A stretch of DNA of 64,000 nucleotides. Origin: Sphagnum magellanicum. Its lineage: Eukaryota > Streptophyta > Sphagnopsida > Sphagnales > Sphagnaceae. A program made the translations under genes and the position numbers. Numbering within the stretch: the first letter of the stretch is position 1; each line of letters starts with the position of its first letter. The stretch is from NCBI GenBank assembly GCA_021904315.1, contig CM038913.1, positions 41,500 to 105,499 on the forward strand. The letters are read 5' to 3'. The notes beneath the pieces are model-generated. The model had not been told where the DNA came from and made no database searches. It saw only the letters and a program-made list of their open reading frames with translations. Below are positions 1-64,000 of the stretch, piece by piece.

Positions 1-3000
1 CAATAACCAAAATTCAATGGCATTTTTTTAATTTTGGCTTCTTGCCAATGTATCCATCGCAATTCATATACATATTGGTCATGTAAAAAACCTTCCACAA
101 TGTTTGATGAGACTTGAGCCATGTCAAACAACCTTAATTTGGGGAGGTGTACATTCTTGAACATCCCTAAAACCAAATTTTCATTTCCTTTCAATGATAA
201 ACCTTGTATTCTTGAAGCCACCTATCACATGAAAAATTACAACATATGAGTTTACACATATAACATTTAAATTATGTAATAAAATTAATGCGTTTTTTTA
301 ATATACAAATTTTAAATTATAGATTTTTAAAAAAAATTGATGTAGTGATGATGACCTTTTGTTCATGCAAAATATGTAAATATGTTTTGGGATCCCATAT
401 TCGATTATTTTCCTCTTGTATTGCAAATTTTCGACCCATATCTCGCAATTGGTCATGCATAAATAAATTTCCATCTTCGTTGATTTTTACAAGAGATCTA
501 ACTTTTAAGTTTTGCAATTCAAGTGTCGAAGTTTCAGAATCCCATATTTGAAGGGCTGTAATTTCTTTCAAATCACCAAAATAACAAGCAATATCCAAAA
601 ACATATCCTTTTCTGGTTGGGCTAAATCTCTGTAAGAAATCTCCAAGCTTTGCCAAAGCACACAATTTTTACCCCCATCCAAATTTTCCGCTCTTCGTAA
701 TTTTTCCAAGGCTCCGTTCCAAATTTGCAATCTTGTTTGCATATTGTAGCTTTGTTTCTTGTGCAAAAAACTACCCATGACTTCAAGGCTCAAAGGAAGA
801 CCGGCACATGCTTCCACAATCTTCTCAAAAATGTTTTCAAAACCTTTTTCCACTTGTTTTATATTGGGAAATGTATGGGATAAAAAAAGTTCCGTTGCTT
901 GTTTTTTGTTAAGATATGGCACTTCAAATTTTCCATTTGGATCTAGATGACCCTCTAAGACTCCCCAATTTCGACAAGTCACAATTACATCACTTTTTCT
1001 ATTTTTTCCTTGAAAAGTAAGAACTTTTGATAAATCATCGATAAGCTTTTCATCAACATCATCAATGACCACTAACACTTTCTTGGAAATCATGGTCTCC
1101 TTAATACGCTTAAGATCATCACCATTCACAACTTCCACGCCATTTTTTTTCCGGCAACACAAATCTTGTAGAAGTTGTTTTTTCAAATTTTCAATATTTT
1201 TTGATTTCACATCTGCCAAGAAACTAGATTTATCATATTGCTCATGGAACAAATGGTATATCTTTTTGCTCAAAGTTGTCTTTCCAATACCCCCCATTCC
1301 AACCAAACCAATAATAGATACCTTTTGTAACAATTTATAAGTCTCCTTTGCTTTTTCTTCTAAGCTCACCTCCCATGATGGTAGTGATGGAAGTTGTCGT
1401 GGATTCTGTTGTGATTCATGCAAATCTTATATTAATATTTTGATTGAAAGAAATATATGCCATATAATAATTATTTAAAATACATTAATTTTATTTTTTG
1501 TTAAGAATATATAAATTATAAAAGTCCCATGTTATTACATCATACGTCTTGATGACAATTTAATATCTTATCAACTTAGTATATTTGAAGTGAACACAAA
1601 TCAATGTTATGAATTAACAAAAAAAATTAAATTGAGTTTTTGTCACTTATACGTTCAATGTTAAATTTTACAAAAGTGTTATGAACACAACTTCCCAAGG
1701 TTGTCATGGCATTATTAAGTTCGTCATAACATGACATGCCATTTTGAACATTAACACAACCTAATGTCATATCAAAATAGGATGAACTTAGGTGAACTTA
1801 GGGTTAACTTGAATCAAAACCTTGATAAGGTTGTCAAGGGCAAGGGTTTAATCGGGAAAAAAATCTATGACAAGTGAAACGATGACAAAAAATGGGAAAT
1901 ATTCAAGTGATAAAAAATGACAAAAATTTAAGCAACTAAATTTTTTTGGTTTTTTTTTTTACTTCTAGGTGACCAAAAGAATTTTGGTTACCAAATCAAT
2001 GGTGAGGATCAACCTTGCCATTGATTGGATGATTGAAAATTAGTCAATGACAATTTAAAGAAAAAACATTTATCATTTAGTAATTAAAAGTTCAATTGAA
2101 TGACCAAAAATTGAAATTCAATAAATAATATATATATTTTTTCCAATCACTTGGTCAAAGAATTAAAAAATGAATGATCATAAAATTTTGGTCACAAAAT
2201 CAATGTTGTAGATCAATTCATTGACGATTGAACATTTCAAATAGATTGCTAGTTTTGTTTCTAGTTGTTATTAATTGGTTTTGGTTGCTTTAGTGATTTT
2301 TGGTTGCTAATGAATTGGCAACCAATTTTTTAAAATAATTTTTTTTCCGTCAACCAATTTTGATTGTTTAATCAACAATAAGGTTTATTTCCACCATTGA
2401 TTTTACGATTGAGATTTTAATCCCAAAACAAAAATGACTAACTAATTTCGATTGCTCACCTAATTTTTCGATCATTTGATTCTTTTGGTATTAATTATTG
2501 TTTCAATCATAATTTTTGGGGATGAGCATATCACCTTTTCTTGAAAAAGCATTGGGCATTCGACTTGATAGGTGTGTTAGAATTTCATGTGGATATGACA
2601 CTTGATGCAAAATCAACGTGTCATGTGCACTATGACAACCTATAAAATCTTTAAATTTTCCTTTTCATATAATGACTAACTAAAACTTTTGCATTGAAGT
2701 TGATGTCTCACCTTTAAAAAAATATTTAAACAATCCACCAATTTTGAGTAACTTATGTGCTCCCTTGTAGGTGGCTTGCAAATAGTCAAATGATTTGCGT
2801 CTTCAATTTTGTAATAATTATTACCAGATAATCGTTGGGCTGATGCATGTGGAACAAGAATTTCCTGCACATAGTTTAATGAGAATTGAAAATCAAATAC
2901 AAGCTAAACATATTTTCATTGACTTAAAACAAAATTTTGTCAACATATTTTTTTTTCAATTAAAAAAATGTTATGAAAAGCTTAAAACATAAGGACATAC

Positions 3001-4198
3001 ACACCAATTTCAAGCACATTCATTTGATTAGCTTCAATTCATCACATTTTTACACAAGGCTTGTGTAAAGATCTAAAAGATAAAATTGCAAAAAATTTGA
3101 ATTTCTACAAAAATATCAATATGCATATTTATTGAAGGTCATTGTATTGAAAAATTACCTCATCTTTGTTAATGGGTTGTCCTTCAACAAAAGCATAAAT
3201 GTTAAGATTGTCTTTTGATCGATCAAATTCCACAGAAAGTTGTTCCATTTTTTGATCTAAAACTTGAACATTCTTATGTAAGCTTTGTTGTGGTGCTGAG
3301 TGGGTCTTGTTCAAAAAACCCATTTCCTGGCATATTTGTGCAAAATACATTGAAAATGTTTTTGTCCCACCTTCATGTGGAACACCATAGAAAATTACCC
3401 CAATAAGGTTATCATAAAAATCCTTGGATCTTGGATTCATGGCTAAATCCAAATCAGTTGATGTTTTTTGATTCATGCGTTTTTGGATTTCCACCACTAA
3501 ACTTTTGATGATCAAGCCACCAAAGCTATGACCAACCAATACAATTGGAGCACACCAAAGGTTTTCATAGCTGTAGATGCAAACAATATTTATAATTAGA
3601 TTATGTTTCAATGTCATTCTTGTATTTAAACTCCATTTATGGCATAATATAAGGATATTCAAATCTCATAAAAGGTATAAAATGAAATATATTGAAATAT
3701 GTGTTATCAATATTTTCTATTAACATATTATCCCAAATTAAAAAAGAATTTTGCAACCTTGATAACTACTATAAATTACTAATGAAAAATATTACGAAAT
3801 TTGAAATCCATTGAAGTATGGAAGGTTATGTTAAACACATGTTTAAACATGCAAAACTTTCAAATATTAGAATTGGGAAGGACATTGTTTCACCTTTGAT
3901 TCAGCACCAAACTTTCTACAAGGTTCTTCCCAATATCTGTTACATCACCATTGACCCCAAAAATATTGGTATCATATGAAAGAGAAAGGATTTGGATATT
4001 TTCTCCCATGTCCTCAACCAACCATTCTTTTATCCAAAATGTACGGCGATCCTCTCCATTTATGTGGGTAATTGATGTCCATGTTTCTTTCCACGCATTG
4101 GAAATGTCCTTTCTAGAAACAATGCCGTGAAAAAAAATGATGACCAATTTCGGGTGTGTTAAAATGAAATTCGGATACACAATATGAACTGGACTTAT
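1..4198 (-). CDS. Alpha/beta-hydrolase-NB-ARC-LRR immune receptor (HNL-type NLR), partial
   Basis: Likely intracellular immune receptor with a nucleotide-binding switch. Exons I trace, all GT-AG and in phase: 4198-3894, 3570-3159, 2864-2712, 1405-356 and 221-1, the last running off the window. The first three encode about 290 residues of a SERAC1-like alpha/beta hydrolase: an FFHG oxyanion motif (residue 24-25), the nucleophile elbow GHSFGG (Ser117), an acidic candidate in FVEG (Glu231) and the histidine in EDANHL (His264). The fourth exon is a full NB-ARC: P-loop GMGGIGKTT (326 on), kinase-2 VVIDDVD (about 403-408), GLPL (492), an RNBS-D of TIR-NLR style (FLDIACYF), and MHD (606-608). The fifth exon starts the LRR linker. 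No stop or frameshift is seen. The first coding exon, upstream of 4198, was not identified. The hydrolase-NLR class is known from liverworts; what the hydrolase does is unknown. Confidence 0.92.
1930..2510. repeat. Short imperfect direct and inverted repeats in an NLR intron
   Basis: The intron between the hydrolase and NB-ARC exons contains repeated variants of a motif like TTTTGGTCACCAAATCAATG and its reverse complement, seen around 1950-2010, 2170-2220 and 2275-2400. It has the look of a decayed foldback element. No open frame is present. Confidence 0.45.
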
Positions 4199-5780
4199 CT
4201 GCAATTGACAAGATGATCAATACAACACAATTTGTAAAACATATCAACTTCTCTTTCATAGCTTTCAACCCTAAAACAATTCATCCATTTAGATCAAAAT
4301 AACATCCTACTTTCTAAATGAAAAAAAAATTGTGGTAAAGTCGAATTCACAATATTATATATATATGATACATTTTCATGTTCATAAAAACTCATTGGCA
4401 TAATTAAAAGCCTCATAAAAAGAAAATTGGAAATAAATAAATCTTGCAAACATCCTAAAAAATTTGAGGTCATAAAGGGTCCAAAATAATTACCTTTGGG
4501 TTTTCCAAATGAAACATTTTCATTTAAGAAATTTTATATTATTAGAAAAGATTAACAAAATGAGTTCAACTTGAATCCAAACACAAGGAAAAAAAAAGAC
4601 ATCACTAAAACCTGTAAAAAATTGAAAATAATAATGATAGATGGAAAATTAAAATTAAGAGCCAAATGACTCAAGGAAGGAGTTCACACATTCAATTGTT
4701 TTCAACATGTTAATAATGACCAAAATCATTTATGTATTGAATAATTTTATGTGTGTATATACTTTCACCAATTCTTATATGGGTGCATGCCCATGTCAAT
4801 TAATTGCAAAGGTGTTGGTTTCACATAGACACTAATTCAACTAGTCTACAAAAAAAAAAACAACATATGGGGAAACAAGGAAACTATGAAGAAAGGTGAA
4901 CACAACCATATGGACAAACCAAAAAGAGCAAAACATGGAATGATGAACTATACAAGATGTAAATAATCTAATTGAAATTCTCATTACAATGTCCCATTTG
5001 ACCAAGTTAATCGTATCCTAGTAGAATGCTAGACCTTGAACCATAGGCCAATAAAGGATTTTGAGCAATATTTCCCATTTCGAATGGTGATTATTTTTCT
5101 AAGCAAAAATAAGTTTATTCCCATTCCTAAAGGTTGTGTGCACGTTTCTTGGCATTGATATTTGGAAAAAAATACTATTGATAATGACTCATTTTTTGAT
5201 GTGTGGAAATATGTGAGGGATACTCATTTTGCTATGCTATGACTTAAAAGTGGCAAATATACCTAGCCCACATGTGGCTTATGTTAGCATCTTGCTCCTT
5301 AATCAAAACATGAAAATTTGACTATAAACTTTAATTAAAATAATTAAGAAAAGGCCATAGATCCATAATTTCCTCTTAGCTTATTTTGGTCAATCAATCT
5401 ATGTTAAAATGATGATTAAATCAATTACCACTTTTGCATATTCATAGAAACTTATCAACAAAATCATATGCCTCACATGTTGAATTTCTAATTTCTAAGG
5501 CATTACAAGCCTTGGACAATGATCTTCAAAGTTCATAGTGTATTCACACCAAGTTGAACAAGTTTTCCAATACTTTGTTAACAAATGGAATGACATTCCA
5601 CATATAATACATTAGTTCATGTTAGAGATTTCCCACTACTTATGATGCAAATCAAGTTAAAGTAAAAAATGACAAATGACCTACCTATAAGATGAGCAAG
5701 ATTTTCAATCTAAGATCCAACGTCAAAACAAGTTATTGAAAATTACAAACTAGGAAACAAACAACATGTGGATGAGGGGG
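4199..5780. other. AT-rich stretch upstream of the NLR, no gene recognised
   Basis: This flank should hold the promoter and probably the first exon of the hydrolase-type NLR on the minus strand. I could not find a convincing ATG exon that joins the 4198 acceptor in phase: an ATG at 4259 is in a different frame. Several poly-A runs and AT-rich low-complexity DNA are the only other content. Confidence 0.4.
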
Positions 5781-5789
5781 TGTACATGT

Positions 5790-6440
5790 GTGCACAATGG
5801 AAGAACCTCCAAACAAGTTTTGTGCAAACCATCAAACAAGAATCCAAACGTTACCTTCACTCATCATTGTTGGTGAACTATTTAAGGCCAACCAAACCTC
5901 AATGAGTTCTGAATTTTAATTTCCACAAGGTGGAAAGTGTGTGATCAAGACAAAGTTTTGTACAAAGAAAGTTCATCATCAGATCAACAAACAACCCCCA
6001 TCCTTTACTTCTTGTTCTTGTTAAAGAGAGATTTGAAGGTAGGTCGATCTCAATAGGTTCTATAGATAATCAGTAAGGTCCAGAAAGTGTGTATTAAAGG
6101 AAAAAAAAATTGTGAAAAGGAAAGCTTATCACAAAACCCTCAAACAACAAACCCTCCCACATCACATCCTTGTTGTTGACGAGGGCCTTGAAGGTTGGTC
6201 AACCTCATAAGGTTCCAAAACATGCTCAACAAGTTGAAGAGGGCCTTGAAGGTCGGTCAACCTCAAGAGGTTCCGAAACATGTTCAACAAGTTGCAAAGT
6301 ATGGACTAAAGTTTTGTGCAAAGAAAACTTATCACGAAAGCAAACATCTCTCTCCCCCTTCCAGCCCCTCAAATCCTTCCTTTGTCATTGAACAGAGATG
6401 AGAAGGTTTAGGCCAACCTCAACACGTTCTAGAAATCTTT
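5790..6440. repeat. Degenerate tandem repeat array
   Basis: Units share an order of motifs: AAAGTTTTGT(A/G)CAAAGAAA, then (A/T)TCA(T/C)CA, a CAAACAACAA block, then GAAGGT.GGTC.A.CTCA..AGGTTC. Copies are visible near 5940, 6040, 6120 and 6310. The clearest duplication is 6181-6236 against 6240-6296, about 58 bp and nearly identical. Overlapping open frames near 6170-6400 are produced by this duplication and do not look like genes. Confidence 0.7.
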
Positions 6441-9400
6441 TCCTCGGCACAAGTGCCAAGAGAAAGAGCCACAAACATATCACGAAGCGCCACGCTCGCG
6501 ATATCAGAGGTGCAACATCTCCTCTCCTTTTCTTCTTCGCGCCAAGAAGAACTTTTCTATTCCTCTTCATATTGTCGGCTCAAAATCCCCCTCCTTCCCA
6601 GATCTGTAATGACCTTTTCTTCTACTGTCTTGCCTCTGTCAACATTCTCTTCCTCTACTACCTTGCCTCCCTCTCACAAAAATATCTTCCTCTACTCTCT
6701 TGTCATACCTCAACAATCATTTTCTCGATTGTATTGCACTCTACCGACAATCTCATACTCTTGTCCTCCCCCCAAAAATCTTTCCTCCTTGATACCCTCC
6801 TCTTGTGCATCTTCTTCTTTAGCGTCTTTCACTGCTCTCCTCGAAGCGCGTTGAATGTGTGGTCACGCTGCCTTATCTGTTCCCAACCCTCGCGCGTCAT
6901 GCCTAGCCGTTCGCTGTACGCGTTTTCTTGGCATATTCGCTGCAGAATATTCCACCTACGCGTCTTTTCCAATCCAGTACAGTGTTTCAGTCGATTTCCG
7001 ATTCACTACCATGTTCAGGGCAACATGGCAGAGATATTACTCTGTATAACACACAGCTCGTTTGAAATTTGTTGCTATCCAGTTGTTGCAGCAACGATTG
7101 CAGAGAAAGAAACGAACTGATGCAGGGAGCAGAAAACCTGAAGAGAATTGTAGGCCAGAGGTGTTTCTGAACAGTGAATTTTCGAATTTCTACCAGTCCT
7201 AAACAGATGCAAAGGAGGTTATGGTCAGTTCTCAACTTCTTGAGAATACACATGGTGTAAGTGCATCATCAGATTGTGTTTATAGTCTCGGAATTTCTCT
7301 GATTCTATGATCAAATTTTCTTCTTAGTTTTGTTAGAACATGAGAATCTAGCAACAAACATTGAGATTGACAGTCAGTTTGAATTCATTGGATTAGGATT
7401 CCATCAGGTGGAACTGGATTGAAGTGAAAAAATGAGTTGTGGACATTTCCAATATATCAGTATGATGAAGAACATTGAGCACATTGATCTGCAGAAGTCA
7501 ACATAGAACAAACAACACTTACAGGTTCATTCACTCCCTCCCCAAATGCCAACAATGATCAGCTGAAAGGCAAATCAGATTGTGAATTCAAATCATGTTC
7601 AAATCATGATCTTGTGGAGTCCAATGATTCTGTTAAACCTTGATTGGCAGGTTGGTTTCATTGTTAAATTCATTCTGTAGTAATTGTTTCACAGGATTCT
7701 TACTTTGTTGATATTGGAAAATTTCAAAACTGAGAGTTTCTCCATTGAATGTGCTTACTGTTTGCATCTAACATCCAAAGATAGTTAGATTGGAGTTAGG
7801 AAAGAACTTGTATTGGATGATCAGTTTGCAGAGTTGAGCGTTATCAAAATCTAGGCTTCCCCCTTAAGTGCTCTTGTTTTGGGTTACCTGAGTTTAGGGT
7901 TTAGAGGCTCTTGGCACTGATCAGAAAGATTATGAAACAGTTCAGTTCATGGGTGTCAAGAAAAAAAGAAGCAGCCTTATTCAATGTTGAACTTTTTTGA
8001 GTCATGTATGTATCTTCTCCTGCAACCTTGTCAATTTGTTTCAGAGAATTGCTCAGCACTTATTCTCAACTTGGCAGATTTGGAACAGCTTCTGTTCAAT
8101 TCACAGCAATTGCAAGTGAATTCATGCCTTCAAACTTGTGACTTATCATGCAGTTGGGAAGGGATAAATGGACACTTTGTGCACTGAGCATAGCATATCA
8201 TGCAATTCCTTGAGCTGGCTTCAGATGGTGATCAGTCATCATGCACTGCTATGCAAATGCTGTTGGTAATGTTCTGCAGCTCAATGCACTTTACAGGTTT
8301 TTAAAATTTTGTTTCACAGCATTCCTATTCTGGGCATCAGCACATAAGAAGGCAGTCAGTGGCGGTATTCAATTCTGAAGTTCACGAAGAAGTTGGTTGG
8401 TTGACATTTAACATGACAGGTATGTTACATGCTGCTTGAGGAGAAAGCAGACTGCATCTTGACTTCTACTGGCCAAGAAGAGGTTGGGAGTTGCAGCAGT
8501 CATCAACGAGCAGTGCTCAGTTCAGTAGACCAGCTCCAGATTGTGAATGCAGTTGGTTCATGTATGCTAGGAGCTTCAATGGAGACAGAAAACTTGTTAG
8601 TGTTGTGCTGTTGAGAAAGTCTCTGTAAGTAATTATACTGATGTGATATTTTTGCCTTTTATAAAGCTTGTTTTTTCTTCATGACTACTCAACACTGTCT
8701 ATGTTCAATACTATTCAGGCCAATTGTTGTGTCTTGTTTTTATTACAAAGAACCAGTGATCAGTGTGTGGCCCTCTATAGACTTTGCTGTCTGTCATAGG
8801 TGAGCTTCACATTCAATGGTCTCCTTGGGAAGGACTCATTTCACAATCACAAGGTCACTCAGGTGTTTGAAGGGGACTTTTGTTTTCAGGCTGTAACATA
8901 TGTCTATGGTTCCTGTGTTTGCAAAGACCTTCCAGTGTTTTCCGAAAGCATGAGTGAAATGTGATCTGATTTGGTGTGAACTTTGAAGGATCACAGAAAA
9001 GGGTTCTCAATCTGGAAGCTGTTGTTTTTTCGCTCTTGGTTTGCTAGGCTCCTTTACATTTCATGGGATCTTATGAAAAAGAAGTCTGAAAGAGAGGACC
9101 TAATTCAGGCTATCTGAAGAAGCAGCTATCCAAAGGTATTGCATTGTTAGGAGGGTTTGATGATTGAAAGCATCAATTATGTGATCATCCAGGGTGAAGC
9201 ACTCCAACAGTGATCTTTCTATTTACCTCATGATTGTTTAGTTGAGGATCACTTGGGGGCACAGGGGTGACAAAGAAAAACCTTTTTAATCAAATCATAT
9301 GCAACTGCGTGAAGCTTTTAGATCATCCAGTATCTCAATAATGTACTATTGCACCAAAATAATCAATCACATACCGATTGTTTGAACAGGCTAGATTTTC

Positions 9401-11780
9401 TGGAACAGGACCCCAAGCTGGAGTGAGAACGAGGTGTGAATTTTTCAAATCAATTGCACTTCTTTTGTTGTCGCCAGATGCAAGAAAGGTTTTCGGAAGC
9501 ACCGCAACCAAAACATATTGCAGTTGTGTTCCATGTAGACATCTAACGCCCTGGACTTACCTCCTGTCCCCAGAGTAGGGGTTTCGACACTGTTACTGGC
9601 TCAATGCATTGAGAGAGAGAAAGAGCGAGCTTTTCTGTCTCCGGTTCGTCGATGGAGAAAGAGGAATTATCTCGCAATACTGGATCCTACTATCCTCCGA
9701 CGATTGTGCAAAGAATGTCGAATGGTGATATCTGATGATGTTTCATTATATGAACAATGCTTTTCGGTTCTCGACTTCACTATCCCCTAGAAGAACCTAG
9801 AGGAAGTCACAAACAGAAAGACAGCGAAGGTCTCAGTAGTTTTGCTTCCACAGAGCTGGCAAGTCTCTGACAAGACTCGCTTTCCGGAACAAAGCATTAT
9901 CAAAGATCACAGACCCACTTCGAGCACGATCCACATCTGATGAACTACGGCAAAACAGAAAACAACCCCCTGCTGCACATATGGGAAAGCCGAGCTGCTG
10001 GATTGCAAATCAAGCTGGAAGGAAAAGAAATGAAAAAAGCAGAAAACTTACGGCTAGTAAGGCCGTCGCCAAGAGGATCTAACAATGTCAAATCAAAGAA
10101 AAACGAAGTAGACAGACACTCCAGCGACCCGGGCCTGTTCTTTTCTTTGCACGCACTAGTATCCAGACCGGGTCCACGAAGTTAGCAGGACCCATAAAAC
10201 ATCTGAGCATGGATATCATTTGTGCGCACAAGAGTCGACGTGCGCAGCTACAGCTGCACAACGCTTGGAAGTTCTAGATTATGGAGTTGAAGGTGCACAA
10301 GATCTACAACCACAAAAACTCAGTCTCGCAAGAAACCCTACTCTTCACATCGACGCAGTCGCAATAGCCATCGAGACAACGTCGCTCCTCAATAGCATTT
10401 CTTGCCACGTACACCACCTATTTATTAAGGATGAGAGTTGTAACGAGTGACAAAGCTTATGGGTTGCTGGGCGTCCGATAAAAACCGTAATGGCCTCTGC
10501 CATATGGCTGGTGCCAACAAATCTAAACGGTGTTGGTGCAGAAACGATTCAGAAATCAGAAAACTCCCAATACACCCCCTACACAATTCCCCTTCAGTCT
10601 CGCTACAGAGGTTGTCACGAGGTTACAAACTTCTCCACGCCGAAACGCTTCCCCCCTGGTCTAAATACATGAGGTTACGAGCGAAGAATTTTGGGTTAAG
10701 GATATAGGAGAAAGTGTGGTGCCATTTCTTGCGATCAGAAATGAGAAGGATCTCAACACTAAACAATCACAAATCAGGTGATCCGGCAGATAATACCAAA
10801 CAGATGGCGACATTCAGTAATCATTGCATGATTTTCTGCGATTTCTGTCTTGCGCAGGAAAATCTTGATGAACAGAGAGAGGGGGGGGGCCTTTGTAGAC
10901 CTTAGAAGGTTTTGGTTGCAATTCCTCCCATGTTCCAGAAAGGAGAGAGGAAATAACTTTGGATCACCTAATAGGAGAACAGGACAACCTAGTCTTATCT
11001 TCACAATCTAGTTCTCATCTTTCTTTCCCCGTTGCAGCCTCGTTGAGACACACTTGCTGGCATCACCAACAGTGCCTGCAAGAACCAAAGACCCGAGAAA
11101 AATGGATTAAATTTGCATCCTTGACAGAGATTGTTCTCGAAGGTCTTATAGGTGGAATGTGCAGCCAGTGTGGAGGTGGTTGTTGTCCAGATTCTTGAAG
11201 ACAACTCTACAAAACTGTAGCTGATGAGGCCCATGTGCAAAACTGTTTGCCGACCAGCTTTCTTGCTATGGTGACAGAAGCAACAACACTTGTTATATAG
11301 CACCAATTCCATATCTCGGCACCAACAATCTTGCCAATCATCAAATAAAACACTCACCATACTCTTTGAATTTTCAGCAGCAATTCCAATCATAAGACGT
11401 TCTTACATGGTCTTCTACTTCAACTTGAGATGCTCTTTACAAATGTCTGTAACTCAATTACAGTAGTGACAAGTTAAAACCCTCACAATATTAGTTATTT
11501 TTACATGGCCGTGAGAAAAAATTAATTATCCTGACCATCTAAGGGAAGACCTTTTGCGGGAAAATAATAAAATCATTATCACCACCATAGTGTCCAGCAG
11601 ACAGATTCCTGTTGATTATATTTATGAGTTTCACTTCATTATTTTCTCTATGGGAAAAGCAAGCTGCGGGATCTGAAAAATTTAATGAAGGGTTTTGCAG
11701 GAACTAAAAAATTGTCTCCCATTGGCGTGGGAAAATTATGTGGGAAAATTTAATTATTTGCATTCTTCAGAAAGTTTGGG
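6441..11780. other. Less AT-rich region with no gene that I recognise
   Basis: Base composition here is closer to that of the gene islands than to the AT-rich intergenic DNA, which suggests decayed genic sequence. 6440-7000 is pyrimidine-rich on the plus strand. A short ATG frame at 9652-9735 (27 residues, beginning MEKEELSRN) follows a GA-rich leader and resembles a first exon, but I find no partner exon. The rest has many stops in all frames and no domain that I can name. Confidence 0.35.
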
Positions 11781-11784
11781 GTTT

Positions 11785-12120
11785 AACATATCTCTACAGT
11801 ATTCACTTCTTTCAGGCAGAGACCTGACTGTATGTTCACACCAGGCTCTTCTTTTCTGAGTAATTCAACATTTGCCTTGAGATCCCATTTGCCACCAGCA
11901 GCAAGGGGCTTGATTGCAGCCCATAGCCTGCAGCATTGCCAGGTTCTAAATCCAGAATTCGACTGGCAACTTGTTCTCCCATCTCCCAATTACAATGAAC
12001 TCTGCAAACCATGAGTAAGGCCATCCACACAAGGCCATTTTGGTTTGCAGGACATTGTATTGATGAAATCCTCTGCCTCTTGCAGATGGCATTTGAAGAA
12101 TGTAGGTTGGTTGATGAACG
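11785..12120 (-). pseudogene. PPR protein E-domain fragment, frameshifted
   Basis: The minus strand encodes the C-terminal end of a plant PLS-class pentatricopeptide repeat protein (organelle RNA editing or processing family). One frame gives LQEAEDFINTMSCKPK; after a shift another frame gives VWMALLMVCRVHCNWEMGEQ followed by RILDLEPGNAAGYGL; a third gives AAGGKWDLKANVELLRKEEPGV. Together these follow the E-domain order of the family, but at least two frameshifts and the absence of a usable upstream frame make it a pseudogene. No DYW domain was found downstream on this strand. Related PPR pieces lie at 12150-12245 (opposite strand) and 13450-13770. Confidence 0.82.
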
Positions 12121-12149
12121 GATCATATAGAGCAACTGTGAATTTAATA

Positions 12150-12245
12150 TGATTGTTAGTTGTAGCCTTTTTGACATGTATGCAAAATGCAAAAGCTTTG
12201 AGGATGTTTAACGAGTCTTCAACAAAATGCCCAAACTCATAGACA
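12150..12245 (+). pseudogene. Inverted PPR repeat scrap
   Basis: The plus strand reads LFDMYAKCKSFEDV, a stop, then RVFNKMPK. This is the hallmark DMYAKCG..EDA..VF.KMP segment of a PLS-class PPR repeat. It carries an in-frame stop and lies head to tail against the E-domain fragment on the other strand, so an inversion or a separate insertion must have occurred. Confidence 0.75.
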
Positions 12246-12539
12246 TTCAATTCACAACTAACTAAAATTATCTATTGATGAACATCCTTGCCTTATTTGA
12301 TTGTTGATAAACCTCCACATGCATTTAAGACTACTATAAAATTGACAAAATTCAACATCACTTTTTCTTGTATATGTTAATATATTTTAATGTTTTTTAC
12401 TGTCATGACCCTAGCTTTGGACTTGTGAACAAAACAAGGGCTTGCAAAGGTGCGAACAAAAAAAAAGCTCGAAAGTTACATTTTACATTCCCAAGAGTGT
12501 ACGAGAATGTGAAGGGATAAACCCACACATCCAAATGGG

Positions 12540-13410
12540 TTCCCACTTTGGGAATTGGACTTTCGATGAATTTCCTAATTTTCAAAAAGGTATTTTACGG
12601 GTTAGAATTCATTGGATTAAAAAATATCTTATACCATTGGAAAGTTCTTCAAACATAAATATTTAAAATGGGGTTGCATGACTCATTTGAATATTTAAAA
12701 CATAATTTATGATTAAAAGAAGGGTTGAAAATCAAACTATCAATTTGACTCCCAACCATTAAAAATTAAAAATCGTCCTAAAATACGTGTGTGAGAGTGA
12801 CATGTCACATATCGTTGAAAAACTTTCAATGAAGGCTATAATTTTGTTTTAAACCTCACCTTAATCAAAGGTTTGCATGAGAAGTTATGGCCCTGCAAAG
12901 TGTCGAGAGTCCTAATTTTGGGAATTTCAAGATTTTCAACTTGGGAGTCATGGAACAGAATGACATTTGAATATAGCTTTTGTGACTAATCACAAAAAAT
13001 ATTGTAAAGGGGAGGGTGGTGGCTTCCTTAAGTTCGAGCGGTGGTGAGTTTTGTGAGTACGTGTATGCTTTTGATTTTTCCACACATCAAAAATGTTTCA
13101 ACTTTGGACTAATCAACTTGTTGTTAAGTTATGCAAGTTTATGTCAATGATTGACCACTTGTCATTTGTTTTAATCCTCCTCTTGGAACTCCAACATGCC
13201 CATGTACCTTCGTAATGTTGCAAATTAAGAAACATATCTCAATTTATTTTTCTTTTGTTGTTTTCATTTTCAGTTTAAGTCCTCATTTTGGAGTTTCAAC
13301 ACGCCCCTCTATCTCCGTAGTGTTACGAGTTAGAGAACGTATTTCAATTCTTTTTTCTTCCATTGTTTTTACTTTCAGACTCACATTTAAATCTTTCAAG
13401 GACTGTGATA
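12540..13410 (+). repeat. Dispersed repeat, copy A (partner at 63 kb)
   Basis: This stretch aligns by eye, in the same orientation, with 63062-63825. Shared landmarks include CACTTTGGGAATTGGA.TTTCGATG at the start, GTCAATTTGACT(C/T)CCAAC, TTAATC..AGGTTTGCA..AGAAGTTATGGC, CAACTTGGGAGTC and GGTGGTGGCTTCC near the middle, and CAACACGCCC near the end. Copy A has an extra internal tandem duplication of about 107 bp (13168-13275 and 13276-13390) where copy B has a single unit. There is no coding capacity. It separates pieces of the PPR pseudogene, so it may have inserted into it. Confidence 0.8.
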
Positions 13411-13449
13411 GTGTGTTATCTATGCTTCTCCATGTTTGACATGACCATG

Positions 13450-13770
13450 GTTGCCCAAGAAACGAAATCATGATCGTACATTCTGTTGAAAACTTTGTAA
13501 GCATCTTCTACGCTACCACACTTGATGTACATATTGATGAGACTGGTGTTCACAAAGACATCATATTCATAACTATAAAATTTGTGTATGAATGTGTTTG
13601 CTTTCTTGCAGTATTTGCAACTTTGTACATGCTTTGAGCACTAGAACAAAACAAAAGGTGTTTGGAGTCATGCATTCTCTTTTCATTTGCTGGAAAAACC
13701 CAATGACTTGTTCCCACTGCCCAAATTTCACACACATTCCAAGTTGGGCATTCGATGCTCATTTGTCCAC
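13450..13770 (-). pseudogene. PPR repeat fragment, frameshifted
   Basis: The minus strand reads LGMCVKFGQWEQVIGFFQQM, then TPNTFCFVLVLKACTKLQIL, and after a single-base shift YEYDVFVNTSLINMY, KCGSVEDAYKVFN and DHDFVSWAT. This is the regular repeat order of a plant PLS-class PPR protein. The frameshift lies near 13570-13580. Its orientation matches the E-domain piece at 11785-12120, so both probably came from one gene that is now split by the repeat at 12540-13410. Confidence 0.82.
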
Positions 13771-13774
13771 TCCT

Positions 13775-16040
13775 TGGAGCCATGGTAGCAAGTTTAGCTT
13801 TCACCCGACGAGGATTGTGTTTGCAGTTCAGCCAAAGTGGGTGTAGTGTTTTCTTGTGTTGGATAAGGGGAAATCTCGCATTCTTCTTCACTATTTTTGC
13901 TAGTTTCTTGTCCCACCACCGTGAAGGATCCAAGAGGGACTCTCACCAACGTTTCTATACAACCAATTCCTGTTGACAAAAATGACTGGGGCGATTTTTT
14001 ATGTTGATGCCCGGTTCTATTTCTTCCATCCATTCTGTTGCGGAAAGAAGATCAATAGAATTGCAGAATTTTTGTTGTTGAGCATAGCTGGGGTTGCTTG
14101 ATTTCTCTTGAGGACCACCACTCTTCTTCTTCGTCCCCATGAGTGATGGTGGTCCTTTTATGTAAGAACTCAAGACAACAAGGACTGTTCCGTGCTGCAC
14201 TGAACAATTGCACTTCTCGGACCGATAAAAAAAAACACATTCCTTCCCAATGGACATCATCATTTGCGAAACAGAGAAACCCTACAGAAAAAGGAGAAAT
14301 CGAACAGAACTGGAGCAACAACACTCATGAGCTCCCATATATCTTCCGCCCAATAGTATGAAACTCTACCAAACACATGCATCTAGCCTCATCCACATTA
14401 CGTGCGGAATATGATTCCTAGTTTGCTTTGATTGTTGGAACTTGGCGCAGATTTTTTGCATCGTTGTTCATCAGTCCATTTCCAGAATTGTTTGGAGATT
14501 TACTTAGCAACTTGGCTTTTCAGACGTACTTTCTCTTTTGGGTTTCTTAGCTCGAGGATCCGAAGTTTGGGTTCTGTGTTGTGTTCTCTAATAAGGGGAT
14601 GGTGGGGTTCGGCGAAATACAAAAAGTATTGCAGTGGTGTTATGGCTCGTTCAACCATCTGTTTTGTTGAGACCATTTTCGTGCTTCAAGCTCAGAGTTG
14701 TTGCTACATACCCAAGATCCGCTCGTCTCTCGATCTGGGATCATCAATCAAAAGCTTTAGGAATTAGGTAAGCTCATTTATTCTAGCGGAAGCAATTTCC
14801 AACAATTTTTGTTTGTAAGTCTTTCTGATGGGTGTTTTTTTCTTTGGGTCCATTGTCAAGCTTTTGAGGATCGTTGTAAGGAGTCTTTTACTTTTGGGCT
14901 AGATTCGGCAACATCTTTTTCAGCATCAAGTGTCAGCAAAAGCTTTGTTGCTTCGAGTTACAACTACGTTGCAAGCGCTTGTTGGATTCTGATTATCAAG
15001 GAACTTCATGTTGAGTGCTACCTTGAATTGCCAACCCATGTTCGAATCTTTCTCGAAAGAATGTCATGGGTCTCTAGTAAACCAACTGGTAATTTGTGGG
15101 ATGGGATCAGATTCTTGGGCCTTGCAAGTCCTGCATGGCAGAATCAGAGTCTTTCTTCTTCCTTCATCAGTATTTATGGCAAGCAAGTCTATGTGATAGT
15201 TGTCAAAAAGATGTTTCTTTTTTCTGGAGTTCACCTCCTCATTGCTTGTGGAATTCAGAAAGAATTCTCACGTCTGTTTCTGCAAGATTTAGTGCACAGA
15301 TTTCCAAATGGTTTGAGATCTCCCTCACTATTTAAATGTTTTCTGGTAAGAAGTGTGGATTTTGGAGATTCTGGATTTCAAAGGAGAGCTTTGAAAACTA
15401 CATTTTCTTGGGATGCCATTGAACCTTTCAAAGATATATAATCATCTTTTTTCTCGGGTAATTTCTCTTTGCTGACAGGTTGTTGATTTTGTTGTTGATC
15501 AGCCCAGAATTGATGTATCTGATTCATGGTAGATTACATTTGTTTTGCAGTGATGTTCCTAGCCTAGGGACTGGTTTTGAAGGTTCCCTCCAGTTGTAGC
15601 ATTCAGTGCCAAGTTTGGCTTGAACAAAATCTCTGCTTGATATAGTGTTGTTTTTCTAATCCTAATCTTTCATTTAAAGTGCAGATGATCCTTGCTGACA
15701 GTAACATAGAGAAGTTAAAGGTGCAATGTTTCAAGTTGTGTGCAGCAGTTTGCAGTATGGAAAGGAAGAGCGGCAACACAACAATTGGAAGCTTACATCT
15801 GCCATAGTCAAACACGTTTGTTTTTACATTTTGTACACCATGTGTTGCTGATTTGCAATCTCTAAAAGAAGGTAATTTGTGGAATAGAAGATGCAGAAGC
15901 ATGGGATCTTGGTTTAAGTTGTATCACTTTTGATGCTTGTTTAGTAGTGTGTAGTTGTGTTTTAAGGATTTAAGTATAGGAGGATCAGAAGTTGTCCAAG
16001 GGATCTCTAACTCTTGATGTTCGAAGATGCAACAATATTC
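13775..16040. other. No recognisable gene; upstream flank of a glycosidase-like pseudogene
   Basis: The DNA from about 14400 is less AT-rich than average. The longest open frame on the plus strand (14809-15441, 210 residues) is rich in Ser, Phe and Leu, has no motif that I know and no splice logic linking it to its neighbours. It could be the decayed 5' part of the pseudogene that starts near 16041, but nothing in the sequence proves this. Confidence 0.35.
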
Positions 16041-17899
16041 AGGGCGAGTACTCGAACCACCACCAACAAACTCAAATTGGTGGGATAAAAAGTGTTTCTC
16101 TGGAGCCATAGTTGTTCAAGACAATCATACATGGGATCAAACGCAAAGTTTCAAATATCTTATGTACTATTATGGGTAGGATTCAGATCTCTGGGCCAGA
16201 AGAGTGACATTGTTCAACCCTTATCTACCCACAAGCAGAGTTGGCATGGCAGTAAGCCATGATGGAGTGTCTTTCACTTGATATAAAGGCCACCTTAGTG
16301 GAGGTGCAATAATGGATCCATCGCCAGATTCTGAAGCTTTTGATGTTGTTCATTTGGGAGTCAGCAATGTAGTGTTTGACACCAATGCAGGTGATTGGTC
16401 TATGTATTATTTTGGAGGCAGCTTTGATGAATAACCTCTACCTGGAGGCTCTGCAGAAAATAAATTCAAGTGTGGTTGTCTATCAATCATCTCCTACAAC
16501 CACTCAAGAAAGTAGAACCTTTTGAGGATTCTGCATACACATGTATCACCAAGGTTCACAAGTCAGCATATCATATTTGAAGAATGGATGTAGGAGATTT
16601 TTTGAAGTTAAGAATCATTACCAGCTGATACTTGAAACCTCTAGTGTCATTCATGTCAAGGCATGAGCCAATTGTCACCGTGTTTTCTGGCAAAAGTCAT
16701 AGTGCTTCAGGTTACAGAGCATGAACTGGAGATTTTTGTGTTGATGCTTTGTGACTTGACTTGGTGATGTAAGGGGTGTGATGTTGTAGCCAGGATTAGC
16801 TATGTCTAGAGATGGGCTCTCATTTGAAGACTGAAAGGGTCCAATTCTAGAACTTAGAGATGCAGATTCTTGGGACAAGAATGGAGTTTCCTGGCCACGA
16901 GTGATCCCACCCAAAGGTATATATGATCTTACATTCCTATAGTGGTGAAACCCTTTTGCACTCTTTGATGTGTTTGGATCTTCATCAAAACATGGAACAC
17001 ATCACATGCATGAGAACACTAAAAATTCCTTGGGTGCTGATGGGTTTGGAGGAACTTCAAAATTAACAGCCCTGATACTGGTACCTCTTGGTTTTGACAT
17101 TGAAATGAATAGTTTGAGGGCCCTTCCTGTTATGTTGTTGCAATATTCCACTTTGATTTATGTATGGGTTGGAATACTTTCTATGACACAAAAATACTAA
17201 AAGACTCTTCTTCCAGTCACAGATGACCTCTGGAAAGTTCTTTTCAAGCAGACTTTTTTTTCTTCTGGTGCAAGGGAGGCAGGTTTCCTAGAGACTCATA
17301 TGAGGTGGGCAAACTCTTAGACTTCATTGTCTGGCAAATGCAAACTCACATAACCATGTACTATATGTAATCAGGAGGTGAAGATGGGAAATGGTTTATG
17401 ACCTATCACACACATGAGATAAAAGGACCAACAGGAGTTGGGTGTTTTTCACCCAGTGTAGCCACATCAACAGATGGAGAGATTGGGTGAAGGGTGGTAA
17501 AATTCTGTCACCAGGTGCCCCAGGCTCATGGGATGAGGGAGGTGTTTCTGTCCACCATATGCTTAAAATTGGTGACTGATTTGTGACGTTCTATGAAGGC
17601 TCAGATTTCAAGTTTTAGTTTGCTGTTGGGTTACTGTCTCTGATGATGGAATTATCTGGGAGAGAGATCAGAACTATGGAACTAAACTTGGAGGACCAAT
17701 TTTAAAGCCCCGGACAAGAGAGGATATCTGGGATAATGTGTTGGTGGGAACTCATGTTTTGGCAATGGAAGATGGAAGCTTCAGGATGTACTATTTGGGT
17801 GTTGGAAAAATTGAGGGTGACAATACCTCTCAGCAAGGGCTTGAACTTGCAGTTAGTGATGGTGAAAATTATCGATCATGGAGGAGGTTCAATGAATGA
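16041..17899 (+). pseudogene. Five-bladed beta-propeller glycosidase-like gene, dead
   Basis: Remains of a plant protein of the arabinanase/levansucrase/invertase-like propeller fold. Three in-frame stops break the first part: TAG 16177, TGA 16279 and TAA 16432, inside an otherwise clean frame with GRVLEPPPTNSNWWDKKCFS, RVGMAVSHDGVSF, GGAIMDP, SEAFDVVHLG and WSMYYFGGSFDE. A second stretch near 16790-16920 reads LAMSRDGLSFED, a stop at 16832, then KGPILEL and DSWDKNGVSWPRVIPP. The third part (17372-17899) reads DGKWFMTYHTHE, shifts frame near 17484, gives WVKGG and SWDEGGVSVHHMLKIGD, meets a TGA at 17577, shifts again, and ends with DIWDNVLVGTHVLA, SFRMYYLGVG and a natural-looking TGA. The repeated WD and MYY blade motifs support the fold. 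The family's substrate is not known to me. Confidence 0.85.
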
Positions 17900-20547
17900 A
17901 ATCTGATACTTGCTAAAAACATGCAATATGTTACAAAAAGATTTTGGGTGGTGGGGTGCTTCAACTTAGTCCAACCCCTGGTACTAATTTTCCTATATCC
18001 AGTTTTCAGTTCTTTTCTATGATTTTCAGTTTAACATTTTGCTTGTTAGTCCAGCCTTTAAAAAACGTTTTTCAGGATCCAATTTCCAAATTTTCAGTTC
18101 TTTTTTTCAGATTTTCAATTGAATGATTCTACTTGGCAATCCAGCCTCCAAACAGCTGGTTTTGGGACAATGGGCACTTTAGGATGTTAGTGTGACCTCA
18201 AATAGATTTGGAGCACTCGAGATTCTAAATTCATTGTTGTGTAAATAGACCTAAAATCTGAGTGTCAGATGTCCTACTAGCTGAAGAACAATTATGGATC
18301 CTTGAACCCAAAATCCACCCAACATTGTATCAAGTGTGGAATATTCATGACATGCAACTGTCATGTGAACGCTGAGCAAAGTGAACAAAGCCAGCCCATG
18401 TGTGGAAGGAGCAATTCAAATCTTTGTTACCTAAAAGGATTTAAGCTGGCCATGTTCAAAGACATGTTGTGTTTGGCTTCTAAATGTACTATATACACTT
18501 TCTTGAAAGACAACAGTTTGAGATATTATGGACTGAATATTTGGTGACGGGGTGTCATTGGTGTCATCCACATCCTGGAGCTGAGTCTGTTTTATTTCAG
18601 GTTTCCCAAATCAACTGTAGGTTTGTCTGTTTCTTCAAAATTGGAGATGATGTTGGTTTCTTGGAACACACAAAGGTTTAGAATATTATGATCTTCTGGT
18701 TTTGTAAGTTTGTCATCTCTGTGCAGAGGATGTTGATAGATCGATTTGAGTCATTGAAATTCTAAACAAGATTAGGTGTCTGTTTCAGTATAGCTTCAAC
18801 CCCTATTGACAAGCTGATGGTTCTTATCTCAGGTCTTCTAACTGGTGTGAGAGTCTGGTTTGCAAACATGTGAAATTATAGTCAGGGAACCAAATTTCCT
18901 AATGGAAGTAGACAGATCATTGTCATCTCTTGAAGGGAGTCAGGGGTCACGTTCAGAGAGTTTTGAAATGCATGAAATTGAAATTCTGATGTGAGACAGG
19001 TTTTGGGTCAGGAAGTGAGCAGGGATTTCAAGTGGTGGACTATGAGCAATTTCATTGGTGTATGATTGGCATTGCAATTACAAATCCTCATAAGGTAGAA
19101 TGATTTATCAGTGCTTCTTGCTGGCTGCCCGCCTTGCAGGGACCCTCTTTCCCCTTTACTACATTTGATTTGTTCATTGTAGGTGGTCTAAGCCATTGAG
19201 ATGGAGGTCAAGTATTTGAATCATGAGAGAGTTTCTGTTTCCTTCTAAATTTTCCATTGTCAGTGTTGTAACACTGGAAAAAAACTAGTAAACAAAGACA
19301 AGGGATAGCATTTTGACTAGTAGATGAGACTCAGAGAATCTTCACACTCAGAATAATTGGAGCTCTTCAGATGTGCCAATATGGTTAGGATTTGATTATA
19401 CGCTATATTTGGATTGGGTATCTGGAAACAATAATTGAGAGTTGAACCTGAGCTGGTGTTCTGGCATAGAAGCATATAAAGGAGGTTGTGTTTCACCTAG
19501 CAACAGGTTGGTCAGGCAGACCAACTTAGACTGAAATGAAACAATTTGCTACAAAAGATATCTTGAAACTTTGTTTTCATCAATTTGTAAAACATCTGCA
19601 AGGGCTGCCTAGGACAGCCTTTTGAATAGTCCTCTCATGGTGGATTCTGGGCATTCTCAGCTGCATCAAGGCTCCTCCCATCACCTACTATGTAGATTCT
19701 CCAACAAAGATCAAACAAAATGTCTGGCATCTCTGGAAGTCTGACATAGATCTCCCTTACAGATGCAAAGAAATACAACATTAATTGTTCAATAGTGATC
19801 ATCCAACAAAAATCAAGCCCAACTCCCAAACTATCTTAATCTTCCCATCATCCTAATGATCAGATATGAAACCTCTTTCTATTCTTCTTGTTTCAGTCTC
19901 ACCCAAAGGTCATGAAGTTTTGATATTGGACATCCATCCCCCAAAAACAAGATTTTGGATTTCAATTATGTGTGTGTGTAGGTTTCAAATCCCACCCAAC
20001 ATTTCTGCATAAGGAAAACCAAGAATGTCAACAGTAGGCTTCTGAGCATAATATTGTATAGCCCCAAAGTTGGGGGATTCTCAAAATCATGTGCAACTAC
20101 AGGATCTTGAAGATACAAGCAAGGCCAAGTTGTTTGTGTCCTGCATTCTTCATTTGAATGGATGAGGCATTAGAGTTTTATATACATGGGAAGCAAATGA
20201 TGCATTCAATCATGCACACTGATGTCTCTTGGCTCAATAAAAACATGACCAAAGTGTGACTTGTCATGACTACTGGTGCAAGTAAGAGTTACGAAGAGCA
20301 TTGAAAAGGTTTTGTTAAGGTAGCTTCAGCGACGGTCAAGGTAGAACATAGCTTCTAAATGGAGCAAGCTTCAGAAGAAGACTAGGTGTGGGATCCAGAG
20401 TCACGAGGAGATGGTGAAGATGATCCTTCTTTCATCACTCTCGAGGAGAAGATGGAAGTATAAGGTTTTAATAAGGTTTGATGCAATGTTTTACTTCAAT
20501 TTAAGTTTAGAGAATTCGGAGGTTGAAAGGAGGTGTCGGTGAAAGTG
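17900..20547. other. No gene recognised
   Basis: The composition is moderately GC and stops occur densely in all frames. No exon could be joined to either neighbouring pseudogene. This may be old intronic or flanking DNA of the dead genes on either side. Confidence 0.35.
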
Positions 20548-21580
20548 TCAAGGGATGGGAGAACTGTGGCTGAGAAGCAGCCTGCTAAAGGTTCGGGGGT
20601 CCGGTGGTGGCGGTATTGGTAGAAGTAGCACTGCAGCTACTCCTCCACAGAATGCAGCTCCAGCTCCAAACAAGAACGCAGGCATGTTGTCGCCTCCGAA
20701 GACCTCATCCAAGGGTCCGGCTCCCAGGGAAACAATGAGTTGCGGGAGAGAAATAGACAAATTCAACGCCCCCATGGACACACCTTGCCCACCTCCAACG
20801 TCTTCTGTGAAAGTTACACCCATAGAGAATGACACAGAGAACGTCACCGCGAGAGAAACTCCCAGGAGTGATAACACCACCAGCGCCACGAATGTTACCA
20901 AAGGTTCTGGGCCTTCATCTTCGGCCGTCGTTGTTGCGGTTCGCTTTGCTATTGCTGTTATTAGCGTCGTGGCTGCGTAGCACGCTACCATAACCATGTT
21001 GCCTAATTCTTAGACGTACTTAGACCCAAGCTTTCCGCAAAGGTAATCTATGCAGAGCGAAAAGAGGTCGAGCACGATGGAATGGAGCACAAGCCCCAAG
21101 GACCCCATGTGCACTTCGTCGAAGTATCGTTTGGTGAGATCCAAAAACGTCGGCCTGCCCATGTAGACTTTTCGCACCATCCAGTCCATGCCAAAGAAAA
21201 GGATAGGGAAGGTAGCCAGCCATGTGAGCGTCGTAATAAGGAGAATACACCACATAGGCCGAGGAAGATCCCGCAGCGCCTTCAGGATCTCCAAAAACAT
21301 CGTTTCCGACTCCAGCTCAACCAGTTCTTCTTCCTCGTCTGGATTCTGCACCGCACCAGATACGGTAGGTGCCTTCTGGGTGGCTTCAGGGTGTGCAGAA
21401 GAACACTAGTGATCTGCGATCAATGGCGCAAAATGCCATATCTTTTCTGCTACCGTGTCTGGGTAGCAGAAAGTGAGGAATCTCAGAAGCCGCAGTGACG
21501 CTGAAGAATGTGGTGAAGGCAAGGACGACGATGGCGAGAAAATAGGCGAACTTAAGATTGAAGTAGAAAGAGTTGGCTCT
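20548..21580 (-). pseudogene. Sucrose transporter (SUT/SUC family), dead
   Basis: Remains of a proton-sucrose symporter of the major facilitator superfamily. The minus strand reads NLKFAYFLAIVVLAFTTFFS then VTAASEIPH (a membrane helix), a frameshift between about 21370 and 21480, then a loop rich in Glu (NPDEEEELVELE), DLPRPMWCILLITTLTWLA, FFGMDWMVRKVYMG, MGSLGLVLHSIVLD and LCGKLGSKYV. A TAA at 21010-21012 follows, where the family normally continues directly, and the same frame goes on with NMVMVACYAA, GQGVSMGALNLSISLPQLIV and MPAFLFGAGAAFCGGVAAVL to a stop at 20548. The N-terminal half of the transporter is absent, and a TGA lies just upstream of 21580. One frameshift, one internal stop and 5' truncation make it a pseudogene. 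Confidence 0.88.
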
Positions 21581-21888
21581 TCACGTTGTTTTCTTTTTCA
21601 GCACACACCACGACGAAAACAATGACTTCTTATTCTCCTTCCACTAAACACCATGCACAATAACTTCATCTATTCTTCTAAAATTCCTTCTCTCCACAAT
21701 CAACTCTCCACAATCATCAACATCATTTGAGGGTCATTTCCCATTTCTAGAAAAAGAATTTGTTCATTCAAAACGAGGTATTTATTCATAATTAGGTACT
21801 TTGAAAAGGGGACTGTATTGAACACTTGAAAAATAAATATTACATGCTCTCTGAAAAGCGTTCAGAAAAATATTTCCTTAGGTTTTGT
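21581..21888. other. AT-rich spacer, no gene
   Basis: There is a short stretch of CA/TC-rich DNA (about 21600-21720) upstream of the sucrose transporter relic, then AT-rich DNA. I see no missing SUT exon in it. Confidence 0.35.

Positions 21889-21922
<34 letters not shown>
21889..21922 (+). repeat. Uninterrupted run of 34 G
   Basis: The plus strand shows 34 consecutive G residues followed by TGGGGGTGG. Such a run can form G-quadruplexes and is error-prone in sequencing, so its length is uncertain. The open frame across it encodes polyglycine and is not a gene. Confidence 0.9.
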
Positions 21923-21923
<1 letters not shown>

Positions 21924-21984
21924 GGGGGTGGTTTGTTTGAGGATGGGGGGTGGACCTTGGGTGAACCAGCAGCACCTACACTGG

Positions 21985-22125
21985 TACCATACCATGGTAA
22001 AGTCCTAAATTCTTCTGGGTTTAATAGTTAATTACCTAAGGCCACTAAGAGGCCTCACTCAAGAAGTTGAAGGTAACTAGCATCAGGGCTGGTTCACCTG
22101 GGCCACCTTGAGAGTTTTTCCTGGG
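21985..22125. repeat. Dispersed repeat, copy 1
   Basis: It shares with 37740-37880 the ordered blocks CACTAA.AGGCCTCA.TCAAGAAG.TGAA and GGTTCACC, plus an ACCATGGTAAA block that sits before them here and after them in the other copy. No coding potential. Confidence 0.55.
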
Positions 22126-22824
22126 GTTTTCAGTTTCCCTCACCATTGATTCATATCTCAAGCTTTGCTTTCTAGGTGTGGTTCTTTGAACAAAAACCTG
22201 GTTCTAAATCTGCTCTTAGGCTTGAAAATCAAACTTGGTTTTGGTTCCAACATGCCAGTCTAATTGGGTATCCAGATTTTGCAAGTCCACCAAATTTTTT
22301 TTGCCCCACCCCCAATAGTTAGGGGATTTTCTGGGCCATTTTTGACGTAAAAATGATTAAATTAGCCACATCTACACGTGGGCACTTCCTACATCGTCAC
22401 TTACAGCAGCCTTTCTGTGAAAAAATTGAAATGTTAAATTAATACTAGGTTTGGCAGAATTAATTTGGATGGATGTGTTTTTCCAGTGGAATTTGACTAA
22501 ATTTGCAGTTTGAAAAAGTGATTCACCAATTTTCTGACCTCGCCAAATTGAGAGAAATCAATATCCCACAAAGAAAATGGACAACCAATTCAGGGCTATA
22601 TCTTTATAAAGATTAATTTATTTCAAAAAATCAGGTATTTGTTTGTCATTTATGAAGTGAATTCTATCAACATTCATCAAGAAAAATTACATCACACAAT
22701 ATTATCATAATTATTGAAATAAAAAATGAATTAGAGAATGTAATTTTCTTTTTCATTTGTTAACCAATTTGTATATTTATTAATTCAACAATTGTATGAT
22801 ATTTATCAAAAAACACGAATACCT

Positions 22825-23016
22825 CAGTACCTTGGCCATTTCAACACATGTCTGTTGAGTGATTCATTAAGTTTGAAATATTCATTTCCAAAAAATAAAA
22901 AATCTTGAAGGTTCAAATCTTCCTTCACAAAATTTCATCCTTTGAAGAAAACATTTTTTGAAAATTCCAACAGTTCTACAAATACGAGAATTAGTGTTGA
23001 ACTGGCCAAGAGGATA
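22825..23016 (-). mobile_element. MITE-like element, copy 1
   Basis: About 192 bp, with ends CAGTACCTTGGCCATTTCAAC and the imperfect complement (TGTTGAACTGGCCAAGAGGAT). An internal AAAATTTTCAACA-type motif pairs with its partner. Same family as the elements at 33669, 40395, 42841 and 43132. It has no coding capacity, so it must be non-autonomous. Confidence 0.75.
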
Positions 23017-23700
23017 GCCAGAAAATATAAAACATGAATAAAACAACAAACCCACGAGTTTTTTCAGTTTTGTGTGTGAATCAATGTAAGAAAACACTTG
23101 GTTTTGTCGTCTTTTGGCACATTATTGTGTTGAATCATTAGTTAATCTGAACGAATAAGGTTCAGCACGTCCAATGTGCCTAAAGATTGTCCATGTTCCT
23201 TCACAAAAAAGTTTCTTAAGAAGATAAAATTATTATAATTAAATTTTGGCACCTCAAAAAAATAGTTTAATTTATGCCAAACTTGCTATTTTGCGAAGGT
23301 ACTGAAAATTTAACAAAACTTCCCAGTTTAAAAATATAAGAAATAATAAATAGAGAACCACATTCTCCTAAAATTTTCACAAAAAAATCAAACAAAAAAT
23401 TTAGTTAAGTAATTAACAACAAAACATAATTACATTGAATTTTGAAAAAGATAAAACATCACAATTGTTTGACTTCTTTGGGTTGATATATGACTTACTA
23501 TTTTCAATCTCAAACCAATTTATTGTCATGATATACCCTTTTATGTCAATTACTTCTAAGGGTGGGGCCACACTTCGAGGTAGTCTTTTTTTTTCATTTT
23601 TCAATTTTGTTAGTTTTTTTATTGTTTATATATTTTTTTAATGTTTGTAATTTTATTTTATTCTTTACATATGATCAGGACACTGGGTGTAGGGTTTTTT
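23017..23700. other. AT-rich stretch, no gene
   Basis: Only low-complexity A/T tracts and stops in all frames. It leads into the T/G-rich array. Confidence 0.35.
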
Positions 23701-23724
23701 TTTTAATGTGAACTATTTAATTAT

Positions 23725-24290
23725 TTGGGTGAAAGGTATGGGCAGATTTTTGTTTTATTTTTTGTTTTGAGGGAAAGTGGGGGAACAAAAGGGGGGAATG
23801 TGTTAAAAAAATGTGAACTGTCCAACTATTTGTGTGGTGGAGGAGGGAAGGGGGGTGCGAGTTTTATTTTTTCATTTTTTGTTATTTTTACTATTTGTAA
23901 GTTTCTTGTTATTTTTTGTTTATTTTTGAAAAAGGGGAAGGGGCATGGTTTTTTTTTTCACTTTTTGTTGCTGATTTTTACTTTTTAAAAGGTGAGGGGG
24001 TTGTGGGTTTTATTTTTTCACTTTTTGGTATTTTAAAAATTATTTGTAAATTTATTTTTATTTTTATTTATTCTTGAAGAGAGAAAGGGGACATGGGTTT
24101 TTTTAGCATTTTTTACTATTTGTTTGTATTCTTGAAGTTCAGGGAAAGGGACATGGGTTTTGTTTCTTCACTTTTTGTTATTTTTCGTATTTTTTATAAT
24201 TTTTTTCTTACCATTTTTTACTCTTGGGGGGGGGGAGGGAAGGGCCATGGGTTTATTTTTCATTTTGTGTTGCGTTTTATATTTTTATAT
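23725..24290 (+). repeat. T/G-rich degenerate minisatellite
   Basis: About five to six units of roughly 90-130 bp each follow one plan: a purine block like GGGRAAGGGRCATGGG, then TTTTATTTTTTCACTTTTTG, then TTATTTTTACTATTTGTAA and often ATTCTTGAA. Purine blocks lie near 23840, 23935, 23990, 24085, 24140 and 24230. The strong purine/pyrimidine strand bias is unusual. Phe-rich open frames here are by-products. Confidence 0.7.
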
Positions 24291-24419
24291 TTTTATATAT
24301 ATTTGTATTATTATTTTACTATTTGTAATTTTATTTTATTTTCTACATTTGTATACATGAACCAGAACAATCACACCATTTTTGACAATCCTTATTTCAT
24401 TATTTAATTTGATTATTTT

Positions 24420-27128
24420 GATTTTCATATTTGCATTGGATTTTGTAATGCACTAAATAACAATACAATGTAAAGTCAATATAATTATTTCAAAATGAAT
24501 TTCAAATTTCCAAATATAATGTTTTGAAAATTGGATCCCAACTTTGGTTACAAATTGAATATAATCATCTAAAGAACATCCATTTTTAAATTTTTAAATT
24601 TTTTTCATCACTTAATCTAATTCTATATTGTGTCAATTGATCATTCAATCAATTAATACTTTTTATCTCATAATAACATTTGATTTACTAACAATTTTAT
24701 CCCAAATGTAAAAACATAACATTGATTTAAAATATTTATTTCCAAAATCCCAATATAATATATTTAATTAAAATAATGTAAATACATAGTTTCATTTCAC
24801 ATGTGAAGTACAAAGTTTAATTTGATTTTTAGAATTTCATAGGTTTTTTAGTTCATACTTACATTTGATTAAAAAGTTGGAGAATCGCTTACATTATGCC
24901 TCATAAGCCTTGATAGAAGTAGCATGCCTTAGTCACAATAGTCATACACGGTGATATGTTACCATTCCTAAATTCTCATGATCCATACGAATCTTGTGCA
25001 CTACAATCTCCATGTGAGTCTCACTCAGATGGTCCTTACATTTGTAGCAATGTTTGGTTTGACTAAAACAAAAAAATTTGTTTTCAATTTGGAAATCAAA
25101 GCAAGGAAAATGATTAGAGCAAAAACGATCAAAAGCAAAATAAAATGAGAACTCACCTCGAGCACGAGCCACGCACTCCAACAAAAGCTCAGATAGTCCA
25201 AGAACTTACTTCAAGTAGCCTGTGACACTCACTGGCACCAACAGCTTCCCCGGAGGGAAAACAAAACTGCACAGAAATCATCACTAGCAAGCACAATGCA
25301 CAAAACACAATGCTCCTTAACTCAAGCACCCCATGGCACCACACTCCTTCACTCAACATCCAACACAAAAGAACACACACTCACACAAAAACACAAACTA
25401 AGCACAATGAACCTACAAAGGAAACTAGCAAAGCTCCTTCTCTCACCTGACTATGATGCAAATATAACCCAAACCCCGTTAGTGTAAATGATGCTGTTTA
25501 AGGTAGCACCCAACACCGATGTTGGATGCAATAGTCCATCCCCTGCCCCCCTGCCCACCTGCCCCACACTCCCACGTGGGGTGGGCAGAGTCTAATCAAT
25601 AAACATCACTAGTTCAGGTTCAACACTCACATGGAAAGACATTACTGTCTGTCCAAGGATATGGACCATATGGTGGCAACAACAGATCCATCAGTGACTA
25701 TTTAGGCTTCATCTCATCAGGTCCAGCAGCAACTCATTCCTGTTTCTCATTCTCTCATTTGCCATGATGCTTGTTTCATGCACATTAGCTCCAGAATTCC
25801 ATGTCTTCTATGCTGGCAGGTTTTCTTTCTAGAGCTTCCATCAGCCAAAATATGGCATCTGAAGTTTTGTCCAACACATTGGAAAAAAGATCCATGACTG
25901 TCACTGAAGCTAGAGAATATTTACCCATATGAGACTATAGACTGTCTCCATAATGAGGATGAGGATGAAGATAAAGATGCCATTATTGACAAATTGAGTC
26001 AACACAAAAGAAAGGTCATTGCTAAGACAGCAACCACTGGGAGTTGCCTCAGTGCCTACCTGCTAAAAGGTGCATGGCAATATGTTCAAGCAGATACACA
26101 TCACAGAGCTATACCCAATCAAAGACTCTGCAAACACCACTGCCAATTGAAAAAGCAGAATTGGAAGCCTCTCCCACCTTTGTCCAAAAGTGGATCCATG
26201 AACCTTCAGCAATGACAGGCTGAGAGATCTCACCGTTGGGTTCAGAATTTGTTGTCCAAAAGCAAATGGATCTGCAGAGAACATCAAACAGTACCAAACT
26301 GGATTGAACAATGCCATAATATCTCACTTCTATCCATTCTATGTCAAAAGTAGAAGTGGCTTTACTGTCTGAAATAGAGTTCAGTGATATTGCTGCCCAA
26401 ATATTCCTGTGGAATCTCTGAAAGAAACTCATAAGCCCAACCCACTCCCCTTCTAATACCAAGAGTGATCGCATCCTATCAACTTTCTAACTGTTGCCCA
26501 AATTTTGATCTGGCAACTTGAGAATACCAAAATTCTCAAAATGTTTGCTGATTGGTGACCTAGTAAAATGAGCTTTCAAATCCTCATGGTCAACTGAAAG
26601 GTTTACACATAGATGCACTTCAGTTGTATGCTCACTTGATTCTGTTAAGAGAGGGACAGAACTTGACTTCAAAACATATATACTTTGTAAAAAAGTTGAA
26701 TCTCCTCAAGCACATCAACATTGATCCAGCCATCATTTGAGGAGAGACCCCTTCCTTTGTACGGATGGTTGTCCAATACATTTAACTCAACGTAAGCTAT
26801 TTTGTGACTGTTTCGAGAGACGGGGAACCTAGAATAAACCTAGTTTTTTATTCTGCAGAGTGCGAAGGCTTGAGAATCAAATCTCCTACTGTCGAAAAGG
26901 TACATTGCCCCTGATCATTCTCGTTGCCTTCACAAAAATTAGACCTAATACACACTGGCCCAATTACTACTGCACAGTTTGTCCTTGCCCCCAACTTGAC
27001 TATATGCTGCCAATTGGAAGCAAAAGAAGGGCAAACGCTTTCAGTCCCTTTTCACATGTCAAGCATACAAAAGGGGATGAGCCCAACAAAATGCAATACA
27101 AGAAGAAGCGGGTAAATAGGGAGGCCCC
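24420..27128. other. No gene recognised; downstream flank of the WDR48-like gene
   Basis: 24420-24900 is AT-rich. From 25150 to 27128 the DNA is less AT-rich, as expected for flank or decayed exon material, and the 3' UTR and poly-A site of the gene ending at 27129 should lie here. Several open frames of 60-120 codons exist on both strands, without motifs that I know. Confidence 0.35.
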
Positions 27129-29704
27129 TTATCGGTTGGGTACAGTCCGATACTGCAGGCAAAGATCCTCTGGCTTCTTCCAAATATAAGCCCGCACTGT
27201 TGCCAGACTCATTTCCAAAGGCAGTACCTAAAATTTCAACAAAAGAATGCTCAAATGTCAAAGATACATGTGATGCAAAACTGGGAAGAACTCAGTGACA
27301 AGATGGGGAAGTGCAAAAACTGACAGATCTTTTGAGCAGGTCAACTTGGTGGCAGAGAACAATATTGTTGTAATACCTGATCATTACAGACAATTTCAAC
27401 CACAGGTTTGACTGGTTGTTGCCAGACTCTTGAACCTGGCCTAAATGGAACATAACCATTTCCAACAGCTTGTTGGCTGCCCTGTCGCCCTGTTGTGGAT
27501 GTTGTTTCAGAAACACTGTCCTCCAAGGGCTTGTCAATCACCAATTTCTCAAGCACATAATTTACCACCTGCATCCAGATGGGCATGGCAAGCACCATTA
27601 AGCCTCAAAATACTGGTCAGGTGCCCATCTCAAATACATGACAGAAACAATTGATCACTAGGAAGCAAGGAATCTAGAATTCATCAATCTATGGGTACCT
27701 CAGACTCTTTCAAGGTTAGAAGGACAAGCACTTTACTTTGTGCATTCGAAGTATTCGGGGAGCACTTAATTTTCCCTGTGTAAGAATCTGGAGTGATGTC
27801 CCTTCACATGGTTGCAAGAAAAAGCTACACCTGTATGCAAGTTATCAGTACACACACCCACACCCAGAAAAAAATGATTTAGAACTACAGCAATGAAGAT
27901 GTGGATCTCCTTATCCAACTTTGACAAGGAGAGTCAAATAATTTGAACAGATTGTTCACAGCCCTTGATAGCAGAGATTTAAGTAGTCTCAAACTCAGCA
28001 ACAAAACTCTGTCTGAAGATGAAGAAAAGTACTTTGCATTCTCGCGTGGTGGCAGGCGATTGTGCAATACACACTCCATGACCCACCATGGAAGATCTTT
28101 CTCATCCTCACTTCCATCCAATTCTGAAGCTTTTTTCCGCCATGGGCCTCCCTGCCATAGCAGATATAATAAAACCCGCTCAAATCCTTATAAGGTCTGC
28201 AGCACAGAACTTGTCTAAAACTTTGCCTGGACTTCAGAAAATTGATGTGTCCTGTGTGCACATACCTGGGAACCCTCTGTGATGATGGAGGGTGGAGAGG
28301 AGGTTGAAAACTCAAAAGCAGGTAAGACCAAAGGTTGGTGACTGTTAGAATCATCATGAGAGTCATCAGAGGATGGCCGACGATCAGGATGATGCTCTCC
28401 AATCCCAGACTCTGCATCCCCATTGGCAGCAGTACTGGTGATACTACTCCTCTGTCTTCGTCGTGTCATCCAACTTGCCATGAGACCCCTTAATGTTTCC
28501 TGACCAATATTCAACTGCAAGGTCCAACCAAGGGACAACAGCATCCCTGAGCAGATCATTACCAACTCCACTGTAACCACAAATATCCCAAGGCTCCACA
28601 GAATAAACACATGAGACCTTCCAGGACATTTACCTTCAACTCCTCTGATGCGCCAGGCACATGCAAATCAGCTGCATACATCTCTGCAGAAAAACACTGG
28701 GGTGTATCCAAATGCACAGATATGCTCCCCAGCCTTGTATCCATGGTAAACCATGCTGGCACACTTACCTGTTCCCATCATCAACCACTTTGAGAACTGC
28801 ACATTGCTTGAAGGATTGTATCAGTCTCACAGACACACCATGACTGCAGAAGGAAATCTGCAATAAGATCTTCATGAATACTACTCACACACCACTAAGA
28901 GTCAAAACTGGACAAAGTCCATCTATATACAAGTGCTTAGGGTTTAGGGTTTATTTACAAGTTTGATCAGGAGAATTCCCAAAAACTAAAATCAGCACAC
29001 ACAAGTACCAAGAAGAGTTGACAGAGTGATTCTACCATTTCAAACAGCTCCTTCTCCTTGTCTTCAAATGAAACCTGTGGCATCAATACATCAGCCCACA
29101 AACAATCTCTCTGCTGGGAAATGTTCATGCATGAGATAAATTTTTCAAGATGCAGCAGAAGAGCCATTGATATACACATTGAAAAAATCAATGGAAGTGA
29201 TGGCATTAAAACTGTACCTTGCCAAAGTCTGTAATCACAGTCCCTCGTGTGATCTCCCAGAGCTTCACATTGCCTGTGGCATCCAACAGACAAACACCAG
29301 CACAATCATTTGGTGCATTTCATCTCCATTCTCCTGTGCATAGACAGATACCTTGAAAAAGCCAGCACATCCAGAAGGAGCTGCAGTCACTATTCACCTT
29401 AACACATTAGGAATATGCAAGGAGATGCATTTCAGAGCAGGAATATTTCAGCGCTGCAAATTCTCGTCACAAGTATAAATCCTAGGGGTGCTTTTGAAAC
29501 ATGTATGTATTCTATGTTATTGTAGGACTGTGAAAGCAGTAGTTATTGGTTAGCACTCACACAAATGCTCATCAAAGGCCAATCAAATATTCTGAGAATT
29601 TCACAGACCTTTGTAAGCACATGTCGCCGATCATTCAGAATTGAATGACACACAATACCAGCTGTCCCTGGAATTGTTGAAGTAGGATGAGTGTACAAAG
29701 CAAC
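27129..29704 (-). CDS. WDR48: WDR48/UAF1-like protein, C-terminal half (possibly truncated)
   Basis: WDR48/UAF1 is a WD40 scaffold that activates ubiquitin-specific proteases; the plant homologue is less well characterised. Nine exons join in phase: 29704-29609, 29283-29218, 29074-29036, 28768-28634, 28514-28266, 28151-28033, 27830-27737, 27568-27377 and 27227-27129 (TAA), 362 residues. Landmarks in order: TIPGTAGIV, NDRRHVLTK, GNVKLWEITRG, VPAWFTMDTRLGSISVHLDT, QCFSAEMYAADL, ETLRGLMASW, a Ser/Asp-rich linker, LPWWVMECVL, QILTQGKLSAPRILR, EIVCNDQVL and TVRAYIWKKPEDL. The N-terminal WD repeats, about half of the family's usual length, are not seen between 29705 and the right edge. The 29283 exon is preceded by TG, not AG. 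A dispersed repeat begins about 300 bp upstream of the first exon. I read this as a recently damaged or 5'-truncated gene; a very long intron is less likely. Confidence 0.88.
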
Positions 29705-29989
29705 CTTCAAAACACACACACCCCCAAAACACCCCCATCGCAACCAACCAAACAAACCCATCCAAGGAACAAATTCAGTCTTATTAGAATTTGCTTCTCA
29801 CACTGTCTTCAATCAACTCCTTTTGTGAATGGATTCATGCAAACTTCTAGGACCGACCCAATTGAAGAGCATCATGGGCAGCAAGTTGGAAATGTTGAGA
29901 GGACAATGTGAAGATGAAAATAAAATGTTGCCAATCAAACAATGATTAGGATTTAGACCATACCCATAGGTGAAAAACATGTGAACAAT

Positions 29990-30665
29990 GCAAACAAATA
30001 ACTCTCATGAAAATCAAGAAATCAAGAAATCTCCATGCTCATCGTTAGGAAAGCCAGAACAAGGTACAAAACATTTTTTCTTGAAGTCAAAGAAAGAATT
30101 CCAGATAAGGCCTGAAGAACTGGGAAGGAGCAAAACACACCCAACAGGAGAGAACTCAAACAAAGAACAATCAAACTAGCAGCATGAACAAAAGTGCATC
30201 TCTAAATTGTTCAGGGACCCATCAACAGTAATATGTAAGCAATTTATCTATTGCAATGTACCCACTGACTTCATCAGCTCCCTACAGTGGGTATTGGCCA
30301 GTGCAACCACAAACCTGCATACTGAGTTTCTCTTGCATGCCTGGAAGTGACAGGAAGACTCAAGCATGATACTGGCTAGCAACTAACACCATAGAAGGGG
30401 AAAACACATTGACAAGCAGAGGGGAAAAAAGAAAAAAGAGAACAGGAGAAAAGAAGAAAAAAACAAAGACTAACAGAAAATGGGGGAAATAGAAACAAGG
30501 ACCAAGTGGACTTCAAAAAGATCCCCACTTGCAAGACTCTATACAGAATCATTAGGAAGACTCCAAACACTGAAATTCCAAAAAGAAATTTCTCTTTATG
30601 GAGCAACCCTCTAGTCCTCTTTAAGAGAATATTTAGAGGGTAGCCTTTTTTCTTCACAAGGATGA
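29990..30665 (-). repeat. Dispersed repeat, copy 1 (partner at 48.2 kb, inverted)
   Basis: The reverse complement of this stretch matches 48230-48870 in order: GG(C/T).ACCCTCTAA, GGACTAGAGGGTTGCTC, TTTTTGGAATTTCAG, TAATGATTCTGT or its variant, TAGTCTTG.AAG, CTAGCCAGTA.CATG, ACTGTAGGGAGCTGATG, TCAGTGGG, GTCCCTGAACA-like, and GGAGATTTCTTGAT. No coding capacity. It sits just upstream of the first WDR48 exon found. Confidence 0.75.
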
Positions 30666-31900
30666 TTTAAGACTGACCACTGGAGGAAAAAGAAAACTCT
30701 AGAACTACAAAGCCTCAATACAACAAAATGTAATTCTGCCATATCATATAATGCCAAGAGAGAGATTGAAAAAAGAGGAGAGAATACAAAGTGAATTTTT
30801 TTTATATTACAAAATTGAGAGGATTTTTTTATTAAAAAAACCCTGGACCTAAACAATTGAGTTAGATTGATAAAATTGAGTTGGAAAAATACAAGGAGGT
30901 TTTCTTTTTGGGGAACCAAAAAAACTTAAGAAAACTTGGGAATTTCTTTATTTTAAAAAAAAATTAGATTCAACTAATGTAATTTGTGGTAATTATTGGA
31001 AAAAATAGCCAATTTTTTTATGTTACAAAATTGAGAGGAATTTTTTTTAAACCCTGGAGCTAAATAATTGAGTTAGATTAATAAAATTGAGTCAGGAAAA
31101 AAAAAGAGAATAATAATTTGAGTCAGAAAAATACAATGAGGGGTTTTTTTTTGAGGGAGGAACAAAAAAAATTTAAGAAAACTTGGGAATTTTTTTTGTT
31201 TTAGGAAATCTAGATTCAACTAATGTAATTTTGGTAATTATTGGGAAAAAAAAAATCATCAATTCAACTAATTTAAATATGGCAATTTCAAGACAAAAAA
31301 AGAAGAAGGCTAGAAATCTACCCAACAACATTTGCAATTTTGTTTTAAAAAATCTCAAAATGTGGTGATTTTTTTGAAAATTTTCAAAAAGTTCCCTTGA
31401 ACATGTTGCTTGGGGATTGTATTATATTATATTATATTTTATTTTTTACAATACTCCCTGGTCGGATTTGGCAACAAACTGTTGAATAATTAATTAAATT
31501 TTATATCTTAATTTTTGGCACTTGATATTCAAGTTCAGAATTTTTTTGGCAAATAATGGTTACAAAAAATAAATAAAATAAACACATTCTTGTTGCGTAA
31601 AATTTATGGAACATTCTAGTGTACTTGCAAATTCTTTTTAAATTTTATAATAATTATTGAAATGTTTTGGAACATGTAATAAATAATTTTTCAAAAACAA
31701 ACCATTTTACCTACTTGACTCCACCTCAGGTGTCCACTTATTTTGGGATCGGCCCTTTCCGAGTTACCTACACCTACTTAACCTTCCTGACTATAGGACC
31801 TACGGGACCTCTATCTTTTGGCGCAAAAGATAGGTCCTTTACAGGATAGCGAGGGTAGGCCTAACTTAAGGACCACTTTAGATAGGGGTCCAAGGTCCAA
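30666..31900. other. AT-rich, homopolymer-rich stretch, no gene
   Basis: Two similar blocks, about 30780-30990 and 31005-31250, each contain TTACAAAATTGAGAGGA, a T run, then CCCTGGA(C/G)CTAAA.AATTGAGTTAGATT and GATTCAACTAATGTAATTT, so this is a degenerate tandem duplication of about 230 bp. No coding potential. Confidence 0.55.
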
Positions 31901-31906
31901 TTTCCT

Positions 31907-33125
31907 AGGAACCAATTCGGACTCATTTGAAGCAAATTAAAGTCCTTGAGTTGGACCCTTCTTTGGACCCTAGCTTGCATCGTGGTTCCTCAAATCATGA
32001 GGTTTTATTTTTATTTTTATTTTTATTTAATGAAAAAAATTATTCTATTTTATTTAAAATAATAATTACATGGTTCGAACCAGTTGATTTTCCTTCTAAA
32101 ATGGTGCCATGTAAGTAAGTTTAGCCTCGACTTTTTCATCTTGGGTCTTCATCTAAAGGCCATGGGTCCAATTTATGGTTCTCATCCAATAAGATTGCTC
32201 TATTTCACTGGACCCTCAATGGACCTTGGACCCTCATCTAAAGTGACCCTTGAACAATTGTTGGAAAACTTTATTTTGGGGGTGGGGAGTTGGGGTAGCG
32301 AGGAAGTGTAAGATAAGGACTAAGGACCCCAGATAGGGCTGTTATGGGAATGACAGTCCAGGGAAGTTGGGACTCAAGCATGGGAGCCCAACTCCTAGAA
32401 CAGCCCCATTTGAGGTCCTTACTTGATGTAAAGAACTCCTTAATTATTATAATTTGTTTAGGATAAGGTGCCATCCTCTGTTGAGGTAGGGACTCTTCTG
32501 AAGGTAAGGCACCATCCAGATATGCTAGAAAAATTGTACCCATTTTTTTATGGGTAGGGTAAGGCCCCCATGGTGGGGGCGGGCATCCCTAAATAAGGAG
32601 CCTCGGATAAGACCTTAGCCTAGTCTAGCCTTGGATTTTGGGAATGTCTCCCACCCTTGGGCCTTACCCATGTAGACTAGGAGCCACTAAGATCAGGAAA
32701 CATCTTAGGTGTATACGAGGCCTTCTTACACCTATAATAGGACTAGGAGGGACCTTACGAATACACCTACAAGAGACCTCTTACACCTACTAGCTCTTAG
32801 TCCTACTAGGAGGTGCAACAGGCCTGTTGTAGGCTAAGGGCCACTTTAGATGAGGGTCCAAGGTCCAGGGTCCAATGAAATAGAGCAATCCTATTGGATG
32901 AGAGTCGTAAATTGGACCCACAACCTTTAGACAAGGATGGAAGACCAAAAAGTGGCAAATCGAGGCTAAACTTACATGGCACAATTTTAGAGGGAAAATC
33001 AATTGATTCAAACCCTTAAAAAAAAAAACCCTAAAAAAGGAGAGCTCGTGATTTGAAGAACCTAAACCCTAGGGTTCAACTCAAGGATTCAATTTGCTTC
33101 AAATGAGTCCAAATTGGTTCCTAGT
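31907..33125. mobile_element. Large foldback (inverted-repeat) element
   Basis: The left arm, about 31907-32256, is the reverse complement of the right arm, about 32830-33125. The outer ends are CTAGGAACCAATT.GGACTC on the left and its complement on the right; the inner ends are CCCTCATCTAAAGTG.CCCT. The left arm is longer because of an AT-rich insertion near 32000-32060. The spacer of about 570 bp (32257-32829) has further short palindromes such as GCCCCCATGGTGGGGGC. No open frame fits a transposase. A transcript would fold into a hairpin of about 300 bp. Confidence 0.78.
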
Positions 33126-33668
33126 AGTGTTGATGGGTTGTTGAGAAAATCATTGGTTATCAACAACGATACAAGGGTTGAAATTAGGGTTGAAATTGGT
33201 CAATGACCAACGGCCCCGACCAAATACCTAGAGACCCTACCTATGTGGTATATATGTTTTTGTAAAGACCCGACAAGAAGACCTAGTAGCCGCCTAGGTA
33301 GTAGGTATTTGCTAATTTGATGAAACCAAAAAATGTGACCCAAAATCTTTCATGTTTCATCAAGAGATGTTCTTGAATCCTTATTCATACATTCGAACAT
33401 TTTGAGTGTCATTCTTCATTTTTGTTGCATTCATATGATTTGATCTCCACTTTTAGCTCCCCCTTTTCACTACAATTTGACAAGCATGAGATCACAATTG
33501 TGATAATAAATAAACAAGGAACCAAAGAAATTTAAGCTTTGTGTACATGATCTTTACCCTAACATTATATGATATAGTTATCAAATCAAATATTAGGTTG
33601 ATTATTTCAAAACAATCCTTATGCATGATAGATGAACATTATTTAAAAAGTTGGGAATCCTACTACCA

Positions 33669-33866
33669 TAATACCTTGTCCATTTCAACACATGTATGGA
33701 TCGAATAATTAATTAATTTAAAAAATTTCATTTCAACACATGGAATATTTCCTAAATTTTATTTATTTTTGTTTAACATTATTTTTTGATTTGGAAGAAA
33801 TAATTTTTTGAAATTTTCAACATTTCTGAAAATAATATAATTAGTGTCGAATTGGCCAAGGTACTA
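33669..33866 (-). mobile_element. MITE-like element, copy 2
   Basis: The left end is AATACCTTGTCCATTTCAAC followed by ACATG; the right end is TGTCGAATTGGCCAAGGTAC. About 198 bp, AT-rich, same internal TTTTGAAATTTTCAACATTT motif as the other copies. Confidence 0.75.
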
Positions 33867-35560
33867 GGGTAATATGGGTATGGCCAAAACAAACAAATTC
33901 ATAACTTGCAAGTTTCAAATTTCTTTTCAAAATTCGATCATTTGATAAAAACCCTATTTGAGATGGAAAAAAAATAAATTAGAAAGATTTTCTCCTATTG
34001 GTCATTCCAAAAAGAAAAGAAAAAAGAAAAACCAACCAACACTAATAAAAACTCAAATTTTTTTTTGTTTGTTTTTAAACATAATATATTTTATCCCAAA
34101 ATTAAATCGAAGCCATCCCCTCCAATAACTAGGAAAATAGGGAATCAAGAGTATTGTCTAAACAAATAAATTCATAAAAAATAAAAAAAAAGCAACAACA
34201 TGCTGGGTACCTATAATGCAATGTTGATAGATTTTATAAATTAAGCAAGGTCAAACTTAAATTATAAGTTAGTTTCCAGGGTATTTAATTTAAAGGTTAT
34301 GAGTTTTGTTGGAATTGTTGTTGGAATCTAACTACACAACCAACCTCATTTCAAAATTGAATTAGAACGTAAATCAAGGATCTTGTCATGTTTTGAATAG
34401 GTTTTTTATATAATATAAATATAATGTTATTTTAATGGTATAAGCATGAGCTTTCATTTTAGGCAAGTTATTTGTTTTGATTGTTATGCATAATTAAAAC
34501 TACATGACATCTATTTTGAATTGTGTGCTGCACTAGTTGAATAAAATAGTGCTACACAAAAAGAATAATGTTTAATTTTGTGTAATGGAAATAGAATTGG
34601 ACCTAGTTTTGAACTAAACCAACTATTAATCTTTTATGAAAATGATCGGAACCAAAGGTTTTTTAAATCCAATGAATTGATTTTAAGATCAAATCAAAGA
34701 TTCCCTTTTCTGAAAAAAAGTTCGCATCGGGACTTAAGGTCTATAAACTAAACTATAATGGTATAATGCAAAACAAAATTAAAATTATTGCTTTAAAAAG
34801 TACATTGACTTTGAATAGTGTTGGTAAAAATAATTTCACCTTCAATTTATGTAATTTAACTATGCACATGTCCAATAAATGAAAATTGCTAATATTTTAT
34901 ATTCAATTTTAATTTTAAAATTCTTCTTTTGTGCATAATAACATTTGGGGTTCTAAAAAGGTTTGGGGGGTTGAAAAAAGGACCCACATTCAAGGTGATT
35001 TAAAGAATAATTGTAATATAAAAATTTCAAAATATTCAAAAACAAATTATTTGATGCCCTATTTGAGATGAAAAAGGAAATTTTAGAAAACCCTTTTCAT
35101 TGTCAATTTTGAAGGGGGGAAAAAATTAAGTAACATTAGTAAAAACCAATCTATGGGCGATTCTTTGATTTTAAATCGTTATTTGATTTTTCGTTAAAAT
35201 TTTGAAAATTGTGCTTGTCTATTCAAACTACGTATTTATTTTTTCTAGACCGCAATTATATATTATAACTATTTTTTAAAAATTTGATGCTTGCACTTAT
35301 CAACCCTAAATGGGATGATGACATGGCTAATGGGTATGATGTTGAATTGGCAAAGTTGAATACATGTGAAATATCAAAAGACATGTCATTCTTGATCTTT
35401 TTGGTTCATTCCTACAAATGTCTAATCTCAAAATGTTCATAACATGTGTTTTGTGTTGGATTTGTAGTACAAAAACCTTCATTTAATGTTTTCTTTCATT
35501 GACTTTCAAGAGGGCAATGAAGTTCAATTGAAGTTGTTTCGATTTATGATTAGAAATCAC
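33867..35560. other. AT-rich stretch, no gene
   Basis: Dense stops in all frames and poly-A/T tracts. It may include 5' remains of the hAT relic that follows, but no motif is clear before 35565. Confidence 0.35.
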
Positions 35561-35564
35561 TAAC

Positions 35565-36090
35565 CCCAATCTTGATTTTTTTAATATCATCAACATTCGC
35601 ATCCAATAACTTCTATTTTTTTTGTCGATTCTTGCCAAAGGATTGGGTCACTAAAGAAATGTTACATTTCAAAAGATTTTATATTGATGCAAATAACATC
35701 AAATGTCCACTGTTACGGTGGAAGAAACACAAAGCTATGTTCCTTTCCATGGGTTTGTTTTGCATAGAGAATTGTCGAATCACAAATAAAGACAAAATGC
35801 ATTTTCTCCCTTGTTAATATGTTGATCAATCTACAATGATGTAAATTACAAACTCACAATCTTGAATGATTGATCTTTGTTCACAAAAATTGGCCTAATG
35901 CCCAATTGTAATATTCTACAAAACATAGTGGATGTGGTTGAACTTAAAGCAAAATTGGCAAAAGAATTGAAAGAATAATTTGAAGGTGCTTTTGAGCATA
36001 AGGAAGCAAATGATGTGCATGATTGTTGGAAGACTTATTCTAGCTTAACAAGCATTACTAATTTTGTATCATGCGTTTGAAAAAAATCAT
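35565..36090 (+). pseudogene. hAT-type transposase relic (C-terminal region)
   Basis: The plus strand reads LHFKRFYIDANNIKCPLLRW then KKHKAMF, which fits the pattern KCPL.WW..HE..FP of the hAT dimerisation region. After a gap another frame gives LMPNCNILQNIVDVVELKAK, LAKELKE, a TAA, then FEGAFEHKEAN, which fits the NLVE....LEEEL..FEG segment that follows in hAT-like plant transposases. Stops and frameshifts show it is dead. The identification rests on short motifs only. Confidence 0.5.
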
Positions 36091-38009
36091 GAATTAATGC
36101 AATGATTTGAATGTTTTTACAAGTTCAATTGGGTGTTCTTACACATGTCACATGGTGTGAGTTGTTTGAATGTAATTAAGGTTGGTTATTCATGATCTAA
36201 ATTTAGTGTGATGAACCATTTCTATACAAATGAACACAATTGCCACATTAAAGGTATTTGTAATTTAACCACTTCATGAATTGAAACAATTTATTGCTTT
36301 CACATTTGTAACCACTAATTCATGGGTTTGCAATTTGTAAACTTTACAATTAACTTGAAAGAGAGGCAACTCATGTTAAATCTATTTGGATGCAACCATT
36401 CATTCTTTTTGCTTTTAGATCTCCTTACATTGTATATTGATGTTGCATACATATTAAATTTTGTAGTTGTTACACTTTTCTATTGGTTCAAATGATGGGT
36501 GTTTTGTGTTTCCTTAAATGTGAAAGCACATGCCATGTTGTACAATTGTTGTAATGCATGGTTACATGTTATAAGGTTTTTTTCAATTGATCATCACCTA
36601 TAAACTATTGACACCCATTTATAGATATAAATGTCTTGTGTCAAAAATCAAATCAAGACCTACACTTTGCCCTTATGTTTGTTTGAGTGACATTATAATA
36701 TTTAAGCTATGGTTGGGAAACCTTATGTAAGATTTTCTTCTTGCAAATATTGGCAACAATGCCAAAATGCCTTGGCAACACTCAAAGTTCATCAAATATG
36801 TAGTCCAACAATTTGGCCCCATTGATAATAAAGTATTATATGCATGTGCTTGTCTTTTTTTCTCTAAATTTAATGTATATTCAAGGCATTCAATTGTTTC
36901 TTGAGAGAAAAAAACTACAAATGATGGTGAATATATCAAAACAATATACTAGATGCTTGAAATGCTTTTGATTTGTTGCAAGTTGGAGCAACTTTATCCT
37001 TGGTATATGTATCAATTGTGCCAATCATGTCTATGGGTTGCTTATTTGTGTTGAATTTTGTAATCATCGCAAAAGTCATGTGATTTTACACTATATATGA
37101 CACCAAATGGAGGTTACTATAATAAGTTAGTATTGAGATTGGAGAAACACAGGAAAGTTCATTTGCAACACAAAACTTTGTTGTAATCACATGTTTCCAA
37201 AAATATATAATAAGTTTTTTCTAACAACCCCTTGCCCAATAATTATTTGCTAGTGTCTACATCATATTCTAGTTGTTCAAATATATATATTTTAAACATC
37301 AAGTGCATGAGGACGGAGTAAATTTAATGTCATTCAATACCAAAAGTGGCCTTTATACAAATTGTAATGTGCAAGATGTGAAAGAAGCCACCTTATGTTA
37401 AAAAGCTAGTTTAGAACAACCAATTTTTCAAACATGGCAAGGTTATATAAGATTTAAAAATTATTAGATACAATTCCATTTTTAAGGTCTTAAAATAATT
37501 AATCTAGTAAAAAATTGGAAAATTTGTTGGAACTAAATAGGTTATTTGAAATTTGAAAAAGGTAATAGGTTCTTAGAAATTTGATTTTTGGAAGAACCAA
37601 AATTGTCATCCTTACTGAAATCAAATAGTTGCCCTTGACATTAGTAAACCTCCATTTTTTCCTTTTGGTTTTCTTATAAACATAATAAACATCCCATCCC
37701 AAGACTAGAAATCATGGTCTTCCTTTCCAAATTTAACATTTCACAAGTTAAATACCACCACTAAAAGGCCTCATTCAAGAAGGTGAAAGTTTTAGTGTAA
37801 ATATTGGTTCACCCTAGCCCTATTTGGGGTGCACAAACACCTTCATAATTGGCACCATGGTAAAAACCCCAAATTTTTAAGGTTTCTTTTCAATATTATA
37901 AATGTCCCATCCTTAAAACAAAATTAATGTCTTTAAGTCCAATTTTAAGATTTTGGGGTTAAACATAACCATTAAAATGTTTCATTAAAAAATGTATGCA
38001 ACTAGGAGA
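36091..38009. other. AT-rich stretch with one dispersed repeat, no gene
   Basis: There is no recognisable gene. 37740-37880 is copy 2 of the repeat also found at 21985-22125, with blocks GGCCTCATTCAAGAAGGTGA and GGTTCACCCTAGCCC. Confidence 0.4.
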
Positions 38010-38560
38010 TCACACTTTGAAATCATTGAAATAATTAGGAGAACACAACTCAAAACCACCTATATGAAGTAAAAAAAATATTTTGACATCATTGAGATAA
38101 CCAAAAGAGCACAACTAATTGAAACTACACTAGAAATAATCAGAAGAACATATCTTGAGACCATTAAGACCATTGAAATGACCAAAAGATCACAATTCAA
38201 AATTGCCAAGACCAAATGAAAAACAAAATTTGAAATCATTGACATAAGGTGAAAAGATCATCTCAAAACCACCAAATCAACTAGGAAAACATGTATCAAG
38301 ATCACTAAAACAATTAAGTAAGCTAACTCAAGACCATTGAATTGAATAGGAGAACACAATTCAAGAGCATCGAAACTAGGTGAAGAGCACATTTTGAGAC
38401 CATGGAGACGATTATGAGAACACAACTCAAAATCATAAAAAACACTAGAAAAACAAATCTCAAGACCACTAAGATGAGTAAGAGAACACAACTCAACCAT
38501 AGAGATGAGGTGAAGAGCACAACTTGAGACCATGTGTAGAGCACAACTCAATATGACCAA
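38010..38560. repeat. Minisatellite of about 40-50 bp units
   Basis: Roughly a dozen degenerate units of the form GACCATTGAGATGA.TAGGA followed by GA(A)CACAACTCAA. Unit spacing is about 40-50 bp. It produces overlapping Leu/Val/Ser-rich open frames on the minus strand (38258-38581 and 38323-38544) which I do not regard as genes. Confidence 0.75.
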
Positions 38561-40394
38561 AAGAATAAAACAAATGAACATTGGGAATATAAGAATTTAT
38601 AAGAATCATGAATGAGGTTTTGCTTCCTTTAAGCATTGCAAGAGGGAGGATAAATACATGATTTCTTCAAGCTTGGAATGTGTAACAACATTGAGAGTTG
38701 TGGGCATGAAGGACATGGCGAATAGAATGAATGTTCTATAAGAAAAAAAACCTTGTGCCTACAAACTCGTGATGATGGGAATTTTCATTCTCCTCGTGAT
38801 TGTTCATGAAACATTCACGCCCATGAATGTTGATTTTAAAATTTTATATTAATTTAGATCTTAGCCACACATTTAATTTAAGTGAATATTCAATTTGAGG
38901 ATTTTGTTTGTTTGTTTTTCATCCATTTTGGTGATGGGTAGGTAGTGTCCATTTGTCAACATATGATTGTTTCGTGATATGTGTTTGATGGATTGTTTTT
39001 TTAAGTTTTTGACCCCCCAATTTTTGAAATAACAAGTGAAAACACATTACACTATCTATAAAATGTTATCATAATGCAATTTTTGCAAGATTATAAAATT
39101 TGTAATTGGCCATGCAATTAAATAAAAATGACTAAGATGAGAAATGACTCAACATTACAATGTTTCATATGTTATAATCGCATTGTATGAATTTCATGAA
39201 TAATTTTTTAATTGTCACAACTTTATGGACTTTTAAAAGAATATTAAATTTTTTAATAACAATTCATAATTGAATAATATGAACTTAATGCACTTTCATA
39301 TAATGTTTTTTAATGAATAAAAGATTCAATGATAATATGATTTGATGACTTTGATACAAGGAGGACTTTTTGGACAGATTTTGATGACCAAGTTTGTTTA
39401 TGTACCGTGAATTATGGGTTTTTTTAATAAGCCTTTTATTTAGTGAAAGTAATAATTTAAAAGCTCATTTTTCAAATTAAAAATCTCCAAAGGTAAATTA
39501 AGATCAATTTTTTTATAATGATGAATGCTTAATTACAACTTTCAAAATGACTCGTGTGATTCAAAGTATGATGCCTTCACATTGCTTTCATAATGTTAAT
39601 TTGGATGATTATGAACCTTCACATGTGTAAAATTGTTACACCCTAATGTGTTTTCACCCATGCATGATTATTTCATTTTTTATCCATTTTGAACAATTTA
39701 AAAGATTATGGGTGTGCCTTGTATAATAATACTCTACGTTTTATTTTTGAAACCTATAAACAGAAGAAAGGAAAGTTATTTCATTTTTCAAAATGCCTTG
39801 CAAACCTTAAACCAAAACCCAAAAAGTACACTAGGTAATGCATGTTTTTTACTTTTTATGCATGCAAGGATTAATTTTTTTACAAAGTTGCAAGTACGTG
39901 TACATTTAATTGACATTGTAGGCTAAAAGTTTAAAATTTACATAGACATCACATTCAAGACCATGTGGATGAAGCATATTGTCTCCAATTAAAAAAAAAG
40001 GGTTGTGTTTGAGTGCAAATCTTTATAGTGCCTAAAATATCATGTTGCAAAAACAAACTTGGATGTGTTATATGAGATTGATGTGCTTCCTCCATACTAA
40101 CAATCCATTAGCTTACCTGGGTATCAACTACTAACCACCTACCTACATGAAATACGTGGGCAACTAACTACCTACCTATTGTCCTCCCTATCTACCCTCC
40201 CTCCCACCTACCTACCTACCTATTGTAGTGGTATAAGATATTTATGATATTGGGTAGGTATTGAATTCAATACCTACCCAACATCATAACCAATATGTGT
40301 AAGTATTGAATTTTTGTTATGATTGCCTCTTCAAGTTTTAAAAATATTTTTGGGTCAGATAACTGTAGGTTCCCATGATACAAGCATATACGTT
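38561..40394. other. AT-rich stretch, no gene
   Basis: No coding signal. A CCTA-type microsatellite with variants (CTACCTACCTATTG and similar) lies at about 40125-40230. Confidence 0.4.
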
Positions 40395-40587
40395 AGTACC
40401 TTGGCCAATTCAACATTAATTATATTATTTTCAAAAATGCTGAAATTTTCAAATAATATTATTTTCAAATAATTTCTTTTGGAAGGAAAATAATGAATAT
40501 TTAAAAATATTCCATTTGTTGAAATGATTTTTTCAAAATTAATTAATTATTTGACGAACATGTGTTGAAATGGCCATGAGACTATAG
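40395..40587 (+). mobile_element. MITE-like element, copy 3
   Basis: The left end is AGTACCTTGGCCAATTCAAC; the right end is ACATGTGTTGAAATGGCCAT, reading as an inverted repeat of the left. About 193 bp. The internal part has AAATGCTGAAATTTTCAAA, seen also in the copy at 42841. Confidence 0.8.
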
Positions 40588-40589
40588 TA

Positions 40590-42840
40590 TATGGTCTCAA
40601 AGAACATTCAAGTTTGGATAGTACCATATGATTTTCATTTGACAATGGTAAAACCTTGACATTGGTACAAGGTGTATATATATATATCTTTCACATCTAA
40701 TTTTGCTCTCTCTTCTGGTTGTTGAAAACTTGAAAGAAAAAATTGCACTAAGAAGAAGTAATTTGCTTTTCATTTTTTTTTGAAGAAGTAGTACATAATG
40801 AAGCATCCCATTGTAGGTTTAACATTTATTGTCAATACCCTTTTTTTTCTCCAAAAAAACCCAATAAAAAGGTGGTGACATTTCTTCAAAAACTAATATT
40901 CCCTTCTTTTTTTTGACGTTTTTTCATCAAAAAAAACTAAGACAATTTTTTTTCAATTTTGTCTATTTTGGTCACCAGATGTGAAAAATTGCCACTCTAA
41001 AAAAAAAGAAAAAAAGAAAAAGAAAAGCACTCCTGGGAAGAAGGTTTCTAGGGAGATTTGAACCATGGACAACTAAAGACACTGAAACCACCATTATTTT
41101 TTATTGTATAAATTTTACTAAATTTGTGAAGGAATCTTTAATTTCTAATGTTACCCACTTTGCATTAATAAATTATGGGCCCTAAATAATAAGATCCTTC
41201 TATTTTTATCTCCTCACAAATACGTGGGCCATGTTCATAAATGAATGGGGCCTGGCTATCCTACTACAAAATGATCCCAAAGTTTCATGTAAATTTTGAT
41301 TTGTTTTGTGGTCCTCTAGTTTAAAAATTTGAGAATTCCATTGGACCAAATGGGGGTTTTTTTTTGGCCAATTCTAGGTACCATAGCCAAAAGTGGCTCC
41401 CTATGTGACCACACTATTGTAGCTATTTGTTGGCCTTGCCTACCAAGGCAAGGTTTTTGTGTTTGGATTCATTATAGAGTATAGTAACTTAAGGGATTTT
41501 GGCCCCAAGCTAATAATAATAGTTCTATTTTTATATATGAGGATTTTTGAAAGGTGATATTTTGGCTAGTGTTGAAACTTGAGATTAGTTATAGAGTTAT
41601 AATATAGAGATATTCGTAAAGTCAGGAAAAGACAACACCAGGACCCTGAGTTTGGTCATATTCACAGGGTGAGATTTTTTTTTTAACTGAAAAAAAGTAC
41701 ATTAGGGGAGGTGAAAACTCAGAAAACCATCAATTCTGATGGTTTTCCGAGTTTTCACCCTTTCTTTCTTTTTTTTCCTGAGCGCCTCCATGGCTGCTAC
41801 ATAGATTTTCACTGCTCCTACCCGTGCAGCTACTATAGTTCCACTCGAACCTTGAGCATTAAATGCTGAGATTCAGCATTTCGTACTGAGTTTTAATAAA
41901 ATTTCCTTACTTTACGGATACCACTACAAGAGGGGTTAGGAGGTGAAAGGAGGCCCAAAGGCAGGGTGATGACAGGATGAAGGTGTGGAAGATATTGATT
42001 TTTGAGTGGATTTTGTTGCTGGGAAGTTTAAACAAATTGCAAAAATTGGGTTTTGGAAGGAAAAATCAGTCGAGCTCTCAATATGTTCAAATTGTCGAAT
42101 TTAAGAAACTTCAATCCTGAAAATGTCATAAATAAAGAATGTGTTCACACTTGGGCCAACAACACATGCCACCACACTAGTTGCATCTATGTACGAGTTG
42201 GGATCATACAAATTTTGACTTGAATTGGAAACCAATTTGTGAGAGGCAAAAATGGAGACCTAGCTAAATTATTTAAGGTTATTTTTTTTTCCTATCAAAT
42301 TCATTTTTACATGGAATTTGTTTAGAAAATTACTTAGCTATGTTTTGTGGTTCCATTGTCTTTTGATTGAACTTGCCATTAAAGCAAAACCCATTAGGTA
42401 GAGCAGGTCCATCACACCCCACATTTTATTGTTTTAGTGAACCCCACCTACAAGTATGAAAAATTGGACACTAAAAAATGAGAGAATACCACACCACTGG
42501 GGTCAATTATTATAGCCAAATTGCGCAAAAAATGTAAAGAAATAAAGAAATAATAATAAAATCATTATTTCCAACTAATTAATTACAAATAATCTATTTT
42601 ATTGGGCCTTGTGAACACCATTGTTTCTTGTGAAAATTTACAGGGCCAAAGTCCAAACCCCATTTTCCAAAGTATTTGAAGGCTATATATATATATAATT
42701 TTTCATCCAAAATATATTGTAGAGGCCATTTTATTGTTGTGGGCGGATGTGCTCTTACCCATACATCTTTATTTTAGTAACTTAGGAATGGTGTCAACCT
42801 TGGTGTTAGTAACCATGGTTCCACCTTGGTAACCCATCAT
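40590..42840. other. AT-rich stretch, no gene
   Basis: There is no coding signal. A near-perfect palindrome lies at 41710-41759 (own entry). A TA-rich microsatellite is at about 40674-40688. Confidence 0.35.
41710..41759. repeat. 50-bp near-perfect hairpin
   Basis: GGTGAAAACTCAGAAAACCA pairs with TGGTTTTCCGAGTTTTCACC through a short TCAATTCTGA centre. There is one mismatch in arms of about 23 bases. It lies inside gene-free DNA, so it could be the core of a small foldback element. Confidence 0.85.
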
Positions 42841-43051
42841 AGTACCTTGGCAGCTTCAGCACAAGTTATATTACTTTTAGAAATGCTGAAAATTTCAAAA
42901 AATATTTTTCTTGAAGAATAATTTTGTGTGAGTGAAAATGAAGAATATTTTGCAATATTCATGAGATTTTTTTCTGAAAAGTAATATTCAAAATTAATTA
43001 ATTAATTAATTATTCAGCAGACATGCATGTGCTGAAGTTGCCCATATTGGT
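42841..43051 (+). mobile_element. MITE-like element, copy 4
   Basis: The ends AGTACCTTGGCAGCTTCAGC and GCTGAAGTTGCCCATATTGG form the terminal inverted repeat. About 211 bp. Both ends carry the same GCTTCAGCACA variation, so the two ends have changed together or the source element differed. Confidence 0.8.
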
Positions 43052-43131
43052 TTATAGGTGCATTGGCCTACTTGGATCATTATGCTTACACATAACCACC
43101 CAGCTTGTAGGGGAAATATCATAGTACCTTA

Positions 43132-43316
43132 TTGACTTTGGCACATGTTTGCTGAATAAATAAATAACTAATTTTGAAGATTTCACTTCAAACATTTTTA
43201 AAAAAAATTTCAATAGATTCTTCATTTTCCTTCACACACAAAAAAATAAATCTTCAAGAAAAATAATTAAAAAAATATTTCAACATATAATTTGTGTCAA
43301 ATCCATCAAGATACTA
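43132..43316 (-). mobile_element. MITE-like element, copy 5
   Basis: It starts with TAGTACCTTATTGACTTTGG and ends with GTGTCAAATCCATCAAGATA. The orientation is opposite to copy 4, only 80 bp away, so the two could form a long hairpin. This is the most diverged copy. Confidence 0.65.
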
Positions 43317-44655
43317 TCACTAGGAAAAAAAAAACTATTTTTTGCAACTTGTTTTATGCAACAACCTATTAAAAAGGCCTAGAGGGTATTTGAAACCTAT
43401 TCAAATACCTGTAGCCTAGGGTTTGTAGCCTAGGGTGAGTTTCCACATTGACAAAATGAATAATAATAATTTTTTAAAAAATGAGTCCATTTTTTAATTT
43501 TGAAAATTATCTATTTTTCGATTACCTACTATAATATTGTGATAGGAGTAAATGAAATTATTCAAAATGTAGCCTATGATAACTAGGTATGTACATAACC
43601 ATTGGCATGCATTGATACAATGGATGAACCCTTTGCACGTTGGATCATCCATTGGATATCATTGCCATCCATTGGATGATCTCATTGATTTTGAGTCACA
43701 TATTGAAGGTTGATACAAAAAATTGTAAATGGATTAGTTTCTCAATCAAATCAACAATTTTTTTTGAGTTTCATTAGTGAATTCATTTTTCAATTGAATT
43801 ACCGAGTTTGTTGAGTTCCATCGATGCATCAATTTATTTATTTATTTAAAGTAGCTTTAGTAGTGCCCAATACATGATCTGCAAATTAAAATTAGATGAA
43901 GAAAAATCAAAACATGCTGGTTTGGCTTAACAAAATGATTTTAGCCCAACATTTTGGCACAATTTGTTGACGATATAATAAAGGTGCAACAAAGTCTAAC
44001 ACTTGCCCAAAAAAGGGTTTGAATAGATTGCAAATAGGAGCTATTGCAATTTCTCATCTCACTTGGAATTAATTTAATTATTGTAAAGTAAATTATTTTT
44101 TGGATATAACAAAAATAAAAAAAATGAATAATAAAAATAAAGCATTTTCATAATGTTGGGATTTTAATAGGATATAACTTATACAAAGTGAATGATTAAC
44201 TTGTTGGGTTTAGGGTTTAGGTTTCATATAATTCCCCTTGCAATTATAGAATTTTCTCAATTTCAGAAGAGGTAAATGAAATGAAAGGTGTATATTTAAT
44301 TATCATCAAAAGTTTCTAAAAAAACTGTTATTCGATTATAATACCTTTGAAAAATAATAATTTCTTAGGATCTTTATTTAAATCTATTTTCAAAACCACA
44401 TAATACCAAGTCTCTAATTGCAAAATTGCGTAAATACATAAAAAGCAAAGGCACCATAGTTCAAAAATAAGAAGAAGATTAACTTAAATTGAGCACATTT
44501 GGGACTGAAATATATTATTACAGTTTTTATTAATACCTATATAGTTGATTTTTAAAAAAATCTATTTATTTATTTTTGGGTCGCTTTGTGAGAAAACTGT
44601 CCAGAAAGAACACAACCAGACGAGGGGTAGGGGGGGAAAGTTTTCCTCAACATAT
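43317..44655. other. AT-rich stretch, no gene
   Basis: Low complexity with dense stops. It ends about 350 bp upstream of the pectin methylesterase start. Confidence 0.35.
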
Positions 44656-44821
44656 TTTCATCCATCTGGTTGCATCTGATGCTTTCATCCAAGAATACGA
44701 TCAATTTTATCCATAATCCTGCAAACGAAGCAGGAATGAACTTGTTTTCATCCATCGGATAGTATCTGATACTTTCATCCACTAATTCGGTCAATTTTGT
44801 TCATAATCCTGCAAACGAAGC
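44656..44821 (+). repeat. Tandem duplication in the 5' flank of the PME gene
   Basis: 44656-44732 and 44745-44821 are two copies of about 77 bp at a period of 89. Both start with TTTTCATCCATC and end with ATAATCCTGCAAACGAAGCA; they differ at about a dozen positions. They lie 180-345 bp upstream of the PME start codon, so they are in the promoter or 5' UTR. Confidence 0.85.
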
Positions 44822-44830
44822 ACGGCTTTG

Positions 44831-44855
44831 TCGTCGTCGTCGTCGTCGTCGTCGT
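44831..44855 (+). repeat. TCG triplet microsatellite
   Basis: Eight TCG units in a row, about 150 bp upstream of the PME31-like ATG, probably in its 5' UTR. Confidence 0.85.
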
Positions 44856-45001
44856 GGTGCGCTCGTTGCTGCGGTCGCAGAGCTCTTTGCCGCCATCGCC
44901 ACAAATAGCGGCACGGGCTTGAAGTTCCTCCTCCTGCCGCTGCTGCTGCATCGTCATCCTCGGCTTCTGTTTCTGTGCCTGTTTCGGAGATTTTTTTTTC
45001 A

Positions 45002-46824
45002 ATGCTGGGAAACCATGGCGTTAGGCAGGTGGTGCGTGTGGCACAGGACGGCAGTGGACACTACCTGACAGTGCAGGCAGCGATCGACGCGGTTCCGCTC
45101 TGCAATACGCAGCGAGTTGTCATCAGCATTGCCGCTGGAGTGTACCGACAGCCAATTTACGTCCCCAAGACCAAGAATCTGATCACGTTGCAGGTAAAAA
45201 GGGGTCTGGACCGTCGCTGGGGTGTGGGTATCTTGGTCAACAGTTGCCAAGCAGCCTTGGTTGTCGTCAGAAAAGCTTCATTGTCTCCGTTTGTGTAAGC
45301 CGGTTCTGGATTCAAACTGCAGCAGGCCTTTGTGCTGAATCTTGAACAGGGAGCCTTATTCCATATACAATAAAAATCGGGTTTGAAGGTTGAAGGAAAT
45401 GTGTGAATGCCACCTTTACAGTAGGAAAGTCGCCCTATGAGTCGTGAAGACAGCTCTCAGTCATGCGTTGATGGTAGAATAAGGAATTCTTTCTTTCTTG
45501 CCTTGGGGATTAGGGTTTCATAACTGCAGATTTGCAGGTGTGATTCTTCCTCTTGTAAAGGAGAATGGCATTCTGTACCCTGGCGATCCTGAGTGAATTT
45601 TGTTCCCCACCCTTGGAGCTCCTGCCTTGTAGGATGTGTACGCCTTTCTCAAAGGCCATAAGCAGGGCAATGTGGCTCACCAAGTCAAGGAGTTGAAGTC
45701 TTCAGTTCCCAGTTGGTTAATTATGATGTGCATTGTATTTTCTGGTTTGAGTCTTTGCATTGGCTGCAGCTGAATCTTAAACTTTATGGAGGTCCAATGC
45801 TGCCCAAGTCCACAAGACATGAATATGACATCTTGAGTCTTTCATGTCCAGATCATGTACTAGTACATGCTTGGATCTGTACCATGGTTCTAGAGATAGC
45901 CTGAACCAGTGGAATGACTCAAAATGAGAGTGAATGCACCCTATGATCATTTGATCATATTTTGTGTGCAAGTTCATGGCACATGTGAAAGTTTGGGCTT
46001 TTGAGTCTTTGGACCTGGTGGAAGTGCAGGGAGCAAATGCGCATGACACGATTCTTACATGGAGCAACACTGCTACAAACATTGAGCATCACCAGGCATC
46101 ACGAGTGATTGGGACAGGGACGTTTGCCTGTGGCTCAGTGATTGTGGAGGGTGAGGATTTTATAGCTCAAGGACTCACATTTGAAAATGGTGCACCGCAA
46201 GGATCAGGTCAAGCAGTGGCCATCAGAGTAACTGCAGATCGGTGTGCATTCTATAACTGTCGGTTTTTGGGATGGCAGGATACTGCTTATCTGCACTATG
46301 GCAGGCACTACTTCAGAGACTGTTACATTGAGGGAAGTGTAGATTTCATCTTTGGGAATGGGCAAGTGCTGTTGGAGCACTGCCATATCCACTGCAAGTC
46401 TAATGGCTTCATCACAGCGCAGCAGCGTCGAAATGCGAATGAGACCACAGGCTTTGTGTTTTTGACATGTGTGATTACAGGCACTGGCAGTGGTGCTCCG
46501 TACATGCATCTTGGCCGGCCGTGGGCACCATGTGCACGAGTCATTTTTGCTTACACTTGGATGGATACTTGCATTCTGCCTGTGGGTTGGAACAACTGGA
46601 ATGACAGAGCCAATGAGAAAACAGCATGCTACATAGAGTACAAGTGCTCAGGGCCTGGAAGCAACAAATCTCAGCGTTGTTCATGGGCTCGCCAATTGCA
46701 AGATTCTGATGCTGCTCAATTTCTATCACCAGATTTCATTGATCCACAGCAATCATGGTTGACACAGCGATTCAAAGATGCTCCTCCCTATGTGCCTGTT
46801 CCATTGTCAGCAAGAGCGTTATGA
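45002..46824 (+). CDS. PME31: Pectin methylesterase, PME31 type
   Basis: Removes methyl esters from homogalacturonan (carbohydrate esterase family 8). Two exons, 45002-45193 and 46030-46824, with phase 0 GT-AG splicing, give 328 residues. The protein starts almost at once with the catalytic domain (VVRVAQDGSGHYLTVQAAID); there is no PMEI pro-domain and no evident signal peptide, as in Arabidopsis PME31. Active-site blocks are all present: GQAVA (Gln125), GWQDT (Gln147, Asp148), GSVDFIFG (Asp169) and LGRPW (Arg227, Trp229). The block HHQASRVIGTGTF is typical of this subgroup. The ATG at 45002 is chosen because family homology starts about ten residues later. No lesion is seen. A tandem duplication and a TCG microsatellite lie in its leader. 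Confidence 0.95.
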
Positions 46825-47500
46825 TGTTCAAGTTTTGGATACATAGTACACCTATACACTACCTGAGAACTGCCATAGTACTGTGCATTCACCCCCCTTG
46901 CTCAAGGTTTCAATGGATCTTGCAGATCTGGCATATTATCATGATTTTCATCACCTGGCTGCTGTGTTGTCCGTGGGTTTAATTTGTAGTATACCTGAAG
47001 TGCAAATATATGGACTGTGGTGGTATTTCCACATTCTGCAAGGAGCTGCCAATTCCAAGGTTTGACTATGTAGCTGGATTATCTGTGTTCTAGGAAACAG
47101 TTCTCTCTTTATAGAAAATTCATGAAAGAAAATGCTGTTGAGGAATAGATCCCTAGAAGGAACACCCTGCTTATGCCTTGCAGATGCCTGTGTTGCTTGA
47201 GAATGCTATAGCTATTTTAGTGTACTTTGAAGGTCCGGTGCGTGGCAGGGAGAACACTCGAATGACAAATTATGTCATGAGCCAGGATAACAGTTGTGTT
47301 GCATCTCTGTATACTTGTTCTTGGTCTCAGCTCAGATCTCATCTTAGACTGCAAAATGAAGGATTAATTGAGTGCTCCTGGAGTGTGCAAGGAGATGGTT
47401 ACTTACACCTATCAGCTGGGCACTTCAAGGTTTATCTTTTGGGAGGGGAAGGCCCCTCCAGCTCCCTATATTGGGTGATAAGGATGGTTCATTTTCTAAA
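46825..47500. other. 3' flank of the PME gene
   Basis: Less AT-rich flank with no open frame that I can name; it should include the PME 3' UTR. Confidence 0.35.
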
Positions 47501-47519
47501 GCAGGGTTTATCTTTTTCT

Positions 47520-47945
47520 AAAGTCACGGTCCCTTCCAGGAAAAGGTTTTCTCTTTGTGTCTGGTTTTCTTCTCCTGTTTTCTTTTTTGCTTCTCTGTCA
47601 AGCTCTCTTATTAAAGACATGCTTTGTTTACCTGTAAAGTTCTCTTGCAGGTTGAGAGTAGTAAGGTTTTAGCTCCTTGGAGGGTCATTCTAAAGTCTTA
47701 CAAGTCTTTTAAGTGTTTAGGAGAGTTCTGTCTCCCTTTTGCTTGTGTGTTTTATTTGTGTCTGTTTTTCCTCTTCTTGTTTTCACTTTTGGGTCTCTAC
47801 TTGTTAAAAGTCCTTTCCTTATTTTAAGACATCCTTTGCTTACCTATAAGGTTCTCTTGTGGGTTCAAAGTAGTAAGGATTTAGCTCCTGAGAGAGTCAT
47901 TCTGAAGTTTTACAAGTCTTAAAGTGATCAGGAGAGTTCTTTGTT
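47520..47945 (+). repeat. Tandem duplication of about 211 bp
   Basis: Two units share ACATGCTTTG or ACATCCTTTG, then TTACCT.TAA.GTTCTCTTG, AGTAGTAAGG.TTTAGCTCCT, GAG.GTCATTCT.AAGT and AGGAGAGTTCT. The first unit runs about 47525-47735 and the second about 47736-47945. Parts resemble the dispersed repeat that follows at 48.2 kb (for instance GAGTTCTTTGT). Confidence 0.7.
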
Positions 47946-48229
47946 TTTTTTTGGTAATGTGTTTTTCTGTTTTTCTTGTCTGTATCTTCGGCTTTGGGGC
48001 CTATTTTAAGGTCAAGCGCAGACCCAGTCTGTGGTAAGGCATTCACAGGTGACTCTCTGCAAGTGCCAGCACTGTGATCTTTGAGTTGTAACAAGCAATG
48101 CCTTTTGATTCATATGCCTCATGTTCATTTCATATCTCAATTACTGCTAAGTTGGGAGTTATCAATAGTCTATTTTACAGATTTTTGAGGCTTTGTAGTT
48201 GTAAAGAGTTCTTTGTCTCTCAGATGGTC

Positions 48230-48870
48230 AGTCTTATTGTCCTTCTGAAGCATAAAGGCCACCCTCTAAGATTCCGTATAAAAGGACTAGAGGGTTGCTC
48301 GATAAGAAAAATTCTTTTTTGGAATTTCAGCATTTGCAGTATTCTGAATGATTCTGTGTAGTCTTGTAAGCGGAGAGCTTCTTGTAAGCCCACTTGGTGT
48401 TTGTTCTTCCCTGCTGTCCTTTTCTGTGTGTTTTGTCCATCCTATTGTGTCTTTCTGTTTTTTGTTATCTCCTTGTGTTGTCGTTTGTTGCTAGCCAGTA
48501 GCATGGCTGAGTCTTGCCATTGCTTCCGGATTTGCAGCAGAAACTTGGTATGCAGTTTAGTGTTTTCACTGGCCTTTACCAACTGTAGGGAGCTGATGTC
48601 AGTGGGGAAGTTATGATAGAGAAGTCACTATCATGCATGCTGCTGTTAGTGTTCCCTGAACAGGTGTGAGACTGGCTCTGTTGGTCATACTGCTTTAGTT
48701 TTTAATTTTGTTTTTAGATCTTTTTCAGTTTTTGTTTCTTGGTCCTTTGTTCTCTGTTTTGTCTTTCCTTCTTTGGAATTCTTTTTGGCCGGTTGATGAG
48801 TTAACCTTGCTTTGATTTTTCTTAATTGTGAGATTGGAGATTTCTTGATTCTTATGGGAGATATTATATC
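48230..48870 (+). repeat. Dispersed repeat, copy 2 (partner at 30 kb, inverted)
   Basis: Matches the complement of 29990-30665 over about 640 bp, with the same order of landmarks: GGACTAGAGGGTTGCTC, TTTTTTGGAATTTCAGCATT, GCTAGCCAGTAGCATGG, AACTGTAGGGAGCTGATG and GGAGATTTCTTGATTCT. It is a non-coding mobile element of unknown class. Confidence 0.75.
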
Positions 48871-49378
48871 TATCAACACCATGTTGATTTGAAGCTATGG
48901 ATTTGACTTTCTGTTTCATAGATTGTATCAGGATACCTTCCAAATGTGAGCATTTTGCATGAGAACCATCAAGTTGCTGCAAATACAACTTTTTGCAAGT
49001 TTTTGCAGTCAATTTCAATGGATCACAACTAATTTAGTCCTTGCCCTCTGAACTTTTGCCTGACCAGCTTGCATGTGCATTCCACTGTGTGGACAAGCGG
49101 GACACCAACGGCAATGCATTGGCAATGAGTTGCAAGTTTTTGTCCAGAATGTTTTTTGACTCTGGATGTTTACAACACCAGAGTTCCTAAATAGGAAATA
49201 ATGAAGTAGCAGGACCAATACAAGTGCTCACCATTTGCAGCTTGCATTTCCCGTGCTCATATGCTTGTATCTGTACTTATGATCATTTCTGTTGAAAGTC
49301 TGCTTGCATTGCAGTATGGTGTAGACATAAGGGCAAGCTGGTGAGGTTTTCACAATCTCTTCACAGTGCACATGAGTG
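48871..49378. other. 3' flank of the exonuclease gene
   Basis: No gene is seen. The 3' UTR of the gene that ends at 49379 (minus strand) should lie here. Confidence 0.35.
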
Positions 49379-51628
49379 CTATGAAACTGGTTCGCACTGG
49401 CTCACATCAGAATTGGCCTCTGGCAACGAACTTATCACAGGGTCAGGAAATGACTTAAGCACCTGCAACAGGTGTGGTGCAGATGGATTGCTTAGCCAGC
49501 TTTCTTTCACCTCTTTTTTCCATGTCCACATTTGTACAATATTAGCCACTGCTTGAATTGGAAACCACAAGATTGTTTTAGCTGACATGATGGTTGCAGA
49601 GAATTGAATGCAGTAAATAAGGGCAGCAGTGATGATGGTGGGGGGGAGAGGTAACCTGATAAAGATGCCATGATGCAAATGCATCAGTTGCCGCATACAA
49701 CAGTTGCGGTTGTGACAATGGGTCAGCTTCCCAGTCTCCAGTTCGAATGCTTTGCACTTTCTCAACCTGTTGATACAACCAACATTTGCAAGACTGGTTT
49801 CAAATCATCAGTGTCTTTGCATTCTGTAAGTGGCATTTTGCCTCAAAACCCTTAAACCCTAATTTCTTCCCATGGACATAGGAAAAAGCACAGCATTCTC
49901 CTCCAATGTATTTCCTAGTTCAGGAATAGTCATGCAAGCAAGCACAAGAGAACACACATCTCTGATCCAATACATAAGATGATCATTATCTTTCTTCCAG
50001 TAGTAAAGGAAACAATGTGCCTTACTTTCAATTGAGAAAAGATCACCAGACCTGCTTACACGTTAGCTCCTGTGCAAGACTGGAGAGACTCCACTGCTTG
50101 ACTGCATGTGGGCCACTTGTGAGCTTTGTATTAGCAAGGATGGAGAGGTCCACCAGCCCATGTGTCCAGATCTGATAGTCTTGTTGCAGCTTTGCAGCAT
50201 CTCCATGTATACCTACCCCAACCTGTCAATTCTTAGGTCAGATTCTGCAGGTGCATGTAAAGAATCTTTTGCACATAAGATGAAGACATGCATATGAGGA
50301 TCTAGGGGTGGGGGGCAGACAAACAGAGAGAAGGATCTGTCTTAAACATAGCATGAGACAGAACTGCTTTCCAACAATGTGATTTTACATCTTCAAGTTG
50401 TCAGATGCAAAGCTCATATTATGTTTTCAGGTTGTCAGACGCAAATCTCCGCACCTCATTAAGGATTTGCAACATTGACAGGTTGTACATTGCAAATTGA
50501 TTGGACTTTGTGGGGATAGTATTGAAGGTGAAATTTTCTTTGCTGGAAAATAGAGAGTGATGAGAACCACCTACCTTGAGAATGGTAGAGTCTTGTAAGA
50601 TGCTAAGAAGGGAAGGAGGGATGCCTGAGTGTTTGATATGCATCACATCACATCGGCTTGCTTCCAAGCACAGTTGCACAACAGCAACCTTCCCTGCTCC
50701 TTCCCCTGGAGAAATCTCTTTCCAAACAATGATTCTTAGAATCAGATCATCATCATGCACATCAAACAACAATAAAATTACACACAATCAACAATCTGTT
50801 CCCTTGCCAAACAAGAACTTCAAACCCTAATCAGAATTGGATTGAGTTTTTACCTACCTCTCTGGAATGAAGCTTTCCATTCGGTGTCAAACCCCATGGC
50901 CACTTCTGCTGCTGTTGCTTCCTGTCTCTTCCCTCTTACGATCTCCAAGATCTCTTCTGCTGCCATATTTACCTCTGCTTCTGACTTGCTGTACACTATG
51001 CGACCCTTGAACTGCAGCAATGGCAACTTGCTTTTCACCTTGCCTGCGGAGAGAGATTGCTAATCCGTAATGACATTTTTCACAAAATCAATCATATGTT
51101 GCAGAGATGGTGAAATGCTAGCAGCAATTGTTTACCTGCATTTGTTGTTTGCCATGGAACTGTGAGCTGACTTAGATTAGTCTGTCCCCAAGCTGCTGGC
51201 AAGGATCTGCGTTGCCTCTTTGTGTGACCGAAACCTCCTTCACATTCTCTCGCTGCTGCTGCGGCATTATTTGTTTCTCGCTGTCGGTCATCACTCGTGG
51301 CAGCGACAACCTCTCTCCATCCTCCTGCTCCTCCTCCATAGGGCTCTCTGAGCTCACATCCTCTTCGACATGGCGTTATTGTGGTTGCCAGAGGTTGCTT
51401 GGAGGAAATCACGTCATGTGCACTCTCAGGGGTGGTTGTCTGTTTTGGACTCTGTGCCCCTTGTGGATCTCTTCTGTCACCTGCTCCAACAAGAGCGTCT
51501 GAAGAAGGAAGAGCAACAACACGTCTTTGAGCGGAAGCAAGTGCAAGTTCAATGGCAGCCCATTCAATGGAATCCACCCATTCCATTTCCATCACCATAG
51601 AGTTCTCCTCCTTCTCCTCGTCTCCCAT
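49379..51628 (-). CDS. WEX: Werner-syndrome-like 3'-5' exonuclease (DEDDy)
   Basis: Stand-alone exonuclease related to the nuclease domain of human WRN, implicated in plants in gene silencing and DNA metabolism. Six exons join in perfect phase with GT-AG sites: 51628-51136, 51043-50858, 50705-50575, 50222-50052, 49766-49656 and 49462-49379 (TAG), 391 residues. The first exon encodes an acidic, low-complexity N-terminus of about 164 residues. The catalytic domain starts at KLPLLQFKGRIVYSKSEAEV. The DEDDy residues are all there: FDTEW (Asp217, Glu219), VGVGIHGDA (Asp278) and YAATDAF (Tyr351, Asp355). The block CDVMHIKHSGIP is typical of plant WEX. The ATG at 51628 is the first in frame; upstream frame sequence lacks an ATG. 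No lesion is seen. The N-terminus is longer than in Arabidopsis, which may reflect lineage-specific expansion. Confidence 0.96.
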
Positions 51629-52098
51629 CTCTTGTATGATTTTTCCTTCTAACTCTTCACTGTTTCTGTGTGAGAAAACAGCTCGTCCGTGCAATGCCGT
51701 TGCACTGTGTGCTCTTACATCTTCTCCTTCTCAGATCAGATCTGGTATGTTTAGGGTTGTGATCTTCTCTTCTCGACTCAAAGCTTTTTGCAAGATGTCA
51801 TCAATGTAGTAGCTTTGTGACTTTCCCATGTGCAAGATTTTTCCAATTTCAGATTGATGAGAGAAAATTGTCCATCAATGTTTTGCTAGAATATTTTTCC
51901 TTGGGATCTTCTTCTTCTTCTTCTAAACTCTAAACCCTAAACTGCTCGCTGCCCATGCTCGTTATCTTTTCTTGTGTGTGTGTGTGTGTGTGCGTGCGTG
52001 TGAGAGAGGGAGAGAAAGGGACCTGCAGTCTGAGAGAAAGCGGTGTCAAAATGCTTCCTGAATTCTGAGCTGCTTTCTCAATTGTTTGCATTTCTTTC
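51629..52098. promoter_or_regulatory. 5' flank of the exonuclease gene with a TG microsatellite
   Basis: The flank contains CT-rich stretches (for example near 51900) typical of plant leaders, and a TG run with variants at about 51973-52002 followed by a GA-rich stretch. The role as promoter is inferred only from position. Confidence 0.5.
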
Positions 52099-53400
52099 AT
52101 GTACAGGAGAGTTCTGATGCAGTTGGGAGCAAACTATGGCAGTTTCTACAACTCTTTGATCAAGAAAATCAATCACCTGCTGCAGGCCACCACCCTCTGC
52201 ACAACTGCATTCAATTCATGCCTCTCTAGCAGCAAAACTCTTCCTACCATCATCGCCATCATCACCAGCGTCATCATCATCAGGAAGAGAATTATTTGTC
52301 TTTTAGTGTTTTCAAAACTACTACAATCAAAATGATGATGAGGATGATCATGCAGGAAATGATCAAGTGCTGCTGCATGGATTCTAGACCAAGAAAGGTA
52401 AGAAAAAACACAAGTTTCTGTTTCATAGCAATGTCATTTTGCTATAAGATATGTGCAAACCCTAGATGTGCCACTATTGGGTATGCATTTTACTTCAGTA
52501 TGCAAACCATAGAATGCACCAACGTTTTAGAGTGTGTGCATTTCTTTCAGTAGACTCTAATGGAAAATGTACAAATGTGTCTTCAGCTATGCACTGGTCA
52601 GCCTAGGTTTCTGTACTCTGTTTTCCATGTGCTATAAAGATACACATTCCTTGTGGAAAATGAACCTCAAGTCTAAGAGAAAGCAATACTCTTGTGTAAA
52701 TTCTGTTGTTTTGCTACCAATGTACCAAACTGCATCCCCTGGCACAAGATGTCCAAGTCACAGATTTGAGCCTTTCTAAAGGTGGAGAAGCATGAACAGA
52801 AATCAACATATATATGTGTTCAGGGTGCAGCTGAAGAAGCCAGTTGTTGGTGGCAACTAGGGATGCTGTTGGACATGGAACTGGCACTCTACAGGCCGCA
52901 TTCTGGAACAGGGCATTCCTTGACTGATCAAGATCATCAAATCTCACACTAGTTGTGGTATCCAAAGGCCACAACATTTGCTGTTGAGCCCAACATCTTT
53001 GTTGTAGCAGCAAATGCATTGCCTTCAAATGTGAACATGGGGTAACATACCTCACTTTCCTACATCTCCCAAGATTTCAATGCACAACATTTGTTATTTC
53101 TCCACAATGGAAAATACAATATATTCCATGCTTGGAGTTAAGGAACTGAAAGATGTTTGCTAACTCTGTTTGCAGCCAACATGATCTTCCTCTTGATCTT
53201 CCTCTCATGCTGCAACAATATTCAATTCCATTGGCCTATGTTTTTAAACTACATTTGCAAATTTTAAATAATGTTTTTGGAGATTACTTGTGTTTAATCA
53301 TCAATCTCTATCTATGGACAACAATGTGTTGAATTAGCACATAGGTCTTGCCCCATTTTATTGATATACTTCAATAACGTACATCATGTAGGTGTTTAGC
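52099..53400. other. No named gene; possible decayed exon near 52.1-52.4 kb
   Basis: On the plus strand, a frame after an AG at about 52108 reads VGSKLWQFLQLFDQENQSPA, meets a TAG, then continues with a His-rich tract (HHRHHHQRHHHQEE) and could splice at 52399 (AAG before GTAAGA). The reading looks protein-like but has a stop and no family that I recognise. The remainder to 53400 shows nothing. Confidence 0.3.
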
Positions 53401-53419
53401 TTATTGTTCAGATTTTGTG

Positions 53420-53860
53420 TTTTGAGTTTGAGTTTAGGGTTTTACTGTTTTTGGGTTATGGTTAGCTTTTACATGTTTAAGTTTTAGGGTTGTGCTTCAT
53501 GGGTTACCCTTTTAGGGTTCGAAGTTTAGGTTTTCATGTGAGGGTTTAAGATTTTGTGATTTGAGTTTAGGGTTTAAAATTGACAGTTTATAGTCTATGT
53601 TCAACTTTTGAAGTTAGTGGTTTTAGGGTTTAGACTTTCCAGATTTAGGGTTTAAATTGAAGGTTTAGGTTTTTATGGTTGGAGTTTAGGGTTTAGGGTT
53701 TAGATTTTTAGGGTGTAAGCTTTTAAGGTTTTCAACTTATGGTGGGTTTTGGGTTTTAATGGTTCAGGGGTAGTATTTAAAAGTTTTAGGGCAAAGTTTA
53801 GAGGTTTAGGGTTTAGGTTTTGGTGATTTGAACAAGTTTAGTGTCTAAGGCTTTAGGGTT
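53420..53860 (+). repeat. Degenerate interstitial telomere-like repeat
   Basis: Dozens of copies of TTTAGGG or near variants (GTTTAGGGTTT, TTTTAGGGTT) in one orientation are spread over about 440 bp, with the best short run at 53687-53703. Spacers are other G/T-rich sequence. Arabidopsis-type telomere repeats are the obvious source, though promoter telo-boxes or drift are alternatives. Confidence 0.7.
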
Positions 53861-53899
53861 ATCTTAGGGTTTATGATCTAAGTAGCTAGGTTAAGGTTT

Positions 53900-56040
53900 A
53901 GACTTCCAGTTAGAAAACATTGTATATCGTGAAATAATAATGTTTCCAATAGCATAATAAAAATTTAATATTTAAAAACGTCTAAATTGGATTGTAATGC
54001 ATGAATGCTTAAGGAATTAATGATCATTATTTACTTTTCAGTTTATTTTTTGGCAACATCTTAAAATTTTGTATTTAGTTTTGAATAAGATGACTTGTAA
54101 TGAGGAAGTCCATGGGATTTTGATTTTGGAATTTTCCTGAAACATTATTAAAAATTTATTCTTGTGGTTGTGTTTCATTTATTTTGTTTGAAACCTTAAA
54201 ACCCTATGCCTTAGACTCAAACCTTTGAACCCCTAATCCATCCTTCCAAAACCTTTTCAACATAATATCAAAATTCATATTACAATGCCAAGTGAGAGCA
54301 ACAACAAACATTATTAGGGCACTATTATTACATGTTTAGTTTTCTCTTGTCCACATGAAACCAAAATACCTCCTCCATTGTAAATAGCCCAAAAAAAACA
54401 AAAATCCCAACCCAAACACCCCCTATCCCCCCACCTCATAAAAGAATAAAAATAAAACTTTTCTAAGTGCATGTCCAACCTTTCTCATCGGTTGCATGAA
54501 AATCCTACTTTTAAAACTCTTTGTCATCATTTTTGACTTGGGTTAACACCCCCCAATCATGAATTGGGGTATTTATTGTGTTTCATCTTTTGTCAACATT
54601 TTCATTCATTAATTGTAATAGTACATCCCAACTATTTGTTCTTGTAAATATGATATGAAATAAATTAAGACTTTAGTTGTTTTGAAAAAAAATATTGATT
54701 ATATCATAAGAAAATTTCCTATTAACACTAGTCAATTGTGTTTGTGTTGATTTTCAATGTGAAAATGAGAACAATGGTCTCAAATGACCAAAACAAATGG
54801 TTGAATAATTGTATTATTTATAATATTTATCAAAAACCAAAGCATAAAGTTGAAAACATTTTTTTTGCACACACACATGTTCTAAATTATACACATAATC
54901 AAATATAGATGTTTTTAGTCCATCATTTTTATTTACATTTGCAAGAATTGCAAGATCTTATTAGTTTTTTTTCCTTATTGGAACCTACACATTTACATAC
55001 GAAGGTGTGCACAAAATCTTGCAAAGTTTTGATTATTATGTTAGGATGAACATCTTAGCATGTATATGAACTTATATTCATAATTTCTTTTTTGAAAACA
55101 TCAACAATTGAAGAATTCTCATATGTTATTCATGACAATACATTTTATAAAAGATTAAATATGTTTGATTTTATGATTCTTCCATGTATCCCATATTGGT
55201 TCCTATCCTTTAAATTGGAATTTTGCACAAATGCAAAACATGCCGTTATTAAATGTATTTTAAAAAATTCATTAAGTATGTTATTAATAATATGATTCCT
55301 CAATGTTAAATCTAATACTTATTAAAATACATTTCTTTTGTAAGTTGTGTATCATATACAAACATGATTTTTCAATCCAGTGTTTTTAGTGAAATGAAAA
55401 AAGAAAAAAAATAATGTGATTTAAATGCTAGGAGATTTAATAATAAACCATCATGTCAAAAATCCTGAGAAGCTAAAAACAATAACACAAATTTTAGCAA
55501 TGTTTGAATTTAGTTTTTATACTTAATAATTACCTTTTTATTAATTATACATTTACATAATGTTAATTTTTAAAATTACATATACATTTTTATTATCATT
55601 TCAAACTACAAATGACAATATTATCATCAATGTTTGTTAAATGTCTAATTTTTTGCACAGTTAATAACATTTTTTAATTCTGAAAATTTGATTTGTATTG
55701 TTTGTCAATGTGATGGGTAATCAAATAAATTGTTGTGTTGTGAGAATGAAAAAAAAATCTATTGTTGAAACATAGTATATGATGTCATGCACTTGAACAT
55801 ACTTGGATGACATTTATCCATATAATCACATCAAGCGTTGAACTTTTAGGTTTCACATGCATGCCCTTGTTCATGCAAACCATATTTTTTCCTTTGTGAA
55901 ACTACTAGAGTCTTACACAAGCAATCTTATGTCTAGTTATTGCAATGATCAATAGAAGTATAATTTTAAGGTTGAATAAAAATCTTATGGCAAACTTTGT
56001 AATCTTAACATTAGTACCAAATGCGTTATGTGTAAGGTAA
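53900..56040. other. AT-rich stretch, no gene
   Basis: Very AT-rich with no coding signal. Confidence 0.4.
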
Positions 56041-56048
56041 CGCCCCAA

Positions 56049-56120
56049 GAGTGGGGCGTCACTAAATAAGGACTCCCAGGCGGAGCTGAGAAGGGTTCTT
56101 ATTTTGGTAATGCCCCACTC
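56049..56120. mobile_element. Short foldback element of 72 bp
   Basis: GAGTGGGGCGTCACTAAATA at the left pairs imperfectly with TATTTTGGTAATGCCCCACTC at the right; the loop is GGACTCCCAGGCGGAGCTGAGAAGGG-like and GC-rich in an AT-rich setting. A smaller hairpin (CGCCCC..GGGGCG) overlaps the left end. No genes or tRNA signals are in it. Confidence 0.65.
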
Positions 56121-59100
56121 CATGTTTGCCTAATGTAAACTAAAAAATATAAAAAAATAGGTGAATAGGAATTTCATGTTGTTGTTTGTTGTGTGGTGTT
56201 ATTTTATTTTACAAAATGCCTGCCATGTTATTGTTTTTAACATATATTTTCCAAATTCACTTTGGAACAATGTTTTTTGTTTGCTTTCCAACTTTTTAAA
56301 TTAATCCCTTTCAGATCATCTTAGCAACCTTTCCTAACAATTAACTTGTGTTTAAAAAATCGAGATTTTAAGAAGGAAGGTGAAACTTTGAAAGAAGGTA
56401 GAATGACATTTTTAAAAGATTTATGTTTATCATACTAAGCAAGGTGTGGTTGCTAGGTTTCAATTTCCCCTTAGATCTAAATGACATTTCACTAGTTCTT
56501 TACATCCCCAAGTACAAAACTTGACATAACATTAACTCACATCACACCACCCTAAATCATATTTGTATCACAAAACAATGGATATTTTGTGTTCATTGGG
56601 ATCCTATGACTCATATTGCATTGTTATTATTGTTTATTCATTGCCATATATATATATATATATATATATATCATAGGTACATTCCAATTGTTGGAACTTG
56701 ATAACTATATTATCAAGTTAAAGGTATTGGAACCCAACTCAAACAATGTATTTTACAAATTGACCTAAATATAAATTTTACTCATGCAATATGCATCCTT
56801 GTTGTATAAAAGATTTATTTTTCCACCTATAGATTTTTAGATATATCCGAAAACTATTGTCCACCAATTTCAATACATACCCTATGCAAAAATGCGCATG
56901 TGCAACTTTGGGGGCATAGTTAATAATATGTGTTGGAAAGGCCCTAGTTTAAAGAACTCAAAAATAAATAATTTAATTAAATCTAAAAAAAAAAAATATA
57001 TTATTTATTATAATTATTATTTTACTCCAAATATGTTTTCAAGTTCACATTTGATAAAATCTAAAAAAAGTGTGAACTATGTACATTTTAGAGAATGCTA
57101 GAGTCCAAAAATAATAATCAACATTTTAATTATATAAAGAATGTAAACATTTACAAAAAATTTCTTAAAGTTCTATTAGATGAGACTATCGTTCAATTGG
57201 TTAGTTTTAGATTGAATTTTTTCTCTAAAAATGTAGCAATATATATACCACAACCATCATATGTTCTCTCAACACAAAGTAAGGAGACAAAATCTAGTAC
57301 AACAAATAGAGAGAAAAGTTAAAAAATTAGTAAGTCTTTGGGTAAATTTTTAATAATTGTGTTTTATCCAACATACTTAATTCTTTGCCTTCTATTGAAA
57401 AATTATGAGGTTGTGAAAGAAATGAATGGGACCACTTATCCTCATTTGTGGTGACCTTGTTATTGAACATGTTATTCTCAACATTTGTATTATATATTGA
57501 CATTTTGGAAATCAAGGCCTTCCCCATTTTGGAACCCAAGGATGTGAAAACTGATAAGTGGTTTTCACCTCCAAAACTCAAAAAATCTAATGACATTGAA
57601 TGTCACTTGCTGAGATCCAATTAATCATATCATGGAATGGACTAGTGGGAATTGGAAGCGTTCAAATCTTGTAAGATAATTAAAATCTCTTGAATTCAAT
57701 ATTTACTAAGAATTACGCAAATGTCTTTAGGCCTAATTTTGGCACACAATCTTCCATTCCTATTAATGTGCTTTGAAAACATTTGACCATAATCTATTGA
57801 GTAATTAAAGTGTTCAATGCACTATTTGATTTTGTCGGAATGGGGAAGGTAATTTGTCAAACAACATTGTTATTAAAGATAACACATTGTTATAACAAAA
57901 TGTGTTAAGGTTCCATGTGACAAAATGAATGAGTGGTGAATAATTCTTATACATTGGCAAATGTTAGACTTGCCATGATCACATGTTTGATGTCCATTGA
58001 ATGTGAGGTGTTGAGGGAATTGGGAATTAAAGGATCGTTATGTGATCACGAGGGTTGTTTCAATACAAGAAGGGTAGATGTTTAGGGTTAGTAATTCATC
58101 GTAGTGTTTATCTTTCCTCCCTTTGAGGTGGTGTCAAATGCATCACGGAACCAATGCATCTCTCAAGGAACCAAACTTGACAAAGTAATTTTGAATTAAA
58201 ATCAAGGAATTATGTAACTAGCTATGCCTTTCCCAAGGGACAATGGGGTACATTTTTGGAAAGCAAGAAGGCTATTAAATTGCTCAAAGTTCCACTTAGT
58301 TTCTATGTGATTTTATTTGGTATGATGATAACACTTCTTTTGGTACTATAATTTCATGGAGATTTGGTGCCATCCCAATGTCCAAGCAACAACAATTGAT
58401 CTACTCTTGTGTAATTGAGGTAAAAGAGCATGTTGTCTCAAGCATAATTACGTTGTTGACCTCCTCTCTTGAAATTGAGTTTGGAGTTGGATTGTAATGT
58501 CAAGATTTGTAAAGCCAAAAACATTCTAACTCTAATAACAATCTTGTTTTACTCAATAATAATCAAATGCTACTTTATGCAAACACCCAACTCCCAGCTC
58601 ACCCTATACACCACCTATGCATGTATATTTTATGTATGAATGTGTGTGTGCATGTATGATAATGGTTGAAATTTCCTATTCCCAACAAGGTTGCAAATTT
58701 CTGATCTTGTTAATATTAATAGCCATATGGCGTTTGAGCTAGACATGAGTGTTTAGGGTTTCACAATGGTAAGAAAGAAGCTTCCATTCATGTTGAAGCG
58801 GGCCAAAAAGTGTTTTAAATAGCAAACAATTACCCAAAACAAGATTGAGAAGCATCTATACTATGTCAAATGCACTATTCTTTTGTACTTCAATATATTT
58901 CAAAGACATCATTGCATTTGTGACATCATGGATTTTTGATTGCCAATATATTGTAATTAACATGGCGATAAAAACATATTCACATATAGTAGCCAACAAA
59001 AGTGATTGAGAGAACAATTCCAATATAATGTCAATTATATTGAGTTGTGTGATTTGCGAGTGTAAGCATTTGAAAGTTCTTTCAATATGGTTCAAGTGGG

Positions 59101-59284
59101 ACCCTAGGACTTTGAAATAAAATTGTCTCACCACTACAACCGACAAAGCCACAATTTTGCAATGGAATAGATTAACAACTTTATGTTAACATAAAAAATG
59201 CTAAGCCCTAAATATTGACAAGAGTAGGCAAATGAGGCTAATTAACAATGTACTTAAGGTGTAGATTTCTTTCGAGTTCCAGAC
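56121..59284. other. AT-rich stretch, no gene
   Basis: An AT dinucleotide run lies at about 56646-56672. Short open frames near 57000-57600 and 58856-59152 are A/T-driven and have no motif that I know. Confidence 0.4.
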
Positions 59285-61081
59285 TTAATTTCGGCTGCCT
59301 TTTAGCAGTTTTTTTAGCGCAATTAACTTTGCTTGATTTTCCATCTTTTGTTTCATGGGTATATAAACTGGAGGTTTCCTGGGGGGTGGAGGCAACATCA
59401 TTTGGAATCGAACTTTAGCTTCTGTGTATACTGCAAAGTCGTCTAGTTTATGAAAAAACTCGTGATTTACTTTTTCTACCTGCACATCAAGGGGACCCAT
59501 CAATTAGTTGTGTAATTGGGTATGATCATATCAATTGTTAATCAAGTGATACATTAAATTTCAAGGCCCAAAGCTCAAAACAACCTTCTTCCAAGCACAA
59601 AATTGCACATGATCATTCAACCAATATCACCAACTCACTCAATAGCCCATCTACATAATTTTGGTTGTAGAACAATATTGGCACATATGAAAGTTGGAGA
59701 CAAATTAAGAAACAAATGGGGAGGGTGTGGCATACTTTTTTTGAATCAAATTTGTAATTGGTATGGGAATGACTCTCCAATTTCCTTTTGTAGATGCAAT
59801 AGCCTGCGTTAATTCTTCGCCATAAATTCTATAAAACAAATCATAAAAAAAAAATTACATAAAAAATCTTTGTTTATGTTCACTGTAAAACTTATCAGCA
59901 TATATTTTGGTCTATGGTGAGAGACTGTTGGTGAAAATTTTGCATTTGGTTGAATTTACTAAGTACCTCAAAACCTAATATATGCATGGTGTGCAAAAGC
60001 AAGGGATACATAGAATGCTTATACCCAAAATAAGACAAAACCCTAAAAGATTTGTGAATGAGCTTTGCTGAATCAATAGTAACTAATGGGTCAAAAACTA
60101 ATTAATAAATGTGTGTGAAGAGATGGGAACCTCAGGCATAGTTCTTTAAGGTCTATCTTGCAAATTCCAAGAGTTTGCATGAGGAATATTGTTGGAATGA
60201 CAAAACCTTCATGAAGTCTCACATACATAGAGTGTAACTCAATTAATTATCAAGACCAAACGGCTATGATAACACACTCCCACCTAACCACATGAATGGA
60301 AACGTGTGCAATTTTGCATTTTTGCAAAGCTCTATGAAATCGTCAATTGTGCACACACACCACCTCTCTTTCTTTCAAAATTGGTGATGTTAAAAACATG
60401 GGTGCAATTGTATAACTTGGTCAACAAAGTTAGTTTTCAAATATGGCAGTACTGGGGTGTGTTCACCTTGCAAGTTTCTTGTCATTTTCAAACCCAATAT
60501 CAGCTGCAAATTCTATCACATACTCATAGGTTGAAATTTAGATACTATATGTAGCAACTTACTTCTCCAATGAATATAAATTGGGATGTCATTTAGTATT
60601 GTGTGCACGAGGATTTTGAACATTTATTGTGTTGGTTATACATGCAAATGTATCTTCAACAATTGCAAGAACTTTAAGATATGGCCATGGTGTTGAACTT
60701 GTAGCTAGACACACATTTTTTGTTGCAATGTTAGTCTTATGGTCTACCCTATTGTATGTAATTGAAGTGTATAATGAAGATTAAAAAAGGGTCAACATCT
60801 TTAAAGCCAAACCAACCCTACCTCAAGTTCAAAACCTTGCACATTTGTTCCTTGAATCCCTAACATCCCTAATCATCATCGTGATGGTCATCATACCCAT
60901 CCTAACATTTTGAGCTTTTGCACCCAATTTACTTTCATTCTTCGATCGATTGATGAATGGGATTGAATAGAATTAAAGTTGTGGGTAGGTAATAGAAAGT
61001 TTTACACATACCAATGACAACTCCTTCAATAGTTTTTACATCAGCCTCTGATTGATTCACTATGTATCTTACTCGCACCAT
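59285..61081 (-). CDS. Possible three-exon gene for an unrecognised 110-residue protein
   Basis: An ATG at 61081 opens MVRVRYIVNQSEADVKTIEG and stops at a GTATGTG donor after 61012. A middle exon, 59803-59736, begins after a CAG and ends before GTATGC. The last exon, 59479-59285, begins after GTGCAG and reads VEKVNHEFFHKLDDFAVYTE, then a Pro-rich stretch LPPPPRKPPVYIP, then a Lys-rich tail ending LKKLLKGSRN and TAA. Phases agree across both introns (1208 and 256 bp). I do not recognise the family, and the protein shows no membrane segment or signal peptide. The agreement of three splice phases and the non-random composition of the ends favour a real gene, but the middle exon is the weak point. 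It could also be the 3' part of a larger gene. Confidence 0.4.
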
Positions 61082-63061
61082 GGCAAAGTATATATGGCCC
61101 TTTTTGTTTGGGCCAAAATGGAAAGTGGGAGCAAAATGGGGTCACAAGAAAGGGTATCTAGGGATTAGAGGGGGAAGAAGAAGCACTTGAACTAAGTAGC
61201 AAGAGGAAATTGATCATGCAAAGAGGGAACTTTTTAGTGTGGGAAACCAAGAGGTGTGGAGCATAAGAAAGATAATTGAGATCCATTGAGGTGTTGTTAA
61301 GTAGGAGGAAAGTGTCCTTCCACTTTGGAGTGTTTAAATATCTATGTTTATGTGGAAGGATTTTTTTGCCTTTTTAATTATGTTTTATATGCTATTATTA
61401 ATAATAAAGTGTTAAAGTTATCAAGTTTTAGAAAAGGTTGGTCTTTTGGATACCCTTTTTTTTTTTTGAGATATATCTCTATTTGAACTTCCATGAGAAA
61501 AGGAATTGCCATTGGGATTGGGAATTGGAACATGGAAATTTTTTGGGTTGCATGAGTAATTGTGTTATTTAGGGATCATTGTATATGTTTACATAATGGA
61601 TAGCTCTTAGATCCTTAACCATTTGAGAAAGTCATGAATCTGAATTTTGAAATATATATGTGGTGATAATGATTGTATGAATTTGAAGGGATGTGAAATG
61701 GGAGTTCATGGGATGGGCCAAGATTATAAAGAACCATGTCTAGTATACAAAATAAGGTATGATCCAAATAAAATGTCATATATCATTTAGGCACATGTAC
61801 ATTGTATTTGTTATTATAAATGGAATAAGTTTGTAGTCAAATCTACTATTTTGTTAATTTTTTATATTCTACAACATATTCTTGTGAATGTACCAAAAAA
61901 TTATAAATACATTTCATTTTGTTATTAGAATAGTTTGTGTTGATATGATTTTTTATACATTTTTAATAGTCTAACTTAATGAAATTTTCATGAATGAAAA
62001 CATGTTTACATTTGTTCATGTTAAAATGCATACCAAACCCATAACTAGCATTTGGCATAAACTATCAACATTATATATATTTCAACAAAATGGGTTTGAT
62101 AGCCCCATTTTAATTTTCCAAAATTTTGATAATTTTTTTATGTACAAGAGATGCACATTTATTTTTTAATATAAAAAGGGATTATATCTTTTAAACAAAA
62201 GATCATGAATTCAAATTTTCAAGTTTTTCAGTAGGTCTCCTTAATTTCATTTTTTTCAACTTTCCTCTTTGGGAATTATTTAATACTAAATCTTAGGTAT
62301 AGGTATAGTAATCTAAACTTGTTAGTAGTTGTTAAACTCTTATGTGAACTAAACAAAATAAAGAACCAATATTTCAACTACATAAATGGTTTACTAAGAA
62401 GTTGTCAATATCAACAATTTGAAATAAAATTTGCAAACTTTATTATTTGAAAACTAAAAAAAATAAAGAAAGACCATAAATTTTTGTGTAATAAGAATGT
62501 CACAAATTAGTTCCTCATGTAGCCCAAGTTTGTTACATCTTGAAACTACATAATTACAAACCAAACACATTAGTATCCATCAAAGAAGAATATCTTAGCA
62601 TTCCAAATTGCAAACATCTTAGTAATTGCAAAAAATTTGTGTAGGATGTGATAGACTATTTAGTAGTATTCATGCGTGGATAACTTGAAGATGGTAGTTT
62701 GTACATGCTTAAAAGGTTCTAAAGAAATATCTTTTAGCTCCAAAATTTTGGTAACCTCTTTGGTCCCATTCCCTATGCTATGAAAACAAGAAAATAAAAG
62801 TGATTGAAGCCATCCTTGTGTAACTACACAAGAATCAATATCAAAGAATACAATGAATTAGGTTAATAGATGTAAAACACACCATCATTATGCTTACATT
62901 TTTGAGTGTAAGACTTTTGGATTAAGAAATTCAATTTGTAAAAAACAAAAAAACATGTTTTTTTTTGTGTTCAACAATAATTTCAATCTCATTATGAGTC
63001 AAAACATCAAATGTGGAAGTCACCATCTTGTATCACATTTACATTTAAAAATACATTGGAC
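61082..63061. other. AT-rich stretch, no gene
   Basis: No coding signal. If the small gene ending at 59285 is real, its promoter lies in the first part of this stretch; a TATATATGG motif sits just upstream of its ATG at 61087-61097, too close to be its core promoter. Confidence 0.35.
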
Positions 63062-63825
63062 GTCTCACTTTGGGAATTGGAATTTCGATGGACTCTAAAT
63101 CTTCAAAAGGTGATTGCAGGGGTCAAAACACATTGGATTGAAAAGTTTTTTATATCATTGATAATATCTTGAGATTTAAATGTTTAAAATGTGCTTGCAT
63201 GACCCATTTGGGTACTTAAAACATAAGTTATAACCAAAAGAAGGGCCAGAAGTCAAATTGTCAATTTGACTTCCAACAATTAAAAGTTAGGAATCGCTCT
63301 GATTCACTTCTGTGCAGGTGGCGTGTCACATATTGTTGGAAATAATTAACCAAGGCTACAACTTTGCTTGAAACTTCACCTTAATCGGAGGTTTGCACAA
63401 GAAGTTATGGCTTCCAAAGTTGTGAAAGTTCAATTTTGGAAATTTTGGACTCTCAACTTGGGAGTCTTGGCACAAAATGACATTTGGGTGCTGGCCTTGT
63501 GGCTAGGCACAAAAATATTATAAGGGGGAAGGTGGTGGCTTCCCCCAAGTTCAAGCCATGGTGAGTCTTATGAATTCGTGTTTGCTCGTGTTTGTATGTG
63601 CATCAAAAGTGCTCCAACTACACATTAATCAATTTGTTGTTTGGTTTATGTAAGTTTGTGTGAATAATTGACCCATTTGTCATTTGTCATAGTCCCCATC
63701 TTAAAGCTCCAGCACGCCCTTCTACCATCGAAGTGCTGCGAGCCAAGGAGCATACCCCAACTTTCAAACTTCTGTTGTTTCCACCTGTGAACTCATAGTT
63801 GAATCTTTCAAGGAATTTGGGGGTG
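63062..63825 (+). repeat. Dispersed repeat, copy B (partner at 12.5 kb)
   Basis: Direct-orientation match to 12540-13410 over its whole length, roughly three quarters identical by eye. Copy B lacks the internal duplication of copy A. Confidence 0.8.
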
Positions 63826-63841
63826 CATCATTCAAAGGTAG

Positions 63842-64000
63842 TCAATTTATCAATAGATGTAAGTAACTCCTTCAACTATGAGCACTTTAACAAATCTAAC
63901 TTTTCAAGGGCAATGAATTCAACAATAGATGTAAGTAATTCTTTCAACCTATGAGCACCCTAACAAATTCAAATATTGAAGAGTATTTAATTTGTCAATA
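63842..64000 (+). repeat. Tandem duplication of about 80 bp at the right edge
   Basis: Two units share AATAGATGTAAGTAA.TC.TTCAAC then TATGAGCAC..TAACAAAT and CAA. It may continue beyond the window. Confidence 0.65.

What the first reader, a model, noticed from the sequence alone, without database searches (positions are those of the whole stretch)
1..4198. NLR with an alpha/beta-hydrolase head in place of TIR or coiled coil
Five exons join in phase to give a SERAC1-like hydrolase (GHSFGG, EDANHL) followed by a complete NB-ARC with a TIR-type RNBS-D (FLDIACYF) and an LRR linker. The nucleophile, an oxyanion HG and the histidine are kept, so the head could be an active esterase or lipase. Hydrolase-NLRs were described from liverworts, and their biochemistry is essentially open. 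Seeing an intact one beside recent repeats makes this the most interesting locus here.
Basis: partly seen in the sequence, partly recalled or inferred. Interest (0 to 1): 0.9.

Follow-up and report, generated by a model that had tools for sequence, protein, structure and literature searches.

The report
Plant hydrolase-headed immune receptor gene
This is a plant immune-receptor gene whose front end is a lipase-like enzyme domain with its likely catalytic residues kept; genes of this kind are already known from liverworts and some mosses, so it is a good new example rather than a new kind.

Summary
On the minus strand, exons 4198-3894, 3570-3159, 2864-2712, 1405-356 and 221-(edge) join with GT/AG borders into 713 stop-free codons. 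Residues 1-290 are a DUF676-type (SERAC1-like) alpha/beta-hydrolase (Pfam above cut-off; 97 bits to a profile of eight bacterial relatives, best of 2000 shuffles 11). Ser117, Glu231, His264 and an oxyanion His-Gly are identical in nine of nine aligned sequences, suggesting a Ser-Glu-His esterase. Residues 291-640 are an NB-ARC with a Roq1-type winged helix. Phase-0 introns within the hydrolase, before and after the NB-ARC match the published signature of the bryophyte HNL (hydrolase-NBS-LRR) class. So: a new member of a known class. 'Intact' is unproven: the start exon is a guess (4523-4494), the LRR lies off the window, no transcript was available, and the species is unknown. The head also matches the heads of two large bacterial proteins that PADLOC calls PD-Lambda-4_A. 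Best mechanism: a resistosome that switches on a serine esterase and causes cell death; oligomerisation, activity and substrate are inferred.

The parts
4494..4523 (-). Candidate first coding exon, MKMFHLENPK, donor AAG|GTAATT, phase 0 to the exon at 4198 (tentative)
   Evidence: Scan of phase-0 ATG-to-donor stretches upstream of 4198: donor score 3.97, above two of the four donors of the gene model scored in the same call (2.37, 0.94). Of the seven rows listed, two (ATG at 4523 and 4517) share this donor and are the nearest to 4198. No sequence or transcript support.
3894..4198 (-). Hydrolase exon A: aa 1-101 and two bases of codon 102, with the oxyanion HG (aa 24-25)
   Evidence: Open frame, GT/AG borders, phase 2 at its end; H24 and G25 identical in 9 of 9 aligned sequences
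3159..3570 (-). Hydrolase exon B: nucleophile elbow GHSFGG (Ser117, 3527-3525), YGVPHEG, candidate acid Glu231 (3185-3183)
   Evidence: Open frame, phase 0 at its end; residues located; S117 and E231 identical in 9 of 9
2712..2864 (-). Hydrolase exon C: candidate catalytic His264 (2792-2790) in EDANHLTICKP
   Evidence: Open frame, phase 0 at its end; H264 identical in 9 of 9
1406..2711 (-). 1306-base phase-0 intron between hydrolase and NB-ARC; no TIR or other domain recognised in it
   Evidence: Borders, length; the three minus-strand open frames of 40 aa or more that lie wholly in it gave no Pfam match above a cut-off (one had a sub-threshold zinc-finger match, E 0.13)
356..1405 (-). NB-ARC exon: P-loop GMGGIGKTT, VLVVIDDVD, VIVTCRN, CAGLPL, RNBS-D FLDIACYF, MHD, Roq1-like winged helix
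   Evidence: Pfam NB-ARC E 9.4e-34 and WHD_ROQ1 E 8.3e-8; PDB best Roq1 E 2.4e-37; motif positions; motif names recalled
1..221 (-). Exon after the NB-ARC, running off the window; looks like the start of a TNL-type LRR region (ELRWIHWQEAKIKKMPLNFGY)
   Evidence: Open frame after an AG acceptor, behind a phase-0 intron 355-222; no Pfam match; resemblance to TNL LRR starts is recalled

Best explanation
This is a hydrolase-NBS-LRR (HNL, Hyd-NLR) gene. At rest the NB-ARC holds ADP and keeps the N-terminal hydrolase apart and inactive. Recognition through the C-terminal LRR (outside the window) lets the NB-ARC exchange nucleotide and oligomerise. This brings several SERAC1-like hydrolase heads together, and their Ser117-Glu231-His264 site then cleaves an ester, most likely in a phospholipid or a lipid-derived signal, leading to membrane damage or an immune signal and cell death. 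Shown here: the gene anatomy, the two domain assignments, the conserved candidate triad, and the class-specific intron phases. Reported by others for Marchantia relatives: two hydrolase domains on their own cause HR-like responses and ion leakage. Inferred: single transcript, oligomerisation, enzyme activity, substrate. The confidence given is for class and anatomy; the enzyme step alone I would put nearer 0.55.
For: Five stop-free exons in phase with GT/AG borders. DUF676 hydrolase and NB-ARC/WHD_ROQ1 domains; Roq1 best PDB match. PADLOC DUF626_VIII covers aa 66-285 of the head at E 2.1e-11. tblastn finds 22 plasmid records, best E 1e-10. I fetched eight of the 22; of these, two carry the head on proteins that PADLOC calls PD-Lambda-4_A (E 1.9e-180 and 2.3e-183), one on an AAA_35 protein, and two are annotated as ABC-three component system proteins. 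Six of the eight were scanned with PADLOC and all six match DUF626_VIII (the weakest 8e-4). H24, G25, S117, E231 and H264 are identical in 9 of 9. The NB-ARC exon has no in-frame ATG before the P-loop Met, so it needs an upstream exon. Phase-0 introns at the three places described for HNL (read). Hydrolase domains of two Marchantia HNLs elicit HR-like responses (PMC11218826, section 8).
Against: No transcript supports the 1306-base splice; the acceptor at 1406 has the weakest T-tract of the five (6 T of 25) and the donor at 356 scores only 0.94. The first exon is unidentified and the LRR is unseen. A single-sequence PDB search of the head found nothing up to E 10, and NCBIfam gave no meaningful hydrolase match; the strong evidence comes from relatives. 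Two of the eight relatives had weak tblastn matches of their own (Nostoc E 0.01, Methylobacterium E 0.8). Two features are not in the published HNL description: an additional phase-2 intron inside the hydrolase and an intron upstream of 4198. I saw no report of esterase activity for a plant HNL head in the passages I read.
Confidence: 0.8

Rival explanations
1. Two neighbouring genes: a stand-alone SERAC1-like esterase and a head-to-tail NB-ARC-LRR gene with its own start, misread as one.
For: Large 1306-base gap with a weak acceptor; reading through the donor after 2712 would end the hydrolase with a stop 11 codons on.
Against: No ATG in frame between the upstream stop and the P-loop, whose own Met is the first; Pfam found no other domain in the three open frames of the gap; the phase-0 junction sits where HNL genes have a conserved intron; the donor at 2712 is the strongest of the four scored (6.17). 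A start exon for a separate NB-ARC gene within the gap was not searched for with a splice scan.
Confidence: 0.08
2. The hydrolase head is a non-catalytic scaffold, like the lipase-like EDS1 family: it binds a lipid or partner and is not an enzyme.
For: Review PMC10952240 raises lipid binding and an EDS1-like role as possibilities (passages); the Pfam match is weak; the plant head carries extra loops relative to the bacterial ones.
Against: The candidate catalytic residues and the oxyanion HG are kept, identical in 9 of 9 sequences although the bacterial ones are only 19-28% identical to the head.
Confidence: 0.25
3. A decaying pseudogene of an HNL family.
For: No start exon established; LRR-like fragments with stops lie at the other window edge (63844-64000, by eye), which suggests NLR decay in the region.
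Against: 713 codons without a stop, GT/AG borders, motifs kept.
Confidence: 0.12

Closest known systems
HNL / Hyd-NLR class of bryophytes (Xue et al. 2012, PMC3352924; Chia et al. 2024, PMC11218826)
   Same: Alpha/beta-hydrolase head, NB-ARC of the TNL side, phase-0 introns within the hydrolase, before and after the NB-ARC
   Different: One extra phase-2 intron inside the hydrolase and an intron upstream of it; LRR not seen; species unknown. No published HNL sequence was available here for direct alignment. Chia et al. also report a minor group of Sphagnum hydrolase-NLRs on the CC/RPW8 side, which this does not resemble
Fungal sesB-like NLRs (Dyrka et al. 2014, PMC4986451)
   Same: SERAC1-related lipase-like head on an NB-ARC or NACHT core (passages)
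   Different: TPR, WD40 or ankyrin repeats, no LRR, according to that paper; not compared by sequence here
Bacterial proteins that PADLOC calls PD-Lambda-4_A (L001, L002)
   Same: N-terminal hydrolase of the same family with the same S, E, H and HG
   Different: Different body: the plant NB-ARC exon has no PD-Lambda-4 match in PADLOC up to E 0.1. Pfam sees only sub-threshold AAA matches in the body of L002 and none in L001, so calling them STAND NTPases is recalled, not shown
TIR-NLRs (Roq1; RPP1, name recalled for 7crb)
   Same: NB-ARC and winged helix (Roq1 E 2.4e-37, 7crb E 1e-21)
   Different: No TIR domain; the intron before the NB-ARC is phase 0, not the TNL phase 2

Membership tests
HNL (hydrolase-NBS-LRR) | Alpha/beta-hydrolase domain N-terminal to the NB-ARC | tested here: met
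   Pfam DUF676 above cut-off; 97 bits to a profile of eight bacterial heads, best of 2000 shuffles 11.3
HNL (hydrolase-NBS-LRR) | NB-ARC closer to TNL than to CNL | tested here: met
   NB-ARC 9.4e-34, WHD_ROQ1 8.3e-8; Roq1 2.4e-37 and 7crb (RPP1, recalled) 1e-21 rank above the first CC-named entry, MLA13 5.4e-15. No tree was built
HNL (hydrolase-NBS-LRR) | Phase-0 introns within the hydrolase, between hydrolase and NBS, and between NBS and LRR | tested here: met
   Phase 0 at 3158/2865, 2711/1406 and 355/222. The exact position inside the hydrolase could not be compared because the paper's figure is not held, and that the last intron borders an LRR rests on the unseen LRR
HNL (hydrolase-NBS-LRR) | C-terminal LRR | tested here: inconclusive
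   Only 73 aa after the NB-ARC exon lie in the window, no Pfam match
HNL (hydrolase-NBS-LRR) | One transcript | not testable with these tools
   No RNA data
HNL (hydrolase-NBS-LRR) | Bryophyte host | not testable with these tools
   No genome is held for the window
DUF676/SERAC1-like serine hydrolase | Nucleophile Ser, acid, His and oxyanion HG | tested here: met
   S117, E231, H264, H24, G25 identical in 9 of 9; the role of E231 as the acid is inferred from conservation; human SERAC1 itself was not aligned
TNL | N-terminal TIR | tested here: not met
   Head is a hydrolase; no TIR match in the three open frames of the intron before the NB-ARC
PD-Lambda-4 | PD-Lambda-4_A body | tested here: not met
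   NB-ARC exon: no PD-Lambda-4 match in PADLOC up to E 0.1, best AriA 5.9e-4

The most novel reading that the evidence does not exclude
Plant HNLs, fungal sesB NLRs and bacterial defence proteins of the kind PADLOC calls PD-Lambda-4 share one catalytic effector module: a Ser-Glu-His SERAC1-like esterase switched on by a receptor body of different or only distantly related make. This locus would be a plant example with the site fully kept. If the species proves to be a vascular plant, it would also break the reported restriction of the class to bryophytes.
Probability: 0.35. Interest if true: 0.6.

Novelty: new member of a known kind. Interest (0 to 1): 0.35.

Why it matters
In the passages I read, the biochemistry of hydrolase-NLRs is described as little known (PMC10952240) or still to be assessed in detail (PMC11218826). 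The alignment with bacterial heads names three residues to mutate (Ser117, Glu231, His264) and gives bacterial homologues to compare, which makes the 'enzyme or scaffold' question directly testable.

Tried and rejected
One search took exon 1 one base too long and gave stops; corrected. The single-sequence PDB search of the head found nothing up to E 10. Prokaryote genome scans with the head (15 stretches matched a pattern, none a relative) and with a nucleophile-elbow pattern (none) found nothing; the plasmid tblastn did, with 14 of 22 records covering at least 80% of the head. In the phage collection 2 records matched weakly (E 0.03); PHROGs gave one sub-meaningful match (E 0.02). NCBIfam gave only two far-below-cut-off matches to the head. 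No second copy in the window: tblastn at E up to 1 returned only the gene's own exons (the query held no LRR). No structure was predicted: the tool takes proteins that the DNA gives letter for letter, and this protein is spliced, so I did not submit it. Species identification failed: no genome held, no tRNA, no Rfam match at gathering score. I read PADLOC 'DUF626_VIII' as a DUF676-type hydrolase model because proteins with DUF676 matches hit it; one paper search on this gave nothing useful.

Papers: PMC3352924 parts 1-3 of 5; PMC11218826 sections 6, 7, 8 and passages; PMC12512272, PMC10952240 and PMC4986451 passages only; all others only as search listings.

Full report
What was claimed and what is there. 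The exons are 4198-3894, 3570-3159, 2864-2712, 1405-356 and 221 to the window edge. The four introns have GT/AG borders, phases after exons 1-4 are 2, 0, 0, 0, and the joined frame has 713 codons and no stop. In 20,000 single-base shuffles per exon, an open frame in any of the strand's three frames appeared 14, 1, 995, 0 and 82 times; introns are 18-27% GC while GC by codon position in the exons is 0.45/0.29/0.30. This is a coding gene and not chance.

What is missing. The exon at 4198 has no in-frame ATG at its head, so an upstream exon must exist. The best candidate is 4523-4494 (MKMFHLENPK) with a donor score of 3.97, above two of the four donors of the model; this is a guess. The LRR lies beyond the window. 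The last 73 residues have no Pfam match. So 'intact' is shown for the hydrolase and NB-ARC only.

The head. Pfam places residues 20-136 in DUF676, 22.4 bits against a cut-off of 20.3. PADLOC model DUF626_VIII covers residues 66-285 at E 2.1e-11. A tblastn against 72,556 plasmid records found 22 with a match, 14 of which cover at least 80% of the head, best E 1e-10. I fetched eight of the 22, one per genus among the 20 listed except Acinetobacter. The fourteen left out are six Acinetobacter (63% coverage), other Rhizobium, Dinoroseobacter and Agrobacterium records, and two records not listed. Two of the eight were weak in tblastn themselves (Nostoc E 0.01, Methylobacterium E 0.8). A profile made from those eight alone scores the plant head at 97.1 bits; the best of 2000 shuffles of the head scores 11.3. 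The joint profile of all nine finds 86 PDB sequences up to E 10, of which 60 are shown; the ten best are named esterase, lipase or hydrolase, led by 6wpx (BlEst2) at 1e-7, and they cover only about the first 160 of 259 positions. The single sequence had found nothing, and NCBIfam had no useful match. Identity of the eight to the head is 19-28%.

The active site. Across these nine sequences fourteen columns are invariant, among them H24, G25, S117, E231 and H264 (checked). These fit an oxyanion HG, a nucleophile, an acid and a histidine. Its assignment rests on conservation alone; no structure was made.

The core. The exon 1405-356 matches NB-ARC at 9.4e-34 and the Roq1-type winged helix at 8.3e-8 (there it was joined to the next exon). 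In the PDB the order is Roq1 (2.4e-37), 7crb, an NAD+ hydrolase that I recall as RPP1 (1e-21), ADR2 (1.9e-16), MLA13 (5.4e-15) and then further NLRs. P-loop, VLVVIDDVD, CAGLPL, FLDIACYF and MHD are present; the motif names and the reading of FLDIACYF as TNL-type are recalled. No tree was built.

One gene or two. The NB-ARC exon has no ATG in frame before the P-loop Met. The 1306-base intron holds no recognised domain in its three open frames of 40 residues or more. The junction is phase 0, as described for HNL genes and unlike the phase 2 of TNL genes. Against this, the acceptor at 1406 has the weakest T-tract of the five and no transcript could be examined.

Class. Xue et al. 2012 (parts 1-3 of 5 read) define HNL by a hydrolase head, an NBS and an LRR, and by conserved phase-0 introns within the hydrolase, between hydrolase and NBS, and between NBS and LRR. 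The three phases are met here. Two further introns, one of phase 2 inside the hydrolase and one upstream, are not in that description. Chia et al. 2024 (sections 6-8 and passages) place most bryophyte hydrolase-NLRs near bryophyte TIR-NLRs, with a minor Sphagnum group on the CC/RPW8 side, and report that two Marchantia hydrolase domains cause HR-like responses and ion leakage in N. benthamiana. A review says the heads are most abundant in liverworts and in Sphagnum and Ceratodon (PMC10952240, passages). A fern survey reports none in ferns (PMC12512272, passages). The window's species is not known, so I cannot say whether this member extends the range.

A cross-kingdom link. Two of the eight fetched bacterial proteins, 1373 and 1375 residues long, have the hydrolase head on a body that PADLOC calls PD-Lambda-4_A (E 1.9e-180 and 2.3e-183). 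Pfam sees only sub-threshold AAA matches in one of these bodies and none in the other. One further protein has an AAA_35 body, and two belong to loci annotated as ABC-three component systems. PMC4986451 (passages) already relates the fungal sesB head to SERAC1 and to the bryophyte HNL head. I saw no paper that ties the plant head to the PD-Lambda-4 head, but the only searches that bear on this were made, which were narrow or poorly focused and were seen as listings, so this is not evidence of novelty.

Mechanism. The best reading is an NLR resistosome that brings serine-hydrolase heads together and turns on ester cleavage, probably of lipids, leading to cell death. Anatomy, domains and residues are shown. 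Oligomerisation is inferred from what is known of TNL and CNL resistosomes (recalled). Activity and substrate are inferred. A lipase-like scaffold without catalysis, as in EDS1, remains the main rival.

Verdict. Ordinary in kind, well preserved where visible, and useful because it names testable residues: a new member of a known class.

Noticed in passing
window 63844-64000, minus strand: Two or three head-to-tail LRR-like units (YLNLLGCS..LKELLTSI, by eye) with stops and a frame change: perhaps a decayed LRR gene at the other end of the window. A typed composite gave no Pfam match.
   Followed up: partly
window 13416-13758, minus strand: Pentatricopeptide-repeat fragments in two overlapping frames (PPR just above its cut-off in one, PPR_2 below its cut-off in both), looking like a decayed PPR gene.
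   Followed up: partly
window 44909-46821, plus strand: Pectinesterase gene in at least two exons (Pfam 1.2e-9 and 8.2e-60).
   Followed up: partly
window 20551-21405, minus strand: Two adjacent open frames with membrane-like stretches that look like exons of a sucrose-transporter-type protein (by eye, recalled); no Pfam match for the single pieces.
   Followed up: no
window 53518-53708: Repeats holding the motif TTTAGGG, the plant telomere unit (recalled); perhaps an interstitial telomere-like tract.
   Followed up: no
window 6175-6294: 58-base tandem repeat, about two copies, 90% matches, about 1.7 kb upstream of the candidate start exon.
   Followed up: no
L001 3953-8074 and L002 3953-8080: Plasmid-borne proteins with a hydrolase head and a PD-Lambda-4_A body by PADLOC, annotated only as hypothetical protein or alpha/beta fold hydrolase.
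   Followed up: partly
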